Shown: positions 1 through 64,000 of the stretch, one piece after another | Numbering within the stretch: the first letter of the stretch is position 1 | Layout of the letters: the number at the start of each line of letters is the position of its first letter | Origin: Sulfurimonas sp. SAG-AH-194-I05 | GTDB taxonomy: Bacteria; Campylobacterota; Campylobacteria; Campylobacterales; Sulfurimonadaceae | Length of the DNA stretch: 64,000 nt | Assembly (NCBI RefSeq): GCF_029215955.1 | Contig: NZ_JAEMVA010000005.1 | Span: 1-64,000 of the forward strand | Direction of reading: 5' to 3' | Notes under the pieces: model-generated | Databases searched by the model: none | What the model was told of the DNA's origin: nothing | Seen by the model: the letters and a program-made list of their open reading frames with translations, nothing else | Translations under genes and position numbers: made by a program

Positions 1-2
1 AA

Positions 3-119
3 AATATTGAGAAAAAGAATTTAGATGGTTTTTTAGAACCTTTTTTAGAAATGGTACGCTACCAAAAAAATCTTCTCATAGCGTGTAATGATGTACGATT
101 TAAAACGTATAAAAACTAA
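3..119 (+). CDS. 3' end of an unidentified gene (partial)
   Basis: An open frame enters the window from the left and ends in TAA at 117-119, giving 38 C-terminal residues that finish in ...VRFKTYKN. The composition (charged helix, then FLEMVRYQKN) looks like real protein and not a chance frame. The stop overlaps the stop of the convergent gene at 116 by a few bases, as in compact genomes. Too little is present to name a family. Confidence 0.5.
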   Translation, partial: NIEKKNLDGFLEPFLEMVRYQKNLLIACNDVRFKTYKN

Positions 120-418
120 AATATCCAAGCAACAAGTAACCAAATAACAAACCAAAAAGAAAAAAATGCTGCAAACATATACTGCACTTCACCGAGTAAA
201 CCATCGCCACCAACCATTGCAAATAAAACAACAGTTCCAATACTTACAAAAAATGAAATAACAGCCGCAGTTTTTAAACCAACACCCTCTTCAAAATAAA
301 CATCTACAAATTCTATAGTATAAGGAATAACCAAAGTATATATAAAAGCTAAAGTAGCAACACCTGCAACTCCATAAAGGAGTTTTATTACAATACTTGT
401 AGAGTTTTGATTAGTCAT
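116..418 (-). CDS. Small three-helix membrane protein, unknown function
   Basis: About 100 residues. I chose the ATG at 418 (MTNQNST...) over an upstream in-frame ATG inside the neighbouring gene because it gives the typical 8-nt overlap (ATGACTAA) with the stop of the PH-domain gene. Three hydrophobic segments are visible, at about residues 10-34, 48-70 and 80-100. The middle loop carries a short glycine/acidic stretch. I recognise no enzymatic motif. It is the last gene of the yggS operon and is translationally coupled to the PH-domain protein, so a membrane partner role is possible but unproven. Confidence 0.75.
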   Translation of the reverse strand: MTNQNSTSIVIKLLYGVAGVATLAFIYTLVIPYTIEFVDVYFEEGVGLKTAAVISFFVSIGTVVLFAMVGGDGLLGEVQYMFAAFFSFWFVIWLLVAWIF

Positions 419-770
419 TTTGTAGTTTTTTAAGTGTTTCTCTAATTTCGTTCGGGTTTGAGATTCCTGCGATTGAAACTTCGGGAGAATCACCTGTTGT
501 ATATATTTCAAGATTTCCAGCATTCATCATTCGTGCGAAAAGTGACTGTTTCACTTTTACAGAACGGATTTCAGATGCTTGAAGTTCTATTTTTTCTCGT
601 GATGCTATACCTTTTTGATACGAAATATCACCATTTTCATAAATAGTTAAAACCTTACCACCTCTCCAAATAAAAGGAACTAATCCAAGTGTAAGTGTTC
701 CAAATATAAGTGTTGTAAAGGGGCTATTTCTCATCATTGACGGTCGTGCTTCTATTAAAATATTGCTCAT
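411..770 (-). CDS. Bacterial PH-domain (bPH2/DUF304-like) membrane-associated protein
   Basis: About 119 residues. The start at 770 (MSNILIEARPSMM) is preceded by AAGGAA at good spacing; a longer frame from 809 has no such site. Pattern: an N-terminal strand, a hydrophobic hairpin (TLIFGTLTLGLVPFIW), then a beta-rich stretch with YENGDISYQKG, IELQASEIRSVKVKQS and NLEIYTTG. This is the usual order of bacterial PH-like (YdbT/DUF304) domains. The family is a membrane-anchored PH fold of mostly unknown role. It lies 13 nt downstream of yggS, so the two are co-transcribed. Confidence 0.7.
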   Translation of the reverse strand: MSNILIEARPSMMRNSPFTTLIFGTLTLGLVPFIWRGGKVLTIYENGDISYQKGIASREKIELQASEIRSVKVKQSLFARMMNAGNLEIYTTGDSPEVSIAGISNPNEIRETLKKLQND

Positions 771-783
771 TATTATTTTCCTT

Positions 784-1458
784 TTATTTGTTAAACATAA
801 GTGAACCAAGACGAATCATATTTGACCCACACTCGATTGCTAACTCAAAGTCACCACTCATTCCCATAGAACAAATCGTAGCACCCTCACACTGTTTATA
901 AATGGCATGTGTAGTCTCAAAACTACTCTTAACTATTTTACTATCATCAGAATGTGCACCTATACTCATAACACCTTTAAGGTTAATGTTAGGGCATTCT
1001 TTTTGAATTTGTTTATAAATACCACATGCCACCTCTGGCATTACACCATGTTTAGACTCTTCTTTTGCAGAGTTTATTTGCAGTAGAGCGTCAAGTGTCC
1101 TATCTTTAGCTTCAAGTTTTTTTTGCAGTTCTTGTGCTAATTCTAAAGAATCAAGTGCATGAAAAAGACTTGGGTCAATGTCAAGTAAGTTATTTATTTT
1201 GTTTTTTTGTAAGTTCCCTACAAAATGCCATTCAATTGGTAACTCATCAAGTTCATTTGCCTTAGCTTTTAAGTCTTGCACCTTATTTTCACCATACGCA
1301 CGTTGACCGATGTTATAAAGTTGCGTAATTTCATCAGAGGTGGAGTACTTACTAATAGCTACTGTTTTTACAATGTGATGTTCACTTACTTTCAGCCTAG
1401 AAAACTCTACACGTCTTACTATATCATCTATATATATTTTATATTCTATTTGTGTCAT
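784..1458 (-). CDS. yggS: YggS/PROSC-type pyridoxal phosphate homeostasis protein
   Basis: 224 residues, the normal length for this alanine-racemase-fold family, which binds PLP and buffers B6 and amino-acid pools without a known reaction. The PLP lysine is K37 in TVAISKYS. YGENKVQD, WHFVGNLQKNK and CSMGMSGDFELAIECGSNMIRLG are diagnostic motifs of the family. A weak GGA lies upstream of the ATG. It is the first gene of a three-gene operon with the PH-domain and small membrane proteins. Confidence 0.95.
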   Translation of the reverse strand: MTQIEYKIYIDDIVRRVEFSRLKVSEHHIVKTVAISKYSTSDEITQLYNIGQRAYGENKVQDLKAKANELDELPIEWHFVGNLQKNKINNLLDIDPSLFHALDSLELAQELQKKLEAKDRTLDALLQINSAKEESKHGVMPEVACGIYKQIQKECPNINLKGVMSIGAHSDDSKIVKSSFETTHAIYKQCEGATICSMGMSGDFELAIECGSNMIRLGSLMFNK

Positions 1459-1482
1459 TTTATTCCATTAAATAAGATTATA

Positions 1483-1746
1483 TTAGGCAGTTTTTAGAGC
1501 ATTCGTTAAAAACATTTTGATTAATGACTGGTAAGGCACATCCATCGCATTTGCTTTTACTTTTAATTCTTCTATCATGTCAACTGGGAGACGTAGAGAA
1601 ATACTTTTAGTCGTTTTTTTTAAATTAGAAAATCGGACAGGTTTTATTTTTTTCATATCAAAATACGCAGTTACATCATGTGCATCCCAAAATAACGATT
1701 CTTCTTTTTCATTTTTAAATACAGGTAATTGTTTAAGTTCTTTCAT
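1483..1746 (-). CDS. brnA: CopG/BrnA-type ribbon-helix-helix antitoxin
   Basis: 87 residues. The C-terminal half (KSISLRLPVDMIEELKVKA...) is a ribbon-helix-helix DNA-binding domain of the CopG-antitoxin type. The N-terminal half (FWDAHDVTAYF) is the toxin-binding segment seen in antitoxins of BrnT. The start overlaps the end of brnT by 14 nt and has AAAGGA upstream. The toxin-first, antitoxin-second order with overlap is characteristic of brnTA modules, in which the antitoxin, alone or with toxin, represses the operon. A palindrome in the promoter at 2066-2084 is the probable operator. Confidence 0.88.
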   Translation of the reverse strand: MKELKQLPVFKNEKEESLFWDAHDVTAYFDMKKIKPVRFSNLKKTTKSISLRLPVDMIEELKVKANAMDVPYQSLIKMFLTNALKTA

Positions 1747-2038
1747 AAACTATCCTTTCTTTTTTACTCATGGCTCTTGCTGAAATTACTCGAATATGAT
1801 TGTTTCTTATTGTAAAAATCACAGTGACCAAGTTATGAAAATCATTTTGACCTAAGGCAACACATCTACATTCGTTTAGTGAATGTTTAAAATCTTCTAC
1901 GACAAGTAAAGGGTCATTAAAAAAAACCTCTTCAATTACTGTCCATTTTAAACCGTGTTTGTCCTCATTTTTATGAATATTACCATCATCCCATTCAAAC
2001 CCTACAATCGACTCTAAATCTAAACAATCAAATTTCAT
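1733..2038 (-). CDS. brnT: BrnT-type ribonuclease toxin
   Basis: 101 residues. The opening GFEWDDGNIHKNEDKHGL and the ending RVISARAMSKKERIVYE are the hallmark motifs of the BrnT family (COG2929), which has a RelE-like fold and blocks translation by cleaving RNA. Start chosen from AAGGGAAGAA just upstream of the ATG. It is driven by a consensus promoter at 2059-2087 and is followed, with overlap, by its antitoxin. The pair abuts the decayed IS region and may be part of a horizontally gained patch. Confidence 0.92.
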   Translation of the reverse strand: MKFDCLDLESIVGFEWDDGNIHKNEDKHGLKWTVIEEVFFNDPLLVVEDFKHSLNECRCVALGQNDFHNLVTVIFTIRNNHIRVISARAMSKKERIVYERT

Positions 2039-2058
2039 TTCTTCCCTTGTATATCGTT

Positions 2059-2087
2059 ATTATATACAATAAAGCTTTTATTGTCAA
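2059..2087 (-). promoter_or_regulatory. Consensus sigma-70 promoter of brnTA with operator-like palindrome
   Basis: On the minus strand TTGACA (2082-2087) and TATAAT (2059-2064) are separated by exactly 17 bp, a perfect match to the sigma-70 consensus. The spacer is occupied by an 8-bp inverted repeat, ACAATAAA-gct-TTTATTGT (2066-2084). The expected start of transcription is about 2052, leaving a short leader with a strong ribosome site before the ATG at 2038. The arrangement suggests autorepression by the antitoxin; that is inference. Confidence 0.8.
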
Positions 2088-2190
2088 TTAACAAATCCAT
2101 AGTTCAAATAAAAATAAAAGCATTTAAGCTTTAAAAGTGATTTTTTTGCTTGTAGTGCATCTATTTTAGAAAAGGCAGTGTATGTTTCTT

Positions 2191-2376
2191 TTATTTTGTT
2201 ATATTTACGCCATTTCCTTCGTAAATATCTTGCTTTTTCATGTAGTCGATTACTTTTTGTGCATCTATAACAAGAAAATCTTTTTGCTCTTCATGGTAGT
2301 AAATAATTTTCATTTTTCCAAATGTATTGTATGTTCCGCACTTATGAAGTCCGCCCGTTCCTGGTACCGGTAGATG
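2191..2376 (-). pseudogene. Open C-terminal gene fragment next to IS remnant
   Basis: A minus-strand frame is open from a TGA (2377-2379) to a TAA (2191-2193), 61 residues. The last 40 begin at an internal ATG (2313) and read like real protein (MKIIYYHEEQKDFLV..., KVIDYMKKQDIY). There is no good start or ribosome site and the upstream end merges with IS-like sequence, so it is most likely the 3' end of a gene whose 5' part was lost. It may be the other end of the fragment at 3047-3172, but I cannot show that from sequence alone. Confidence 0.4.
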
Positions 2377-2412
2377 TCAAGCTAGTTGTCCAAATGAGCT
2401 ACACCTAAGTAG

Positions 2413-3012
2413 TACACATTCGAACTAAATTATATCCTCTGTCAGTATATCCTGTTTGATAAATGGTTTGCAAGTATTAAGAACCTCGTGTTCATCGAAG
2501 AAGAACTCCAAAAGAAGTTTGTGTGCCCAATAAAAAGTAATAGAAAAATAGCTCTAACTTTAGAAGAAAGAAATAAAGGAAGATATGTTAATATCTCAAC
2601 TATAGATATAGAGGGTGGTAGTAGTCGTTTGATATATCTTGAAGGGTATGAAAACCCTTTAAGAATTATCAAGCAAGTGGTCAAAAACGACGATGATGGC
2701 GAATCTACTTATCTGTATCTTGTTACAAATGATATAGACCTATCTTTCGATGAAGTACTCAAAATCTACAAAAGACGGTGGAAAATAGAGGAATATCACA
2801 AATCTTTAAAACAGAATTTAAAAATAGAACACTCCCCAACAAAAGTTGAAACATCCCAAAGAAATCATATACATTTATCAGTTTGTGGCTTTATCAAGTT
2901 AGAAAAATTGCGTTTAAACTACAAAATGAATCACTTTGCTATCAAGGAAAAAATATATATTGAAGCTTTAAAAGTCGCTTATCAAAAAGTTGGAGAACTG
3001 ATGGTTGCGTGA
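2413..3012 (+). pseudogene. 5'-truncated IS4-superfamily DDE transposase
   Basis: The frame is open from just after a TAG (2410-2412) to TGA (3010-3012), about 199 residues. YILFDKWFAS resembles the region around the second catalytic aspartate of IS4-type transposases. YKRRWKIEEYHKSLK matches exactly the IS4 signature Y-x2-R-x3-E-x6-K containing the catalytic glutamate. The N-terminal half, with the first aspartate, is absent; a GTG at 2488 would give a still shorter product. It is therefore an inactive remnant. An intact copy elsewhere in the genome would show the true ends. Confidence 0.85.
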
Positions 3013-3039
3013 AATTGTAACAGTTTTATGAATTTCACG
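3008..3039. repeat. Inverted repeat at the end of the transposase remnant
   Basis: CGTGAAATT (3008-3016) and AATTTCACG (3031-3039) are perfect 9-bp arms around a 14-nt loop, and the left arm overlaps the transposase stop codon. It lacks a following T run, so it is not a classical terminator. It may be a subterminal structure of the IS. Confidence 0.5.
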
Positions 3040-3046
3040 ATTTAGG

Positions 3047-3172
3047 TTATCGTAACATCAGTAACTTATTATCATCATACAAAATAATATGTTTTGTGAT
3101 TTTATGTTTAAATTCAAAAAAAATTGGTAGTACAGATGAATGAAAATCACCAAGGATAGAAATAAGTACCAT
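3047..3172 (-). pseudogene. N-terminal gene fragment, DUF1887/CARF-like opening
   Basis: A 41-codon minus-strand frame starts at ATG 3172 and stops at 3047-3049. The first part, VLISILGDFHSSVLPIFFEF then HIILYDD, has the strand-loop-helix-strand look of a Rossmann-like domain. It resembles the start of DUF1887/Card1-type proteins (CARF plus nuclease), though this is from memory and uncertain. The reading breaks off beside the IS remnant, so the gene was probably disrupted by the insertion. About 95 nt of AT-rich sequence before rseP shows no other gene. Confidence 0.4.
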
Positions 3173-3268
3173 AAATTAAATTCCAATATGCTGTATTTAT
3201 ATTTTTAATAATTATTGTATCTTTTTATAAATTATTTTAGTATTAAATTGTTATAGTTATTGATTCTT

Positions 3269-4321
3269 TTACCCCATCAACCTCGTAATATCATTAAATA
3301 AACCTAGTCCCATAAGTGAAAATAATAGTATCCATCCTGCTATTGTTAGGTTTATCAAAACCTTTTCACTTGGAGCATGTTTTGTAATCATTTCATATAA
3401 GTTAAACATAATATGTCCACCATCAAGTGCGGGGATGGGTAGTAGATTTAAAACACCTAAGTTCACTGATATGAGAGCTGCAAAAAATAAAACACTCATC
3501 CATCCAGCATTTGTAGCGTCTGCTGTCAGTTTTACTATACTTATGACACCACCTAGTTCTTTAGCTGGGACGTCACCCATTATAAGTTTTTGTACACCTG
3601 TAAAAATCATAGTCGATGCAAAAATAGTTTGCTCAGTTGCATAAGACAGTGTTTGAAAAACACCTAGTTCGAGGGTATGAGAAACTCCTGCACTTCCTAT
3701 GCCTATCATTTTTCTTTGTACTATTTCGTTAAATATATTTTTAGTTTCAGTTATTTTTGGCGTGAGTGTTTTATACTCTATAAATCCAGCCCTGTCTATC
3801 TCTACCTTTACGCTTCCATCAGCATGTGATATTATCTCAGCCATCTCTTTCCATGTCGTAATATGTATACCATTCATAGAACGCACAGTGTCATTAGACT
3901 CTAAACCAGCTATAAATGCAGGAGAATCTTGAACAACATTCCCAATAACAGGAGATAAAACTTGGGGTCCTCCAAGAGCAATTACGAAGTAAAGAACAAA
4001 TGCTAAAACAAAGTTAGCCGCAGGTCCAGCGAGTAAAATGAAAATTCTTTGTGCGGGAGTTTTTGTGTTATAGCTGTCATCATCAAGGCTTATTTTACTC
4101 GGGTCTGCATCGTCTTGCCCTTTCATTTTCACATAACCACCCAGAGGAATCATGGCTATTTTCCATTCTGTTCCCCATTTTGTAAAAGAGGCTATTTTAC
4201 GACCAAAACCAATACTAAATACTTCAACATAAACACCCATCAAACGTGCCGCTGCATAATGCCCTAATTCATGAAAAAATATAAGTGCAGAGAGAACTAA
4301 AAGAGAAACAAAAATACCCAT
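3269..4321 (-). CDS. rseP: RseP-type site-2 intramembrane zinc protease
   Basis: 350 residues, membrane-embedded M50 family. The zinc motif HELGH is at residues 17-21 in the first transmembrane helix. A single PDZ domain follows at about residues 115-190 (SPAFIAGLESNDTVRSMNG). NLLPIPALDGGH in the C-terminal half supplies the third zinc ligand. Such proteases cut anti-sigma factors or remnant signal peptides within the membrane. The start overlaps the pgsA stop (TAATG), so the two are translationally coupled. Confidence 0.95.
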   Translation of the reverse strand: MGIFVSLLVLSALIFFHELGHYAAARLMGVYVEVFSIGFGRKIASFTKWGTEWKIAMIPLGGYVKMKGQDDADPSKISLDDDSYNTKTPAQRIFILLAGPAANFVLAFVLYFVIALGGPQVLSPVIGNVVQDSPAFIAGLESNDTVRSMNGIHITTWKEMAEIISHADGSVKVEIDRAGFIEYKTLTPKITETKNIFNEIVQRKMIGIGSAGVSHTLELGVFQTLSYATEQTIFASTMIFTGVQKLIMGDVPAKELGGVISIVKLTADATNAGWMSVLFFAALISVNLGVLNLLPIPALDGGHIMFNLYEMITKHAPSEKVLINLTIAGWILLFSLMGLGLFNDITRLMG

Positions 4322-4872
4322 TACTTTTCCCCTTTTGTAAGAGCATTTTTAAAGCCCCACATGTACTCAAGGCCTGAGTACACTGTAAGTGCTACTGCAA
4401 ACCAAAGAAGTTCGGTTCCCAATGGCCAATGCATAAGTAAAAAGCCTATAGCTATCATTTGTCCAACTGTTTTTACCTTCCCTGCCCATGAAGCTTTTAC
4501 TGAAATTCCTTCACTTACAGCAACAGTACGAAGTCCTGTAATAAAAAGTTCACGAACTACTATGATATAAATAGCCCAAGCAGAAGCTTCACCTATCATC
4601 ATTAAACCTAAAAAAGCTGCAAGTGTTAGCATTTTGTCTGCAAGTGGATCAAGTATAGCCCCAAGCATTGTCATTTGGTTCCATTGTCTTGCAATGTAGC
4701 CATCAAAAAAGTCTGTTGCTGATGCTAAAACAAACAAAAGTGCAGCAAAGTAGTAGTTCCATGAAATATGAAAACCATTTTCAGTAAACACCTGTGGATT
4801 TAAAATAATCCAAAACATAAATGGTGCGATAAGTATACGTAACATGGCAAGTGCATTTGGTAAATTTAACAA
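4321..4872 (-). CDS. pgsA: CDP-diacylglycerol-glycerol-3-phosphate 3-phosphatidyltransferase
   Basis: 183 residues with several membrane helices. It makes phosphatidylglycerol phosphate from CDP-diacylglycerol and glycerol-3-phosphate at the inner membrane. The CDP-alcohol phosphotransferase motif D-x2-DG-x2-AR-x8-G-x3-D-x3-D is complete (DFFDGYIAR ... GAILDPLAD). The start codon is TTG at 4872 with AAGGAA upstream. It sits between the SDR/dapA pair and rseP, a grouping of envelope and lipid genes. Confidence 0.95.
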   Translation of the reverse strand: MLNLPNALAMLRILIAPFMFWIILNPQVFTENGFHISWNYYFAALLFVLASATDFFDGYIARQWNQMTMLGAILDPLADKMLTLAAFLGLMMIGEASAWAIYIIVVRELFITGLRTVAVSEGISVKASWAGKVKTVGQMIAIGFLLMHWPLGTELLWFAVALTVYSGLEYMWGFKNALTKGEK

Positions 4873-4949
4873 TAAATTTCCTTAAATTATAAGTAGTGTG
4901 ATTTTATCTTGTTATTACTTATCAATGGTTGATACGATAGAATTACGTT

Positions 4950-5591
4950 ATGAAAAAAGAATGCCCTTTATGTAGTTCATCTGCAAAAATATTTTATGAA
5001 GCAAAACAAACATACTTTCAATGCAACACCTGTTGTGGAATCTTTGTTGACCCTGCACAGCTTCCAAGTACCAAAAGTGAAAAAGCACGTTATGAAATTC
5101 ATAGTGATGATACAAATGACATGGGCTATAGAAAGTTTGTTTCCCCTCTCACATCTGTCATTATTCGTGAATGTAATGAGAAAAGTTTAGGTTTAGATTT
5201 TGGAGCAGGAGCTTCTGCTATTGTATCTACAATCTTAAAAGAAAGTAATTATAGTATTGTAAATTATGACCCTTATTTTCATATTTATCCAGAACTTTTA
5301 ACAAAAAAGTATGACTATATCTCTTCATGTGAAGTTGTTGAGCACTTTTATACTCCGTATAAAGAATTTACTTTATTAAAAAACTTGTTACATCCACATG
5401 CTAAAATATATATAATGACAGAACCCTACCATGAGGGAATAAACTTTGCTTCTTGGTACTATAAGAATGATCCAACACATGTTTTTTTCTATTCAAAAGA
5501 AACCTTTCTTTGGATAAAAAATGAATTTAACTTTACTGACGTTACTATAGATGGACGTTTGATAATTTTTGAAAATGAGAGGGTATTTTAA
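4950..5591 (+). CDS. Zinc-ribbon class I SAM-dependent methyltransferase
   Basis: 213 residues. The N-terminus has two paired cysteines (CPLC at 5-8 and CNTC at about 26-29), a zinc-ribbon-like knuckle. LGLDFGAGASAIVSTIL is the SAM-binding motif I of a Rossmann methyltransferase, and SCEVVEHFYTP is the usual post-motif acid with a conserved EVVEH. The substrate is unknown; related enzymes act on small molecules, lipids or sugars. It is on the opposite strand to all its neighbours, faces away from pgsA, and is coupled (TAATG) to a 33-residue membrane peptide. Confidence 0.85.
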   Translation: MKKECPLCSSSAKIFYEAKQTYFQCNTCCGIFVDPAQLPSTKSEKARYEIHSDDTNDMGYRKFVSPLTSVIIRECNEKSLGLDFGAGASAIVSTILKESNYSIVNYDPYFHIYPELLTKKYDYISSCEVVEHFYTPYKEFTLLKNLLHPHAKIYIMTEPYHEGINFASWYYKNDPTHVFFYSKETFLWIKNEFNFTDVTIDGRLIIFENERVF

Positions 5592-5692
5592 TGATAGAGA
5601 AAGTTATGAGTCACATAGGAATTCAAATAGTGTATTTTATAGTAGCAGTAACACTGATTTCATACTTTGTGAAACCGTATGTTACTGTTTAA
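5591..5692 (+). CDS. 33-residue single-helix membrane micro-protein
   Basis: The ATG at 5591 overlaps the methyltransferase stop as TAATG, so translation is coupled. The product starts MIEKVMSH, has a hydrophobic stretch of about 18 residues (QIVYFIVAVTLISYFV) and ends PYVTV. It stops 3 nt before the end of the convergent SDR gene. It is too short for similarity to mean much; coupling and the clean transmembrane pattern are the support. It might anchor or regulate the methyltransferase. Confidence 0.6.
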   Translation: MIEKVMSHIGIQIVYFIVAVTLISYFVKPYVTV

Positions 5693-5695
5693 GTC

Positions 5696-6490
5696 CTACT
5701 GAAAAGATGTACCACCATCAACTACGATAGTTTGACCTGTAAGCCAAGTAGAGTTATTTTCACAAAGAAACACACATGCACCTGTTAAGTCAGTTGCATC
5801 ACCCATACGTGAAAGTGGAGAGCGTTTAACAACTTCTGCTTTTACCTCTTCATAGTTAGGAAATGCTTTGAGTGCATCTGTGTCTATTGGACCACCACTT
5901 ACTGCATTTACTCTAATATTTTTCTCACCAAGTTCAGCAGCTGCGTATTTAACCATAGTCTCAACCGCAGCTTTATTTGTTCCATGACCAGAATAGTTTG
6001 GAGTATACACAAGGTTACCAGTAGAACTCATAGAGATAATAGAACCACCACCAGCTACTTCAATTCTTTTTGCAGCTTCTTGAGCACCTACAACAAAGGC
6101 TGCAACAGTTGCAGTATAAATATTTGTAAGTCCTTTTGGTTTAAGTCTCATAAATGGAGCAAAACCACCAACAACTGAACGACCAGAAATAATAGCATTT
6201 GAAATGAAAAAGTTAAGGCTATCAAAGTCTTCATCAAACTCTTTGTAAACATCTTTATAGGTTAAAGGTTCCATAATATCAAGCTTATATGCACGAGACT
6301 TTATTCCGTATTTTGATGCAACATCTGCAATAATTTCTTTTGCAATATCTGCATTTGAAGCGTATGTAAATGCAACATTACACCCACGTTCAGCAAAAGC
6401 ATAAACGATTGCTTTACCAATACCACGTGTACCACCACTTACAAATAAAGTTTTACCTTCCATCGTTTTTTGTTGTATTTGTTCAGCCAT
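5696..6490 (-). CDS. Enoyl-ACP reductase, FabL-type SDR
   Basis: 264 residues, short-chain dehydrogenase. The NAD(P) motif GGTRGIGKAI is at about 19-28. The active-site pair is Y166 and K173 with six residues between them (YSGHGTNK), the Y-x6-K spacing of enoyl-ACP reductases (FabI/FabL) and not the Y-x3-K of ordinary SDRs. It would perform the last step of fatty-acid elongation, reducing trans-2-enoyl-ACP. It lies 2 nt downstream of dapA and is clearly co-transcribed. An unrelated SDR substrate cannot be excluded. Confidence 0.8.
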   Translation of the reverse strand: MAEQIQQKTMEGKTLFVSGGTRGIGKAIVYAFAERGCNVAFTYASNADIAKEIIADVASKYGIKSRAYKLDIMEPLTYKDVYKEFDEDFDSLNFFISNAIISGRSVVGGFAPFMRLKPKGLTNIYTATVAAFVVGAQEAAKRIEVAGGGSIISMSSTGNLVYTPNYSGHGTNKAAVETMVKYAAAELGEKNIRVNAVSGGPIDTDALKAFPNYEEVKAEVVKRSPLSRMGDATDLTGACVFLCENNSTWLTGQTIVVDGGTSFQ

Positions 6491-6492
6491 TT

Positions 6493-7386
6493 TTAAAGTC
6501 CTTTAATATCGTAATTTTTCATTACTTCTTCGATTTTTTTCATACTTTGCATACTTGGAGCGACAAGAGGAAGTCTATATTCTAAAGTTGGAATGAGTCC
6601 TGCAATATACATAGCTGCTTTTATCGGCATAGGATTCGCTTCACAAAACATAACAGAATTAAGAGCATAAAGCTTGTCATTTATAGCCTTAGCACCCGCA
6701 AAATCACCAGCTAATGCTAAACGAACGAGCTCACTCTTAAGGTCAGGTACAAGGTTAGAAGTAACAGAAGTTATACCAGCCCCACCATTTGCTAAAATCG
6801 GGTAGTCAATAGCATCGTCACCTGAAAATACTTTAAGTTCTGGTCTCGCTGAGAGAAGTGCCACAGTACGTTCTAAGCTACCAGTTGCTTCTTTAATTCC
6901 ATAAATATTTTCTATGTCATCAAAAAGACGAATAGTGGTCTCAGCAGAAATGTCACATGCTGTACGTCCAGGAACATTGTAAAGCATAAAAGGAAGGTCA
7001 GGAACAGATGACGCTATAGCTTTATAATGTTGGTAAATACCCTCTTGTGATGGCTTGTTATAGTACGGTGCAACAGAAAAAATCGCATCAACACCACATG
7101 CTTGTGCACGTGCTGCTGTGTTAATCGCTTCGGCAGTAGAATTACTTCCCGCACCTGCCAACACTTTGGTATTTGTACCCTTACAAACTTCAACTGCGAT
7201 TTCCATACATCTTATGTCTTCATCTGAAGTAAGAGTAGCACTCTCACCAGTTGTTCCCACTGGACAAACTGCGTCCATTCCATTGTTTATTTGTCTTTGT
7301 ATAAGTGCAGCATATGTTTGCTCATCTAACTTACCATTTTTAAATGGTGTTATTAATGCTGTTGAAGAACCTGTTACTATATCCAT
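6493..7386 (-). CDS. dapA: 4-hydroxy-tetrahydrodipicolinate synthase
   Basis: 297 residues, TIM barrel. It condenses pyruvate and aspartate semialdehyde in the lysine and diaminopimelate (peptidoglycan) pathway. The Schiff-base lysine is K165 (YGIKEATG). The catalytic tyrosine is Y136 (LYNVPGRT) and the pyruvate-binding loop is VGTTGES at 43-49. Full family length. First gene of a dapA-SDR pair, followed downstream by pgsA and rseP on the same strand after the insertion of the methyltransferase. Confidence 0.97.
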   Translation of the reverse strand: MDIVTGSSTALITPFKNGKLDEQTYAALIQRQINNGMDAVCPVGTTGESATLTSDEDIRCMEIAVEVCKGTNTKVLAGAGSNSTAEAINTAARAQACGVDAIFSVAPYYNKPSQEGIYQHYKAIASSVPDLPFMLYNVPGRTACDISAETTIRLFDDIENIYGIKEATGSLERTVALLSARPELKVFSGDDAIDYPILANGGAGITSVTSNLVPDLKSELVRLALAGDFAGAKAINDKLYALNSVMFCEANPMPIKAAMYIAGLIPTLEYRLPLVAPSMQSMKKIEEVMKNYDIKGL

Positions 7387-7509
7387 CTTTTTAGCCTTGA
7401 TAAAATTTAATAAATGATTATATCGAAATATTTTAGATGAAAATTAATGAACTTTAATGAAAGGAATGAGGAGTCTAAAATATATGTTGTAATAATGTCT
7501 AAGGAAGTA

Positions 7510-7617
7510 CTATTTTTCTTCTTTTTTACTGTTTAAAACAAAATAAAATACAGCAGCAATAACTAAAAAAATAACTATACGAAGAGAAAGTGTTGTAATA
7601 TCTGTTGTATCGTTCAT
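7510..7617 (-). CDS. 35-residue single-helix membrane micro-protein
   Basis: ATG at 7617 preceded by AAAGG at 6-nt spacing; TAG at 7510-7512. The product starts MNDTTDITTLSLR, has one hydrophobic helix (IVIFLVIAAVFYFVL) and ends in a lysine/glutamate tail (NSKKEEK). The polar N-terminus, single helix and basic/acidic tail are typical of small bacterial membrane peptides. It lies just downstream of the tRNA-Gln gene on the same strand and may share its transcript. Function unknown. Confidence 0.6.
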   Translation of the reverse strand: MNDTTDITTLSLRIVIFLVIAAVFYFVLNSKKEEK

Positions 7618-7653
7618 GAAGTGCCTTTAGAGTTATTGTTTATGAATTAAGGG

Positions 7654-7728
7654 TGGATGGGGATATAGGATTCGAACCTATGAATGCTAGCACCAAAAGC
7701 TAGTGCCTTACCACTTGGCGAATCCCCA
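7654..7728 (-). tRNA. tRNA-Gln (anticodon UUG)
   Basis: Complete cloverleaf: acceptor TGGGGAT/ATCCCCA, anticodon arm CTAGC-TTTTGGT-GCTAG giving UUG, T arm ATAGG-TTCGAAT-CCTAT, and CCA encoded at 7654-7656. The first pair is U1-A72, which the amidotransferase GatCAB requires on tRNA-Gln. This fits the indirect charging route of Campylobacterota, and gatC lies at 28733. Confidence 0.97.
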
Positions 7729-7741
7729 TCATTTTGTAAAT

Positions 7742-7818
<77 letters not shown>

Positions 7819-7929
7819 ATATGTAACAAACAACTGTGTGTTTGTGAGCCGAAATTATAGACAAAATGGCTTATATTGTCAAGTATTTTTCGACTAAATT
7901 TTACAAATAAAAAAATACATTATAATTTC

Positions 7930-8415
7930 TTATTTATGCCCTATACTTTTACTTTCTAATACACCATGAATATTCATTTTATATGCCGCTCCAAACCCAA
8001 GAACTAGGCTTTTTTCTTGTGGTATAAGTTTTATCACTTTAAAGTCTTTCATTTCACGTAAAAAAGAAAGTGCCTCACCATAACGTGCATCAAAAAGTTT
8101 AAAAATCTTTTCTTCATCTTCTTCTCTTTCACATAGAGCACTAAAGTATAACCTCTTGCGTGCATAAATATGACCAGCAGTTGCTTCATCTTCTATAATA
8201 AGTACGTGTGCTTTTTTTGTTTCCGCCATGTTTGCATAATGTGGTAAATTTGAGCTTATACATACATAATAATTATTTTCTAAAGTAACAAAGGGTGCGT
8301 AACTACTTAAAGGTTCATTTGTTGTACTTGTTGTTGCTAGTGTTAAACTCAATTTATCAATGTCAAAAGTTTTAAAGGTTTGAATAACTTCTTCGTTCGT
8401 CAGTTGCTTGTGCAT
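7930..8415 (-). CDS. HugZ-like haem utilisation / PNPOx-fold protein
   Basis: About 161 residues from the ATG at 8415 (MHKQLTNEE), which has AGGA upstream; a longer frame from 8478 has a hydrophobic, unlikely leader. Split beta-barrel features are PLSSYAPFVTLENNYYVCIS, HVLIIEDEATAGHIYARKR and the C-terminal GFGAAYKMNIHG, which matches the tail of HugZ haem oxygenases of Helicobacter and Campylobacter. Likely role: haem binding or degradation for iron. It is shorter than H. pylori HugZ (about 250 residues), so activity is uncertain. Confidence 0.75.
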   Translation of the reverse strand: MHKQLTNEEVIQTFKTFDIDKLSLTLATTSTTNEPLSSYAPFVTLENNYYVCISSNLPHYANMAETKKAHVLIIEDEATAGHIYARKRLYFSALCEREEDEEKIFKLFDARYGEALSFLREMKDFKVIKLIPQEKSLVLGFGAAYKMNIHGVLESKSIGHK

Positions 8416-8480
8416 AACTATTCCTGTGTTTTTTATTATTATAACTAAAGTTTTCTCCAGTATAAACGATATAATCAATA

Positions 8481-10160
8481 ATGATAAACATTACAAGCAC
8501 ATCTAATCTTGGCATTTTTCTTCCTAGTAACAACAAGGCACTCGCTCAAGTGCTTTCAAGTGCTACGATTAAAGAGCTTGAAATACTTACTCAGGGTAAA
8601 GACTTAAAGTCTATTATGGGAAATATTTTAAAACAAAGTGGTAGTTCTGATTCAAAAGATAAGATGCTTTTAGATCTTATAAAAAAAAATCCTACGCTTA
8701 GCAATCTAGGTGAACCCACTAAAACTATTAAAGATTTACTTCATTCTATTAAAAAAGTACAACAGACTACACAATCTCTTAACCTTCAAAAAGCTATTCC
8801 AACAGAAGAGAAGCCAGATAATAAATCTTTTGAACTAACAAAGACTCTCCAAAACAAGGGAGAAGCAGACACAAAACTTCAAACACTTGAAAAAGTTCTA
8901 AAAACACTCACAACAGATATAAAAGAGATAAAAAATAATAATGGTTTAGATTTAAAACAAAAGTTCAAAAACTCTGGAGTTATCTTAGAATCTAAACTCG
9001 CAGATGTAAAAAACCCTCAAAATGAATTAAAAAGTACACTTATCGTTCTTGCCAATAAACTGCAAAAGAGTCCTTTAGCTCAAAGTAAAAATATTGTTAA
9101 TGAAGCCAAGTCTCTACTTAATACTGAAATTTTAAAATCTGCTACACCCCAAGACACAGTAGAAGCGCTAAAGGAGAGACCGAAACAACTTCAAGAAGTA
9201 GCAAATAAAGTAGAAACGCTTGTTTTAAAACTCAAAACTGCCATTAAAAGTGCAGATACTATTCATAGCCCTACTCTCTCACGTGCTATAGAAGTACTTG
9301 AACATAAAATTGAGCCAAGAGTATTAACTTCTGAAAACTTTAAGCTTACGCCAGTTAAAGAGGCACTTGAAGAAGTTTCTTTAGTGATGCGTAAAAGTTT
9401 TACCGTAGAATCAAAAGGAATTCTAGCGAGTTTAGAAAAAATATTTCAAAGTATAAAAACTATTGATGCAACAGTGGATGCTTTTTTAAAAGAGAAACTC
9501 CCTCAAGAAATTTCAAAGCTCACAGAAACTATAAAACATGTCATTACTAAAGATGATGTACTTTATGATAAAGACACAAAGCATATTTTAAACAAACTTC
9601 AAACGCTACAAACAGCTCAAAAAATACACCCACATAATAATGTTAAAGAAATTCTAACAAATGATTTAAAAGCTGTTCTTATGAAAACAAGCGAGGAACT
9701 TCAGAAAAATCCACATGTAAACCAAAATGAAGTACTTAAAAATATAGAAAAACTCTCTCTTCAAATAGACCATTATCAACTTGTATCGCAACTCTCAAAT
9801 GGAGCTGCAATGTACCTTCCTTTTTCTTGGGACATGATGGATGAGGGAAGTATCCACATGCAAAAAAGTGAAGACGATACGTTTAACGTTGCTATTAATT
9901 TAAAACTTAAAGAATACGGTGAACTGAGTGTTACACTTTCTTTGTATGAAAAAAATCAGGTAAACATTCATATTTACTCTGCAAATAAAGAGTTAAAAGA
10001 GATAGTCAAACAAAACATTGCATCCTTACGTTCAGGACTCATTGATGCTCAAATTACGCCTAGAGAAATTCGTATTTCTGAACCAAAATCAAAACTACAA
10101 CATCTTCACTATCAAGCAAATGATGACACTTTAGACATGGGTTTTGAGGTAAAAGCATGA
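8481..10160 (+). CDS. FliK-like flagellar hook-length control protein
   Basis: 559 residues. About the first 420 are lysine- and glutamine-rich, helical and low-complexity. The C-terminal 110 (LPFSWDMMDEGSIHMQ..., LKEYGELSVTLSLYEKNQVNIHIYSANKELKEIVKQNI) follow the pattern of the FliK C-terminal domain, which meets FlhB to switch export from hook to filament. A disordered ruler plus compact C-domain is the FliK layout. The stop overlaps the FlhX start, and a specificity-switch partner next door supports the call. Confidence 0.65.
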   Translation: MINITSTSNLGIFLPSNNKALAQVLSSATIKELEILTQGKDLKSIMGNILKQSGSSDSKDKMLLDLIKKNPTLSNLGEPTKTIKDLLHSIKKVQQTTQSLNLQKAIPTEEKPDNKSFELTKTLQNKGEADTKLQTLEKVLKTLTTDIKEIKNNNGLDLKQKFKNSGVILESKLADVKNPQNELKSTLIVLANKLQKSPLAQSKNIVNEAKSLLNTEILKSATPQDTVEALKERPKQLQEVANKVETLVLKLKTAIKSADTIHSPTLSRAIEVLEHKIEPRVLTSENFKLTPVKEALEEVSLVMRKSFTVESKGILASLEKIFQSIKTIDATVDAFLKEKLPQEISKLTETIKHVITKDDVLYDKDTKHILNKLQTLQTAQKIHPHNNVKEILTNDLKAVLMKTSEELQKNPHVNQNEVLKNIEKLSLQIDHYQLVSQLSNGAAMYLPFSWDMMDEGSIHMQKSEDDTFNVAINLKLKEYGELSVTLSLYEKNQVNIHIYSANKELKEIVKQNIASLRSGLIDAQITPREIRISEPKSKLQHLHYQANDDTLDMGFEVKA

Positions 10161-10408
10161 AGCAAAAAGCAGCAGCTCTACGTTACGATGTAAAACAAGA
10201 AAATGCACCACGACTCTTAGCGCGTGGAGAAGGTAAAGCAGCAGAAAATATTATAAAAATTGCAGAGCTCCATAACCTACCTATCCAAAAGGACGAAGAC
10301 CTTATGGAGTTGCTATCAAAAGTAGAAATAGATAAAGAAGTACCTGACAACCTTTATAAGGCAGTAGCAGAAGTGTTTAGTTTTATTTATAAAAATACGA
10401 GAAAGTAA
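10157..10408 (+). CDS. flhX: FlhX: stand-alone FlhB C-terminal-domain homologue
   Basis: 83 residues that align with the cytoplasmic end of FlhB only: APRLLARGEGKAAENIIKIA, then LHNLPIQKDEDLMELLSKVE and VPDNLYKAVAEVFSFIY. It lacks the transmembrane part and the NPTH autocleavage site. In Helicobacter the FlhX protein can replace the cleaved FlhB C-terminal fragment in flagellar export. A 4-nt overlap (ATGA) couples it to the FliK-like gene. The full FlhB is at 55189-56238. Confidence 0.85.
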   Translation: MKQKAAALRYDVKQENAPRLLARGEGKAAENIIKIAELHNLPIQKDEDLMELLSKVEIDKEVPDNLYKAVAEVFSFIYKNTRK

Positions 10409-10427
10409 AGGAAGGTATACTCTTTCT

Positions 10428-13145
10428 TTATTTTAGCATTCCCCAATGTTTTCCTATGTTCATGCTTGCTTTAAGTGGAATGTTTAATTCCATTATATTT
10501 TCCATAATCTCTTTAAAACGATTACCTAAACGCTCAGCTTCCTCTTCATTTACTTCAAAAATAAGTTCATCATGAATTTGTAAAAGCATTTTTGCATTGA
10601 GGTTTTCATCTTGAATTACCTGCGCTATTTTATTCATAGAAAGCTTGATGAGATCACTTGCACTTCCTTGAAAAAGTGAATTAACAGACTCTCTCTCGTA
10701 CGCTGCTCTAAACATAGGCGTTGCATTTTCATAGTCAAAATAACGTCTACGTTGTAGCAGTGTCTCTATATAACCATACTCTTTAGAAGCATCAACTATA
10801 CTTCTAAAGTACGTTTTAACTGTTGGAAAGCTTTCAAAATAACGTTCTATAATTCCTTTTGCTTCTTTGCTTGTTATACCTAGTGTATCTGAGAGTTTTT
10901 TAGGTCCCATTCCATAAAGAAGTCCAAAGTTTACAGTTTTCGCAACTCCTCTTTTAGAAGGAGCTTCTTCTTCACCGAACAGTGCTATAGCTGTTTGCAT
11001 GTGGATATCTTTATCGCTTCTAAAGGCATCAAGTAAAATAGCATCTTGTGAAAAATGTGCAAGAAGTCGCAATTCTATTTGAGAATAATCTATGCCTATT
11101 AAAGTCTTTCCTTCTTCTGCTACAAAAGCTTCTCTTATTTTGAGTCCTAAAGCACTTCGAGCTGGAATGTTTTGTAGGTTAGGGTTCTTTGAACTTAGTC
11201 TTCCCGTGGCAGTTCCAGTTTGTACAAAAGAGGTGTGAATTCTACTTTTAGCATCTTCACGACCTAGCTTTAAAAGTGGTTCTATATAAGTAGAGTAAAG
11301 TTTATACACTTCACGGTATTCTAAAAGTAATGGAACAATCGCATGTTTTTCTTTGAGTGAAGAAAGCACTGCTTCATTTGTAGAGTAGCCCGTCTTAGTT
11401 TTTTTACCAACAGGAAGTCCTAAGTGCTCAAAAAGAATAACACCTAGCTGTTTTGTAGAGTTAATGTTAAATTCACTCTCCGCTAAGGTATGAATGTTTT
11501 GAGTAAGACCTTCTAATGTCGTTTTTACTTCTCCTAAAAACTTCTCTAAAAAGGCAGTATCTATTTTAATACCATCCTTTTCCATCCCTAAAAGTGTTTT
11601 AATAAAAGGTATTTCCACATGCTGTGACTCATGTATTAAATGCTTTGCACTTTGCAGTTCTAATTTTTGGTTTAAAAGATGAAAAAGTTTAAGTGTTATA
11701 AACGCATCTTCAGCAGCATAACCACATGCAGACTCTAAATCAACATCTGCAAATGTTTCGCCTTTTTTCACAGTGTCCTTAAAGGCAACCATAGTATGAC
11801 CTAAAAGTTTATCTGCTAGTTTGTTCATAGCTAAACCACTTTCAGGGTTTACGAGCCATGCTAAAATGATACTATCGGCATATACTTCAAGTGTATCGTC
11901 TTGTAAAAATCTACTCACAAAATGAAGGTCAAACTTTATGTTATGCCCAACTACTTTTGACTTAAAAATTGTACGCATTGCAGTCTTCACAGCATCTATA
12001 CTTATTTGAGAAGGAACACCTAAATAAAAGTGAGTAAAAGGAACATAGTACGCTTCTTTTTCATGTATACAAAAACTAAAACCTACAAGCTTATCTTTTT
12101 CATAGTCTAAACCTGTTGTTTCTGTATCAAAAGCGACTATAGTATCTTCTTTTAAGGTTGATAAAACACGGGTTAATTCTTTTTCATCGGTTAGAAGTGT
12201 TGCTTTAAAGTCAAGTTTATTCGATTCTTCTTTTATTTCCACATGCTTCAACTGTGTACTTGTTTGTGTATCGTCGCCTAGTAAGTTTTTTGCACGAAGC
12301 ATTCGTAAGATTGCATTTTGTTCGTACTTCACAAGCTCATCATAAATGTTTAAAAATGGTTGTTCAACATCCATTTTATACGCTTCAAAATCAAGAGCAT
12401 CGAGTACATCAGGTTTTAAAGTAACGAGTTCTTTAGACATATATGCTTGTTCTTTTGAAGCGATGAGCTTCTTTTGGTTTGCACCTTTAATGAGACCAAG
12501 GTTAGCATAAATGCTATCGAGGTCACCAAATTCTTTGAGAAGTTTTTCAGCTCCAACTTTTCCTATTCCCTTAACACCCGGGACATTGTCGGCACTGTCT
12601 CCTAAAATAGACTGGTAATCAGTAAACTGCTTTGGTGTTACCCCATACTTCTCAAAACAAGCATCTTCATCCATGGACTTACGCTTAATAGCGTCTATTA
12701 CAACTACTTTTCCATCATCTATAAGCTGGTATAAATCTTTGTCATGAGAAACTACACGAACGGTATACCCTTTTTCTTTTGCTAAATGTACAACCGTTGC
12801 TATCATGTCATCAGCTTCAAAGCCTTCCATACCTAAGGTTTTATAGCCCATTTTATCAATCCACTCTATCGCTACTGGTAACTGCATAATGAGTTCAGGT
12901 GGTGGAGTTGAACGGTTTGCCTTATAGTTTGGGTCTATCTCATTTCTAAAAGTAGGTCCCTTTGTATCTATGGCGAAAATTATATAATCACTATCATGGT
13001 CTTTTTGTAAACTCGATATAAAGTTTGTAAAACCTGTTAAAAGTCCCGTGGGAAAACCTTCTGCATTTTTTAAATGTTGCGGAAGTGCATAAAAACTACG
13101 AAAGAAAAATCCAAATGTATCTATTACTGTAACTACTTTACTCAA
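10428..13145 (-). CDS. polA: DNA polymerase I
   Basis: 905 residues with all three domains. The 5' nuclease is at about 1-290 (GFEADDMIATVV, GIGKVGAEKLL). The 3'-5' exonuclease is at about 315-490 and keeps its D-x-E (VAFDTETTG). The polymerase has motif A IGIDYSQIELRLLAH, motif B RGVAKTVNFGLLYGMG and motif C QIHDELIFEV. It repairs gaps and removes Okazaki primers. The TTG start at 13145 has AAGGAAAG upstream. It follows the HDOD gene by 12 nt and so may be the last gene of the signalling operon's transcript. Confidence 0.97.
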   Translation of the reverse strand: MSKVVTVIDTFGFFFRSFYALPQHLKNAEGFPTGLLTGFTNFISSLQKDHDSDYIIFAIDTKGPTFRNEIDPNYKANRSTPPPELIMQLPVAIEWIDKMGYKTLGMEGFEADDMIATVVHLAKEKGYTVRVVSHDKDLYQLIDDGKVVVIDAIKRKSMDEDACFEKYGVTPKQFTDYQSILGDSADNVPGVKGIGKVGAEKLLKEFGDLDSIYANLGLIKGANQKKLIASKEQAYMSKELVTLKPDVLDALDFEAYKMDVEQPFLNIYDELVKYEQNAILRMLRAKNLLGDDTQTSTQLKHVEIKEESNKLDFKATLLTDEKELTRVLSTLKEDTIVAFDTETTGLDYEKDKLVGFSFCIHEKEAYYVPFTHFYLGVPSQISIDAVKTAMRTIFKSKVVGHNIKFDLHFVSRFLQDDTLEVYADSIILAWLVNPESGLAMNKLADKLLGHTMVAFKDTVKKGETFADVDLESACGYAAEDAFITLKLFHLLNQKLELQSAKHLIHESQHVEIPFIKTLLGMEKDGIKIDTAFLEKFLGEVKTTLEGLTQNIHTLAESEFNINSTKQLGVILFEHLGLPVGKKTKTGYSTNEAVLSSLKEKHAIVPLLLEYREVYKLYSTYIEPLLKLGREDAKSRIHTSFVQTGTATGRLSSKNPNLQNIPARSALGLKIREAFVAEEGKTLIGIDYSQIELRLLAHFSQDAILLDAFRSDKDIHMQTAIALFGEEEAPSKRGVAKTVNFGLLYGMGPKKLSDTLGITSKEAKGIIERYFESFPTVKTYFRSIVDASKEYGYIETLLQRRRYFDYENATPMFRAAYERESVNSLFQGSASDLIKLSMNKIAQVIQDENLNAKMLLQIHDELIFEVNEEEAERLGNRFKEIMENIMELNIPLKASMNIGKHWGMLK

Positions 13146-13157
13146 TCTCTTCTTTCC

Positions 13158-13967
13158 TTATATTTCATCTAACATTGCGTCAACAACATCTTCTAATAAT
13201 TCATGGTTATATCCAGCGTCATGTGCTTTTTTCAAGCCTATATTAATAGCAACTTCTGAAAATGGTTTATTTATGGGAGCAATTGCTTTTACTATATTTA
13301 AAGCCATTGAATACTCTTTAATTTCCACTGGAGCATTAGCAGGATCATCTGCATATTGTATAATATCTACAAATTCACTATCAAATTTCCAGTATTTAAA
13401 TATCATAGAAGAAACCTCTGAAGAAGTATACCCTATATAAGACTTTTCGACCTGCGCTACATTATTTGTAAGTTCTAGCTCAGACGCAAATGAGATTCCT
13501 TCATCATCTTCTATGATTTCACTGGCAATTAAAATTTTTCCTGTTTCTTGTAAAAAAGCTGCAAGGTAAAGCTTTTGTGCTTTTTTCTTATCTATTTGTT
13601 TATACCATCGTAAAAGTAACGTAGCTTGAAGTTCAGAAATTTCTGCAAATCTATCAGATGTTATTCCATACGGTTGCATATCAATACTTAAAAGCTTTCT
13701 TATTGCATTTGAAAGTGCAATAGAACGTGTCATATTCATACCAAAAAGAGAAACTGCTTGTGCAGGGTTATGAATCTCTTTAGAAAAACCATAGAGTGGA
13801 GAGTTAGCAGCCTTAAGCAAGTTCGCTATAATCATTGGGTCACCCTCCACTGCTTTTGCCATATCCATAATCGTAGATTCTTCATCCGCATATACTTTAT
13901 TGACATCTATAATTGTTTGAGAGAGAGGGGGAAGAGAATTTACACTATCTGCAATTGAATTTTTCAA
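13158..13967 (-). CDS. HDOD-domain signalling protein
   Basis: 269 residues forming a single HDOD domain: LPPLSQTIIDVNKVYADEEST, then GDPMIIANLLKAANSPLYGFSKEI and VSLFGMNMTRSIALS. It lacks the metal-binding HD pair, as is usual for HDOD proteins, which act as non-enzymatic adaptors in motility and c-di-GMP pathways. TTG start at 13967 with AAAGG upstream. It lies 40 nt beyond the end of the shifted frame of the preceding unknown gene and appears to belong to the SiaABC-like operon. Confidence 0.88.
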   Translation of the reverse strand: MKNSIADSVNSLPPLSQTIIDVNKVYADEESTIMDMAKAVEGDPMIIANLLKAANSPLYGFSKEIHNPAQAVSLFGMNMTRSIALSNAIRKLLSIDMQPYGITSDRFAEISELQATLLLRWYKQIDKKKAQKLYLAAFLQETGKILIASEIIEDDEGISFASELELTNNVAQVEKSYIGYTSSEVSSMIFKYWKFDSEFVDIIQYADDPANAPVEIKEYSMALNIVKAIAPINKPFSEVAINIGLKKAHDAGYNHELLEDVVDAMLDEI

Positions 13968-14007
13968 AATAAACCTTTGTTTTTTTGTTTTTTATTATAG
14001 CACTTAC

Positions 14008-14110
14008 TTAAAGAAGCTTCGTTCTCGCCATTAAAACCTTTACTATTGAAGCGATAATAGGGTCCATTTGTGCATTTTTAGAGTTTATATTTAAATTTTG
14101 GGCTTTAATA
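14008..14110 (-). other. Shifted open frame continuing past an A9 tract
   Basis: Beyond the TGA of the 483-residue gene, the frame one base off stays open for about 34 codons to TAA at 14008-14010 (DIKAQNLNINSKNAQ ... VKVLMARTKLL). It connects to the upstream gene if the A9 run at 14125-14133 loses one base. The composition is protein-like. It is either the natural C-terminus reached by slippage or a leftover of a frameshift. Confidence 0.5.
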
Positions 14111-15562
14111 TCACTTATAAATTGTTTTTTTTTGATTTGTGTGATAATCGACTTCAGAGTATGTTGTCATATTTGATTCTTTTATTACTTTTAAACTCGT
14201 TTTAGCCTCTAGTAAAATTACTTTTATGTTTTTTATTTTATGCTCTGCCATTCGCATTATTTTTTGTTGTGCAAAATATTCTGTAGAGTTAAGACTTGTT
14301 TTCTCTAAATAATCTAACTTTGACTCTATTTCTAAATATTTCCCTTTAAGCGTGTCATATTCTTTTTTTGCTTTAGCGAATCGCAACTCTTGCTTATCTC
14401 TTTCTGGCTTAATAAAAGATAGTTTTTTTTCTAATGCATCAAGTTTCATATTCGTATCTACGAGTTTAGCTTGGTATGTCTTTTGTCTTGTTTTTGTATT
14501 CATCCATAAATTACAAATTCCTATGAGACTCGAGTTATTCCATTGTTGTCCATCTTCTGTTTCGAGAGAGGGAATTTTATACTTTTTATTATCGATTAAA
14601 ATAATATTCCCATTGTAAAATGAAAGGAACTTGTTTGCATTCACATCTTTATCATAAATGCATTCTATAAGTCTTACTGCCATTATTTCATGGATTTTGT
14701 GAAAATGTAGACGCATTATGTAACCTGACATCCCAAATAAATAATCTTTTTCAAAAGAAACATAGTTGGTTAATTCTTTTGCTATGCCACTATGGATTAC
14801 TTTTAAAGCATTTTCTTCATAATATTTATTAGTGATTACTCTAAAATCAAGCGTATCAAGAAAAATACCGTCCATACTTGTTTCTAAGAAGGTATCAATC
14901 AAGGATTCTTCTTTGTTAAAAATAGTAGTATACGCTTCTTCTATTTCTTTCTTAGAATAACCATTAAATCTATTTTGCTCCCCTTTTCTTGGTTCAATTG
15001 TTTGTACTGCAACTTCTTTTTCAACTTCTAATATTTTATTTTTTTGAAAAATTTTTACTATATACTTTCTCTTAAGCTGAACAACTATATCTCTCTCACC
15101 TAAGTCTAGAGCGATTCTAATCGAATGCTTTATAAGTTCTTTTGCATTAATAGATTCTTGCGTATCACCAATTTCTTGATTGATTTCTCTTCTAATTTTT
15201 CCAAGTATTGCAATTTGGTCATTTTGTTCTTGATAAGGATATTTAATATGCTTTCTATTACTATTGATTATTTTTATAATATTTTTTAAGTGTTTAGAGT
15301 TTTGTGGTTGTACGGAGTAAGGAAATATTTTAAATCTAATGCCACTTTCTTCTTTATACCTAAAAACCACTTTACCAATAGGTTCAAAAAAGTCTTTAAA
15401 AGCTTCTTTTACTTCACTTATTTCTTTATTAAACTCAGTAGAAGTATATTTCGTTTCAATAAACGCAAAAAATTGAATATTATATAAAGGTGTCCATTCA
15501 AAACTAAGAGATGGTTTTAAATATGTAGTTTTTAAATATCTTTTGACATCTAAATAAATCAT
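14111..15562 (-). CDS. Unrecognised 483-residue coiled-coil protein of the Sia-like operon
   Basis: I do not recognise a family. Visible parts: an N-terminal alpha/beta stretch (about 1-110), a middle region (about 115-200) with LDLGERDIVVQLKRKY, a segment NGYSKKEIEEAYTTIF and FLETSMDGIFLDTLDF, and a charged coiled coil at about 370-460 (LDALEKKLSFIK, KYLEIESKLDYLEK). No signal peptide or membrane helix. The start lies 4 nt after the second SiaC gene. It ends (QKKTIYK) just after an A9 run, and the alternative frame extends it to 14008. Probably a cytoplasmic partner of SiaC or an effector; inference from context only. Confidence 0.8.
   Translation of the reverse strand: MIYLDVKRYLKTTYLKPSLSFEWTPLYNIQFFAFIETKYTSTEFNKEISEVKEAFKDFFEPIGKVVFRYKEESGIRFKIFPYSVQPQNSKHLKNIIKIINSNRKHIKYPYQEQNDQIAILGKIRREINQEIGDTQESINAKELIKHSIRIALDLGERDIVVQLKRKYIVKIFQKNKILEVEKEVAVQTIEPRKGEQNRFNGYSKKEIEEAYTTIFNKEESLIDTFLETSMDGIFLDTLDFRVITNKYYEENALKVIHSGIAKELTNYVSFEKDYLFGMSGYIMRLHFHKIHEIMAVRLIECIYDKDVNANKFLSFYNGNIILIDNKKYKIPSLETEDGQQWNNSSLIGICNLWMNTKTRQKTYQAKLVDTNMKLDALEKKLSFIKPERDKQELRFAKAKKEYDTLKGKYLEIESKLDYLEKTSLNSTEYFAQQKIMRMAEHKIKNIKVILLEAKTSLKVIKESNMTTYSEVDYHTNQKKTIYK
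14125..14133. repeat. A9/T9 homopolymer at a frame boundary
   Basis: Nine consecutive T on the plus strand (A on the coding strand) lie eight codons before the end of the 483-residue gene. Runs of this length in Campylobacterota slip during replication or transcription. Here one fewer A would extend the protein by about 34 residues. Confidence 0.85.
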
Positions 15563-15566
15563 GTAC

Positions 15567-15941
15567 TTACTTTTGTATGAGTTTAATAGTTAAATCTGAA
15601 AAATCTTCTATAAAATCTTCTCCAGCTTCTTGGGCACTATCATTTTCTTCATCATAAATCCAATGTACAACAATACTATGTTCATCTTTTGCTTCGTCAA
15701 GTAAATCGAAAAAATCAAAGAAAAGTTTTGCACTGCTTGAATTAAAATAAACAAGTTCTAAATTTACTACTGTTTCCTCAGGAGTACTTCCATCAAAATA
15801 GTCTTCCAGCCATTTCATAATAGGTGTATAAAATTCAAATGTATTTTCAGGATAGGATTTTCCAACAAAAGAAATAATTCCATTAACCTGAAGGTTAATT
15901 TCGGGTGTATATGCAGTTGCATCTAAATGTAAATCTTTCAA
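15567..15941 (-). CDS. SiaC-family regulatory phosphoprotein (DUF1987), copy 2
   Basis: 124 residues, TTG start with AAGGAA. Family marks are TPEINLQVNG, GKSYPENTFEFY, FNSSSAKLFFDFFDLL and VHWIYDEEND. In the Pseudomonas Sia system SiaC is phosphorylated on a threonine by SiaB and dephosphorylated by SiaA, and the unphosphorylated form activates a c-di-GMP enzyme. At the equivalent place this copy has NSSS (67-70), so the acceptor would be serine. It is a diverged paralogue of the gene at 17175. Confidence 0.9.
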   Translation of the reverse strand: MKDLHLDATAYTPEINLQVNGIISFVGKSYPENTFEFYTPIMKWLEDYFDGSTPEETVVNLELVYFNSSSAKLFFDFFDLLDEAKDEHSIVVHWIYDEENDSAQEAGEDFIEDFSDLTIKLIQK

Positions 15942-16364
15942 TTAAAATTCCTTCTCATATGCGTCTAAAACACCCATAAAATTAGCATCAAATATATAAC
16001 TAATATTATCATACATATCTTCAGACATTAAATCATACCTAAACATACTCTTTACAACTGACTTTCTAAAATTAATACAAATTGCGAATAATTCAGAAGT
16101 TGTTATGCCACTCTCTTTTAAAAAAGCTATTAATTTAACCATAATTGGGCAGTTTCCTATCTCTTGTGAACCATCAATAACACCTATAAAGTAGTTTAAA
16201 ACTGGGTGTGCATATGTTACTTGAAACATATCTAATTCTATGTTATGCTTAAAAAGAATGTCATGAACTAAGGGGTGTGATGTCCATGTAGTGATTATAA
16301 AATCTCTTGATTTATTTAAAATATAAAGATTTTCTTTTATTTCTTCGATTTTTTTGTTGTCCAT
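15942..16364 (-). CDS. Helical sensor-like protein of the Sia operon, unknown
   Basis: 140 residues, predicted mostly helical, no membrane segment. Sequence features (FIITTWTSHPLVHDILFKHNI, HPVLNYFIGVIDGSQEIGNCP, AICINFRKSVVKSMF) recall the N-terminal helical input modules found before GGDEF domains in Campylobacterota; here it stands alone. It directly abuts the second SiaC gene (stop and TTG adjacent) and follows HD-GYP by 16 nt. It may be an input or adaptor subunit. Confidence 0.75.
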   Translation of the reverse strand: MDNKKIEEIKENLYILNKSRDFIITTWTSHPLVHDILFKHNIELDMFQVTYAHPVLNYFIGVIDGSQEIGNCPIMVKLIAFLKESGITTSELFAICINFRKSVVKSMFRYDLMSEDMYDNISYIFDANFMGVLDAYEKEF

Positions 16365-16380
16365 AATTGTTCTATGCCTT

Positions 16381-17169
16381 TTAAGCGATGTCTTTCATCG
16401 TATCGCGAATTACTAAAAATTCATCTAAGTTATCAAAAAATATATCTATAAGTTGCGGATCAAAATGCTCGCCTCTTTCTTCTTTAAACATTTTAAAAAT
16501 TCTTTCATCATCCCATGCAGGTTTATAAACTCTTGCACTTCCTAAGGCGTCAAATACATCTGCTAAGGCTGTTATGCGTCCATAAATGTGAATCTCTTCA
16601 CCAGCTAATTGATTTGGGTACCCTTTTCCATTCCATTTTTCATGATGCTCATACGCTACTGTTGCAGCCATCTTTAAAAGTGGTCTTGTTGAAGACTGAA
16701 GCATATCGTACCCAAGCTGTGCATGGGTATCCATAATTTTTCTTTCTTCTTCGTTAAATCGTCCCGGTTTGTTTAAAACAGCATCAGGAATAGCAACTTT
16801 ACCAATATCATGCATCGGCGAAGCTTGTTTAAGCATTTCACACTCTTTCGCAGGTAAGCCAATATATTTTGCAAAAAGGTAGGTATACTCAGCCACTCGT
16901 CTTACATGGTTACCCGTTTCTTTTGAGCGACTCTCAGCAATCGATCCCATAGTGAAAACAACTTCTCTTTGTGTTTCTTCTATCTCTTTTTGTAGTTTTT
17001 CAACCTCTTCAAACTGTACTTGAAGTTCATCATATTCTTTACGTTGTTGGCGGTCACTACGATCCATAATTTTTTGACTTCGTTTTAAATCTTTTGTTAA
17101 TTTATCTATTGTACTTATAAATGATTCTTTTAAGGTACTTAAATCATCTAATAATTTATCATCTGACAT
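16381..17169 (-). CDS. HD-GYP c-di-GMP phosphodiesterase with coiled-coil N-terminus
   Basis: 262 residues. Residues 1-70 form a charged coiled coil (LQVQFEEVEKLQKEIEETQRE). The HD-GYP domain is complete: HxxR at 88-91, HDIGK at 120-124, HHEKWNGKGYP from 175 (GYP at 183-185) and ITALADVFDAL. Such enzymes hydrolyse c-di-GMP to GMP. There is no receiver domain, so control must come from a partner; the flanking SiaC genes suggest SiaC binds the coiled coil, as it binds the helical stalk of the cyclase SiaD. That control is inference. Confidence 0.92.
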   Translation of the reverse strand: MSDDKLLDDLSTLKESFISTIDKLTKDLKRSQKIMDRSDRQQRKEYDELQVQFEEVEKLQKEIEETQREVVFTMGSIAESRSKETGNHVRRVAEYTYLFAKYIGLPAKECEMLKQASPMHDIGKVAIPDAVLNKPGRFNEEERKIMDTHAQLGYDMLQSSTRPLLKMAATVAYEHHEKWNGKGYPNQLAGEEIHIYGRITALADVFDALGSARVYKPAWDDERIFKMFKEERGEHFDPQLIDIFFDNLDEFLVIRDTMKDIA

Positions 17170-17174
17170 ATATA

Positions 17175-17561
17175 CTAGTCCTTAACCACAAGCTTTATAT
17201 TTAAACTTGTAAAATCTTCGATAAAGTCTTCACCAGTCTCTTCGGCAATATCATTCTCTTCATCAAAAATCCAGTTAATCAGTATATTTTTACCATTATT
17301 ATGAGAAGCTTCAAGTATATCAAATAAGTCAAAGTATGCTTTTAGACTACTAGAATTTAAATATTCTAAGTCTAAATTAACAGTTATCTTACGATCATTA
17401 TCAATAACTGTCATATATTCTTTTATCCATTCTACTATAGGTTTATAGTATTCAAATGTATTTTCAGGATACGATTTTCCAGTAATATTTAACGCACCAT
17501 TTACAACATCAAAGTCAATCTCTGGTGTATACTTTGTAGCTTCTATTTTTAAATTTTCCAT
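17175..17561 (-). CDS. siaC: SiaC-family regulatory phosphoprotein (DUF1987), copy 1
   Basis: 128 residues with TPEIDFDVVNG, GKSYPENTFEYY, YLNSSSLKAYFDLFD and NWIFDEENDIAEETGEDF. Same family and likely role as the gene at 15567; the hydroxyl cluster NSSS is at 69-72, where SiaC of Pseudomonas has its phosphothreonine. It sits directly after the SiaB-type kinase (12 nt) and 5 nt before the HD-GYP gene, the position SiaC holds next to the cyclase in siaABCD. No membrane segment; cytoplasmic. Confidence 0.92.
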   Translation of the reverse strand: MENLKIEATKYTPEIDFDVVNGALNITGKSYPENTFEYYKPIVEWIKEYMTVIDNDRKITVNLDLEYLNSSSLKAYFDLFDILEASHNNGKNILINWIFDEENDIAEETGEDFIEDFTSLNIKLVVKD

Positions 17562-17573
17562 AGTTACCTTCTT

Positions 17574-18113
17574 TTACGCATATGTTAGTATATGAAAATA
17601 GAGTTTACCATCTATTTCTTCAAAATTATATTCTAGTTTTTCAGATGAGCGCTTTGCCATTTCTATAAAACCAACTCCTGCACCACGGTCATGCTTGTCT
17701 TCTGCTGAACGAAGTTTTTCTCTTAAAAATTTTCTTAATTGGTCTTTTTCTAAGGCATTTATTTCATCTATTTTTTTAATAACTTTAGCCTTATCTTCTA
17801 AAACTATTTCATTAGAGCTTAGTACATAAAATTTATCTTTGTCTCTATCAATACCAATTACCATTACACCAGGACTAACATACTTATTTGCATTCGAAGT
17901 ATCTCTTCCCTTAGAATAACTCATTATATTTTGAAGTTGTTCTATAGCAATAAGAAAAATATTACGTGTTATTTTTCCATCTTCTCCACGTTCTTCTAAC
18001 TGTTTTTTAGCAGTTTCAACCATAAATGAAGTTAATGCTTGTGAAATCATTCCAGAAAAAGAAAAAACTATACCTTCTTCTTCCATCACTGTTCTAATTT
18101 TTGAAATATTCAT
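17574..18113 (-). CDS. siaB: SiaB-family protein kinase (DUF6272, GHKL-like)
   Basis: 179 residues. An N-box-like helix (IFLIAIEQLQNIMSYS) and a glycine-rich G1-like motif (HDRGAGVGFIEMAKRS) are consistent with the histidine-kinase-like ATPase fold of SiaB, which phosphorylates SiaC on Ser/Thr. The start overlaps the receiver gene stop by one base. The set PP2C-receiver-kinase-SiaC in this order supports the call. Which SiaC copy it acts on cannot be told. Confidence 0.88.
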   Translation of the reverse strand: MNISKIRTVMEEEGIVFSFSGMISQALTSFMVETAKKQLEERGEDGKITRNIFLIAIEQLQNIMSYSKGRDTSNANKYVSPGVMVIGIDRDKDKFYVLSSNEIVLEDKAKVIKKIDEINALEKDQLRKFLREKLRSAEDKHDRGAGVGFIEMAKRSSEKLEYNFEEIDGKLYFHILTYA

Positions 18114-18499
18114 TATATGTTTTCTCCTTTAGATAACCTATGTTGTATTTGTAATAATAGCATTTCTAATTTATTACTATTCATCGGTTTTTTCAAATAA
18201 TTTGTATACTTATCACTTTTTACACTTTGTTTAATCTGCTCATTAGCAATTGAACTAATAATAATTACAGGTATTATATCATTAATTAATCGAATCTCTT
18301 TAAGTAACGTCATTCCATCCATATTTGGCATTTCTATGTCAGTCATAATTACAGAAAATGACCCTGTATTAAATGCTTCTAAAGCTTCTAGTCCATCTAC
18401 TGCTTCAACTATTTGACATTCTATATCAAAGGTACTTATCGTTTCTTTTACTCTACTTCTTGCAAATTTCGAATCATCTACTACGAGTATATGCATCAT
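18113..18499 (-). CDS. CheY-like single-domain response regulator
   Basis: 128 residues, receiver domain only. Acidic pair D8-D9 (VVDDSKFAR), phospho-acceptor D54 (IMTDIEMPN), switch serine in PVIIISSIA and lysine in YLKKPMN. No output domain, so it would act by binding a partner, possibly the SiaB kinase or the PP2C receptor encoded on either side. No histidine kinase is encoded in the operon, so the phosphodonor is unknown. It overlaps siaB by one base. Confidence 0.92.
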   Translation of the reverse strand: MMHILVVDDSKFARSRVKETISTFDIECQIVEAVDGLEALEAFNTGSFSVIMTDIEMPNMDGMTLLKEIRLINDIIPVIIISSIANEQIKQSVKSDKYTNYLKKPMNSNKLEMLLLQIQHRLSKGENI

Positions 18500-18514
18500 T
18501 GAATTCCTTAAATT

Positions 18515-21500
18515 TTATATCTTGATACCAATCACAGTCACATCATCATTCACTTCTTCATCACCTTTATAGTCTTCAAAAGTATATAAAAATTCTTCTT
18601 GTTGGTCAGCCAATTTTTCATTATGAACTTTAGAGAGTAACTTCTTAAATCTTTTCTTACCAAAAGGAAGACTTTTCTCACCACCATTTTGATCCCAAAA
18701 ACCATCACTCGATATATACACCGTAGTTTCAGTATACAGGTCAATCACATGCTCAGTAAATTCATAATTTATATCACTATCTTTATAGCCTACTGAGTGT
18801 CTATCCCCTTTTATAATATGGAGTTCATCATTTTGATAATAAAAAATTTCATTTCTTGCACTTGCACATTTTAAAATATTTTCTTTTTTATTATAATAGA
18901 CAATTTGTCCATCAAAACCTGCGTTTGAAATGGAGGTAGAATCTTCTTGTTTTAAAAGCTGTTTCATGTTTTTGTTAAAAATACTTAGTATTTTTGCAGG
19001 GCTTACAATTTCATCTGGGTTATGATTTATTTTTGCAGTTATTTGTCTCTCTATAGCTTTTACAAGCATCGTAACAAAAGCACCTGGAACACCATGACCC
19101 GTACAGTCGATGACCATAAGTAAACATTCATCATTATGTCTTAACTCTTCAAAAAGATAAATATCTCCACCAACTAAATCTTTAGGATGCCAAATCGCAA
19201 AATAATCTTTAAAATACTTTCTAAATAACGTATTGTTAGGAATAAGTGCTCCTTGAATAAGTGAGGCATATTCTATAGATTCACGTGTATGTTTATGAAT
19301 AGCAGCAATCTCTTTTTCTCTTTCTTTTTGTTCTGTAATATCTGCAACCATTCCTATATAAGAATCAATTCCTTGGTACGTAATAGGAATCACTGATAAA
19401 AGTGCCGTAAATTCTTCACCGCTTGCTGTTATAAATTCTTCTTCAGAATTTTCAATATAGCCATCTCTTTGTATTGCTTCAACAATATGCTCATGTTGCC
19501 CTTTGACTGTATAAATAGAGTCAATATCTTTACCTATTATTTCATCAAGGGTCATTTTGTATTGTTTTTCTGCGTATTTATTTGCATAGGTAATAATTCT
19601 TTCTTTTTTACTAGTAATAAGAACTGGGAGTAAAATATTTGCTAATATTTGTTCTGTTTCACGTTTTGCAACTTCCATATCTGTAATGTTTGTAAATACT
19701 GCGGACATTAGTCCCTCATCACCGGGAAGCTTTGTCCCTGACACTGAAAATATAAAGTCAATACTTCCCATACTTATCATTACTTTATGACTAGTATCAA
19801 AAGTACGAGACACAACATATTCTATCCATGTTTCTCTTCCCATTTTTGTTTGAAGATAGCCTTCAGGAGCATTAGTATTAAATGTTTCACAAACGCATTT
19901 TGCTTCATAGGCTTCCATAAAATCTTCTACGGAGTCTACTGCAAAAAAGTCAAAAAATGTTTCATTTGCACTCATTATCTGTTCATCATTTGTTGTAATA
20001 ATAATTTGCTCTTGTGAATCCAGCAAGGTTTGTGTAAATTCCTGTTGTTTTTTTGTTGCTTTTGTTTGTTCTTCTAGTTTTTCTTGCATCATGAAAAACT
20101 CTCTATTCATTTCACCAATTTCATCTTTATAAAAAGATTTTTTTTCAATAATTTTTTCATTATTTTGAAACTGAAGAATAACCTTTGTCAAGTAACCGAT
20201 AGGTTCAAGTAATTTTTTAGAAAATAAAATATAAATAAATATATTTCCCAAAATAAAAAATAAACCCATAAGTAAAATATAAATAAATTGATTTGTAATT
20301 TTTTTATTTAGTACGTCTACTTCAGTATTTGTTCTCTCATAAAGCATGGCTGTCACTTCATCTATAAGGAGCATTACATTATGTTTTTCTTGAAAATATC
20401 GAGGCGAAAGTAATACATCAAGTGCTTGAGAATTTTGTGCATCGCTAATAAGGACAAATGCTTCGAGTTCTATTTGTATTAAAATACTTTCTATTTCTTG
20501 AGCTTGTTTAAGTTTAAACAATTCTTCTTGAGCAAAATTATTTTTTTCTATCACTTTTTCTAATGATATCTTTTTTCCCTTTGCATGTCTCCTATCACGA
20601 TTTTCTTTATGTAAATCCCAGTATAATGAAGTAAAGTTTTTGGGACGTGCTTTTTTCCCATACTTTATCTTTGAAGCTTCGAGATATTGTTTTTCATATT
20701 TTTTGTCATTACTAATAGCATACATACGAATGAAATTTGTTAAATCACTCGAACTTTGAACAAATCTATTTAAAACATCAATCATTGATTTTTGTTCTTT
20801 TTGTGATTTAACTAAAGCATGTTCGGTCCTATCTAATACCACAACTTCATAGAGAATAAAGAAAATAACAAATAATTCAAAAGCAATAATAATTTTTATG
20901 AATTTTTTTAGTTTAATATCAAGTACATCACTTTTTAAATATACATTGTAAAGAACATAGGCAAAAAATAAAAATAAAAGAAATACGATAGCAAGTTCTT
21001 CTAAAGACATGAGACCAATAAAACTAATTTCTTTTTCTTTTATAGTATTATCTATCTTCTTTCTCTTCATCTTCTTGAAATATTTTGCGTGAATTGTATT
21101 TCTTTCTTCTTTTGTAATTGACTTGAGTGTTTTTTGTATAATAGAATGAAGAATAGGTTTCTTTTTAACTACCAAAAAATGTAAATCTTTTGATTGAAAT
21201 ACAGAGTCAGGAATACCCCGAATTCCTCTTATAAATTCATCATTAATCTTTGTTTCTAATACAAGTCGTGCATCATACATTGCATCTACTTGTTTTGATA
21301 AAACCAGCGCTATCGATTCATCTAAAGAAGCTGTTTCAACTATCTCGATTTGGGGAAATTTTTGCTTAATTTCAACAATAGTAGCATGCCCTTTCGTCAA
21401 AGCGATCTTTTTATTTTTAAGAGATTTGAATCCAGTAATAGAGTTGTCATTTTCCCTTATATAGATATAGTTATTTATTTTAAAATAACTATCACTAAAA

Positions 21501-22138
21501 AGTGCATACTCTGTTCTCTGTTTTACATAGTATGCATCAGGAATAACATCTATCTCTTGGTTCTGTAGTTTTTCAAGTATTGTATCCCAAGTATCACCTA
21601 TCATTACAAGTGTGAGACCACTTTTTTTAGCAATAAGACGCATATAATCTCCACTTATTCCCTCTAAATTACCATGAGAATCTAAGTGTATAATATGTTT
21701 CCATTCTTCCACTCCAACTTTTACTGGATACGCAGCAATCCAATCGTATTCTTCTTGCGTGAAATTTATAGAAGATAGAGGTTTAAAGTAAAGCTTAATC
21801 GTACCTACTTGTTCTTTGTTAAAAAAAATATTTTTTATTTTATATAAATTTGCACATTGCTTTTGAGGAATTTCTTCATTAAATACTAACTTATTTTCTT
21901 TAGTGAAACTCTTAAAAATAATTTCATTATCAATACTTTCTCTTATTTCAATCGCTTGTATCATTTTATTTTGCTGCATAATTGGAGCAAGAAGTGTAGG
22001 TAGGGATTCTTCATTTACATCATACAGAGCCTGTGCAGACAAATTAGCAATATCATTCAAAATTCTTTCAAGATTCTTTTGACTCGCTTCTAAAGAAAGA
22101 CTAAGAAAAAAAGTAAATAGAAGAAGGAATAGTTTCAT
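18515..22138 (-). CDS. SiaA-like receptor: solute-binding domain, PAS domains, SpoIIE PP2C phosphatase
   Basis: 1207 residues. Order: signal peptide (1-18); a periplasmic lead; a SBP_bac_3-type ligand domain (about 130-355, YPVKVGVEEWKHIIH ... EGISGDYMRLIAKKSGL); two membrane helices (about 375-432); a helical second extracellular part; a helix at about 648-670; a HAMP-like linker; two PAS domains (about 740-965); and a SpoIIE PP2C domain (about 985-1207) with GGDIY, DCTGHGVPGAFVTML, SDGFWDQNG and NDDVTVIGIKI, all metal-binding acids present. SiaA normally has only a small sensor, so this would link an amino-acid-like ligand to SiaC dephosphorylation. It abuts the preceding binding-protein gene with no gap. 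Confidence 0.93.
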   Translation of the reverse strand: MKLFLLLFTFFLSLSLEASQKNLERILNDIANLSAQALYDVNEESLPTLLAPIMQQNKMIQAIEIRESIDNEIIFKSFTKENKLVFNEEIPQKQCANLYKIKNIFFNKEQVGTIKLYFKPLSSINFTQEEYDWIAAYPVKVGVEEWKHIIHLDSHGNLEGISGDYMRLIAKKSGLTLVMIGDTWDTILEKLQNQEIDVIPDAYYVKQRTEYALFSDSYFKINNYIYIRENDNSITGFKSLKNKKIALTKGHATIVEIKQKFPQIEIVETASLDESIALVLSKQVDAMYDARLVLETKINDEFIRGIRGIPDSVFQSKDLHFLVVKKKPILHSIIQKTLKSITKEERNTIHAKYFKKMKRKKIDNTIKEKEISFIGLMSLEELAIVFLLFLFFAYVLYNVYLKSDVLDIKLKKFIKIIIAFELFVIFFILYEVVVLDRTEHALVKSQKEQKSMIDVLNRFVQSSSDLTNFIRMYAISNDKKYEKQYLEASKIKYGKKARPKNFTSLYWDLHKENRDRRHAKGKKISLEKVIEKNNFAQEELFKLKQAQEIESILIQIELEAFVLISDAQNSQALDVLLSPRYFQEKHNVMLLIDEVTAMLYERTNTEVDVLNKKITNQFIYILLMGLFFILGNIFIYILFSKKLLEPIGYLTKVILQFQNNEKIIEKKSFYKDEIGEMNREFFMMQEKLEEQTKATKKQQEFTQTLLDSQEQIIITTNDEQIMSANETFFDFFAVDSVEDFMEAYEAKCVCETFNTNAPEGYLQTKMGRETWIEYVVSRTFDTSHKVMISMGSIDFIFSVSGTKLPGDEGLMSAVFTNITDMEVAKRETEQILANILLPVLITSKKERIITYANKYAEKQYKMTLDEIIGKDIDSIYTVKGQHEHIVEAIQRDGYIENSEEEFITASGEEFTALLSVIPITYQGIDSYIGMVADITEQKEREKEIAAIHKHTRESIEYASLIQGALIPNNTLFRKYFKDYFAIWHPKDLVGGDIYLFEELRHNDECLLMVIDCTGHGVPGAFVTMLVKAIERQITAKINHNPDEIVSPAKILSIFNKNMKQLLKQEDSTSISNAGFDGQIVYYNKKENILKCASARNEIFYYQNDELHIIKGDRHSVGYKDSDINYEFTEHVIDLYTETTVYISSDGFWDQNGGEKSLPFGKKRFKKLLSKVHNEKLADQQEEFLYTFEDYKGDEEVNDDVTVIGIKI

Positions 22139-22864
22139 TTAGTATCTTTTTTTTATTTTTTCAATTGTACCATTTTTGAGAAGTTTATCAAAAGCTTGTT
22201 GCCATCGTTTAATAATTGCATTATCCGTTTTTTTATTAAATGCTATATAAAAATCTCCTTCAAAGATTTTAAAGCTGTCTATTGGTACTGCTTTTCCTGC
22301 ATCCCCTTGCTTTTTAAGATTATATAAAGCAGCACTTCTTAGAGTAGGAACAAGATCAACTCTTCCTCGTATAAGTTTTTTCATCACAATATCATCACCG
22401 CCACTTGCTGATACATCTAAATTTGTAAAACCTTCTTTGAGTAGCATTTTATGATTTGCAACATTTTTTGGTACACCAATCTTAGCCACTTTTTTTGCAT
22501 CTTCAAGTGAATGTATATCTAATTGAGAGCCTTTTCTTTTAAAAAAAACCATTTCTAGTTTTTCAATGGGACCTACCCATTTATAATTATTTTCCCGTTC
22601 TGGCGTTCTAAGCATTGAGAACACTGCATGATTTTTCTTTTTTTTAGTAAACTTTAAAGCTCTCGACCAAGGGTATACTACTATTTTATATTTTGTTCCT
22701 AGCTCATTTTGAATAGCTTCAACAATCTCTACTGTAACTCCCACTAATTCATTTTTTTCATTTTTAAATTGGTAAGGAGGAAATATTTCTGTCATAAGCT
22801 TTATATTTTCACTAGCATGTACGTTAGCAAGTAAAAACAGAAGCGTTAAAAGTATTTGTTTCAT
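22139..22864 (-). CDS. Periplasmic solute-binding protein, SBP_bac_3 type
   Basis: 241 residues. A signal peptide (MKQILLTLLFLLANVHA) precedes a type 3 extracellular binding fold: IFPPYQFKNEKNELVGVTVEI, YPWSRALKFTKKKKN, VGPIEKLEM and a C-terminal AFNKKTDNAIIKRWQQAF. The family binds amino acids or similar small molecules. No ABC permease or ATPase genes are nearby; instead the next gene is a receptor with a related domain, so this protein may serve sensing more than uptake. Confidence 0.88.
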   Translation of the reverse strand: MKQILLTLLFLLANVHASENIKLMTEIFPPYQFKNEKNELVGVTVEIVEAIQNELGTKYKIVVYPWSRALKFTKKKKNHAVFSMLRTPERENNYKWVGPIEKLEMVFFKRKGSQLDIHSLEDAKKVAKIGVPKNVANHKMLLKEGFTNLDVSASGGDDIVMKKLIRGRVDLVPTLRSAALYNLKKQGDAGKAVPIDSFKIFEGDFYIAFNKKTDNAIIKRWQQAFDKLLKNGTIEKIKKRY

Positions 22865-22873
22865 TTATATATC

Positions 22874-24109
22874 CTAAAATTTATATGAAAATTTTAATTT
22901 CAACAAGTTATTATCAACCATAATTTTATCTCCATCACTATCCCAATTTTCATACAGTAATGCCCATGTAGCATTTTTTATAAATCTACAAGGAAAAGAT
23001 ACATAAACATCAAGTAAATTCATATCGCTCATCCATGCATCACCATCTGCATCATAAATATTATACCCTATGTATGTATTTATATCATTTCCAAAATCAT
23101 ACTTAAAAGTTAGTTTTGTTGCATCTACTTTTGTGATGTAGTTACCACCAATACCATTAAGAGCACCATAAATTCCAGAACCCATTAAAATCCCATAGGT
23201 ATATTCTGTATACATTCCCCATGAAGTATGAATACCCACTGTTTGGTCTGCATAGTTTATACGTTCTTGTGCTAGTTGAAGCGTTAAACTCTTGTTTATA
23301 AAACTCGCTCTCACTCCACCGTAGTTATAGTCTATCTTTTTACCCGTGTCCACTTCATATGCAGACTTAGACTTAATCGTCCAGTAATGTCCTTGAAGTT
23401 GTAAAGATGTATCTTTAGAAAAACTTTTTTTATAAGACACATCATAGTAAAACATATCTACAAGTTTAAAAGCATCATAGTACCATACTTGAAGAGCAAT
23501 ATCTGCTAGAGAATCATTTTCAATTGCATATACAGCCATACCTTCATCATAACTTGTACCTAATGTCTTACTCATAGATACAAAATCTTTTTTAGCCGCA
23601 CCATTATCAAAACCGCTGCTTCTATGAATATACAAGGCTTTGAGTGTTGTATCTGTAATTATTTTTGTAGAAAAACTTGCTGCTTCAAAAGTATCTATAA
23701 CTACACGAGCATCATCACTATACACAAGAGGTGTTTGGAGTGTTTGACGACCAATCTTAAACATATTTATTCCGTCATTGTATTCTAGATTTATTTGACC
23801 TAAAATAGAATAATTACTTGTTTCATCAACAAGATCAGTGTTACTTAACTCCGTTCCTGAACCAGTGAGTGCATTTGTCGTATAAAAACGCGTACTAAAA
23901 GTAATGTTATTCACTGCCTTTGTTGTAATTCCTAAATTACCACCAACAGCAGTAGCACCAGCTTCACCAAAAATAATAGAATTTTTTGCATCTCTTGAAT
24001 AATAAACAGAACGGATTTCACCATCAACTGTAGCTTCTTCAAATGCCTCTTGAATCGTACCAGCTTGTAAAACCATAATACTCAATAAGCCTAAAAAAAT
24101 TGTCTTCAA
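22874..24109 (-). CDS. Outer-membrane porin-like beta-barrel
   Basis: 411 residues, with a signal peptide (about 1-16, LLSIMVLQAG), many alternating amphipathic strands (YSILGQINLEYNDGINMFKIG, LQLQGHYWTIKS) and a C-terminal phenylalanine (KFSYKF) typical of barrels inserted by BAM. It resembles the OprD-like or major outer-membrane porins of Campylobacterota. The start is TTG at 24109, chosen because AAGGGAA lies just upstream and no ATG fits. First gene of the signalling operon, so solute entry, binding and sensing would be co-expressed. Confidence 0.85.
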   Translation of the reverse strand: MKTIFLGLLSIMVLQAGTIQEAFEEATVDGEIRSVYYSRDAKNSIIFGEAGATAVGGNLGITTKAVNNITFSTRFYTTNALTGSGTELSNTDLVDETSNYSILGQINLEYNDGINMFKIGRQTLQTPLVYSDDARVVIDTFEAASFSTKIITDTTLKALYIHRSSGFDNGAAKKDFVSMSKTLGTSYDEGMAVYAIENDSLADIALQVWYYDAFKLVDMFYYDVSYKKSFSKDTSLQLQGHYWTIKSKSAYEVDTGKKIDYNYGGVRASFINKSLTLQLAQERINYADQTVGIHTSWGMYTEYTYGILMGSGIYGALNGIGGNYITKVDATKLTFKYDFGNDINTYIGYNIYDADGDAWMSDMNLLDVYVSFPCRFIKNATWALLYENWDSDGDKIMVDNNLLKLKFSYKF

Positions 24110-24131
24110 ATAATTCCCTTAATTTATATTT

Positions 24132-24137
24132 ATTATA
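24132..24137 (-). promoter_or_regulatory. TATAAT -10 box of the porin/Sia operon
   Basis: A perfect TATAAT on the minus strand, about 23 bp upstream of the TTG start. The place of a -35 element is taken by the TTAAG repeat. Campylobacterota promoters often lack a -35 and rely on periodic AT tracts, which would suit this arrangement. Confidence 0.7.
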
Positions 24138-24146
24138 AGAATAGCA

Positions 24147-24177
24147 TAAGTTAAGTTAAGTTAAGTTAAGTTAAGTT
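24147..24177. repeat. Pentanucleotide repeat (TTAAG)n in promoter
   Basis: About six copies of TTAAG: five perfect (24151-24175) plus partial units at each edge. The array begins 9 bp upstream of the TATAAT box of the porin operon and lies in an 87-bp intergenic gap. Changes in copy number would shift upstream promoter contacts in 5-bp steps, a known route to phase-variable expression. Confidence 0.92.
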
Positions 24178-24196
24178 TACAGTCTTATTCTTAATT

Positions 24197-26176
24197 CTAG
24201 CGCATTAAATCAGGCTTTCCAAAATAATAACCTTGGGAGTATTCAACACCTAGTTTTTTCAATATTTTAAAGATATTTTCATTTTCTATATATTCAGCTA
24301 CCATCTCGATTTTTTGCTCCTTCGCAAAGGCAACGATGCTCTTAACAACAGACAAAGAATATGTATCTGTTTCTATATTTTTTATAAGACTTCCATCTAT
24401 TTTTAAAATATCTGGTTGGTACTTTAAAAGTCTTTCAAAATTTGAATATCCAGCTCCAAAGTCATCAATAGCAATGCGAACACCATACGACTTAGACCTA
24501 GTAATAAACGTAATGATTGTATCAAAGTCATGCACATCTTCATCTTCTAAAAGTTCAAATACTATTCTATGTGTTTCATCTTTATGTAATTCTAAAAGTT
24601 CGTATATTTTTTCTCTTGTCGTTAACTTTTCAATATCAAGTGCTGAAATATTAATAGTAATACTTTTATCTGTTTGGCTTAATGCTTTAAAAGAATTTTC
24701 AAGTACGATAGCAGTGATTTGCGCATAATACTTCCCTTTTTTTGCTATATCTAAAAAGAAAAAAGGAGAAATAATTTGCTTATTAGTATCTACAAGTCTT
24801 ACAAGCGATTCATATTTAAGAATTTCTTGGGTTTCATTGCACACAATCGGTTGAAAATACGAAATAATATTTCCTGTATCAATTGCTTTTTTTACCATTT
24901 TTAAGATTACTAAATTATTTTCAGATTTATTTTGTTCTTCTTGGGCTAAATTGTTAGCATAAAGAAAGTCTTGTTTACTCAACTCCAAGGACTTCATACC
25001 ATGCTTTACATTTTCTAAACAGTCTTTTCCATCTGCCATACTAATAATAATTGTTATATCATAATCTATGTCACCTATATCTATCTTTATAGTATTCATG
25101 TCTCTTTGGTACGATTTAAGATCATCTGTTAAATCTTCAATACAAATCAAAGAGTCTTCAGCACTAAAGTTTTGAATAAAAACATATTCCCCGTTACCAA
25201 GTGACAAAAACTTATCAAAATTTAAACTACGAGGCATATGTTCATAAAGACTCTCAGCGATAGTGTCATCTATACTTTTAGATAACTTATAGCCATAAAA
25301 ACTTTCTATATCAGTAAAACCATCAACTTTAATGAGAAGCATAAGGGGGTTACTAGCAGATTCTATATAATCGCGTAGCTGTTGTAAGGGACTCATGATT
25401 TCTGTAACATCTCGTTTAATAGAAATATATTCAACAATAGTATTATCTTTATCAAAAATAGGTGTGATAATCATATCAACATAGTATGTTTTAGAATCTT
25501 TAGAAATATTTTTAATAACCCCTTGCCAAGATTCTTTTAATACTTTAATTTTATACCATAAATCTGTATACATTGAAGCATCATTATCAGGGTGTCTTAC
25601 TACGTTATGGTTTTTACCAATGAGTTCACTACGCGTGTATCCTGACAACTTGCAAAAAGCGTCATTAGCATAGGTTAAAATACCCTCAAGATTTGTCTTT
25701 GAAACAGCATTATTTGTATCTATGAGTGTTTGGTATTGTTCTAAAAAAATAAGATTATTATTGAATTCTCTTTGGTGTTTCAATTGAATAAGAATTTTTT
25801 GCAGTGATTTTATAAGTTCATTAATACGTAATGGTTTAAGCATATACCCATTAATATTTAATTCGATTGCTTTTGTAAAATAATGCGATTCGTTATGTGC
25901 TGAACTTAAAAGAATAGGAATATCTCTATCGAATTCTCTAATTTTTTCAGACATTTCTAAACCATTTAACGTAGGCATATTAATATCTGAAATGATAATA
26001 TCTATATCTTGAGAATAAAATTTCTCCAAGCCATCTTCACCATCAAAAGCAATAATGAGAGTGCCAAACATATCTTTGAATATTTCAATAGTGCTCTTTC
26101 TCACAGATTCGTTATCTTCTACATAAAGAAGTGTCATAGTTTTTGTAAACATAAGAATTTCTGTTAAATCTTTCAT
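24197..26176 (-). CDS. REC-PAS-(degenerate GGDEF)-EAL c-di-GMP phosphodiesterase
   Basis: 659 residues. Receiver at about 14-130 (YVEDNESVRK, DIIISDINMPT); PAS at about 150-265 (GILTYANDAFCKLSGYTRSEL); a GGDEF-like domain at about 275-400 whose signature is GNGEY, so it is not a cyclase; EAL at about 425-655 with YESLVRL, ITINISALD, FELLEDE, IDDFGAGYSNF, LKIDGSLIK and VAEYIE. The catalytic acids of EAL enzymes seem present, so it probably degrades c-di-GMP. It lies 87 bp upstream of the Sia-like operon on the same strand. Confidence 0.93.
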   Translation of the reverse strand: MKDLTEILMFTKTMTLLYVEDNESVRKSTIEIFKDMFGTLIIAFDGEDGLEKFYSQDIDIIISDINMPTLNGLEMSEKIREFDRDIPILLSSAHNESHYFTKAIELNINGYMLKPLRINELIKSLQKILIQLKHQREFNNNLIFLEQYQTLIDTNNAVSKTNLEGILTYANDAFCKLSGYTRSELIGKNHNVVRHPDNDASMYTDLWYKIKVLKESWQGVIKNISKDSKTYYVDMIITPIFDKDNTIVEYISIKRDVTEIMSPLQQLRDYIESASNPLMLLIKVDGFTDIESFYGYKLSKSIDDTIAESLYEHMPRSLNFDKFLSLGNGEYVFIQNFSAEDSLICIEDLTDDLKSYQRDMNTIKIDIGDIDYDITIIISMADGKDCLENVKHGMKSLELSKQDFLYANNLAQEEQNKSENNLVILKMVKKAIDTGNIISYFQPIVCNETQEILKYESLVRLVDTNKQIISPFFFLDIAKKGKYYAQITAIVLENSFKALSQTDKSITINISALDIEKLTTREKIYELLELHKDETHRIVFELLEDEDVHDFDTIITFITRSKSYGVRIAIDDFGAGYSNFERLLKYQPDILKIDGSLIKNIETDTYSLSVVKSIVAFAKEQKIEMVAEYIENENIFKILKKLGVEYSQGYYFGKPDLMR

Positions 26177-26212
26177 GAAATAATTATATCTTATTTAAAC
26201 TTAAGTCTAATA

Positions 26213-27028
26213 TTATCGCATTGGATGACAAACATCTACTGTATTTTTCAGATCCTGCCTTTGTATATGCGTATACACTTGTGTAGTTAGAAGTGATGCA
26301 TGACCTAAGAGTTCTTGCACTACGCGCAAGTCTGCTCCACCGCTTATCAAAGCTGTTGCATAGGAGTGTCGTAAAACATGTGGAGAAACTCCAAGATATT
26401 TTTTACATATTTTATAAGCAGAAATTCTGCTTAGTTTATCACCCTTATAGTTACACCATACATATTCTTTTTCCTTTGGAAAATTTTTCAAGTATGTATC
26501 TATTGCTACTCTTGAAGCTTTCGCGATAGGAACAACTCTTTCTTTCTCACCTTTAGCATGTCGAATGTAAAGCCATTCTCCATCAATGTCATTACGAGTC
26601 ATGGCTAAACATTCACTTATTCTTGTCCCTGTAGCGTACAAAAAAAGGATTAAAGCATAGTCTCGTAAACCTATCCATGTGCTAACATCTATGTTTTGTA
26701 TGGCATGCATAATTTTTTCAAAAGATAAAAATTTTGGTAATAGTTTTGGTATCTTTGCGAGTGGAACCTTAGAAAAAATTTCTTTAAAATGACTTTTATA
26801 ACAAAAGTCAAAAAAAGCATTTAAAGACGAAAGTTTTCGGTTAAGTGTACGTTTATTTTCATAGCTACTAAGAAGAGAAAGAATAGTTTTTAATTCTAAT
26901 TGAATAAGAGGTTTAGTTAACTCTTTTTCTATAAGTGTTAAATCGCTTTTATACGCTGCAACACTTTTTTTACTCAAGGCTTTTGTAATACTTATGTATT
27001 CTAAAAAAGCCTCGAGTTCATTTGACAA
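26213..27028 (-). CDS. Tyrosine recombinase (Xer-like)
   Basis: 271 residues. The N-terminal SAM-like core-binding domain spans about 1-90 and the catalytic domain the rest. Active-site residues are all visible: R in GTRISECL, K in KGEKERVV, H and R in SPHVLRHSYAT, H in LLGHASLLTTQ and Y in VYTHI. The product either resolves chromosome dimers or serves a mobile element. It is shorter than XerH of Helicobacter and Campylobacter (about 350), and no phage or integron genes flank it. It follows the BamB-like gene by 4 nt, which suggests a settled chromosomal gene. Confidence 0.92.
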   Translation of the reverse strand: MSNELEAFLEYISITKALSKKSVAAYKSDLTLIEKELTKPLIQLELKTILSLLSSYENKRTLNRKLSSLNAFFDFCYKSHFKEIFSKVPLAKIPKLLPKFLSFEKIMHAIQNIDVSTWIGLRDYALILFLYATGTRISECLAMTRNDIDGEWLYIRHAKGEKERVVPIAKASRVAIDTYLKNFPKEKEYVWCNYKGDKLSRISAYKICKKYLGVSPHVLRHSYATALISGGADLRVVQELLGHASLLTTQVYTHIQRQDLKNTVDVCHPMR

Positions 27029-27032
27029 GTTT

Positions 27033-28028
27033 TTACTTTACAGAAACATACGCATCATCTACAAAAAATGTGTCATCACTTACAAAAACAAGTCCTTCAT
27101 CAATATCTACATCATATACTTTAAAAGTAGACAAATCATGTGGTGCAACTATTAAGTAACCTTCTTTTTCTAAAGCATATACTTGTTCATCTTTTACAAT
27201 AAGACCTAAGAAATGTGCAAAAGGAAATTTAAGTTTTGCATTTAACTCTAAGTCCGTTGTTAAAGAGATAAGTTCACCCTGTTTTGTTGCTATGAAAATA
27301 TCTTCATTTTCGTATGCAATATTTCTAATTTCATATTTTTTTCTTACTTCATTTTTAGACATTGCAAGAATTTTATGTGATGTCCCTGCAATAATTTTGT
27401 CATCGATAAGATTAAAATAAAGAATATTATTAAAATTATCTTCAGAAGAAACGGTTATCGTTCGCAACTTTTTTAAAGACTTTGAGTTAACAATAACGAC
27501 CTTACCATTAAGTGTAGAAAAAATCACTAGATTCCCTGTAAAATAAGGGCTTGTGATTCTAGCATCTATAGCAATTGTTTCACCTACATTATCTTTAAAG
27601 AGTAACTCTTTTGATGCTATAGAATAAAGAGCAATATCATTGTCTGCAAATAACACAGCTAAAATATTTCCTTTAACACTTGCTGCTGCTACAGTTTTCT
27701 TAAGCGCAAAATTTTCTGTAACACTTGCTTCATGTATATACTGAAGTGTTAGGTTGCCGTCAATGTTTGCACTGCTAATCCAACCATTACTACTTGAGAG
27801 TAAACTAAAATTTTCTGCAATAGTAACTTCACTTGCATCGTTTATATCATTTTTAGAAAGAATATTTTTATCTTCAAGTAATGCAACATTCGATCCTATT
27901 TCTACTAAAGAACTATTGAGACTTCCTTGTTTTTTCCAGTCATCAGTATCATCAGGTTCAAAAACTCTTTTCGTACTACATGCTGAAAAAAGTAAAATAC
28001 TTAATCCAATGAGTAATAAATTTTTCAA
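27033..28028 (-). CDS. BamB-like beta-propeller lipoprotein
   Basis: 331 residues. Lipobox LFSAC at about 13-17 after a short signal, then repeated beta-blade patterns (IDGNLTLQYIHEASVTENF, GNLVIFSTLNGKVVIVNSKSL, IFIATKQGELISL) of a PQQ-type propeller. BamB is the accessory lipoprotein of the outer-membrane barrel assembly machine. The start is TTG at 28028 with GGAG in the end of the preceding gene. The neighbour upstream is YfgM-like, matching the yfgM-bamB order of E. coli. Confidence 0.75.
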   Translation of the reverse strand: MKNLLLIGLSILLFSACSTKRVFEPDDTDDWKKQGSLNSSLVEIGSNVALLEDKNILSKNDINDASEVTIAENFSLLSSSNGWISSANIDGNLTLQYIHEASVTENFALKKTVAAASVKGNILAVLFADNDIALYSIASKELLFKDNVGETIAIDARITSPYFTGNLVIFSTLNGKVVIVNSKSLKKLRTITVSSEDNFNNILYFNLIDDKIIAGTSHKILAMSKNEVRKKYEIRNIAYENEDIFIATKQGELISLTTDLELNAKLKFPFAHFLGLIVKDEQVYALEKEGYLIVAPHDLSTFKVYDVDIDEGLVFVSDDTFFVDDAYVSVK

Positions 28029-28030
28029 AT

Positions 28031-28618
28031 CTATTTCACTCCATAATGCAATAAAGACTGTGCAATATTTTGTAATGAAGAAGTGTCACTGATAAGTGCT
28101 AGCTTAGCATGTGCCTTTTGTGTTTCTCCATTTTGGATTAAGGCAATCGCAGCACGTACTATTGCTAAATCTTTAAACATTGCATTTTGTTGTAATGTAT
28201 ATGAATCTAAAGAAGACAAATCTTTCACAGACTCATAATCAGCAAGGCTTTTTATAATTTGCGTTTGAGTACTTCTAAGAGACTCTAATGTTTGCATGTC
28301 TTTGTTAGCAATAGCTTGAGAATAAACAAATGCATTATATAGACTTGGACTTATTTCTTTTAATTCTGCTAATGCCACTGCATCGGTTGTATTTGTTTGA
28401 AGTTTATTTAAAACAGAATTTGCAGATAGTATTCTCGCCTCTTCTTGTACTTCATACGTTATATTTGCTCCAATACCTAGAAAAACAACTACAGCAGAAC
28501 CGATAAGCACATTTTTATATTTTTTAATAAATTTTTCTGTAATTACTGATTTTTCAAAAAACTTCTCTTCTGAAGTTAACTCTTCTCGAACCATCTCTAT
28601 ATCATTTTTAATACTCAA
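28031..28618 (-). CDS. YfgM-like TPR membrane protein
   Basis: 195 residues: a cytoplasmic N-terminus, one membrane helix (VLIGSAVVVFLGIGANITY, about 36-54) and a periplasmic helical-repeat region (MFKDLAIVRAAIALIQNGE). YfgM is an inner-membrane chaperone adaptor linked to SecYEG and periplasmic folding. The gap to the BamB-like gene is 2 nt. Similarity is weak and rests on topology plus the yfgM-bamB gene order. Confidence 0.7.
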   Translation of the reverse strand: MSIKNDIEMVREELTSEEKFFEKSVITEKFIKKYKNVLIGSAVVVFLGIGANITYEVQEEARILSANSVLNKLQTNTTDAVALAELKEISPSLYNAFVYSQAIANKDMQTLESLRSTQTQIIKSLADYESVKDLSSLDSYTLQQNAMFKDLAIVRAAIALIQNGETQKAHAKLALISDTSSLQNIAQSLLHYGVK

Positions 28619-28732
28619 AAAAAATCCTCTTATATATAATAACTGCTATATTATCGCAAAATATGTTAAAGTTTCATCAAATACATATCTTTTTTTTGTT
28701 ACAATCAAAATATATTAAGTAGAAGGGATTTT

Positions 28733-29023
28733 ATGCAAGTAGATGACGCATTATTAAAAAAATTAGAAAAATTATCTTTTTTAAAAATTTCAGATGATAA
28801 AAGAGAAGAAATTATTGAACAACTCTCCGAAATAGTGAGTTTTGTAGACAATTTAACTGCGTTAAATACTGATGGTGTTGATGATACTTTTGCAATGCAA
28901 GACACAGCAACATTCACAAGAGAAGACAACCCAGCATGTGACACTACAATAAGCAGTGACCTCATTAAAAATGCTCCAAATAATAGCGATAATTTCTTTA
29001 TCGTTCCAAAAATTATAGAGTAA
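28733..29023 (+). CDS. gatC: Aspartyl/glutamyl-tRNA amidotransferase subunit C
   Basis: 96 residues with LLKKLEKLSFLKISDDKREEI, LSEIVSFVDNL and the downstream DDTFAMQDTATFTREDNP that forms the belt around GatA. Together with GatA and GatB, encoded elsewhere, it converts Glu-tRNA-Gln and Asp-tRNA-Asn to the amide forms. AGAAGGGA lies before the ATG. Divergent from the YfgM-like gene; followed by a YffB-like gene after 2 nt. Confidence 0.93.
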   Translation: MQVDDALLKKLEKLSFLKISDDKREEIIEQLSEIVSFVDNLTALNTDGVDDTFAMQDTATFTREDNPACDTTISSDLIKNAPNNSDNFFIVPKIIE

Positions 29024-29025
29024 AT

Positions 29026-29367
29026 ATGATTACTTTATATGGTATAAAAAATTGTGATAGCGTCAAAAAAGCAATAACTTTCTTTAAAAAGCATAATTTA
29101 CAATACACGCTTTATGATTTCAAAGAAAAAGCAGTTGGTATCCACATGGTAGAGTCATGGTTAGAAAAAACAGATTTAAAAACACTCTTTAATGCACGAA
29201 GTACAACATACAGAACTTTAAAGCTAAAAGAAATGGACCTTGATGATGCACAAAAAGTGCAGTACTTAGCAAAAGAAAATATGCTTATAAAAAGACCCGT
29301 TGTAACATTTGAAGAACACCTTCTTGTTGGTTTTAAAGAAGAAAATTTTCAAAAGATTTTTTTATGA
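29026..29367 (+). CDS. ArsC/Spx-family thioredoxin-fold protein (YffB-like)
   Basis: 113 residues, thioredoxin fold. YGIKNCDSVKKAITFF carries a single cysteine where glutaredoxins have two, and the conserved MLIKRPVV near the end is the family's cis-proline and substrate loop. YffB-like members are glutathione- or thiol-dependent and are often mis-called arsenate reductase. The end overlaps the pilT start by 4 nt (ATGA), so gatC, this gene and pilT form one operon. Confidence 0.85.
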   Translation: MITLYGIKNCDSVKKAITFFKKHNLQYTLYDFKEKAVGIHMVESWLEKTDLKTLFNARSTTYRTLKLKEMDLDDAQKVQYLAKENMLIKRPVVTFEEHLLVGFKEENFQKIFL

Positions 29368-30446
29368 GTGAAGAACAAACAAAATCTCTTGATATAAAAA
29401 AACTACTCAAGAGTGTTTTAGCCTATGGTTCATCAGACTTACACCTTGTAGTGGGAAGTGAACCACAGATTCGTTTAGACAAAGAACTTCGTCCTCTTAA
29501 CCTTGATAAACTCACAGCAAAAGATGTTGAAGAAATGGCATACGCACTTATACAAGACAAACAAAAAAAAGAGTTTGAAGAGCATAATGAACTTGACTTT
29601 TCTTTTGAACTTAATGACATTGGACGTTTTCGTGCAAACTACTATAGAACGATCCATGGTATAGCATGTGCATTTCGTATGATTCCTATAGATATCCCAA
29701 GTCTTGATGCATACGGAAATCCACCTATTTTCAAAGAGCTTATAAAACGAGAAAAAGGTCTCATTTTGGTAACAGGACCAACGGGTAGTGGTAAGTCTAC
29801 AACCCTAGCTTCAATGTTACATGAAATTAATATGACTGAACATCGTCATATTATTACTATTGAAGATCCCGTAGAATTTGTTCATAAAAATAACAAGTCA
29901 TTATTTTCTCAAAGAGATGTTGGAAGTAATACAGCTTCCTTTTCTGCAGCATTAAAATACGCACTAAGACAAGATCCTGATGTTATTCTTATCGGTGAAA
30001 TGCGTGATGCTGAGACTATTGGAGCAGCACTTACAGCTGCTGAAACTGGTCACTTAGTTTTTGGAACACTCCATACTAATTCTGCTCCTGGAACTATTAA
30101 CCGTATTATTGATGTTTTTTCAGGTCAAGAACAAGCACAAATACGAGCACAACTTGCCACTTCGCTTGTATGTGTCGTTTCGCAAACCTTAATTCCTAAG
30201 ATAGGAAAAGGTAAGGTTGCAACACAAGAGATATTAATTGTCAATCCTGCCATTGCGAATCAAATACGAGAAGACAAAGTACATCAAATTTATTCTCAAA
30301 TGCAACTTAACCAGATTGAAACAAGTATGACAACGCAGACCCAAGAGCTCGTTAATCTTGTAAAGAAAAAAATAATTACAAAAAAGAATGCTATTAAAAA
30401 TTCAAATCGACCTGAAGAGTTGTTAAAAATCATTGAAGATTTTTAA
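29364..30446 (+). CDS. pilT: Type IV pilus retraction ATPase PilT
   Basis: 360 residues, hexameric secretion ATPase. Walker A GPTGSGKST, an Asp box around IITIEDPVEF, Walker B DPDVILIGEMRD, the His box GHLVFGTLHTNS and the PilT-specific C-terminal IRAQLATSLVCVVSQ are all present. It powers pilus retraction and twitching. Other pilus genes are not in this window. It converges with the MidA-like gene, with only 6 nt between them. Confidence 0.95.
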   Translation: MSEEQTKSLDIKKLLKSVLAYGSSDLHLVVGSEPQIRLDKELRPLNLDKLTAKDVEEMAYALIQDKQKKEFEEHNELDFSFELNDIGRFRANYYRTIHGIACAFRMIPIDIPSLDAYGNPPIFKELIKREKGLILVTGPTGSGKSTTLASMLHEINMTEHRHIITIEDPVEFVHKNNKSLFSQRDVGSNTASFSAALKYALRQDPDVILIGEMRDAETIGAALTAAETGHLVFGTLHTNSAPGTINRIIDVFSGQEQAQIRAQLATSLVCVVSQTLIPKIGKGKVATQEILIVNPAIANQIREDKVHQIYSQMQLNQIETSMTTQTQELVNLVKKKIITKKNAIKNSNRPEELLKIIEDF

Positions 30447-30452
30447 GACTTT

Positions 30453-31445
30453 TTAGTTTTTTCTAAACTTTATCATTTTAAAGCGTTCACCTAAAAAGTT
30501 TGGCATTATAAGCATCTTAGCTTTTTCAAGCTCTTGCTTATAAATTTTTTCACCAGCTTTTTCTTTGACCATCTCTAATAAGTCGAGTATACCCATATCT
30601 ATAAGTGCTACCATTTGTGTTTTGAGTGCAACAAACTTCACATCAGCTTCTTCATAGGCATCCTTTACATGTGCAAAAGTAACATCATATGTAATATCTG
30701 ACTTTGCAAAAAGTTCTTCTCTTTTACTCTTTTCATCAAAAAATGGAATAACATTGTGTTTTTCATATATACGTAAAGAAAAATCAGGTCGTGCAGCCAT
30801 TTCACCATAGTCAAAGCTCATAAACTCAAATTTTCCACATGCTGCACTCATCTCTTTCGCAAACTCTTCATAGCCTACGGCTATTTCGCCTCTGTCTTTA
30901 AAGTATTTATCTGCTTTTTCTTTTACCCAAGCATTGTCTACATCAAATTCTACATTATGCCCATCGACACGTGCTGTTTTGTCTTTAAAGTATAACTCAC
31001 ATGGAAAGGCATCAAATATTTCATTTGCAATAAAAAAAGCATTTTCACACTGAAGTTCTTTGAGTGATTTGTACTGGGTTAGAGAAACAACATCACCAAA
31101 AGATTCTTCAAAATACTTTCTTTGGTGCTCTTGTAGGTCATCGAACCTTTCTATAATCACAAAATGAAGCGTCTCTAATAGTTGTGGCTTAAGCGTATAA
31201 ATAAACTCAACAACATCAGCTAAAAAATAACCATGATGTGCCCCTATTTCACAAATAACTGCATCTTCTTTTAAAAAGCCACTCGAAACCAAAGAAATTA
31301 TATGCTTTGCTATTGTTCCTCCAAAAAATTTACTTGTACTAACCGCTGTATAAAAATCGCCACTTTTACCAATGTTTTTATACGTTGCATAGTACCCATT
31401 TTCACCATATAACCAGTCTGTCATATACTCGCTAAACTTACTCAT
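30453..31445 (-). CDS. MidA/NDUFAF7-family SAM-dependent methyltransferase
   Basis: 330 residues from the ATG at 31445, chosen for its 8-nt overlap (ATGAGTAA) with the TolC-like gene. Family marks (COG1565) are GDFYTAVSTSKFFGGTIAKH, CEIGAHHGYFLADV and FFIANEIFDAFPCELY. In mitochondria the homologue methylates an arginine of the complex I subunit NDUFS2. The bacterial role is less clear, but this organism may carry Nuo complex I. Last gene of the HlyD-like...TolC string. Confidence 0.88.
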   Translation of the reverse strand: MSKFSEYMTDWLYGENGYYATYKNIGKSGDFYTAVSTSKFFGGTIAKHIISLVSSGFLKEDAVICEIGAHHGYFLADVVEFIYTLKPQLLETLHFVIIERFDDLQEHQRKYFEESFGDVVSLTQYKSLKELQCENAFFIANEIFDAFPCELYFKDKTARVDGHNVEFDVDNAWVKEKADKYFKDRGEIAVGYEEFAKEMSAACGKFEFMSFDYGEMAARPDFSLRIYEKHNVIPFFDEKSKREELFAKSDITYDVTFAHVKDAYEEADVKFVALKTQMVALIDMGILDLLEMVKEKAGEKIYKQELEKAKMLIMPNFLGERFKMIKFRKN

Positions 31446-32646
31446 GTGAATACATCTCATAAAGTGTTAAAAGCTCAAGCTGTTTATCTAACTCATAAAT
31501 TTTTTCATCAATCCCGGCAATAATAAAGGAATTTTCTAATAAAGAAACATCATACGATGTTTTATACCCAGCAGTAAATAATTCTTTTGTATCCGCTAAA
31601 AGTTTACTATAAAGATTTTTATTCTCTAGGCTTAAACTTTTTTTTCTATCTATGTTGTCAATATTTTGTATAACCTGTTCAAAAATAGCTAAAACTTCTT
31701 TTTCTTTATCAATAACAACTCTTTTTGATTTTAAATAACTTACTTTAGCTACTTGAATCTCATCGAGAGTACTTATACTTATAGGAAGGACAACACGAAA
31801 ACCATAGTCATAATATTTTTTTTCATTCTTTCCAAAGTTAAATGGGCTATCACTATTACTCCAGTTATACCCTGCTGTTACATTTATTTTTGGTAAATAC
31901 TTTGCTAAAGTTACATCTTGATTATGTAAGTCTTTTTGTATTTGCATTTTTGCTACATCAATACGAAGATTATTCTTTAAAAAATCTTCTTTTTTAATGA
32001 AGTTTAAATGTGGAATAGCTGTTGTTTCATATTCTAAATCACTCAAGGTTTTAAAAGTAGAAATAAGACCTTGTTTTGATGTTTCTATATCATATAAAGC
32101 TTGTGTGATTGTATTCTTTTCTATAATTGCATTATCTAAAAATCCTGAGTCAAGTTGTCCTGTTAAATATTGCTCTTTTTTTAGTTCTAAATTAATTTGT
32201 GCATTTTTTATTTTAAGATTTTGTTTTTGGATTTTTAAATCAGTTTGTTTTATTTGCATCAAAAGAGAAACGGTATCTTTAATCATTTTTCTTTTAGCGG
32301 TATCGATAGAAAGGTTGTTGTATTTTTCTGAAGCATTTGCAAACTTAATCGCATAAAAAATACCACCACTTTGAAAGAGAGCCTGATCAATTCTAATCGC
32401 AGCACTTTCATTAAACCCAACAACATCAAATTGATTACTTTTAGAATATGTGTACTGTATATTTATAGGAGAAATCCACGAATCCCGTAACAAAGAACTT
32501 TGCGTTTTATTATTTTTATAATCGTAATCAAATTGTTGCTTTTTGTTCTCAGATATATAGTCATCTAAAGTAGTTGTAATGCCCTCTCCTAAGAGAAGTG
32601 AACTAGAGACTACTAATAGCAGACTGTAAAGATTTAAAACCTTCAT
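31438..32646 (-). CDS. TolC-family outer-membrane channel protein
   Basis: About 402 residues. Signal peptide (MKVLNLYSLLLVVSSSLLLGEG) and long heptad helices in two repeats (KQTDLKIQKQNLKIKNAQINL, VSYLKSKRVVIDKEKEVL) with the strand motif INVTAGYNW before the second barrel part. It would form the outer-membrane duct of an export system. The start lies inside the end of argD, an overlap of about 44 nt in another frame. A HlyD-like adaptor is three genes upstream; no inner-membrane pump is between them. Confidence 0.88.
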   Translation of the reverse strand: MKVLNLYSLLLVVSSSLLLGEGITTTLDDYISENKKQQFDYDYKNNKTQSSLLRDSWISPINIQYTYSKSNQFDVVGFNESAAIRIDQALFQSGGIFYAIKFANASEKYNNLSIDTAKRKMIKDTVSLLMQIKQTDLKIQKQNLKIKNAQINLELKKEQYLTGQLDSGFLDNAIIEKNTITQALYDIETSKQGLISTFKTLSDLEYETTAIPHLNFIKKEDFLKNNLRIDVAKMQIQKDLHNQDVTLAKYLPKINVTAGYNWSNSDSPFNFGKNEKKYYDYGFRVVLPISISTLDEIQVAKVSYLKSKRVVIDKEKEVLAIFEQVIQNIDNIDRKKSLSLENKNLYSKLLADTKELFTAGYKTSYDVSLLENSFIIAGIDEKIYELDKQLELLTLYEMYSHE

Positions 32647-33784
32647 CAATTTCCTCTTGTGTTATTGTGAGTGGTGGTAAAAAGCGTAAGGTATTTCTTC
32701 CAGCTTTTAAAACCATTACTCCATTTTCTTTTGCATGTGAAATAATACGTGTTAATGTTTGCGCATCTTTTACACGAAGACCACACATTAAACCTAATCC
32801 TACTTGCGAAGTGAAAATATCTTTGTTTGTATCATAAAGTTTTTTTACTGCTTTATTAAAATAAAGTGTATTTATTTCTAAATCACCACTTTGCTTATAC
32901 TCTTTTAAAATATCAAGTACTTCACATGTGGCTACCGTACTTAAATAGTTTCCACCAAATGTCGAACCATGATCACCAGCGACCAAAGCATTTTTAATTG
33001 AAGTCATTACAACACCGATAGGAACACCTCCTCCAATGCCTTTTGCAAGGGTTACAATATCTGGTGTTATTTCATATACTTGCGATGCTAAGAACGCACC
33101 AGTTCGATACCCGCCAGTTTGTACTTCATCGACAATAAATAAAATACCCTTTTTCTTGAGTAACTTTTCTAAGGCTTGTACTTCTTCTTTATTTTGAGGT
33201 TGTACCCCACCCTCACCTTGAACAAGTTCAATCATAACTCCACATGTATGGTCATCTAAAAGTGATGCAACCTGCGCTATATTATCTGCATACACAAAAC
33301 CATCAGGAAATGGTCCAAAGTAATTATGCATAGCTTCTTGTCCTGTTGCTTTTACCGTTGTAATTGTACGTCCGTGAAACGAATTTTGAAGTGTAATAAT
33401 TTTATATTTTTTAATTTCACCTTGTGACTCACCCCATTTACGAGCAATTTTTATTGCACCTTCGTTAGCCTCTGCCCCACTATTACCAAAAAAACATTGC
33501 ATGTCATAACCAGAAGCTTCAACAATTTTTTGTGCTGCTTTTGCTTGTGGAGCAATGTTATACAAGTTTGATGTATGTGTAATTTTTGAAATTTGTGTAG
33601 TAATTGCAGCATTTACTCTTGCATTAGCATGACCAACACTGACTACACCTATACCAGACGTAAAATCTATATACTTTCTACCATTACTGTCAGTAATCGT
33701 AGCGTTTGTACCACTTACAAACTCTACATCTACTCTTGCATATGTTGGTAAAACATATTTTGTATCTAATTCTTTCGTGTTCAT
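32603..33784 (-). CDS. argD: Acetylornithine aminotransferase
   Basis: 393 residues, class III PLP aminotransferase. It transfers the amino group of glutamate to N-acetylglutamate semialdehyde in arginine synthesis and may also serve succinyl-DAP in lysine synthesis. The PLP lysine is in VTLAKGIGGGVPIG; YIDFTSGIGVVSVGHAN, NSGAEANEGAIKIAR and FIVDEVQTGGYRTG are diagnostic. Full length. It sits, unusually, between a molybdopterin oxidoreductase and a TolC-like gene. Confidence 0.95.
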   Translation of the reverse strand: MNTKELDTKYVLPTYARVDVEFVSGTNATITDSNGRKYIDFTSGIGVVSVGHANARVNAAITTQISKITHTSNLYNIAPQAKAAQKIVEASGYDMQCFFGNSGAEANEGAIKIARKWGESQGEIKKYKIITLQNSFHGRTITTVKATGQEAMHNYFGPFPDGFVYADNIAQVASLLDDHTCGVMIELVQGEGGVQPQNKEEVQALEKLLKKKGILFIVDEVQTGGYRTGAFLASQVYEITPDIVTLAKGIGGGVPIGVVMTSIKNALVAGDHGSTFGGNYLSTVATCEVLDILKEYKQSGDLEINTLYFNKAVKKLYDTNKDIFTSQVGLGLMCGLRVKDAQTLTRIISHAKENGVMVLKAGRNTLRFLPPLTITQEEIDEGFKSLQSAISSL

Positions 33785-33825
33785 AATGTACCTAATATAT
33801 TTTTCAAAATTATAGCTAAAATTAT

Positions 33826-35562
33826 CTATACCCTTTGTATTTCGACTTTCTCTTCTTGATAAATCGCGAATTTTCCATCCATCGAATGCTGAGATGTAGT
33901 TAAATTGTTTACGCCCTTTGTACCACTATAAATCAGCACACAGTCTTCTCTCAGTCCATCATTATGTTTAACAGCTAAAACAACACTGCCAATACGCGAA
34001 CGAATACAGATTACTATGCCCTCATCAAAACCATGAGATGAATGTAAATAAACACTTTGTTCTCGATGAAACTGTGAATTTAAACTTTTTGCACTTTTAG
34101 ACGTAAGCAAAAAGAGACCTTTTTTTACATGAAACATATCTGGGTACTTCTTTAAAAATACAAATGTTCTGTCTTGTGTATCAAACCCATTTTTATAGGG
34201 GATATCTTGTCTGTGTTTCACTTTTAAAGTCTGCGTATCATTTTTTTGTGAAAAGTTCATATAGTGATTTATATAATACTCTTCATCTTTTATAGCAATA
34301 GAAAAAGCATTACATAGATACGTACTTAAGTCATACTCACTTATTCCATTCAAGCTATCTTGCGATTTATGCATTCTAAGAATTACATTACTAGAATAAG
34401 ACGTTCTGATGTCATTTTTAAATAAAAAAGCTTTCGCAGGGATAATTAAATGTGCAATCTTGCTCGTTTCATTATGGTATAAACCAAAATAAATTATATT
34501 TTCTACATTTTTTATAGATGCTTCAACTCTTTGCGTATTTGGCATTTGTCCTAGAGGGTTAGCCCCTTGTATAAATACTGTTTTAAAAAGAGAAAAGTCA
34601 GTATTAACTTTTGATACCTTCTTTGCTTTAGTATTAAAAGGAGATTCAATAGACTCCTTAGAATTTCCAAGGTAAGCAACACCACTCCCTTCTTTACCAA
34701 AAAGACCTAAGCTCACTGCTATAGCATCAATAGCACGCATTGCATTTGCACCATCATTATACTTTTGCACTCCAAGACCACAAATAATTGCCACTTTTTT
34801 ATTTTGAATGATTTCTACAATACTTATAATTACATCCAAAGTAATGTCTAATTCTTCTAATGCTGATGGGATATTGATTGTTTGTATTAATGCATAAAAC
34901 TCTTCAAAATTATTTGTATGTTCTTGTATGTATGCATTATTATGCATGTTTTTTGCATATAAAAAGTGGCAAATCACTAAGGCTAAAAGCGTGTCAGCAT
35001 GTGGTTTTATTTGAATATAGTGCGTAGCAGTTTTAGCACTTTTAATTTTAAGAGGGTCGATAACAATAAGTATTTTTCCTTTTAATAAAGGTAATAAATG
35101 TGAAGATGTAGCATGTGGATTTCTCCCCCATAAAATAATAACTTCTGACTTTTCTATCTCTGAGAGTGGCATATTTTTATTCGAACCACGACCTTGAAGT
35201 ATTCCGAATTCTCCGACACCATCACACAAGTTCCCATCAGTTAAAGTTGCTCCATACGATGCAAAAAAATGTTCTGTCACATATTGCATTAAGCCGAAAT
35301 TTCCATTTCCTTTATAATGAAGTATTTTTTCTTGAGGAGAATTGAGAAGCATTTTTTTCAGTATTATAAGCGCCTCAGCCATACTAATAGATTTACCCAT
35401 ATATGTAGGTTTTTCAATTATAGGGTATTTATGAAAATGATTTAAATGGGGACACAAGAATCCCGAAGTATATGTATTTTTTGAGGCAGCAATTTTTTCC
35501 TCGATGATGTTCATTTCACATGCGTCATAACAGTCAAGCGGACATGCAGTCCTCGTACTCAT
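33826..35562 (-). CDS. Molybdopterin oxidoreductase, formate dehydrogenase-like
   Basis: 578 residues, DMSO-reductase superfamily, shorter than formate dehydrogenases (700 or more). N-terminal cysteines for a [4Fe-4S] cluster are at C7, C11, C15 (CPLDCYDAC) and C37. LWGRNPHATSSH and FIQGANPLGQMPN are cofactor-binding segments, and the C-terminal domain (HSSHGFDEGIVICIRSRIG, then TSQHSMDG) closes the molybdopterin site. No twin-arginine signal, so cytoplasmic. No electron-transfer subunit is nearby and the substrate is unknown. It overlaps the HlyD-like gene by 4 nt. Confidence 0.85.
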   Translation of the reverse strand: MSTRTACPLDCYDACEMNIIEEKIAASKNTYTSGFLCPHLNHFHKYPIIEKPTYMGKSISMAEALIILKKMLLNSPQEKILHYKGNGNFGLMQYVTEHFFASYGATLTDGNLCDGVGEFGILQGRGSNKNMPLSEIEKSEVIILWGRNPHATSSHLLPLLKGKILIVIDPLKIKSAKTATHYIQIKPHADTLLALVICHFLYAKNMHNNAYIQEHTNNFEEFYALIQTINIPSALEELDITLDVIISIVEIIQNKKVAIICGLGVQKYNDGANAMRAIDAIAVSLGLFGKEGSGVAYLGNSKESIESPFNTKAKKVSKVNTDFSLFKTVFIQGANPLGQMPNTQRVEASIKNVENIIYFGLYHNETSKIAHLIIPAKAFLFKNDIRTSYSSNVILRMHKSQDSLNGISEYDLSTYLCNAFSIAIKDEEYYINHYMNFSQKNDTQTLKVKHRQDIPYKNGFDTQDRTFVFLKKYPDMFHVKKGLFLLTSKSAKSLNSQFHREQSVYLHSSHGFDEGIVICIRSRIGSVVLAVKHNDGLREDCVLIYSGTKGVNNLTTSQHSMDGKFAIYQEEKVEIQRV

Positions 35563-36350
35563 TTTAATTCAATTTTCACAAGTTTTGAAAAAGTTTTTGG
35601 AGCATCAATAATAATTTGCGCCATGTATTTTGAAATATTTTTCACATCAGCAATAGTAGATAAACGAGATATCTTATATGGTGTAACAATTCCATCAAGG
35701 TAAACACTTTTATTCTCTAAGCCTGATAAATCTTCATGATCTAAATAAATGGTAAGTTTTGCCTTTGAAATATCAGCAATCTTTGCTAAAGGAGTTGCAA
35801 TACCAACTACTTGACCTGGTCGTACTGCAAGAGAATAGAGAATGAACCCTTTTGCTCTAAGATTTTTATCTTCAATTGATCTTTTTAATACACTTTTTCT
35901 TAAGTTTAAATCAGCAATTTGAATTTTTAAATTATTAATTTCTTTTTTTGTACTTAAATATTGATTTTGACTATTAATTAAATCATAAAATTCTCTATCT
36001 TTTTCAACAATAGATTTAATTTTCAAACCTTTTATCTTTTCATAATTTTTATGTTTTTTATCAAGAAGCATAGTATAATTTTTTAAAATATTATTATTAA
36101 CAACTATCGTCTCATTTATAACTTTAATTTTTTGACTTATGTATTGTAATTCTTTTGTGTCAAGTTCTGAATCAATCACTATATAAGCCTTATGAGATAA
36201 GACTTTACCAATCATATTTTCATCTATGGACAACACTAAACCAGAAACATTTGATGAAATATTTCGAATTTCATAAGGTGCAACCTTGGAATAATACACT
36301 TTTGAAAACAAAGCTGTAACAAGCAATAAAAAAACAAAGAGATACTTCAT
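35559..36350 (-). CDS. HlyD-like periplasmic adaptor protein
   Basis: 263 residues. Signal peptide or anchor (MKYLFVFLLLVTALFS); a lipoyl-like half (RNISSNVSGLVLSIDENMIGKV); a coiled-coil hairpin (about 60-155); and the second lipoyl half with VRPGQVVGIATPLAKIAD. This is the membrane-fusion-protein layout that links an inner-membrane pump to TolC. First gene of its operon, divergent from cheV. No pump gene follows, so it may work with one encoded elsewhere. Confidence 0.8.
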   Translation of the reverse strand: MKYLFVFLLLVTALFSKVYYSKVAPYEIRNISSNVSGLVLSIDENMIGKVLSHKAYIVIDSELDTKELQYISQKIKVINETIVVNNNILKNYTMLLDKKHKNYEKIKGLKIKSIVEKDREFYDLINSQNQYLSTKKEINNLKIQIADLNLRKSVLKRSIEDKNLRAKGFILYSLAVRPGQVVGIATPLAKIADISKAKLTIYLDHEDLSGLENKSVYLDGIVTPYKISRLSTIADVKNISKYMAQIIIDAPKTFSKLVKIELK

Positions 36351-36461
36351 AAATTACCTTTAAATAAATATGATGTATTTTATCTATCAACACTTAACAT
36401 TAAAGCATATTTCATTTTAATTTGGGTACTATTAAACAATATTTAAACAAAAGGGTACTAT

Positions 36462-37409
36462 ATGTCTGTATTAGATAATGTTGATGCTGCCACAAATCTG
36501 GCTAAAAATAACGAGCTTCAACTATTAGTTTTTAGAATAAATGAAGCAAATGCATCTGCTTTTTATGCAATTAATGTTTTTAAAACAAGAGAGGTAGTTG
36601 AATCAAAAAATCACTATTTAACACAAATACCATCAGCGCATCATTTACTCGAAGGTACAATTATACTTCGTGGTTTGCAAATTCCTATTTTAAATCTTCC
36701 TTTATGGCTTGACACGACGCTCTCAAGAGAAGAAATTAAACGCTCAAATATTTTAATCTGTGATTTTAATGGTATAGTCATTGGACTTAGAATCATGTCT
36801 GCCTACCGTGTCATAAAGAAAAACTGGAATGAAATGCATGCACCAGATAGCTATAGACTCAAAGATGATGGAGTTGTTATGAATGACACACGTCTTGAAG
36901 ATGGTTCCCTTTGTCTTATTTTAGACTATGAAAAACTTTTATCAGATGTAATTCCACAAGCAATGGTAAATGTGTTTGAAGATACTGAAAATATTCAAGG
37001 CATAGATATGCCTCAAAGTCTTAAAAATGGTACTGTTCTTGTTGCAGAAGACTCTAAAACTGCACAAACTGCATTAAAACAAATTTTCAAAAATGCACAA
37101 ATAAATATGCTTCTTTTTGAAAATGGTAAAAAGCTAGTTGATTACGTATACGCGTTAGAAGAAAATGCGAGGAGTGTTCCCGTAATTATAACAGATATTG
37201 AGATGCCTGAAATGTCAGGATTTACTGTAATCCAAAAACTTAAAGAAAATCCCAATACACAAAATATTCCAATTATAGTAAACAGCTCAATGACGGGAAA
37301 TAATAATAGAAGAGAAGCTGAAGTACTTGGTGCATCTGGATTTATTGAAAAAACAAAAAGTCATAATGTAATTCCACTTATTATAGAAGTAATGAACGCT
37401 AATACATAA
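36462..37409 (+). CDS. cheV: Chemotaxis coupling protein CheV (CheW-REC)
   Basis: 315 residues. CheW-like domain at about 15-170 (LVFRINEANASAFYAINVFKTREVVE, ILILRGLQIPILNLPLW pattern), then a receiver at about 190-313 with VLVAEDSKTAQ, VIITDIEMPEMSG and FIEKTKSH. CheV couples receptors to CheA and can be phosphorylated to tune adaptation; several CheV copies are common in Campylobacterota. GGGTA precedes the ATG. A strong bidirectional terminator follows at 37420. Confidence 0.93.
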   Translation: MSVLDNVDAATNLAKNNELQLLVFRINEANASAFYAINVFKTREVVESKNHYLTQIPSAHHLLEGTIILRGLQIPILNLPLWLDTTLSREEIKRSNILICDFNGIVIGLRIMSAYRVIKKNWNEMHAPDSYRLKDDGVVMNDTRLEDGSLCLILDYEKLLSDVIPQAMVNVFEDTENIQGIDMPQSLKNGTVLVAEDSKTAQTALKQIFKNAQINMLLFENGKKLVDYVYALEENARSVPVIITDIEMPEMSGFTVIQKLKENPNTQNIPIIVNSSMTGNNNRREAEVLGASGFIEKTKSHNVIPLIIEVMNANT

Positions 37410-37419
37410 GAGAAGAAAG

Positions 37420-37450
37420 AAAAGAGAGATACGCAATGTATCTCTCTTTT
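37420..37450. terminator. Bidirectional rho-independent terminator between cheV and oadB
   Basis: A perfect 13-bp stem (AAAAGAGAGATAC at 37420-37432 and its complement at 37438-37450) with a 5-nt loop GCAAT. It carries A on one side and T on the other, so it can end transcription of both convergent genes. Confidence 0.9.
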
Positions 37451-37468
37451 TAATAGAAGGTCTTTGTC

Positions 37469-38800
37469 TTATTTTACAAAGAGAGAAATAAGTACACCAG
37501 CAGCAACTGCTGAACCAATAACACCTGCAACATTTGGACCCATCGCATGCATTAAAAGCATATTTGTTCTGTCATACTCCATACCAACTTTATTTGATAC
37601 ACGAGCAGCCATAGGAACTGCTGAAACTCCAGCCGAACCAATTAATGGATTAATTTTATTTCCAGGAAACATATTCATAACTTTTGCCATTAAAACACCA
37701 GAAGCAGTACCAACTGAGAATGCCACAATACCAAGAGCCATAATAAACATAGTTTCAGGAACTAAAAACTGATCTGCTGCTAGTTTAGAACCAACACCAA
37801 GGCCTAAGAAAATAGTTACTGTATTTATAAGTGAATTTTGCAGCGTATCATTTAAACGTTCAACAACACCCGATTCTTTTAAGAAGTTACCAAACATAAA
37901 TGCACCAATAAGTGGTGTAGCTTCTGGAAGAACTAAGATTGCAAGACTAAGAACCATTATAGGAAAAACTAATTTTTCTAAACGAGATACATGACGTAAG
38001 GTAGTCATTTTAATTTTTCGCTCAGCGTCTGTTGTTAATGCTTTCATAATTGGAGGTTGAATAATAGGAACCATAGCCATATAGGAGTATGATGCAACCG
38101 CAATAGCACCTAAAAGTTCAGGAGCAAGCTTCGATGCAATAAAAATCGAAGTCGGACCATCAGCCCCACCAATAATAGAAATAGCAGATGCTTGTTGCAG
38201 AGTAAAGTCAACAAAGCCCATTTGCGTTAATGCAACTGCACCAACAAGTGTTCCAAAGATACCAAACTGAGCAGCTCCACCAAGTAAGGCTGTTTTAGGA
38301 TTTGATAAAAGTGGACCAAAGTCTGTCATAGCACCAACACCCATAAATATAAGAATCGGAAACATCTCATTTGATAAACCCATGTGGTAAATAACACCTA
38401 AAAAACCATGTTCACCAGCTATACCTGCCACTGGAATATTAGCAAGTAATCCACCAAAAGCAATAGGAAGCAATAATAATGGCTCAAACCCTTTCTTAAT
38501 TGCTAACCAAAAAAGAAAAAATGTAATGAAAATCATAAGTAAACGACCCCAAGATTTATGGAAATCACTCATTTTATGTCCACTAGAGTCTAATTCGTCC
38601 GGATCAGGATTCAAAAATGCATTTACGCCAGTAGAACGTAAAAAACCACCTACCATTTCTGTAAATGATTGCGACTGGTATGTTTCTTCTTTATGTGTCG
38701 AAGGAGCTTCAGCCGAAGCCATTGCACTTGCATTAAGAGAGTTCATACTAAAGACCATAAAAATGGCCAATAATTTCAATAGAAAAAACTTCACTATCAT
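37469..38800 (-). CDS. oadB: Na+-pumping oxaloacetate decarboxylase, beta subunit
   Basis: 443 residues, integral membrane. The family core ([60 protein letters not shown]) forms the decarboxylase and sodium channel that uses decarboxylation of carboxybiotin to export Na+. The first 90 residues are an extra segment with a signal-like helix, longer than the classical 430-residue start but known in relatives. It overlaps oadA by one base. Confidence 0.93.
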
Positions 38801-40593
38801 TAACCTACAACTGCTACGACTTGACCTTCTACAACTTTGTCATTTGTAGCAACATTAATAGACTTTAATATACCTTTCTTAGGAGATACAACATCAATTT
38901 CCATTTTCATAGATTCTAAAATCATAATAACTTCACCCTCTTCTACTGGGTCATGAGGATTAGCAACTATTTTCCAAACATTACCCGGAAGTAATGCTTT
39001 AATTTCTTCTTCATCACCTGAAGCTACGGGAGCTGATACTGGAGCGACACTCTCACCATCAACTGCTGTTACTTGAATATTTGCATCACCCTCAGCAACT
39101 TGAACACTAAACTTTTGACCATCAACTACTACTGTATAATTTCCACTACCCATATTTTTATTTCCTTCACAATCATTTTTCATTTCTGATAATTTACGTA
39201 CGTTTAATTCACCTTTTCCTAAAAGAAAAGCGATACCTTTTTCTTGACATGCTGCTGCAATGAAGATATTTTCTTCAGTAATTTCTAAATCAACTTTTTT
39301 AAGTTCCGCTATTGCATGTTTTAAAGATTTTGTTTCATCTGCATTTGCTAAATCAAGTGCATTTTTTGTTGTTGGTTCAAGCCCAAGTTTTTCAGAAGCA
39401 ATTTTAATAATCTCAGGATCTGGAGCAACTGGAGTTTTTCCAAAGTAGCCAAGTACCATTTTCCCATAACCAGGAGCAATAGCTTTCCAAGGTCCTTGCA
39501 TAACATTGTTAAGTGCTTGTTGAAAATAAAACTGTGAAACTGGTGTTACAGATGTACCATAACCACCTTTTTCTACTACCTCTGTCATTGCTGCAATAAC
39601 CTCTGGGAATTTTTCTAAAATGTCATTATCGCGCATCATTTGTGTATTTGCAGTTAAAGCACCACCAGGCATTGGTGAAAAAGGAATAATCGGAGAAACC
39701 ATAGTAGCTTCAGGTGGTACAAAGTAATCCTTAAGACAATATTGTAATTCTTTCTCGTAGGTAAGAATCTTATCTATTTCTAAACCACCAAGATCAAAAT
39801 CAAGACCTTTTGTAGCATGAAGCATTGTTAAAATATCTGGTTGACTTGTTCCACCACTCACAGGATTTGCAGCCATATCAATACCATCAACACCAGCTTC
39901 TAAAGCTGCCATATATGCTGAAACAGAAACACCAGCTGTCTCATGTGTATGAAGACGTAAATGTGTACCTTCAGGAACGAGTCCACGAGCCATTTTAATT
40001 GTTTCATATACTTTATGAGGGTTAGAAGTTCCAGATGCATCTTTAAAACAAATACTACTATATGGTATACCGCTATCTAAAATGTCACGTAATGTTTTTT
40101 CATAAAAATCAACAGTATGCGCACCATAACATCCTGGGGGTAAATCCATCATCGTAACAACAACTTCATGTTTTAAGCCATAGTGTGCAATTCTTTCACC
40201 AGAATACTTTAAATTCTCAATATCATTTAAAGCATCAAAGTTTCTAATTGTTGTTGTCCCATGTTTTTTGAATAATTTTGCATGTAAGTCAATCAGTTCT
40301 TTTGAACCTGTGTCCAACATAACAGTATTTACACCACGTGCAAGTGTTTGTAAATTTGCTTCTGGTCCAACAATAGCACGGAATTTATCCATCATTTCAA
40401 AAGCATCTTCACGAAGATAGAAGTATAAAGATTGAAATCTTGCCCCACCACCAAATTCAAAGTGTGTTATACCTGCAGTTTTAGCAGCCTCAACAGCTGG
40501 TAAAAAGTCATTCATGAGTACACGTCCACCATATACTGATTGGAAGCCATCTCTAAAGCTTGTGTCCATTATATCTATAAATTTTTTAGCCAT
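38800..40593 (-). CDS. oadA: Oxaloacetate decarboxylase alpha subunit, biotin-carrying
   Basis: 597 residues. Carboxyltransferase barrel at about 1-290 with [14 protein letters not shown] and [21 protein letters not shown]; a PYC/OADA conserved middle; and a biotinyl domain at about 525-597 with the biotin lysine in ESMKMEIDV. It moves CO2 from oxaloacetate to biotin for the beta subunit. A proline/alanine-type linker precedes the biotin domain. It could also be annotated as pyruvate carboxylase subunit B; the OadG and OadB neighbours favour decarboxylase. Confidence 0.93.
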
Positions 40594-40601
40594 ACTTCGC
40601 T

Positions 40602-40832
40602 TTATCCTTGTCTGTGATGTGATATTGCTGCTGTAATAGCTGCAATAACTTTTTTATTATCTTGTTTTTTCGCCACTGTATCATCAGGATTCTGATGTGG
40701 TTCTGGGAATAATTTATTAATAACACTAGACATTATAGTCATACTAGCTATCATTACAATTAAAAATAAGAACACTGTTCCCATTCCTAATCCCATAAAT
40801 TTAAAACCCTCTATTATCAGGTTAGTTTCCAT
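40602..40832 (-). CDS. oadG: Oxaloacetate decarboxylase gamma subunit
   Basis: 76 residues: one N-terminal membrane helix (GLGMGTVFLFLIVMIASMTIM) and a polar tail (PEPHQNPDDT ... AAITAAISHHRQG). OadG assembles the complex and its C-terminal histidines bind zinc. It lies 8 nt before oadA and is the first gene of the three-gene operon. Confidence 0.88.
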   Translation of the reverse strand: METNLIIEGFKFMGLGMGTVFLFLIVMIASMTIMSSVINKLFPEPHQNPDDTVAKKQDNKKVIAAITAAISHHRQG

Positions 40833-40982
40833 AAATTACCTTTTTTACCATAATTTGTTCGCACGATTATAGTATAAATCTGTTTAAATAAAGGTTTCAA
40901 AAGTTTTGATGTTTTAAAAATTGCTATATTGTTACCTTTTGATTATATACTGCGCAAATAATTTATATAAGGAAGAGGAAAA

Positions 40983-41273
40983 ATGACAAAGAAACATGTA
41001 AGAAATTTTGGAATAATAAATACTATTGAAGGGTATTCCTATTTAGTTTTACTCTTTATTGCAATGCCACTAAAGTACGTACTAGGAATAGCAATAGCTG
41101 TAAAAATTGCGGGCATGCTCCATGGTGTACTCTTTGTAACCTTAATTGTACTCATGTTACCAGCAGCCTTACAAGCAAAATGGGCATTTAAATGTAACAT
41201 ACTTTTTTTCGTAGCTTCACTTATACCATTTGGAACTTTTTACACACGAAAGAAAATTAAAACTTATGAATAG
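40983..41273 (+). CDS. DUF3817 membrane protein
   Basis: 96 residues with about three helices; EGYSYLVLLFIAMPLKYVLG and KIAGMLHGVLFVTLIVLML are typical of DUF3817, found in many bacteria and fused to transporters in some. AAGGAAGAGG is directly upstream of the ATG, and TATACT farther upstream may be the -10. Function unknown. Followed by another small membrane protein. Confidence 0.85.
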   Translation: MTKKHVRNFGIINTIEGYSYLVLLFIAMPLKYVLGIAIAVKIAGMLHGVLFVTLIVLMLPAALQAKWAFKCNILFFVASLIPFGTFYTRKKIKTYE

Positions 41274-41317
41274 ATTATTTAGATAGAATATGCAAATAAA
41301 TATAAATGAGGACAAAT

Positions 41318-41608
41318 ATGATAGCTGGAATGAATGAACAGGACTTTATGGCATATATAATTTTTGGAGTTATTTTAAACTTTGCCTTCTCCATTTTTTT
41401 TGGAATATACTTAAGTAAAAATATTGGTATGCAAGAGATGATTACATCAAAAGGTGATAAACAACAGTCACTTTTAGTCAGTCTTAGTTTGTTTGTCCCT
41501 TTTGCAAAAATGCTTATTACTCTTTATAGAGTGGCAATTTTACAAATTTATTTTCTCGACAAAGGACATACGCATAAAGAATTTTGGGTTTATATGACAA
41601 ATAAATAA
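41318..41608 (+). CDS. Small membrane protein, unknown
   Basis: 96 residues from the ATG at 41318, preceded by GAGG; an upstream ATG (41306) would overlap that site. Two or three hydrophobic segments (AYIIFGVILNFAFSIFFGIYL, LLVSLSLFVPFAKMLITLY). No family recognised. Probably in one transcript with the DUF3817 gene. Confidence 0.7.
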   Translation: MIAGMNEQDFMAYIIFGVILNFAFSIFFGIYLSKNIGMQEMITSKGDKQQSLLVSLSLFVPFAKMLITLYRVAILQIYFLDKGHTHKEFWVYMTNK

Positions 41609-41629
41609 AATTGTATCCGCAGTAAGTAT

Positions 41630-42148
41630 CTATTCTTTTCTATATATACTTGCTACGCAATCTCTATTAATATTTTCTCCCCATAAGCCTTTTTTTTCTG
41701 TTCTTGCTTTGTTTTGTGCATTATAAAAATATGAAAAATATTCTTTGTCTTTAAACAAAGGTTGCCTTAGAGCTAATCCTTCTGCTAAAAGTATTTCAGA
41801 CAAAGACCTCTCTCCTTCAATATTTACTATGCACCGACCGTTCTTGTATACTATTGGATACTGTTGTTGTACACGTATTTTACTATAGATATAGTATTGA
41901 AGATCTCTTCTCTTTTCATAAAACTTTATAATGGACTTTGCACAGGTAGAGTCTGGTTTAGATATTCTATACATTTCATCAATAGACATTACACCATAAG
42001 GTGAGCACACAAACTTTGTGTTACCTATTTTATATTCTTGCATATCATTTGTAATTATATTGTATAAAATTGCCATCTGTGGTTCAACCGTATGTGCTGT
42101 GTTTAATGAAAGCAGGAGAAGAAATAAAATTTTAAAAAATATTTTCAT
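41630..42148 (-). CDS. Exported SNase-like protein, possibly inactive
   Basis: About 172 residues from the ATG at 42148, which gives a clean signal peptide (FFKILFLLLLSLNTAHT); another ATG is 15 nt upstream and neither has a clear ribosome site. The C-terminal LLAEGLALRQP ... FYNAQNKARTEKKGLWGEN is the helical tail of staphylococcal nuclease (PF00565). The usual catalytic motif with D-T-P-E is not visible in the first half. Cysteines at about 48 and 69 may pair. Likely periplasmic; nuclease activity is doubtful. Confidence 0.65.
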   Translation of the reverse strand: MKIFFKILFLLLLSLNTAHTVEPQMAILYNIITNDMQEYKIGNTKFVCSPYGVMSIDEMYRISKPDSTCAKSIIKFYEKRRDLQYYIYSKIRVQQQYPIVYKNGRCIVNIEGERSLSEILLAEGLALRQPLFKDKEYFSYFYNAQNKARTEKKGLWGENINRDCVASIYRKE

Positions 42149-42177
42149 ATAAGATTTTAACATGTTATAATTAACTT

Positions 42178-42342
42178 ATGAATGATTTTAAATTAAAAAT
42201 AGTATTAGCAGTTCTCACTGGAGTTGTATTCTCTTTTATCTTTATCTTGCTTGCTTTTGTAGTTCCTACGAAGAACAAGACTGTTTATCATAAAAAAGCA
42301 GTAGGAAAATTAGAAAAAGTTTCAGAATCTTTAAGAAGGTAA
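42178..42342 (+). CDS. 54-residue single-helix membrane protein
   Basis: ATG at 42178, TAA at 42340-42342. Starts MNDFKLKIVLAVLTG, has a hydrophobic helix (VVFSFIFILLAFVV) and a basic cytoplasm- or periplasm-facing tail (KNKTVYHKKAVGKLEKVSESLRR). Charge pattern and length are those of a real membrane peptide. No strong ribosome site is seen. Divergent from the SNase-like gene. Confidence 0.5.
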   Translation: MNDFKLKIVLAVLTGVVFSFIFILLAFVVPTKNKTVYHKKAVGKLEKVSESLRR

Positions 42343-42364
42343 GTAGAAGGGTATAAATACTATA

Positions 42365-42381
42365 CGTGCTAAAGAAGCACG
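42365..42381. terminator. Weak hairpin between small membrane gene and htpG
   Basis: CGTGCT and AGCACG around the loop AAAGA, 6 bp, in the 58-bp convergent gap. It lacks a T run, so it is only a possible terminator. Confidence 0.3.
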
Positions 42382-42400
42382 CATAGATAAAGTAAAATCT

Positions 42401-44293
42401 CTAAAGAGCTTTACTCATAATTCTATTTAACCTTGTAATAAACCCAGCAGTATCACTTAATTCTTGGCCATCAAATAACTTTGCTTGATCAAGTAAAACA
42501 TGTGCAGCATCATTAATTAAATTTTGATCTGAGGACTCTTTTAGTTTTAATAATAGCTCATGCTTAGGATTAATCTGAAGAATAGGAGCTGGATCAGGAG
42601 TATCTCCACCTTGTCCCATTTGTTTCATCATTTGTGCCATCATATAAGAAGGGTCTTCTTTATCTATTTTAATTGCAACTGGAGAATCTATGAGGTCTGA
42701 AGTTGTTTCAACAGACTTAACTGCCTCACCTAAAGCATCTTTAAATTCTTTTGCTAAACCTTCATATGTTTTAGCAACTTCTTCTTCAGCTTTTTTATCT
42801 TCTTCACTCTCTTCAAATTTTGCATCTGCAACAGGAACTAATTTAAAGTCTTTATAGTCAGTTACCATTGGAAAAATAATAGTGTCTACTTCTTCGTTAA
42901 GAATTAAAACATCAATTCCTTTTGCTTTGAATCGCTCGAGGGCAGGAGAAGATTTCAACATTGATAATGAAGATTTACCAGCTAAATAATAAATTTCTTT
43001 TTTCTCTTCATCTATATTTTTAACAAACTCTTCAATCATAACTGTTTCAGTTGCATTCATAGTGTTAAACTGTAAAAGTTCTAAAATTTTCTCACGGTTA
43101 TCAAAGTCATTATAAAGACCTTCTTTAATCACATTTCCAAATTCAGAATAAAAAGTATTATATTTTTCTTTATCTTTCTTTGCCATTTTCGCTAGATCTG
43201 AAAGTACTTTTTTTACAGATGTTTTTTTAATTTTGTCCATAATAGGATTTGATTGTAAAATTTCACGAGAAACATTTAATGGTAAATCTTTAGAGTCAAT
43301 TACACCACGTAAAAATCTTAAATATGTTGGCATTAACTCTTTTTCATCGTCTGTAATAAACACACGATTAATATAAAGTTTAATACCAGTTTGATAATCT
43401 ACACGAAAAAGGTCCATAGGAGCTTTTGAAGGAATATAAAAAAGTGTCGTATATTCAACCGCACCCTCAGCTTTGTTGTGTACCCAACTTAATGGCTCTT
43501 CACTTGAATGCGCGATAGAACTGTAAAAATCTTTATATTCATCATCTGTTACATCTTTTTTAGCCATTGTCCAAAGTGCATTTGCACGGTTAATTTGCTC
43601 ATTTACAATGTCAGTTCTACTTGGCTCAATCTCTTTGTCATCATCATCTTTAACAGCTGCAACAAAGTTTTCCTTATCCATAAAAATTTTAAATGGAATA
43701 TGGTTTGAATATTTTTTAATAATAGACTCGACTCTGTATGTTTCTAAAAATTCATCTTCATCGTCTTTAAGGTGCATTACGATAGTAGTACCATGGCCAT
43801 CTTGCGTTGCATCTTCAATATCAAACTCACCATCACCAGCACTTCTCCATAAAAGAGCTTTATCTTCACCAGCTTTTTTTGTTGTTACTTCAACTTTATC
43901 AGCAACCATAAAACAAGCATAAAAACCAACGCCAAATTGACCGATTAAATTAGAATCTTCTTTTTGGTCACCACTAAGATTTTCTAAAAATGCTTTCGTT
44001 CCAGACTTAGCAATTGTTCCAAGGTTATTCATTAAGTCTTCTTCATTCATACCAATACCAGTATCTCGAATAGTTAATGTTTTTGCTTCTTTATTTGCTA
44101 CGATATCAATACGTGGTGCGAATGTTACATCTTTATATTTTTCCTCAGTTAAAACTAACATATTTAATTTATCAAGTGCATCTGAAGCATTTGAAACCAA
44201 CTCACGAAGAAATATTTCTTTGTTTGAATATAGTGAGTGAATCATAAGATTTAATATCTGATTTGCCTCTGTTTGAAACTGATGTTTTGCCAT
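42401..44293 (-). CDS. htpG: Molecular chaperone HtpG (Hsp90)
   Basis: 630 residues, full length. The GHKL ATPase domain holds NASDALDKL, DTGIGMN and GQFGVGFYACFMV; the middle domain holds PSKAPMDLF and LPLNVSREILQ. It is an ATP-dependent cytoplasmic chaperone. The promoter region (44294-44434) is shared with a divergent small membrane gene and contains a 6-bp inverted repeat at 44367. Confidence 0.97.
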   Translation of the reverse strand: MAKHQFQTEANQILNLMIHSLYSNKEIFLRELVSNASDALDKLNMLVLTEEKYKDVTFAPRIDIVANKEAKTLTIRDTGIGMNEEDLMNNLGTIAKSGTKAFLENLSGDQKEDSNLIGQFGVGFYACFMVADKVEVTTKKAGEDKALLWRSAGDGEFDIEDATQDGHGTTIVMHLKDDEDEFLETYRVESIIKKYSNHIPFKIFMDKENFVAAVKDDDDKEIEPSRTDIVNEQINRANALWTMAKKDVTDDEYKDFYSSIAHSSEEPLSWVHNKAEGAVEYTTLFYIPSKAPMDLFRVDYQTGIKLYINRVFITDDEKELMPTYLRFLRGVIDSKDLPLNVSREILQSNPIMDKIKKTSVKKVLSDLAKMAKKDKEKYNTFYSEFGNVIKEGLYNDFDNREKILELLQFNTMNATETVMIEEFVKNIDEEKKEIYYLAGKSSLSMLKSSPALERFKAKGIDVLILNEEVDTIIFPMVTDYKDFKLVPVADAKFEESEEDKKAEEEVAKTYEGLAKEFKDALGEAVKSVETTSDLIDSPVAIKIDKEDPSYMMAQMMKQMGQGGDTPDPAPILQINPKHELLLKLKESSDQNLINDAAHVLLDQAKLFDGQELSDTAGFITRLNRIMSKAL

Positions 44294-44366
44294 GTGTACT
44301 ATCCTTAAATAATTTTTGTGAGTATACCAAGAAAAGGTTAATCATTTCAAATAGAATCAAGATATT

Positions 44367-44383
44367 TGAGTCGTAGGGACTCA
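44367..44383. repeat. Inverted repeat upstream of htpG
   Basis: TGAGTC and GACTCA with a 5-nt centre GTAGG, about 75 bp upstream of the htpG start in the divergent region. It could be a repressor operator; no match to a known heat-shock operator is claimed. Confidence 0.4.
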
Positions 44384-44434
44384 GATTAGTTTAGTCAAAT
44401 TAAATAGTTACTTTATTTTGCTATACTTTCTTTT

Positions 44435-44749
44435 ATGAACTCAGATTTTATTGAACAAATGGAAGCAACCCCAAAACTACATGCAACGAAATGTAAATGT
44501 ATCTCTGCGCTTTTAAGAATATTTTTACAATTCACAACATTTATATCTGCTGCTCTTGCATGGTATTTATACGATTATTTTATCGCTTTAGCTACCCTAC
44601 TTTTAACTTTTATCATAATGGGAATAATTCGTTCAAAAATACGAAACAGTGTAATTCCACCTAAACAAAGAGAATTTCAGTATAACGATAAAGGCATAGC
44701 AGATTGGTACACAGCAAGAGAACTATGTATTGAAATAAAAGAAGCGTAG
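44435..44749 (+). CDS. Small two-helix membrane protein, unknown
   Basis: 104 residues. A charged, cysteine-containing N-terminus (HATKCKCISALLR), two helices (FLQFTTFISAALAWYLYDYF and ALATLLLTFIIMGII) and a polar C-terminus (PPKQREFQYNDKGIADWY). No family recognised. It is divergent from htpG and converges with menG, 1 nt away. Confidence 0.75.
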   Translation: MNSDFIEQMEATPKLHATKCKCISALLRIFLQFTTFISAALAWYLYDYFIALATLLLTFIIMGIIRSKIRNSVIPPKQREFQYNDKGIADWYTARELCIEIKEA

Positions 44750-44750
44750 A

Positions 44751-45473
44751 CTATTTTTTTCTAGCAATCAAAAGTGTTGAAATATCCATAGAAAAACTTT
44801 GTGTGTACAGCATTTCAAATCCAGCATTTTCAAGTTCATTCTGCATATTTTCTACAGTTGAAAAGTCTTCTATAGAATTTGGCAAGTACTCATATGCTTC
44901 GAGGTTTTTAGAAATAAATCCACCAATACGAGGTAAGATTTTATTCATGTAAAAATCTCTCATTTTTCCTAAAAAAGATGGGTTCTCATTTTTCATAAAC
45001 TCTAAAATAACAACAAGTCCATCTTTTTTTAAAACTCTATTAAATTCTTCTAATGCATCTTTACGTTCAACAACATTACGTATACCATAGGTAATACTTA
45101 CAATATCACAACTAGCATCATCCAAAGGAATATCTGTTGCCTTAGATATATGGTAATTAAATGTAGGATATTTCTTTTTTGCAACATCAACCATACCGAT
45201 AGAGGGATCTACACCTACAATATCACTAACAGTAATATCTAACTTCTTTGCACGTGCATTCCAAAAGTCCATCATATCACCAGTACCACATGCAACATCG
45301 ACAATTTTTTCTATTGCGTCTTTTCCATAAAACTCATAAGACAAATCACAAGCTTTTCGTCTCCATGATTTATCTACACCCATACTCATAACCCGATTTG
45401 CTGTATCGTATGTTGGAGCTATATCATCAAACATTGAGACTATTTTTTCTTGTTTATCTTGTGTTGTATTCAT
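44751..45473 (-). CDS. ubiE: Demethylmenaquinone methyltransferase (MenG/UbiE)
   Basis: 240 residues. Family marks are MFDDIAPTYDTANRVMSMGVDKSWRR, the SAM motif VDVACGTGDMMDFW and ITYGIRNVVERKDALEEFNRVLK. It methylates the ring of demethylmenaquinone; Campylobacterota use menaquinone, so MenG is the likely role. It is the last gene of the large minus-strand cluster, 3 nt after ribD. Confidence 0.95.
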   Translation of the reverse strand: MNTTQDKQEKIVSMFDDIAPTYDTANRVMSMGVDKSWRRKACDLSYEFYGKDAIEKIVDVACGTGDMMDFWNARAKKLDITVSDIVGVDPSIGMVDVAKKKYPTFNYHISKATDIPLDDASCDIVSITYGIRNVVERKDALEEFNRVLKKDGLVVILEFMKNENPSFLGKMRDFYMNKILPRIGGFISKNLEAYEYLPNSIEDFSTVENMQNELENAGFEMLYTQSFSMDISTLLIARKK

Positions 45474-45476
45474 AGT

Positions 45477-46526
45477 TTATATTTCCTTTTTCATCCACAT
45501 AATTATATCTTGTGTCTCTTTTTGTATATTTAAAATAGTAAAAGCATCATCATCTTTTTCAAATATTTCTTTACCACCAAATTTTGGAGCTATATAACAT
45601 AGGTAATAGTCTATAAAATCTTGTGCAAGACAATACATACTTGAAGTACCCTCAATCATAATATTTTTATATTTTTTAAGAAGTGCAAAATTATCACTTA
45701 TCATAACTTTTCTATGCGGTATTTCAAAAAGAGGGATTGTTTTATCAAACGTCTTTGAACGTGATAGTATCAAAATATCAGGCGCTTTACCATCTACTAA
45801 ACGCGCATCAAGCGTAGGTCTATCAATACGAACAGTATTACCACCAATAACAAGTAAGTCACATACATCACGCATTGCGTGTACATTTTTTCTCGATTCT
45901 ATCGAGCTAATGCTTCCACCATCAGTTGTTCCATTGAGTCTTTGTGCCCATTTGAAAAATATAAAATTATTTTCTTGCCACATGTTAAAAGGTTGAAGTA
46001 AATCATCACATGCATCTCCTAAAACATCACTTTGCACTTCAATACCACATGCTAAGAGTGTATCATTACCACATGCTGCTTGAGGATTTTTATCTCGAGA
46101 ACCTACATAAACTTTTTTTACACCTAAAGAGGAAAGTAAATCTGCACAAGAGGGTGTTTTTCCAACATGTGCGCAAGGTTCTAGTGTTGTGTAAATGGAA
46201 ATATTTTTAAAGATATTCTTATGATTATTTATAAGATATGTATGTATTTCTTTTGACGCAGTGCTATCCACAATTGTATTATCACCGGTAAGCTTAATAT
46301 ACGCTAACTTCAAAGCTTCAACTTCTGCATGTGGAAGTCCAGCACGCTTATGTGCTCCAACCGATAAAACTTCGTTGTTTTCACCCACTACACAGCACCC
46401 TACAGCAGGGTTAGGGTATGTAAGTCCTTGATACTTCCACGCTTCACGAAGGGCGAGGTTCATAAAAAAAGTATTATTTATATCTTGACTACCATTCAAA
46501 GTATGTTTTTGCTTTAACAACATCAT
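45477..46526 (-). CDS. ribD: Riboflavin biosynthesis deaminase/reductase RibD
   Basis: 349 residues. Deaminase domain with zinc ligands HAEVEAL and PCAHVGKTPSC, then the reductase domain (FFKWAQRLNGTTDGG, LVIGGNTVRIDRPTLDARL). It performs two steps in riboflavin synthesis. The listed start overlaps rimP by 38 nt; a later ATG at 46463 (MNLALREAW) is the usual family start but has no ribosome site, so the start is uncertain. Confidence 0.9.
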   Translation of the reverse strand: MMLLKQKHTLNGSQDINNTFFMNLALREAWKYQGLTYPNPAVGCCVVGENNEVLSVGAHKRAGLPHAEVEALKLAYIKLTGDNTIVDSTASKEIHTYLINNHKNIFKNISIYTTLEPCAHVGKTPSCADLLSSLGVKKVYVGSRDKNPQAACGNDTLLACGIEVQSDVLGDACDDLLQPFNMWQENNFIFFKWAQRLNGTTDGGSISSIESRKNVHAMRDVCDLLVIGGNTVRIDRPTLDARLVDGKAPDILILSRSKTFDKTIPLFEIPHRKVMISDNFALLKKYKNIMIEGTSSMYCLAQDFIDYYLCYIAPKFGGKEIFEKDDDAFTILNIQKETQDIIMWMKKEI

Positions 46527-46938
46527 TAAACTCTACTTCATTCAAAGTGCCTTCAATTTCTATAAAAAGTTTTGAACCTTCGACCTTTTTCAATACACCT
46601 CGATATTTTACTTTCTCTTGGGCTAAAATCGATACTTTTTCACCAAGACTTAATTTAAAATGATTTATTGTTGTTATTTTTCGCTCAATTCCAGGACTAC
46701 CAACTTCAAGTCTATAGTCACCTGAAACAGGTGGGGTTACATCTAACAGTGGAGAAATCATATGCGTAAGTTCAACGCAAGAATCAAGGGAGACACCAGC
46801 ACGTTTTCCATCTTTTATTTCTTTAGAAATAACACTCACACGGTATATAGTTTCTTCACCTTCATTTACAATAGATGTATCATAAAGTTCTAAATCAACT
46901 GATACAACAAATGCATTTATATCACTTTGTAAAGACAT
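46489..46938 (-). CDS. rimP: Ribosome maturation factor RimP
   Basis: 149 residues. VSVISKEIKDGKRAGVSLDSCVELTHMI pattern and the signature YRLEVGSPGIERKI, which is characteristic of RimP, a 30S subunit assembly factor. It overlaps rbfA by one base. Order infB-rbfA-rimP is conserved in this phylum. Confidence 0.94.
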   Translation of the reverse strand: MSLQSDINAFVVSVDLELYDTSIVNEGEETIYRVSVISKEIKDGKRAGVSLDSCVELTHMISPLLDVTPPVSGDYRLEVGSPGIERKITTINHFKLSLGEKVSILAQEKVKYRGVLKKVEGSKLFIEIEGTLNEVEFNDVVKAKTYFEW

Positions 46939-47300
46939 TATTTTTCCTCTTTTTCTTTTGCAATTTTTTTAAATAAATCATCTATATTTTGTGCTTTTTT
47001 TAAATGTTCGTCAAATTCAAATGTAAACTTTGGACATCTATACCAACCCTGATCTTTTAAACAATGTGTTTCAATAATAGGACGGGCTTTTCGGAGAAGT
47101 TTAAGATAATCACGTTTTTCTTGTTCTGAGTATTCCATTGGATCTATATAGACCTTAGCATCACTCTTACCACGAGAACATTTTACTTCAATAATATTAA
47201 GATTATGAAGTCTTTTATCGTTCATTGCTCCAAGTGATTGTGGAATAAGTTCTTGTAAAATTGACTCTGTTCTTTTTAACTTTATTTGTGCTTCAGTCAT
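46938..47300 (-). CDS. rbfA: 30S ribosome-binding factor RbfA
   Basis: 120 residues. KH-type fold with RTESILQELIPQSLGAM, VKCSRGKSDAKVYID and a C-terminal FEFDEHLKKAQNIDDLF. It helps 16S rRNA maturation and cold adaptation. 50 nt downstream of infB; overlaps rimP by one base. Confidence 0.93.
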   Translation of the reverse strand: MTEAQIKLKRTESILQELIPQSLGAMNDKRLHNLNIIEVKCSRGKSDAKVYIDPMEYSEQEKRDYLKLLRKARPIIETHCLKDQGWYRCPKFTFEFDEHLKKAQNIDDLFKKIAKEKEEK

Positions 47301-47351
47301 TAGTTATTGGTTCCTTATATAAGAATGAAACAATGTTCATTCTCATATGAT

Positions 47352-49955
47352 TTATAGTGATATTTTTTGTTCAACTTTTCTGAACGTTTCAAGAACGTCA
47401 CCAGGTATAACATCATCATAACCACTAATAACAACACCACATTCATAGCCATTACCGATTTCATCAACATCATCTTTGAAACGTTTAAGTGAAGTAAGTT
47501 CACCTTCGTAATGAACAACACCCTCACGGATAACACGAACCATACCACCACGGATAAGTCTTCCATCAACAACAACACAACCAGCAACAAGACCTTTAGG
47601 TATTTTAAATACTTCTCGAACTTCTGCTTGACCTGTGTTTTCTTCAGTATATTTTGGCGCCATCATTCCTGTTAGCATTCCAGTAATATCGTCAATAAGT
47701 TGATAGATGATTGAGTATGTTTTAATCTCAACACCTTTTTGTTTTGCAGATGCTTTCACTGAACCAGTTGGACGGACGTTAAATCCAAGTAAAACACAAT
47801 TTTCAGAGTTATTAACAAGTTCAACATCATTTTCAGTAATACCACCAACACTAGCACTAATAATATTTACTTTAACTTCATCATTACGAAGTGCAGTAAT
47901 TGAAGTTCTAATAGCTTCTAGTGTACCATGAACATCAGTTTTAAGAACAACTTTAAGAGATTTAAGTTTACCCTCTGCAATCATTGCTGTCATATCTTCT
48001 AATGAAGATTTCGTTGAAATAGAAAGCTCTTTATGTCTATCGTATTCATGACGTTTTAGTGCAAATTCTTTTGCTTCTTTATCTGATTCCATCACCATCA
48101 TCGTTTCACCAGATGCTGGAACCTCATTAAGCCCAGCAATAACTGCTGTATGACTTGGTAAAAGAAATTTAATTTGTTTTTTGTTTTCATCCATCATTGC
48201 TTTAACACGACCATATGCCGCTCCACAAACAACGTAGTCCCCTACTTTTAAAGTACCATTTTGTACAATAACAGTAGCAACAGGACCACGACCTTTTTCT
48301 ATAGAAGACTCAATAACAGATGCTTTTGCTAGTGCATTTTCATTTGCTTTAAGTTCAAGTATTTCAGAAGTAGTAAGAATTTCTTCAAGTAAATCATCAA
48401 TACCCATATTTGATTTTGCAGAAACAGGTACAAATGATACATCCCCACCCCAATCAGCTGGATTAATACCATGCTCAGCCATTTGACCTTTAACCATGTC
48501 TGGTTGTGCAGTTTCTTTATCCATTTTATTTAAGGCAACAATAATTGGAACACCCGATTCTTTCGCTAACTTAATAACTTCAAGGGTTTGGGGTTTTACA
48601 CCATCATCAGCTGCTACAACAATTACAATAATATCTGTAATCTCTGTACCTTTTTGACGCATATGTGAAAATGCTGCATGACCAGGAGTATCTATAAATG
48701 TAATAGCTTTACCATGTTGTTCTATTGTATAGGCACCGATATGCTGTGTAATACCACCAGCCTCACCTTCTGTAACTTTAGCTTTACGAATAGCATCGAG
48801 TAAAGAAGTTTTACCATGATCAACATGACCCATGATTGTAATAATCGGAGCTCTCTCGGTTGCATCTGGATCTTCTTCAATGTCTTCATCTGCATGTGTA
48901 AATTCATCTTTAGGATCAATTATTGTAACTTCAACATCAAATTCTTCAGAAAGAATTTCAATTTCATCATTTCCAAGAAAATCATTTTTTGTCATCATCA
49001 TACCAAGATCAAAAAGAACTTTGATAATATCAGATATAGGACGATTTAATGCTTCTGCAAACTCATAAACACGAATATCTTCAGGAATTTCTACATGAGT
49101 AATAATCTCATCTTCTTGTGCAACTTTTTTATATTTTTTCTTATCTGCTTTACGTACTCTTCTTCCACGTGGTGCTTGTTTTTTATTTCCATTTCTACCT
49201 GCAGGTTTTGGAGGACGAGGTTTTCGTGCTTCTTCAACTGGTAAAGGAGCTCTTTCAGTAGAATTTAAATCAAGAAGTGTTACTTGGTCATCCATATCCA
49301 TAGATACGTCATTCATAGCCCCACCAAAAATCTCCATTCTACGACCTTGTTCTTGCTTTCTAGCAGTCGATGATCCAGATCTTGATTTTTTCTTTTGTGC
49401 CAACTCTTCTAAAACAGCTGCACTCATTTTCCCATAAGAAGAAACGGATGTTTGTTTTTGAGGTAAATTGTAAGATTCAACAACTTTTGGTTTTTTCTTT
49501 TTGACAATTTTAAGACCAGATCTTTTAATTTGAGGAACAGCTTTAAGAGGGGATACTCTTTTAATAAGACTTTTAGGTTTAGGAGCTTCTTCAGTCTTAC
49601 TCTCTGTTTTTGTTGCCTCAGCTGTAGTGTCTTTTACTTCAGATGCAACTTCTGTAACATCCTCAACTGATTTTTCCACAACATCTTCTTTAGTTACTGT
49701 TTCTGTTGCAACTACTTCTTTTGGAGTTTCAGTTTCAGCTTCAGCTTTCTTTTTAACAACCTTAAGTTTTGGAACTGATGGTTTTTTTGCTTCACCATTC
49801 ATTATAAACTTCATCAAGCTATCAGCTTGTTCCATTGTTACTGAGGAATTTGCTGCTTTGGCTTCGATACCTAAATCTAAAGCTTTTTTCAGAACATCCT
49901 TCGATGTTATACCTAATTCTGCTGCTATTTCACTTACTTTAACTTTTTCTGTCAT
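47352..49955 (-). CDS. infB: Translation initiation factor IF-2
   Basis: 867 residues. N-terminal helix-turn domain ([23 protein letters not shown] pattern), a long charged variable region, then the GTPase with G1 [13 protein letters not shown]3 DTPGHAAF, G4 NKMDK and G5 SAKSNMG, and domains II-IV that bind fMet-tRNA ([18 protein letters not shown]). It starts within the end of ylxR, an overlap of 17 nt. Confidence 0.97.
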
Positions 49956-50202
49956 CAGTGATGATCTCCTTTAGTCTGCTTACAAGCTTTTGTTTATTAC
50001 CACTTCTGCATTGACGCATTAATGATTTAATGATTTTTTTTTCATTTAAAATACAAGTATTGCATATATAAAAACTTCTTCCATTATTATTAAAAGCTTC
50101 GAGTGAACCTTCTTTGCATTGAAGTCTCACTAAAAGCTTTTGTTCATGTCTATCTCTACACGAAACACACATTCTAATTGGTAGATGAAATTTTTTCGCC
50201 AT
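49939..50202 (-). CDS. ylxR: YlxR-family RNA-binding protein (DUF448)
   Basis: 87 residues. [30 protein letters not shown] and [16 protein letters not shown] are typical of YlxR (DUF448), a small protein found in front of infB that in some bacteria activates RNase P or affects transcription. It has two CxxC-like pairs, so zinc binding is possible. The stop overlaps the infB start. Confidence 0.92.
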
Positions 50203-50232
50203 TATATCTAAAACTTACTTGATTTAATAGAG

Positions 50233-51114
50233 TTATCTCTCTATTATCAATCCATCGTTATCAAAATTTAATGTTTTAACATTAAAATCTGGAAATTTTT
50301 GACTTAATCTGTTTGCAATCATAGGTGCATCTTCATCATATGCCATTGAAAAAAATGTAGATCCACTCCCCGATAATGTACTCATTAATGCTCCACTCTC
50401 ATACGCAATTTTTTGAACACTAAAAAGTTCCGGAAGTGTCTTCATTCTTGCTTTTTGATGAAATCTATCTTGAGAAGCAAGTTTTAACATTTCCCAATCT
50501 TCATTAAAAAATGCAGCCACACTTACCGCAGTATGCGTTAGGTTGTATGTTGCATTCTCTTTAGAGTACGATTTAGGAAGCAATAGCCTTCCCTTGGCTG
50601 TATTCATTTGTTTATTAGGAATGACAACAATCGCCTTTATATAATCTGGTAAATGCTTTTTTTGTGAAAAAACTTTATTTTTTTCAACCGTAGCAGCATT
50701 AAAACCACCCATAACAGCCGGTGTAATATTGTCAGGATGCGATTCATATACCAGTGCATGATTAAGAATTCGTCTTTTTGAAACTCTAATACCTGCTGCT
50801 TCATGGGCTGATGCAATCGCTGAAACTATTACAGCAGAAGAAGAACCTAGTCCTCTGGACATTGGTATTTTATTATAAAATGTAAATTTAAAGTTTTGTT
50901 TCTTCTTTGTTAAGCGTTCATAGTGCTCATTAAAGATACTGATAAAAAGGTTGTTACCTTTTAATCGTGGATTATTTTCACCCTCACCTTTAATTGCTAC
51001 ACTAAAAAATTTAGATGGATGGAACTCTACAACATTTTTCAAATCAACTGCTAAACCTAAAGAATCAAATCCTGGTCCTAAGTTCGCACTTGTTGCTGGT
51101 ACACTTATTCTCAC
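50233..51114 (-). CDS. thrB: Homoserine kinase
   Basis: 293 residues, GHMP kinase. N-terminal [16 protein letters not shown], the ATP loop [16 protein letters not shown] and the C-terminal [14 protein letters not shown]. It phosphorylates homoserine in threonine synthesis. The start codon is GTG at 51114. Position between tsaB-like and ylxR is the usual one in the phylum. Confidence 0.95.
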
Positions 51115-51122
51115 TTACTTTC

Positions 51123-51584
51123 CTATCCAACAGCACCTATATTATAATTAGGTAATACTGTTGTGCTAAACTCATTATAATCTAGCACAGCGGGAATCTT
51201 AAATTCCATACTTGGTGCAATTTCTAATTTTTGAGTTTTTATTTCTGAACCCATTTTAACAAAACATAGCTTTCCCATCGCTTTGATAGGCTCATTTTTA
51301 TTAAAATAAAATGCATCTGTTGCAAAAAGTGGTATTTGTTTTAATATACTCAAAGATTTTAAAAATATATAGGAAACTTTAATTGCCATAAAGCTCCCTG
51401 GACCGTTTGCAAAAAAGAGATTTTCAACTATATACCTATTAAATATCTCTTTATAAAGAGTTGGTAAAATATCTGAACTTTTAAGTGTAGACTTTATCAC
51501 ATCTATACATTGATTATTTTCATATATTCCTATTTGAATAGGGGAACTAAGAGCTATAAGTAAAACATCTACTTTTTTAGACAT
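51123..51584 (-). CDS. tsaB: TsaB-like tRNA threonylcarbamoyladenosine factor
   Basis: About 153 residues from the ATG at 51584 ([15 protein letters not shown]), chosen for its 8-nt overlap (ATGTCTAA) with the lpxC stop. [15 protein letters not shown] and [14 protein letters not shown] match the ASKHA-like N-terminal half of TsaB, which works with TsaD and TsaE to make t6A on tRNAs. It is much shorter than E. coli TsaB (231), as in other Campylobacterota. Confidence 0.8.
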
Positions 51585-52461
51585 ATGCTTTTTCAAGTTC
51601 CATTGTTTTTTCGCCAACGAGTTCTATTACTTCAAAGTTTTCCGGATTTTTTAAAAGTTCTATTGTTAGCTTATGGTTTAAATCATGACTTCCAGCCATC
51701 GCTTCATAATTTCCTACAAAGTTCATGCCAATTAATGACATGTCACCAATCGCATCAAGGATTTTATGACGTACAAATTCATCACTAAAACGTAAACCTT
51801 CAGGGTTAAGAACTTTTTTTTCATCTAAAACAATAGCATTTTCTAAAGATCCACCAAGCGCTAAGCCTTTTGAACGTAGATATTGTACTTCATGTAAAAA
51901 TCCAAAGGTTCTTGCACGTGCAATTTCATTTTTATATGATTCTTTAGTAAATTCGAGAACATATTCTTGGTTCTTAATCACGGGGTGAGGAAATTTAATT
52001 TTAAAGTCATACTTTAAATCAGGAGAAGGTGAGAGCTTTACATACTTGTCGCCCTCTTGAACGATAATGTCTTTTTTAATCATCATTACTTTTTTTGGTG
52101 CATTTAACTCTTGTATACCCGCTTCATCTAATAACATACAAAAACTTGCACTACTACCATCCATAACAGGTACTTCATCAGCATCAACAATAACTTTAAG
52201 ATTATCAATTCCATAAGCATAAACAGCCGATAAGAGATGCTCTATTGTGGAAATCACATAGCCATCTTTCCCTATTACCGTAGCCATTTTAGTATTAACA
52301 ACATTTTGTGGTGATAAAGAAATAGCTACATCAACATCACTACGATAAAAAACTATACCGCTGTTATCTTCTAAGGGCTCTAACCTGAGTCTAACAGGTG
52401 AGCCTTTATGAAGCCCAATACCTACTAACTCAACAGCTTTCTTAATCGTAGTTTGATACAT
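51577..52461 (-). CDS. lpxC: UDP-3-O-acyl-N-acetylglucosamine deacetylase
   Basis: 294 residues. Zinc enzyme of the first committed step of lipid A synthesis. Signatures are [37 protein letters not shown] and GSHDLNHKL, with the zinc histidines and catalytic acids in place. Located between an M23 peptidase and tsaB. Confidence 0.97.
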
Positions 52462-52483
52462 TCTTATCCCTTTGACCGATAAT

Positions 52484-53848
52484 TTAACTCTTGTTTATAA
52501 TCTCTTTTGCATTTTTAATAACATCAGTGATGTTAAGTTTAATCCATTTCGAGTCCATCCATTCTTGAGGGCGTACTTCAATCCCCTGAACTAAAACACC
52601 AAAGTGAAGATGGTCACCCATTACAGCACCTGTTTTACCAGTATTTGCTAAAACATTCTTCGCAGAAAAATAATCATCAACATTTACCTGTGTACTTGAA
52701 CAATGACCATAAAGTGTATATAATCCTAATCCATGGTCTATAATAGGCATATTACCATAGATACCATTATAATCAGAATAAACTACTTTTCCACCATTTT
52801 GAGGTTTAATCTCTGCCATTGCAACACTCGCTAAGTCAAGTCCCATGTGGTAGGCTTCACTTATTCTTTTTCCATTATGATTATAGTATCTATGGTCACC
52901 AAAATATGCAGCTACTTTTCCATTTCTAAGCGGATACATTTTATTGATTCTAAAGTCATCTATCATTTCATCAGAAACAACAGAAGTATATTTACGAATT
53001 AAATCTTCATTTTTTCCTCGAATTACTTCATTAATAATTTGGAATTGTTTAACGGGATCTGTTATTGCCTGTGTTTCAACAAACTCCTCAGCAAGTTGTG
53101 CTGTTTTAGTTTCAAGGTATCGTGATGATATCTTAAGAGTAGAAGTTCTATATTTTTTATTTTTTAAATATAAAGGAATATGTGTCTTTTTAATATTTCC
53201 AGCATAATCTTTTGCCACAATCACTGCTTTAAAGTCTTTATCTTTTAAAGACCAAGCGAGTAAAGAAATATAGTATCCATCTTTATAAAATGGTTGTGGT
53301 TTAAACTTCTTATTATTGTTAGACTCTATATAAATATCTTTTAAGTTATCATCCGTAGCTCTAAAAATAACAAGGGCTGAACCACCTTTGGATATTTTAT
53401 ATGAATTACTTAAAATACTTGTTTGTGGTCGTCTTTTGTCAATGATAAATTCAAACTCTTTTCTAACAAAGTTCCCTTTCATAAAATTCCAACTACTCGC
53501 GTCATTAATTTCTACAACGATTGTTAAGCTGTCTTCTTTTAATGAATAGGCACTTCGTGGAGGCTTAATATCTAAATGTAACGTTTTCATAGGTTCTATA
53601 AGTTGTTCATGTGTAATAACACTCTCACCATCAGCAGTTTTTAAAAGAATCTTATATGATTTTACACCACTTTCATCAGTTATATCAACTCCAACGGACT
53701 GCTTTAAATTCCAGTACCCATTTGTCTGCATTGTTATAACAGCTTTATCTCTTTCAAATGATGACGATTTATATACATATATAATCCCGGCTATGATTAA
53801 ACCAAATAGCAATAGTCCTAATGTCGATGTAGATTTACTTTTTCCCAA
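52484..53848 (-). CDS. Membrane-anchored M23 metallopeptidase
   Basis: 454 residues. One N-terminal membrane helix ([19 protein letters not shown]), a long periplasmic beta-rich region, and a C-terminal LytM domain with the zinc ligands YHMGLD and GDHLHFG. It cuts peptidoglycan cross-links; helical members of this phylum use such enzymes for cell curvature. The catalytic set is complete, so it is likely active. The start codon is TTG at 53848 with AAGGAA upstream; it lies 1 nt after the DHH-like gene. Confidence 0.93.
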
Positions 53849-53849
53849 G

Positions 53850-54737
53850 TTATAATTCCTTTTTTATTAATTTTAATATCTCTTTAGATACACTCTCTAA
53901 AGTATAAGTATTGTTCATTTCAAAACGAGTACCACTTTTATGCGTACAGCCAGCGTAGTTCGATACAACTACAAGGGCATCAAAATCTTGAGTACAAAGA
54001 AGAGACCCTTCAATACTTAAGTCTTCTTTTTCTTTAATGAGCACGGCAACTTTTACGCTTGGTAAAGATAGAATCTTTTTTAAAGCATATGCACAGTCAT
54101 GCGTAATTGCACCACTTTTTTTCATATCATCTGGCCTTACTAAAAAAAGTCCCACTTGGGCATTACAATAAAGCTCAAAGTTATTTAGCATGATGCCTTC
54201 AAGTCGCAAAGAAGCTAATGATCTATAGTTTCTAATAAACTGATTACACTTTTTATAATCAGCTCCATAAGCAATAAGCTCTTGAATCAAACTAAAAAAA
54301 TGCGCATCAACATTTTGGGAAGTAAAACCATCAGAGTTATCAAGTAAGCCTGCATATAATGCTGTCGCCATTTTTTTATTTATAGATACTTTTTGTTGCT
54401 TAAAAAAAGCATATACAACTTCAGTTGTATTCATAGAATCAATATTTATAAAGTCGCATCCTATAGTAATACCTGCGCGACTATCAGTAGCACAATTGAA
54501 TGCAATAGCAAAGTCTGCAGAAGATGGAAAGGAATTTCTAATCTTTTCAAACCAAGGTATAAATGCTAATTTTTTGTTAATCTCTTTCGTTACGCAAAAA
54601 AATGATACTTTTTTATGAAGTTGCAATAAATACGTATACATAGCACTAGCACTACCTAATGAGTCTGCATCAGGGTTTACATGGGTTATAACAACAATAT
54701 GTTGCGCACTATCAATTCTTTTTATTATATCATTCAT
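53850..54737 (-). CDS. DHH-family phosphoesterase with degenerate active site
   Basis: 295 residues with the fold of RecJ/NrnA-type DHH enzymes. Motif I is kept (ITHVNPDADSLGSA, D23 and D25). The DHH motif, normally IDHHxxN, is replaced by NIDSMNTTEV (D100 only), as if about a dozen residues were lost. The C-terminal GGGHxxA motif reads GCTHKSG. The family removes 5' nucleotides from nanoRNA or cleaves c-di-AMP; with these changes ordinary catalysis is unlikely. Sits between M23 peptidase and a small gene before flhB. Confidence 0.8.
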   Translation of the reverse strand: MNDIIKRIDSAQHIVVITHVNPDADSLGSASAMYTYLLQLHKKVSFFCVTKEINKKLAFIPWFEKIRNSFPSSADFAIAFNCATDSRAGITIGCDFINIDSMNTTEVVYAFFKQQKVSINKKMATALYAGLLDNSDGFTSQNVDAHFFSLIQELIAYGADYKKCNQFIRNYRSLASLRLEGIMLNNFELYCNAQVGLFLVRPDDMKKSGAITHDCAYALKKILSLPSVKVAVLIKEKEDLSIEGSLLCTQDFDALVVVSNYAGCTHKSGTRFEMNNTYTLESVSKEILKLIKKEL

Positions 54738-54774
54738 TCAACGACATTATACAATGATTCTATTTCTTATTCAT

Positions 54775-55173
54775 TTAGCAGAAATTCTCATTATCTTCAG
54801 GTTCTTTCTTTCTATTATATACTTTTTTTGTATTTTCAATAAAAGATCTTGTAAACATCGTTGTTAAATTTTCATCCACATGTTCATCATCATAATGGTA
54901 GTGGACAAAGCCAAATAAATCTTCTGGTGTAATCTCACTTTCTATCATCTTATCGATTGCTTCATTGCTTTTATCATCAAAAAAAAGACATGCAATTTCT
55001 TCACCTAAATAGGAATTTTTTTCATTTGAAACTTCAATATAACATTTCTGTTGATGTAGTAAGTCCTCAAGTTCATCCATTTTATCAGCTTCTTCCATCG
55101 ATGCAATTCCAGTTTTTAAAATGTTCATAATTAAGTTTTGCATCTCTTGTAATATTTTCGCCTGTTCACTCAT
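54775..55173 (-). CDS. Acidic helical protein of unknown function
   Basis: 132 residues, rich in Glu and Asp, without signal or membrane helix: LQEMQNLIMNILKTGIASM, KMDELEDLLHQQKCYIEVSN, FGFVHYHYDDEHVDENL. I do not recognise it. It lies 15 nt after flhB in the same operon, so a role with flagellar export is possible. Ends in cysteine. Confidence 0.7.
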   Translation of the reverse strand: MSEQAKILQEMQNLIMNILKTGIASMEEADKMDELEDLLHQQKCYIEVSNEKNSYLGEEIACLFFDDKSNEAIDKMIESEITPEDLFGFVHYHYDDEHVDENLTTMFTRSFIENTKKVYNRKKEPEDNENFC

Positions 55174-55188
55174 TTTCTTTCCTTTAAA

Positions 55189-56238
55189 TTAATTTGCTTT
55201 ATTCATTTTATATACATACGCAAGAACTTCAGCAACTGCTTCAAAAAGTCCTTCTGGAATGGGTTTTTCTACATCAACTTCATCATACAATTTTCTAGCA
55301 AGAGGAGGATTCTGCACTATATGAACATTATTTTCCCTAGCAATTTTTTTAATTTGTTGTGCAATATTATCCATACCTTTGGCAAGAACCATTGGGGCTG
55401 CTTTTGATTCATCATATTTTAATGCTACTGCATAATGTGTTGGATTTGTTATAATCACATCAGCATTAGGAACTTCAGCCATCATTCTCTTACTCGACAT
55501 TTCCATCTGTTTTTGTCTAATTTTAGATTTTATAAGAGGATCCCCTTCCATATTTTTCATTTCATCTTTAATCTCTTGCTTGCTCATTTTTAAACCATCA
55601 AAGTATTGTTTTCTAACTATAACTAAGTCAATTAATGAAAATATAAAAATAATAAATAACATAACTAATGCAATAATAATCATCTTATCGACTAACCAAT
55701 CAAGTTGATTTGAAAGACTCATCATAGCTACAGTTGGTAATTCTTCAATAAAGAAAAAGAAAAATAAAAATCCAATTCCAAGTGTTATAAATGCTTTAAA
55801 AGTAATTTTCACACCTTCGATAACTTTTTTCATTGAAAAAAGATTTTTTATCCCTTTAATTGGATTAATTTTTTTAAAGTCAGGCATAATCGCTTTTGTA
55901 GTAAAAAGAAATCCAAATTGCGCAAGTCCAGCAACTACCCCGGCTACCGCTACAGCTATTGCTAAAGGTAAAATAATAAGTAAAAATTCTCTTGCTGTAA
56001 CAATTGCGATATCTATCATAAACGCTTTATCTAATGGTGATCCAATAAGAGAAAAATAATACTGTGCAAGAAGTATCATATGTTTTGACATAAAAGGAAA
56101 AAGTAACAAAACTGCTAAAATAGCTACAAAAAGAGTTATAACACCTGAAGCATCTTGAGACTTTGGTACATTACCTTCTTTTCTTGCATCTTCTATTTTC
56201 TTGTCGGTGGGGTCCTCGGTTTTTTCATCATCAGCCAT
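55189..56238 (-). CDS. flhB: Flagellar export apparatus protein FlhB
   Basis: 349 residues. The N-terminal part has four membrane helices (GVITLFVAILAVLLLFPFM and others). The cytoplasmic part carries the autocleavage site NPTH in IITNPTHYAVALKY and the C-terminal domain (VQNPPLARKLYDEVDVEKPIP). It switches export specificity together with FliK; the separate FlhX copy is at 10157. It follows nadC by 12 nt. Confidence 0.97.
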   Translation of the reverse strand: MADDEKTEDPTDKKIEDARKEGNVPKSQDASGVITLFVAILAVLLLFPFMSKHMILLAQYYFSLIGSPLDKAFMIDIAIVTAREFLLIILPLAIAVAVAGVVAGLAQFGFLFTTKAIMPDFKKINPIKGIKNLFSMKKVIEGVKITFKAFITLGIGFLFFFFFIEELPTVAMMSLSNQLDWLVDKMIIIALVMLFIIFIFSLIDLVIVRKQYFDGLKMSKQEIKDEMKNMEGDPLIKSKIRQKQMEMSSKRMMAEVPNADVIITNPTHYAVALKYDESKAAPMVLAKGMDNIAQQIKKIARENNVHIVQNPPLARKLYDEVDVEKPIPEGLFEAVAEVLAYVYKMNKAN

Positions 56239-56250
56239 TTATAAGTAAAC

Positions 56251-57066
56251 TTAGTCCATTTTCATAGACAAATCTATCCAATTTGCTTGGTGAATTAAAG
56301 AACCACTACTAATAGCATCAACGCCTGACTTTGCATAAGATTCTATAGTTTCTAAAGAGATATTTCCACTTGCTTCGAGAAGTACATGTGGAAAACTATC
56401 GTTTCTATACTTTACAATTTCTTTAATTTGAGTAGGTGTCATATTGTCACACATTACAATATCACTTCCACATGCCATAGCTTCACATGCTACTTCAAAT
56501 GTTTCTGCTTCTACTTCTATTTTAGCAGTAAAAGGAATTTGGGTACGTGCTTTGATTATATAAGTTTTTAAATCTTTAATCGTTTTTAAATGCGTGTCTT
56601 TAATCATCAAAGCATCATCCAAACCCATCCTATGGTTTACAGCTCCTCCACATCGCGCTGCATATTTTTCAAATACACGCAAGAGTGGTCTTGTTTTCCT
56701 AGTATCAAGTAACTTTACATCATACGATTGAATTAAAGTCACATATTTATTTGTAAGTGTAGCAATTGAACTTGCATGAAGCAGAATATTTAAAAGAGTT
56801 CTTTCAACTTTTAATACAGTGTGCGAGTCACCTTTTATTACAGCTAAAATATCACCTTTTACAAAACTATCAGTATCATTTTTATTCCATATAATCTTAA
56901 AGGGCTCTATTTTTGCCAAAGTATTTATATACTTCACTCCAGCTACTATTCCATCACTTTTAGCAATGATTTTTGCCGAACATAAAACACTCTCTTCAAC
57001 TAAAGCATATAAATCACCACGACCTACATCTTGGGATAAACTTTCTTTAACAAAACCTTCTATCAT
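56251..57066 (-). CDS. nadC: Nicotinate-nucleotide pyrophosphorylase
   Basis: About 271 residues from the ATG at 57066, which overlaps the nadA stop (ATGA); an upstream in-frame ATG lies inside nadA. DTRKTRPLLRVFEKYAARCGG and NHRMGLDDALMIKDTH are the quinolinate and PRPP site. It converts quinolinate to nicotinate mononucleotide in de novo NAD synthesis. Forms an operon with nadA. Confidence 0.96.
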   Translation of the reverse strand: MIEGFVKESLSQDVGRGDLYALVEESVLCSAKIIAKSDGIVAGVKYINTLAKIEPFKIIWNKNDTDSFVKGDILAVIKGDSHTVLKVERTLLNILLHASSIATLTNKYVTLIQSYDVKLLDTRKTRPLLRVFEKYAARCGGAVNHRMGLDDALMIKDTHLKTIKDLKTYIIKARTQIPFTAKIEVEAETFEVACEAMACGSDIVMCDNMTPTQIKEIVKYRNDSFPHVLLEASGNISLETIESYAKSGVDAISSGSLIHQANWIDLSMKMD

Positions 57067-58061
57067 AGTGCCAACATTCTCTCTAAAGCAATTTTTGCCC
57101 ATTTTTGTGTTTTTTCATCAACAAAAATTTCATTTATTGGTGCACCATCATCTATAGCTTTTAGTGTCACGTAAACATCTTCTAATGTTGTTTCATTCAT
57201 AGTTGGACATTCCGGTTTCGTAGAAGAAAGCACATAAGTATTGGTAGGTCGTAAACGATTTACCATATTGAACTCAGTGCCAACTGCAACTTTTTGTTCT
57301 GCTGGCAACGCTTGAATGTATTGAATGAGTTGCGAAGTAGAACCTACAAAATCAGAAGCATCACAAATACTAGGATCGCATTCAGGATGCACAGCTATTA
57401 AAATACCTGGAAATTTTTTACGATAAAAAGCAATATCGTCCAATGTAAAAAGTTGGTGAACAGAACAAAAACCATCATAACAAATAATATCAACATCATT
57501 TGGATTACCCTCTTCTCCTATAACCATAGACTTCAAACCCATCTGATTTGCAATATTTTGCCCCAAACATCTATCAGGAACAAAAAGAATTTTCTTCCCA
57601 ACTTTAAGTGCATCTGCGATAATATGCTTAGCATTCGAACTTGTACAAACTAAACCACCAAGTTCACCAACCTTTGCTTTAACGTCGGCGTTTGAGTTAA
57701 TGTATGTAATAGGTAAAATATTTTCTTTACTTATTCCATGTTTTTCCATAAAAGCGATAGATTCATCAAAATAAATACCATCAATCATCTTAGCCATGGC
57801 ACAACATGCAAGTTTAGGCATAACAACACGTTTATGAGGAGACAATACTTTTACACTTTGTCCCATAAAAGCAACGCCACAAAAGAGAACAAACTTCGAG
57901 TCATCATCTCTTGTTCGTATTGCTAACTCTAATGAGTCTCCTGTTATATCACCAATATCAAAAACTTCATCACGCTGGTAAAAGTGCGCAACAACCGTCA
58001 CATCTAATTTTGATTTTAGTTCATCGATTTTTTGTTTTAATTCTTCGTTTGTGTATTGCAA
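57063..58061 (-). CDS. nadA: Quinolinate synthase
   Basis: 332 residues. [4Fe-4S] enzyme that makes quinolinate from iminoaspartate and dihydroxyacetone phosphate. Motifs are VVAHFYQRDEV, the cysteine in LVCTSSNAKH, HPECDPSICDASDFVGSTSQ and KPECPTMNETTLEDV, supplying the cluster cysteines. The start codon is TTG at 58061 with AGGG upstream. Confidence 0.96.
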   Translation of the reverse strand: MQYTNEELKQKIDELKSKLDVTVVAHFYQRDEVFDIGDITGDSLELAIRTRDDDSKFVLFCGVAFMGQSVKVLSPHKRVVMPKLACCAMAKMIDGIYFDESIAFMEKHGISKENILPITYINSNADVKAKVGELGGLVCTSSNAKHIIADALKVGKKILFVPDRCLGQNIANQMGLKSMVIGEEGNPNDVDIICYDGFCSVHQLFTLDDIAFYRKKFPGILIAVHPECDPSICDASDFVGSTSQLIQYIQALPAEQKVAVGTEFNMVNRLRPTNTYVLSSTKPECPTMNETTLEDVYVTLKAIDDGAPINEIFVDEKTQKWAKIALERMLAL

Positions 58062-58137
58062 AAAAGTACCCTAAAAATATATTTTTATCATTATATCAAA
58101 AAAATATTTATGGTCTCTTAGGTATAAAAAGTAGTAG

Positions 58138-58401
58138 TTATTTTGTATGTTTAGTGTAGATTTTCTCGAGTAGTTTTGTTTGTTTTTTTGCTTCGTTAAG
58201 TCTTTGTTTATTCACAGCAAATGCGTCAAGTCCTAAGATCAAAAAAAGTGAAATGAAAAGGTACGTTGTTGTTGCAAAAAATGCTATCGCAATACCTAAT
58301 ACTGCAAAAAGTTTAAAAGTTATAAGAGCACCAAAAAAGACTATTGCCCATGATGCCCCAAGCAAGAAACTAAGTATTCTGTTAAATTTATTTTCTTGCA
58401 T
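58138..58401 (-). CDS. Small two-helix membrane protein after atpB
   Basis: 87 residues: LLGASWAIVFFGALITFKLFA and a second helix (AFFATTTYLFISLFLILGL), then a basic tail (NKQRLNEAKKQTKLLEKIY). No family recognised. 16 nt downstream of atpB, so it may serve the ATP synthase membrane part; there is no direct evidence. Confidence 0.75.
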   Translation of the reverse strand: MQENKFNRILSFLLGASWAIVFFGALITFKLFAVLGIAIAFFATTTYLFISLFLILGLDAFAVNKQRLNEAKKQTKLLEKIYTKHTK

Positions 58402-58417
58402 GTGGAAATTCGTTGGT

Positions 58418-59113
58418 CTAGTGATCTTCCATCACTACTGCAGAACCTAAGTATACAGTTGTTAGCATCATAAAAATGAATGCTTGAAGAAAAGCCATAA
58501 ATGTTAATAAAGCAAATGGAATCATTGGTAAAAACCAAGGAGCTAACATTAAAATAACCATTAAAAACATATCATCACCTTTTACATTTCCAAATAAACG
58601 GAAAGACAAAGAAACAAGACGAGAAAAATGAGAAACGATTTCAATTGGAAACATTAACCAATATAACCACCAAACTGGACCTAAAAAGTGTTTGAAGTAT
58701 TTAACAACACCTTGACGACGAATGCCTTCAAAGTTATAGTATACAAAAACAACAAGTGCTAAAGTGAGAGCAAACTCTAAAAATGCAGTTGGAGCTTCAA
58801 AACCTGGAATAACACCGATTAAGTTAGCAATGGCTACAAAAATACCGATTGTTGCTACTAAAGGAAGGTAACGACGTGCATTTTCCTTCCCCATAACATC
58901 AATACCCATTTGAAGAACACCACCGATGTAAGCTTCCATAAGGTTTTGCGTTCCAGTGGGAACAAGTTTAAGGTTTGACATTGCAGTTCTAACAATTAGT
59001 AAAGCAATACCAGCAGATAATAACATATGGGTAACATATATAATGATTTTGTGTGTTTCATGACTCATGTCATGTGGTAAAAAATAACCTACAAAAGTAA
59101 ATAATTCAGGCAT
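58418..59113 (-). CDS. atpB: ATP synthase F0 subunit a
   Basis: 231 residues, about five or six membrane helices. The essential arginine is in VSLSFRLFGN; NLIGVIPGFEAPTAF and QAFIFMMLTTVYL are conserved. It forms the proton half-channels next to the c-ring. GAGAGAGGGAG precedes the ATG. In Campylobacterota atpB is separate from the main atp operon, as here. Confidence 0.97.
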   Translation of the reverse strand: MPELFTFVGYFLPHDMSHETHKIIIYVTHMLLSAGIALLIVRTAMSNLKLVPTGTQNLMEAYIGGVLQMGIDVMGKENARRYLPLVATIGIFVAIANLIGVIPGFEAPTAFLEFALTLALVVFVYYNFEGIRRQGVVKYFKHFLGPVWWLYWLMFPIEIVSHFSRLVSLSFRLFGNVKGDDMFLMVILMLAPWFLPMIPFALLTFMAFLQAFIFMMLTTVYLGSAVVMEDH

Positions 59114-59179
59114 TAAAGCACTCCCTCTCTCAAAATAAATTACGTGATTATAGTCAAAATTGCTTTAAGGTATTATTAT

Positions 59180-60226
59180 TTACTTCTTTTTTTCTTTAAT
59201 TTTCTTAGCTTTGAGGTTTCTATTGGCAATATTTTCTAAAAATACTGTTGCATAGGAACCTTTTGGAAGCGTAAAGGCAATACTATACACACCAAAGTCT
59301 TTATTATACTTTGCCTCAATATCTTTTGGAAAAATAATTGCTGGACGTCGTAAGCCTTTTTCGTAAAGAAACTCATCATCATATTTTTCTTCTATTTTTC
59401 TTGCTTCACCACGAGCACGATAAACATCTCTACCACATAAAAGACCAGTAGGAGTCACCTTAGCATCTTCAAAATCCTTTTGGGGTAGTTTTTTTGGTGT
59501 AAAAAGCTTTCCATCATCTGTTGTTTGAAAAATATCACCTTCTAAAAGCAGATACTTTCCATTATTTTTTTCTCGACTTAAAAGAACCCTTTCTTTAAGC
59601 CAGTCATTAAAAAAGACAGACTGATAAATAGAAATTAAAAACCTTTTTAATTTAGAATCTTCTATAAAGTCTTCTCCAGCTATCATAGCCTTTGCTTGTT
59701 CTATCGAGTCTTCATTTCTACCAAATCTTTGATACCCAAAATAATTAGGGAGACCTTGCTTTTGTGCTTTTCGTGAGAGTTTGTCAATACGTCCAGCTTC
59801 TATATCGTTTACTCCATAAAGTTTAATATGAAAACGATTACCATTTAAATCCCCCATACGAATTGAATGATTATGTTTATGTGTACCAATTACACGAATC
59901 TGTTTATGTCTAAACTTCTTGAGTAGTTTTTCATACTTTACCTCAACAGAAATATACTGTGTTGTTGTTGCATGTTTATCTTTGAGTCCTGCGTAGCCTA
60001 TTTTTTCTGCTGGAATATTTAAAAATTTTGCAAAAACAGCTATCATATCCCATGTAGTCATTTCAACTTTTTTTATATGAAGGATTAAATAATTGCCCTT
60101 ATTTTTTTTATACTCTACATGTGGAATTTCATCAACAATAAAATCTTTTTCATTTTGTTCAAACTCAAATTCCATACGCTCGCCATCTTGGAGGTATTCT
60201 CTTTTCATTACGTAATCTCTAGCCAT
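59180..60226 (-). CDS. truD: tRNA pseudouridine(13) synthase TruD
   Basis: 348 residues. Catalytic aspartate in GYAGLKDKHATTTQYISV; NRFHIKLYGV and QGLPNYFGYQRFG are family marks. It makes pseudouridine 13 in tRNA-Glu. The insertion (TRUD) domain is short, as in related bacteria. It follows ribF by 12 nt. Confidence 0.96.
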   Translation of the reverse strand: MARDYVMKREYLQDGERMEFEFEQNEKDFIVDEIPHVEYKKNKGNYLILHIKKVEMTTWDMIAVFAKFLNIPAEKIGYAGLKDKHATTTQYISVEVKYEKLLKKFRHKQIRVIGTHKHNHSIRMGDLNGNRFHIKLYGVNDIEAGRIDKLSRKAQKQGLPNYFGYQRFGRNEDSIEQAKAMIAGEDFIEDSKLKRFLISIYQSVFFNDWLKERVLLSREKNNGKYLLLEGDIFQTTDDGKLFTPKKLPQKDFEDAKVTPTGLLCGRDVYRARGEARKIEEKYDDEFLYEKGLRRPAIIFPKDIEAKYNKDFGVYSIAFTLPKGSYATVFLENIANRNLKAKKIKEKKK

Positions 60227-60238
60227 TTTTATCTCTTT

Positions 60239-61069
60239 TTATAATTGAAGAAGTTTTAATTCTTTACTCGCTATTGCGATATCTTTTTTAATTTCTTTTT
60301 TCAGTGTATCTAAAGTATCAAATTTTTGATTGTTTCGAATAAAGGAAACAAAGCTAATCGCTGCTTTAGTATCACAAACTACTTCACCATCTAAAATATG
60401 CGACTCTATAGCAAAACTTCCATCCGTTGTTTCACGGTGTCCTACAAATGAAACAGAAGGATGGTAATGTTCTTCATCATCTATACGTGTAAGTGTTGCA
60501 TATACACCCTCTTTAGGAATTAAATACCCTTGGGTCTCAATATTTATAGTTGCAACTAACTCCTTTTTTCCTATACCCTGCCCCGAGATATGTATTCCCT
60601 TTATAGTATAGTTATGTGCTAAAAAGGAATTAGCACCTTTTATGTCACCAATAGTCAATTTTTGACGAATCTTATGTGAATGTATGGAATCCCCATGTTG
60701 AGACACTTCTTCTACAACAACTACTTCACCATCAAATATTTCTCTTAGATCATTAAAAGAACATTTTCTATTTTTTCCAAAATGAAAGTCATAACCAACA
60801 ACTATTTTTTCTAGTTTTGGGAATTTCTCATTTAAAAGCTTAATAAAACCTTTCCCATCCAGCTGGCGAATACTATCTAGTTCAAAGTATTCTATGGGGT
60901 GCGAAGAAAAATTCTCACGTTCACGCTTTGGTGTTAAGTTTGCATACCCTGTTTCTATAACAACAATACAACCATTTACACCAAGTCGTGAAAAAAGCTG
61001 TTGGTGTCCTACATGCATTCCATCAAAACCACCGATTGCTATAGCTGTTACATTATTTAAGTTTTTCAA
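60239..61069 (-). CDS. ribF: Bifunctional riboflavin kinase/FAD synthetase
   Basis: 276 residues. Nucleotidyl-transferase GGFDGMHVGHQQLF and VVGYDFHFGKNRKC; the kinase half is marked by HISGQGIGKKELVATINIE and LIPKEGVYAT. It makes FMN and FAD. The start codon is TTG at 61069, with AAAGG about 10 nt upstream. 12 nt after the higA stop. Confidence 0.92.
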   Translation of the reverse strand: MKNLNNVTAIAIGGFDGMHVGHQQLFSRLGVNGCIVVIETGYANLTPKRERENFSSHPIEYFELDSIRQLDGKGFIKLLNEKFPKLEKIVVGYDFHFGKNRKCSFNDLREIFDGEVVVVEEVSQHGDSIHSHKIRQKLTIGDIKGANSFLAHNYTIKGIHISGQGIGKKELVATINIETQGYLIPKEGVYATLTRIDDEEHYHPSVSFVGHRETTDGSFAIESHILDGEVVCDTKAAISFVSFIRNNQKFDTLDTLKKEIKKDIAIASKELKLLQL

Positions 61070-61081
61070 TCTATTTTACCT

Positions 61082-61375
61082 TTATGCAACATAATGTTCA
61101 ATATTTTCAATATTTTTTTTCTCTTTCTCATATGTTTTATATAAATCATATGCATTTTGAAGATTCATCCAGAACTGTGGAGTCGTTCCAAAATATTCTG
61201 CTAATTTTAAAGCCATTAAAGATGTTATACCTCTTTTTTCATTATAAAGCTCACTTAATGTTTTAATACCCACATGTAAGTCTTCAGAAAGTCGTGCCTG
61301 TGTTAACTGTAATGGTGTAGCAAACTCTTCACGTAAAATGATTCCAGGATGAGTACTTGGTCTTATTAATTGCAT
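61082..61375 (-). CDS. higA: HigA-type antitoxin (XRE family)
   Basis: 97 residues. STHPGIILREEFATPLQLTQARLSEDLHV is the HigA opening followed by a helix-turn-helix with LMALKLAEYFGTTPQFWMNLQ. AAAGGAGA is just upstream of the ATG. It binds and neutralises HigB and represses the pair's promoter; it comes second, as in all higBA modules. Confidence 0.93.
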   Translation of the reverse strand: MQLIRPSTHPGIILREEFATPLQLTQARLSEDLHVGIKTLSELYNEKRGITSLMALKLAEYFGTTPQFWMNLQNAYDLYKTYEKEKKNIENIEHYVA

Positions 61376-61387
61376 ACTAATCTCCTT

Positions 61388-61672
61388 TTATTTATGATAA
61401 TCGTCAATATAAACATCATAAGCATTTGAACTCTCAAACTTAAAAACAATTCGAAACTGTTCGTTTATTCTGATACTACAAAAACCTTTTAAATTACCCT
61501 TTAAATATTCAAAGCGATTCGAAGGTGGTACTCTTAAGTCAGACTCACTATATGAAGCTTCGAGCATATCAAGCTTCCGTTTTCCAACATTATTTACAGC
61601 TTGAGAAAATTTCTTTTGATTTATACCATTAAAAAGTTGTTCTGTGTACTTGCATTTAAAAGATTTTATCAT
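61388..61672 (-). CDS. higB: HigB-type ribosome-dependent mRNA interferase toxin
   Basis: 94 residues, RelE-like. MIKSFKCKYTEQLFNG, SDLRVPPSNRFEYLKGNL and SIRINEQFRIVFKF are the HigB signatures, ending in YDVYIDDYHK. It cuts mRNA on the ribosome. The ATG at 61672 lies only 6 nt from the -10 box, so the mRNA seems to be leaderless. 12 nt before higA. Confidence 0.93.
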   Translation of the reverse strand: MIKSFKCKYTEQLFNGINQKKFSQAVNNVGKRKLDMLEASYSESDLRVPPSNRFEYLKGNLKGFCSIRINEQFRIVFKFESSNAYDVYIDDYHK

Positions 61673-61678
61673 ATTGCT

Positions 61679-61707
61679 ATATTATCACAATACGATAAGT
61701 TAGTCAA
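61679..61707 (-). promoter_or_regulatory. higBA promoter with operator-like repeat
   Basis: TTGACT (61702-61707), a 17-bp spacer and TAATAT (61679-61684). An inverted repeat TTATC...GATAA (61682-61698) overlaps the -10 and spacer, a likely HigA operator. The expected transcription start falls on or next to the higB ATG. Confidence 0.65.
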
Positions 61708-61708
61708 T

Positions 61709-64000
<2,292 letters not shown>

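Follow-up and report, generated by a model that had tools for sequence, protein, structure and literature searches.

The window, a 64,000-nucleotide stretch of a Sulfurimonas contig, carries a gene for a protein with the two-domain fold of the NrnA-type DHH-DHHA1 phosphoesterases, directly upstream of an M23 peptidase gene of the Pgp6 type (Table 1). Its frame is open over 295 codons. We take the flanking genes, by their sequences, to be lpxC and flhB, and an arrangement that we would write as nadA-nadC-flhB-DHH-M23-lpxC, with every name but that of M23 presumed in the same way, recurs in the taxonomic order, often with gaps. M23 lies directly after the DHH gene in all 100 loci that we read, and an M23-frame start codon falls between -30 and +60 nt from the DHH stop in every one of them. 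The link to M23 suggested by the first-pass annotation is thus tight, while the link that it drew to flhB is weaker: 69 of the 100 loci showed flhB in the flanking sequence covered, which is short for some of them, and the M23-lpxC side is the more constant. The 132-aa protein encoded between flhB and the DHH gene has a homologue in merely 4 of the 100 loci (the window, L069, L107 and L108, the latter three all with a short form of the DHH gene described below), and was rejected on that count as a replacement for the DHH protein.

Table 1. Features of the DHH-M23 locus, in positions of the window.
Feature	Position	Strand	Basis
NrnA-type DHH-DHHA1 pseudoenzyme gene, 295 aa	53850..54737	(-)	Pfam DHH, AF2 and PDB fold matches
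Motif I HVNPDAD (H19, D23, D25), intact	54663..54683	(-)	alignment
Motif II metal Asp changed to Asn81 (IAFNCA)	54495..54497	(-)	alignment; equals D80N position of inactive TmPDE mutant 5O4Z (profile alignment)
D100/S101 junction of 17-residue in-frame deletion, both DHH His removed	54435..54440	(-)	alignment
Motif IV metal Asp changed to Asn134 (LLDNSD)	54336..54338	(-)	alignment; equals D154N position of TmPDE 5O4Z (profile alignment)
GCTHKSG replacing GGGHxxxAG (DHHA1 substrate loop)	53931..53951	(-)	alignment
AAGGA (Shine-Dalgarno-like) in last DHH codons, DHH TAA stop, likely M23 TTG start one base on	53846..53861	(-)	sequence
M23 peptidase, Pgp6 type	52484..53848	(-)	NF052529 628 bits (cut-off 600); N-terminal hydrophobic stretch by eye
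lpxC (presumed)	51577..52461	(-)	conserved neighbour
132-aa protein between flhB and DHH gene	54775..55173	(-)	no Pfam match
flhB (presumed)	55189..56238	(-)	conserved neighbour

The window protein scores 38.4 bits against Pfam DHH (cut-off 28.1), and the Pfam scan gave no sequence match to DHHA1; both domains are present in its predicted model. AlphaFold2, run with 79 relatives, returned a mean pLDDT of 94.0 and a pTM of 0.88. The best five PDB matches to this model are TmPDE chains, at TM 0.83-0.90 on the query (the highest, 0.90, with 5O25), and other DHH-DHHA1 structures were matched too. The top structural match is 5O4Z, the TmPDE D80N D154N mutant. The fold and motif I are shared with the characterized NrnA/DHH-DHHA1 enzymes (B. 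subtilis NrnA, T. maritima TM1595 PDE, Rv2837c and Borrelia DhhP), and the intact NrnA-type members of the order occupy the same locus as the window gene.

The window protein differs from these enzymes in lacking the DHH histidine pair, the motif II and IV aspartates and the GG of GGGH. Read against an intact relative (L003), our reference for the motif losses, its motif I is unchanged (HVNPDADS) and keeps the H..D.D of NrnA-type nanoRNases, and four of the nine catalytic columns are lost outright. The DHH site reads INID-SMN, and in the GCTHKSG that stands in place of the C-terminal GGGH the histidine is aligned as kept and the GG pair is gone. These observations agree with the first-pass annotation, which had reported an intact motif I, a lost DHH and an altered GGGH, except that the deletion at the DHH site spans 17 residues rather than about a dozen; the replacement of both the motif II and the motif IV aspartate by asparagine goes beyond what had been noticed there. 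In B. subtilis NrnA, metal M1 is held by H103, D26, D80 and D156 and M2 by D24 and H20, as assigned in PMC5593865, and by that assignment three of the four M1 ligands are gone from the window protein. A sequencing error at the deletion, which had been raised as a possible refutation, is very unlikely as a local cause, because four separate sites are altered and relatives in other genomes carry different changes at the same motifs. The NCBIfam NrnA equivalog scores the window protein at 50 bits (cut-off 350 bits), and does not discriminate here, since three intact family members also fall short (78-90 bits). Catalysis has almost certainly been lost in the window protein, which combines missing catalytic residues with a kept fold, the latter by prediction, as expected of a pseudoenzyme.

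The window protein belongs to a family in which such losses are widespread. An NrnA-type gene was found in 102 of 119 genomes, the window's own included, and was read in 100 of them, the weak matches in G035 and G072 being left out; the 100 loci comprise 67 from the genus (the window genome shares its genus code with 71 relatives, and locus L033 repeats the window locus) and 33 from other families. In all 33 homologues from other families the catalytic columns are intact (297/297 cells). Within the genus, 48 of 67 homologues are eroded, 7 of them near full length (class B, window included) and 41 short (class C; 214-229 aa, hereafter about 220 aa, with one cut further by a contig end). The other 19 are intact (class A), with L018 counted as intact only as far as its fragment goes. 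In class C the DHH strand is absent, as is the half of DHHA1 that bears GGGH, and motif I is deleted or degenerate. Internal stops in five class C matches proved to be the short forms' own stops, overrun by the matches by 3-12 nt past the frame end. The AlphaFold2 model of a short relative (L187, 225 aa) is as confident as that of the window protein (pLDDT 94.0, pTM 0.84) and again has TmPDE as its top PDB match, at a lower TM of 0.69-0.77, with TmPDE and NrnA structures matched.

Erosion extends beyond the genus. A reading of other family genera at 20 places among the matches listed, picked partly for their odd look, found intact members in nine genera (g35, g37, g38, g40, g44, g47, g48, g49 and g50) and eroded forms in G139, G140 (L184), G141 (L183), G174 and G274. 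A further named set of loci, 80 of 128 relatives, was chosen by KMATALYAG-like and YTYLLxLHKK-like peptide patterns, and conservation at the pattern residues within it is therefore partly by construction; our conservation counts rest instead on the read set of 67 genus and 33 outside loci. Two sets were drawn from the named loci, A2 (79 of the 80 plus the window, L173 being left out) and A3 (34 of the 80 plus the window). Eroded forms in the named genomes include L113, L134, L135, L151, L173 and L181, while L139 and L172 are of normal length with a single catalytic column altered. Named relatives at 52-55% identity to the window protein are mostly labelled Sulfurimonas. We conclude that the DHH-DHHA1 pseudoenzyme is real and has formed repeatedly.

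How often it formed was estimated from gene trees. On a family tree of 140 rows, built by a quick method with the motif columns removed, irreversible loss needs 13 events, a count that hangs partly on weak branches and comes with a long-branch warning for L197, L200 and L044. If only strongly supported branches of the same tree are counted, class A needs 5 changes and class B 6; L018, L059, L208 and 31 identical rows had been dropped from it, and L139 and L172 were scored as intact. Class B requires 5 changes in the DHH gene tree and 6 in an M23+FlhB tree, the latter likewise forced by starred branches. Our best estimate is about a dozen active-site losses, with five to six as a firm minimum. 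Several separate truncations to the short form were considered and set aside: the M23+FlhB tree gives 5 changes for class C, 3 of them forced, one origin is unrejected (AU p = 0.23), and class C forms one clade in the DHH gene tree (100/100), so the short form may have a single origin. L173:2501-3350, from a Faavne MAG and on the same contig as L199, has an eroded DHH loop (IDSN) and a kept C-terminal tail and is missing the GGGH segment; it reads as an intermediate between the long and the short forms, and in the 140-row tree this short C-terminus with its eroded loop still present falls outside the class C clade.

The gene has been kept, as the first-pass annotation supposed. In one form or another it is present in 212 of 228 family genomes and in 138 of the 139 with a completeness of 90% or more and a contamination of 5% or less, the exception being G130 (100% complete). 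The closest relative of the window protein is 56% identical, and selection after catalytic loss was gauged from other eroded relatives, by pairwise Nei-Gojobori dN/dS with codon bootstrap. Across 15 class C pairs and one class B pair, dN/dS ranges from 0.06 to 0.27 with every 95% bootstrap interval below 0.45 (class B pair, 0.25, 0.17-0.35), as expected of pseudoenzymes that remain under selection. Five class A pairs gave 0.11-0.15 and the eroded pairs mostly 0.12-0.27, and M23 gave 0.04-0.17 for the same pairs and lay below DHH in 23 of 24. Constraint on DHH is relaxed, given that its dN/dS somewhat exceeds that of intact pairs and that of M23 in 23 pairs; purifying selection on the eroded proteins is relaxed, yet far from absent.

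The relaxation bears mainly on the active site. With L018 and L059 dropped for lying at contig ends, and with 18 active forms as class A and 33 outgroup proteins, class B proteins keep 24 of 63 cells of the nine catalytic columns (38%) and class C proteins 56 of 360 (16%). The other columns invariant in class A are kept, inside the class C core, in 309 of 343 cells (90%) and 1436 of 1960 (73%), respectively, and in 385 of 483 and 1450 of 2760 when all such columns are taken and deleted parts counted. A function at the level of the protein is probable for the eroded forms. Two broken frames were seen in the survey: L208 (G127:C79:11976-12896), from a genome with a rated completeness of 100%, has intact catalytic motifs but is interrupted by a stop at codon 115 of its match, and in L173 the frame shifts near codon 34. 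An assembly error may account for either break.

A possible alternative source of conservation is the downstream start. The frame could be kept purely as a translational leader that brings ribosomes to a weak M23 TTG, with the protein itself decaying. In 64 of the 67 genus loci the M23-frame start codon closest to the DHH stop is TTG; in the genus these closest starts lie at -17 to +3 nt (7 of the 67 loci have an ATG candidate between -30 and +15). The outgroup loci have ATG or GTG there in 30 of 33 cases. Upstream of the M23 start, 65 of 67 genus and 28 of 33 outside loci carry a Shine-Dalgarno-like motif (4 nt or more; raw counts), which in the genus usually falls within the last DHH codons, and many of the short forms still end in a KE- or KD-type tail despite having lost the preceding half of DHHA1. 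The arrangement suggests translational coupling of DHH and M23, and since the last codons hold the Shine-Dalgarno-like motif and the stop sits at the M23 start, the DHH frame and its 3' end would have to stay intact. This would explain the protection of the frame and the 3' end, but not amino-acid constraint elsewhere: the short form evolves under purifying selection at the amino-acid level by dN/dS, residues far from its 3' end are kept at 80-100%, and its fold is predicted confidently. We consider it improbable that the gene serves as a leader and nothing more.

Less probable still is that the protein acts as a decoy or sensor, binding pGpG- or pAp-like nucleotides and leaving them uncleaved in the manner of TmPDE D80N D154N. 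The engineered Asp-to-Asn pair of that mutant (5O4Z, 5O7F) is the natural pair of the window protein, in which H19, D23 and D25 remain, the DHHA1 domain is present, and 5O4Z itself is the closest structure. However, DHH and GGGH are still present in the mutant, whose structures contain ligand according to their PDB titles, whereas in the window protein both DHH histidines and the glycine pair of GGGH are gone. Among the other eroded members the surviving catalytic residues differ from one protein to the next, and the 41 short genus members of about 220 aa have no DHH strand, no GGGH half and no sound motif I. Binding therefore cannot be a shared, conserved role and the nucleotide site is no common feature of the family, which goes against the first-pass suggestion of a nucleotide-binding protein; the window protein, taken alone, may retain some residual binding. 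That the protein remains an active enzyme whose catalytic residues have moved or become fewer is barely credible, even with motif I intact in the window and single-column changes in the normal-length L139 and L172, when four of nine catalytic columns are altered, among them three of the four M1 ligands by the assignment in PMC5593865. Overall, the earlier reading is supported in part: for the lost phosphoesterase active site, the kept gene and the link to M23, more weakly for flhB, and not, across the family, for nucleotide binding, with a regulatory role a mere candidate.

The catalytic role may have become dispensable through a second enzyme. The window genome encodes an NrnB-type protein at a separate DHH-DHHA1 locus (G000:C83:2-1033) with intact catalytic motifs, distinct from the window gene; its neighbour is presumably an FlhA-like protein. 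An NrnB-type gene occurs in 109 of 119 genomes. We checked its motifs in 30 chosen genomes, 28 of them with an eroded or shortened NrnA-type copy, and found them intact in 29 of 29 readable ones (27 with such a copy, the window's own, and the intact control G032), the G139 copy being an unreadable contig-end scrap. Outside the family, all 13 genomes without an NrnA-type gene have NrnB. The G000:C83 protein resembles NrnB clade B, which PMC12709177 describes as restricted to Campylobacterota, with active members in H. pylori and C. jejuni. A putative clade B member would be a close parallel within the same genomes, a DHH-DHHA1 protein too, but one encoded by a separate gene with its catalytic motifs intact. 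Other candidate replacements were rejected: Orn had no match over the cut-off in 119 genomes (18 weak partial matches lay below it), and a further intact DHH-DHHA1 protein of 308 aa (G000:C23:3024-3947) is present in 28 of 119 genomes, out of step with erosion when compared by eye. A c-di-AMP phosphodiesterase role was likewise discarded, as a diadenylate cyclase (PF02457) went unmatched in 119 of 119 relatives; for this reason the c-di-AMP hydrolysis assay proposed in the first-pass annotation is unlikely to be informative.

Evidence for an older, non-catalytic role comes from residues outside the active site. Some residues do not vary among active Sulfurimonas members yet are rare elsewhere: their columns are retained in 11% of outgroup cells, compared with 87% in class B and 64% in class C. 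They include L38, H41, W62, N120, K122 and T125, and S45 and M123 behave alike; Y34, K43 and V44 are no more than enriched, reaching 48-58% outside, where K42 is frequent too (85%). Most of these lineage-specific residues recur in intact and eroded members of the other family genera, where H41 and S45 vary. Because intact and eroded members alike carry most of them, the family-specific constraint outside the active site predates the losses, and L38, S45, W62, N120, K122, M123 and T125 would mark a second function. In the AlphaFold2 model the stretch 41-45 enters predicted strand 2 (43-47), behind helix 24-39. Cdc45, a eukaryotic replication protein related to the RecJ-type DHH nucleases, does not seem to have retained nuclease activity and plays a structural part; the exposed beta2 edge of its DHH domain, together with the flanking helices, is described as contacting Psf1 (both points from PMC4873980). 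The likeness lies in an inactive DHH fold and in the position of H41-S45 before and in strand 2, comparable to the Cdc45 beta2 edge as described there, and by this analogy the H41-S45 stretch may form a docking face. Cdc45 differs in belonging to the RecJ branch, in its larger size and in acting in DNA replication, and it is absent among the 50 fold matches listed.

Our main reading, to which we give a probability of roughly 0.7, is that the window protein is a pseudoenzyme whose catalysis was redundant and which is kept for a non-catalytic role older than the losses. The protein would be an NrnA-type DHH-DHHA1 fold without the metal site and substrate loop needed for hydrolysis. The intact Sulfurimonadaceae form would already have borne the family-specific residues, and hydrolysis of very short RNA would be covered by NrnB, whose presence and motifs are seen and whose sufficiency is presumed. 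We propose that the active site was therefore lost several times, out of NrnB cover and an earlier second function, and that purifying selection preserves the remainder for a role that is non-catalytic and probably lies in protein docking. A second, local constraint would act where the 3' end carries the Shine-Dalgarno-like motif of M23 and the stop beside its likely TTG start, if the coupling is real.

Judged by synteny, the most likely partner process would be the envelope work of the adjacent M23/Pgp6 and LpxC genes, and the helical cell shape of C. jejuni depends in part on Pgp6 (PMC12454360); an envelope partner is nonetheless doubtful. Hardly firmer is a fuller scenario that we put forward tentatively, in which a second, non-catalytic job came first, about a dozen independent active-site losses followed, and a stable 220-aa pseudoenzyme now docks by its beta2 edge onto an envelope or flagellar partner encoded next door. 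If true, bacteria would have a counterpart of Cdc45 of which the intact, half-eroded and minimal forms all still exist. Pseudoenzymes are mostly met as finished products, and here intact, partly eroded and minimal forms share one locus with the losses repeated; as all forms coexist in one family, the order of events, second job and then catalytic loss, is testable. In the open-licence literature we found no report joining NrnA or DHH with Sulfurimonas and none joining a DHH phosphoesterase with a pseudoenzyme (the latter word is absent among the matches listed), and, judged by title, none of the NrnA/Campylobacterota reports concerns the NrnA-type gene.

The survey also touches on how nanoRNA turnover is divided among Campylobacterota. 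Neither an NrnB nor an NrnA-type gene was seen in G058, a MAG of the genus that is 88% complete. Outside the family, six genomes that are 90-100% complete (G083, G086, G089, G100, G103 and G117) have an intact NrnA-type gene and no NrnB match at E 0.001; they come from few families and were not used as support. Among genomes from the order's other families, 34 of 47 have an NrnA-type homologue, intact in the 33 that were read. A 2025 paper that had informally surveyed a few genomes put forward, as speculation, that Campylobacterota have NrnB as their sole enzyme of this kind (PMC12709177). The six genomes with an intact NrnA-type gene and no NrnB match do not fit that suggestion.
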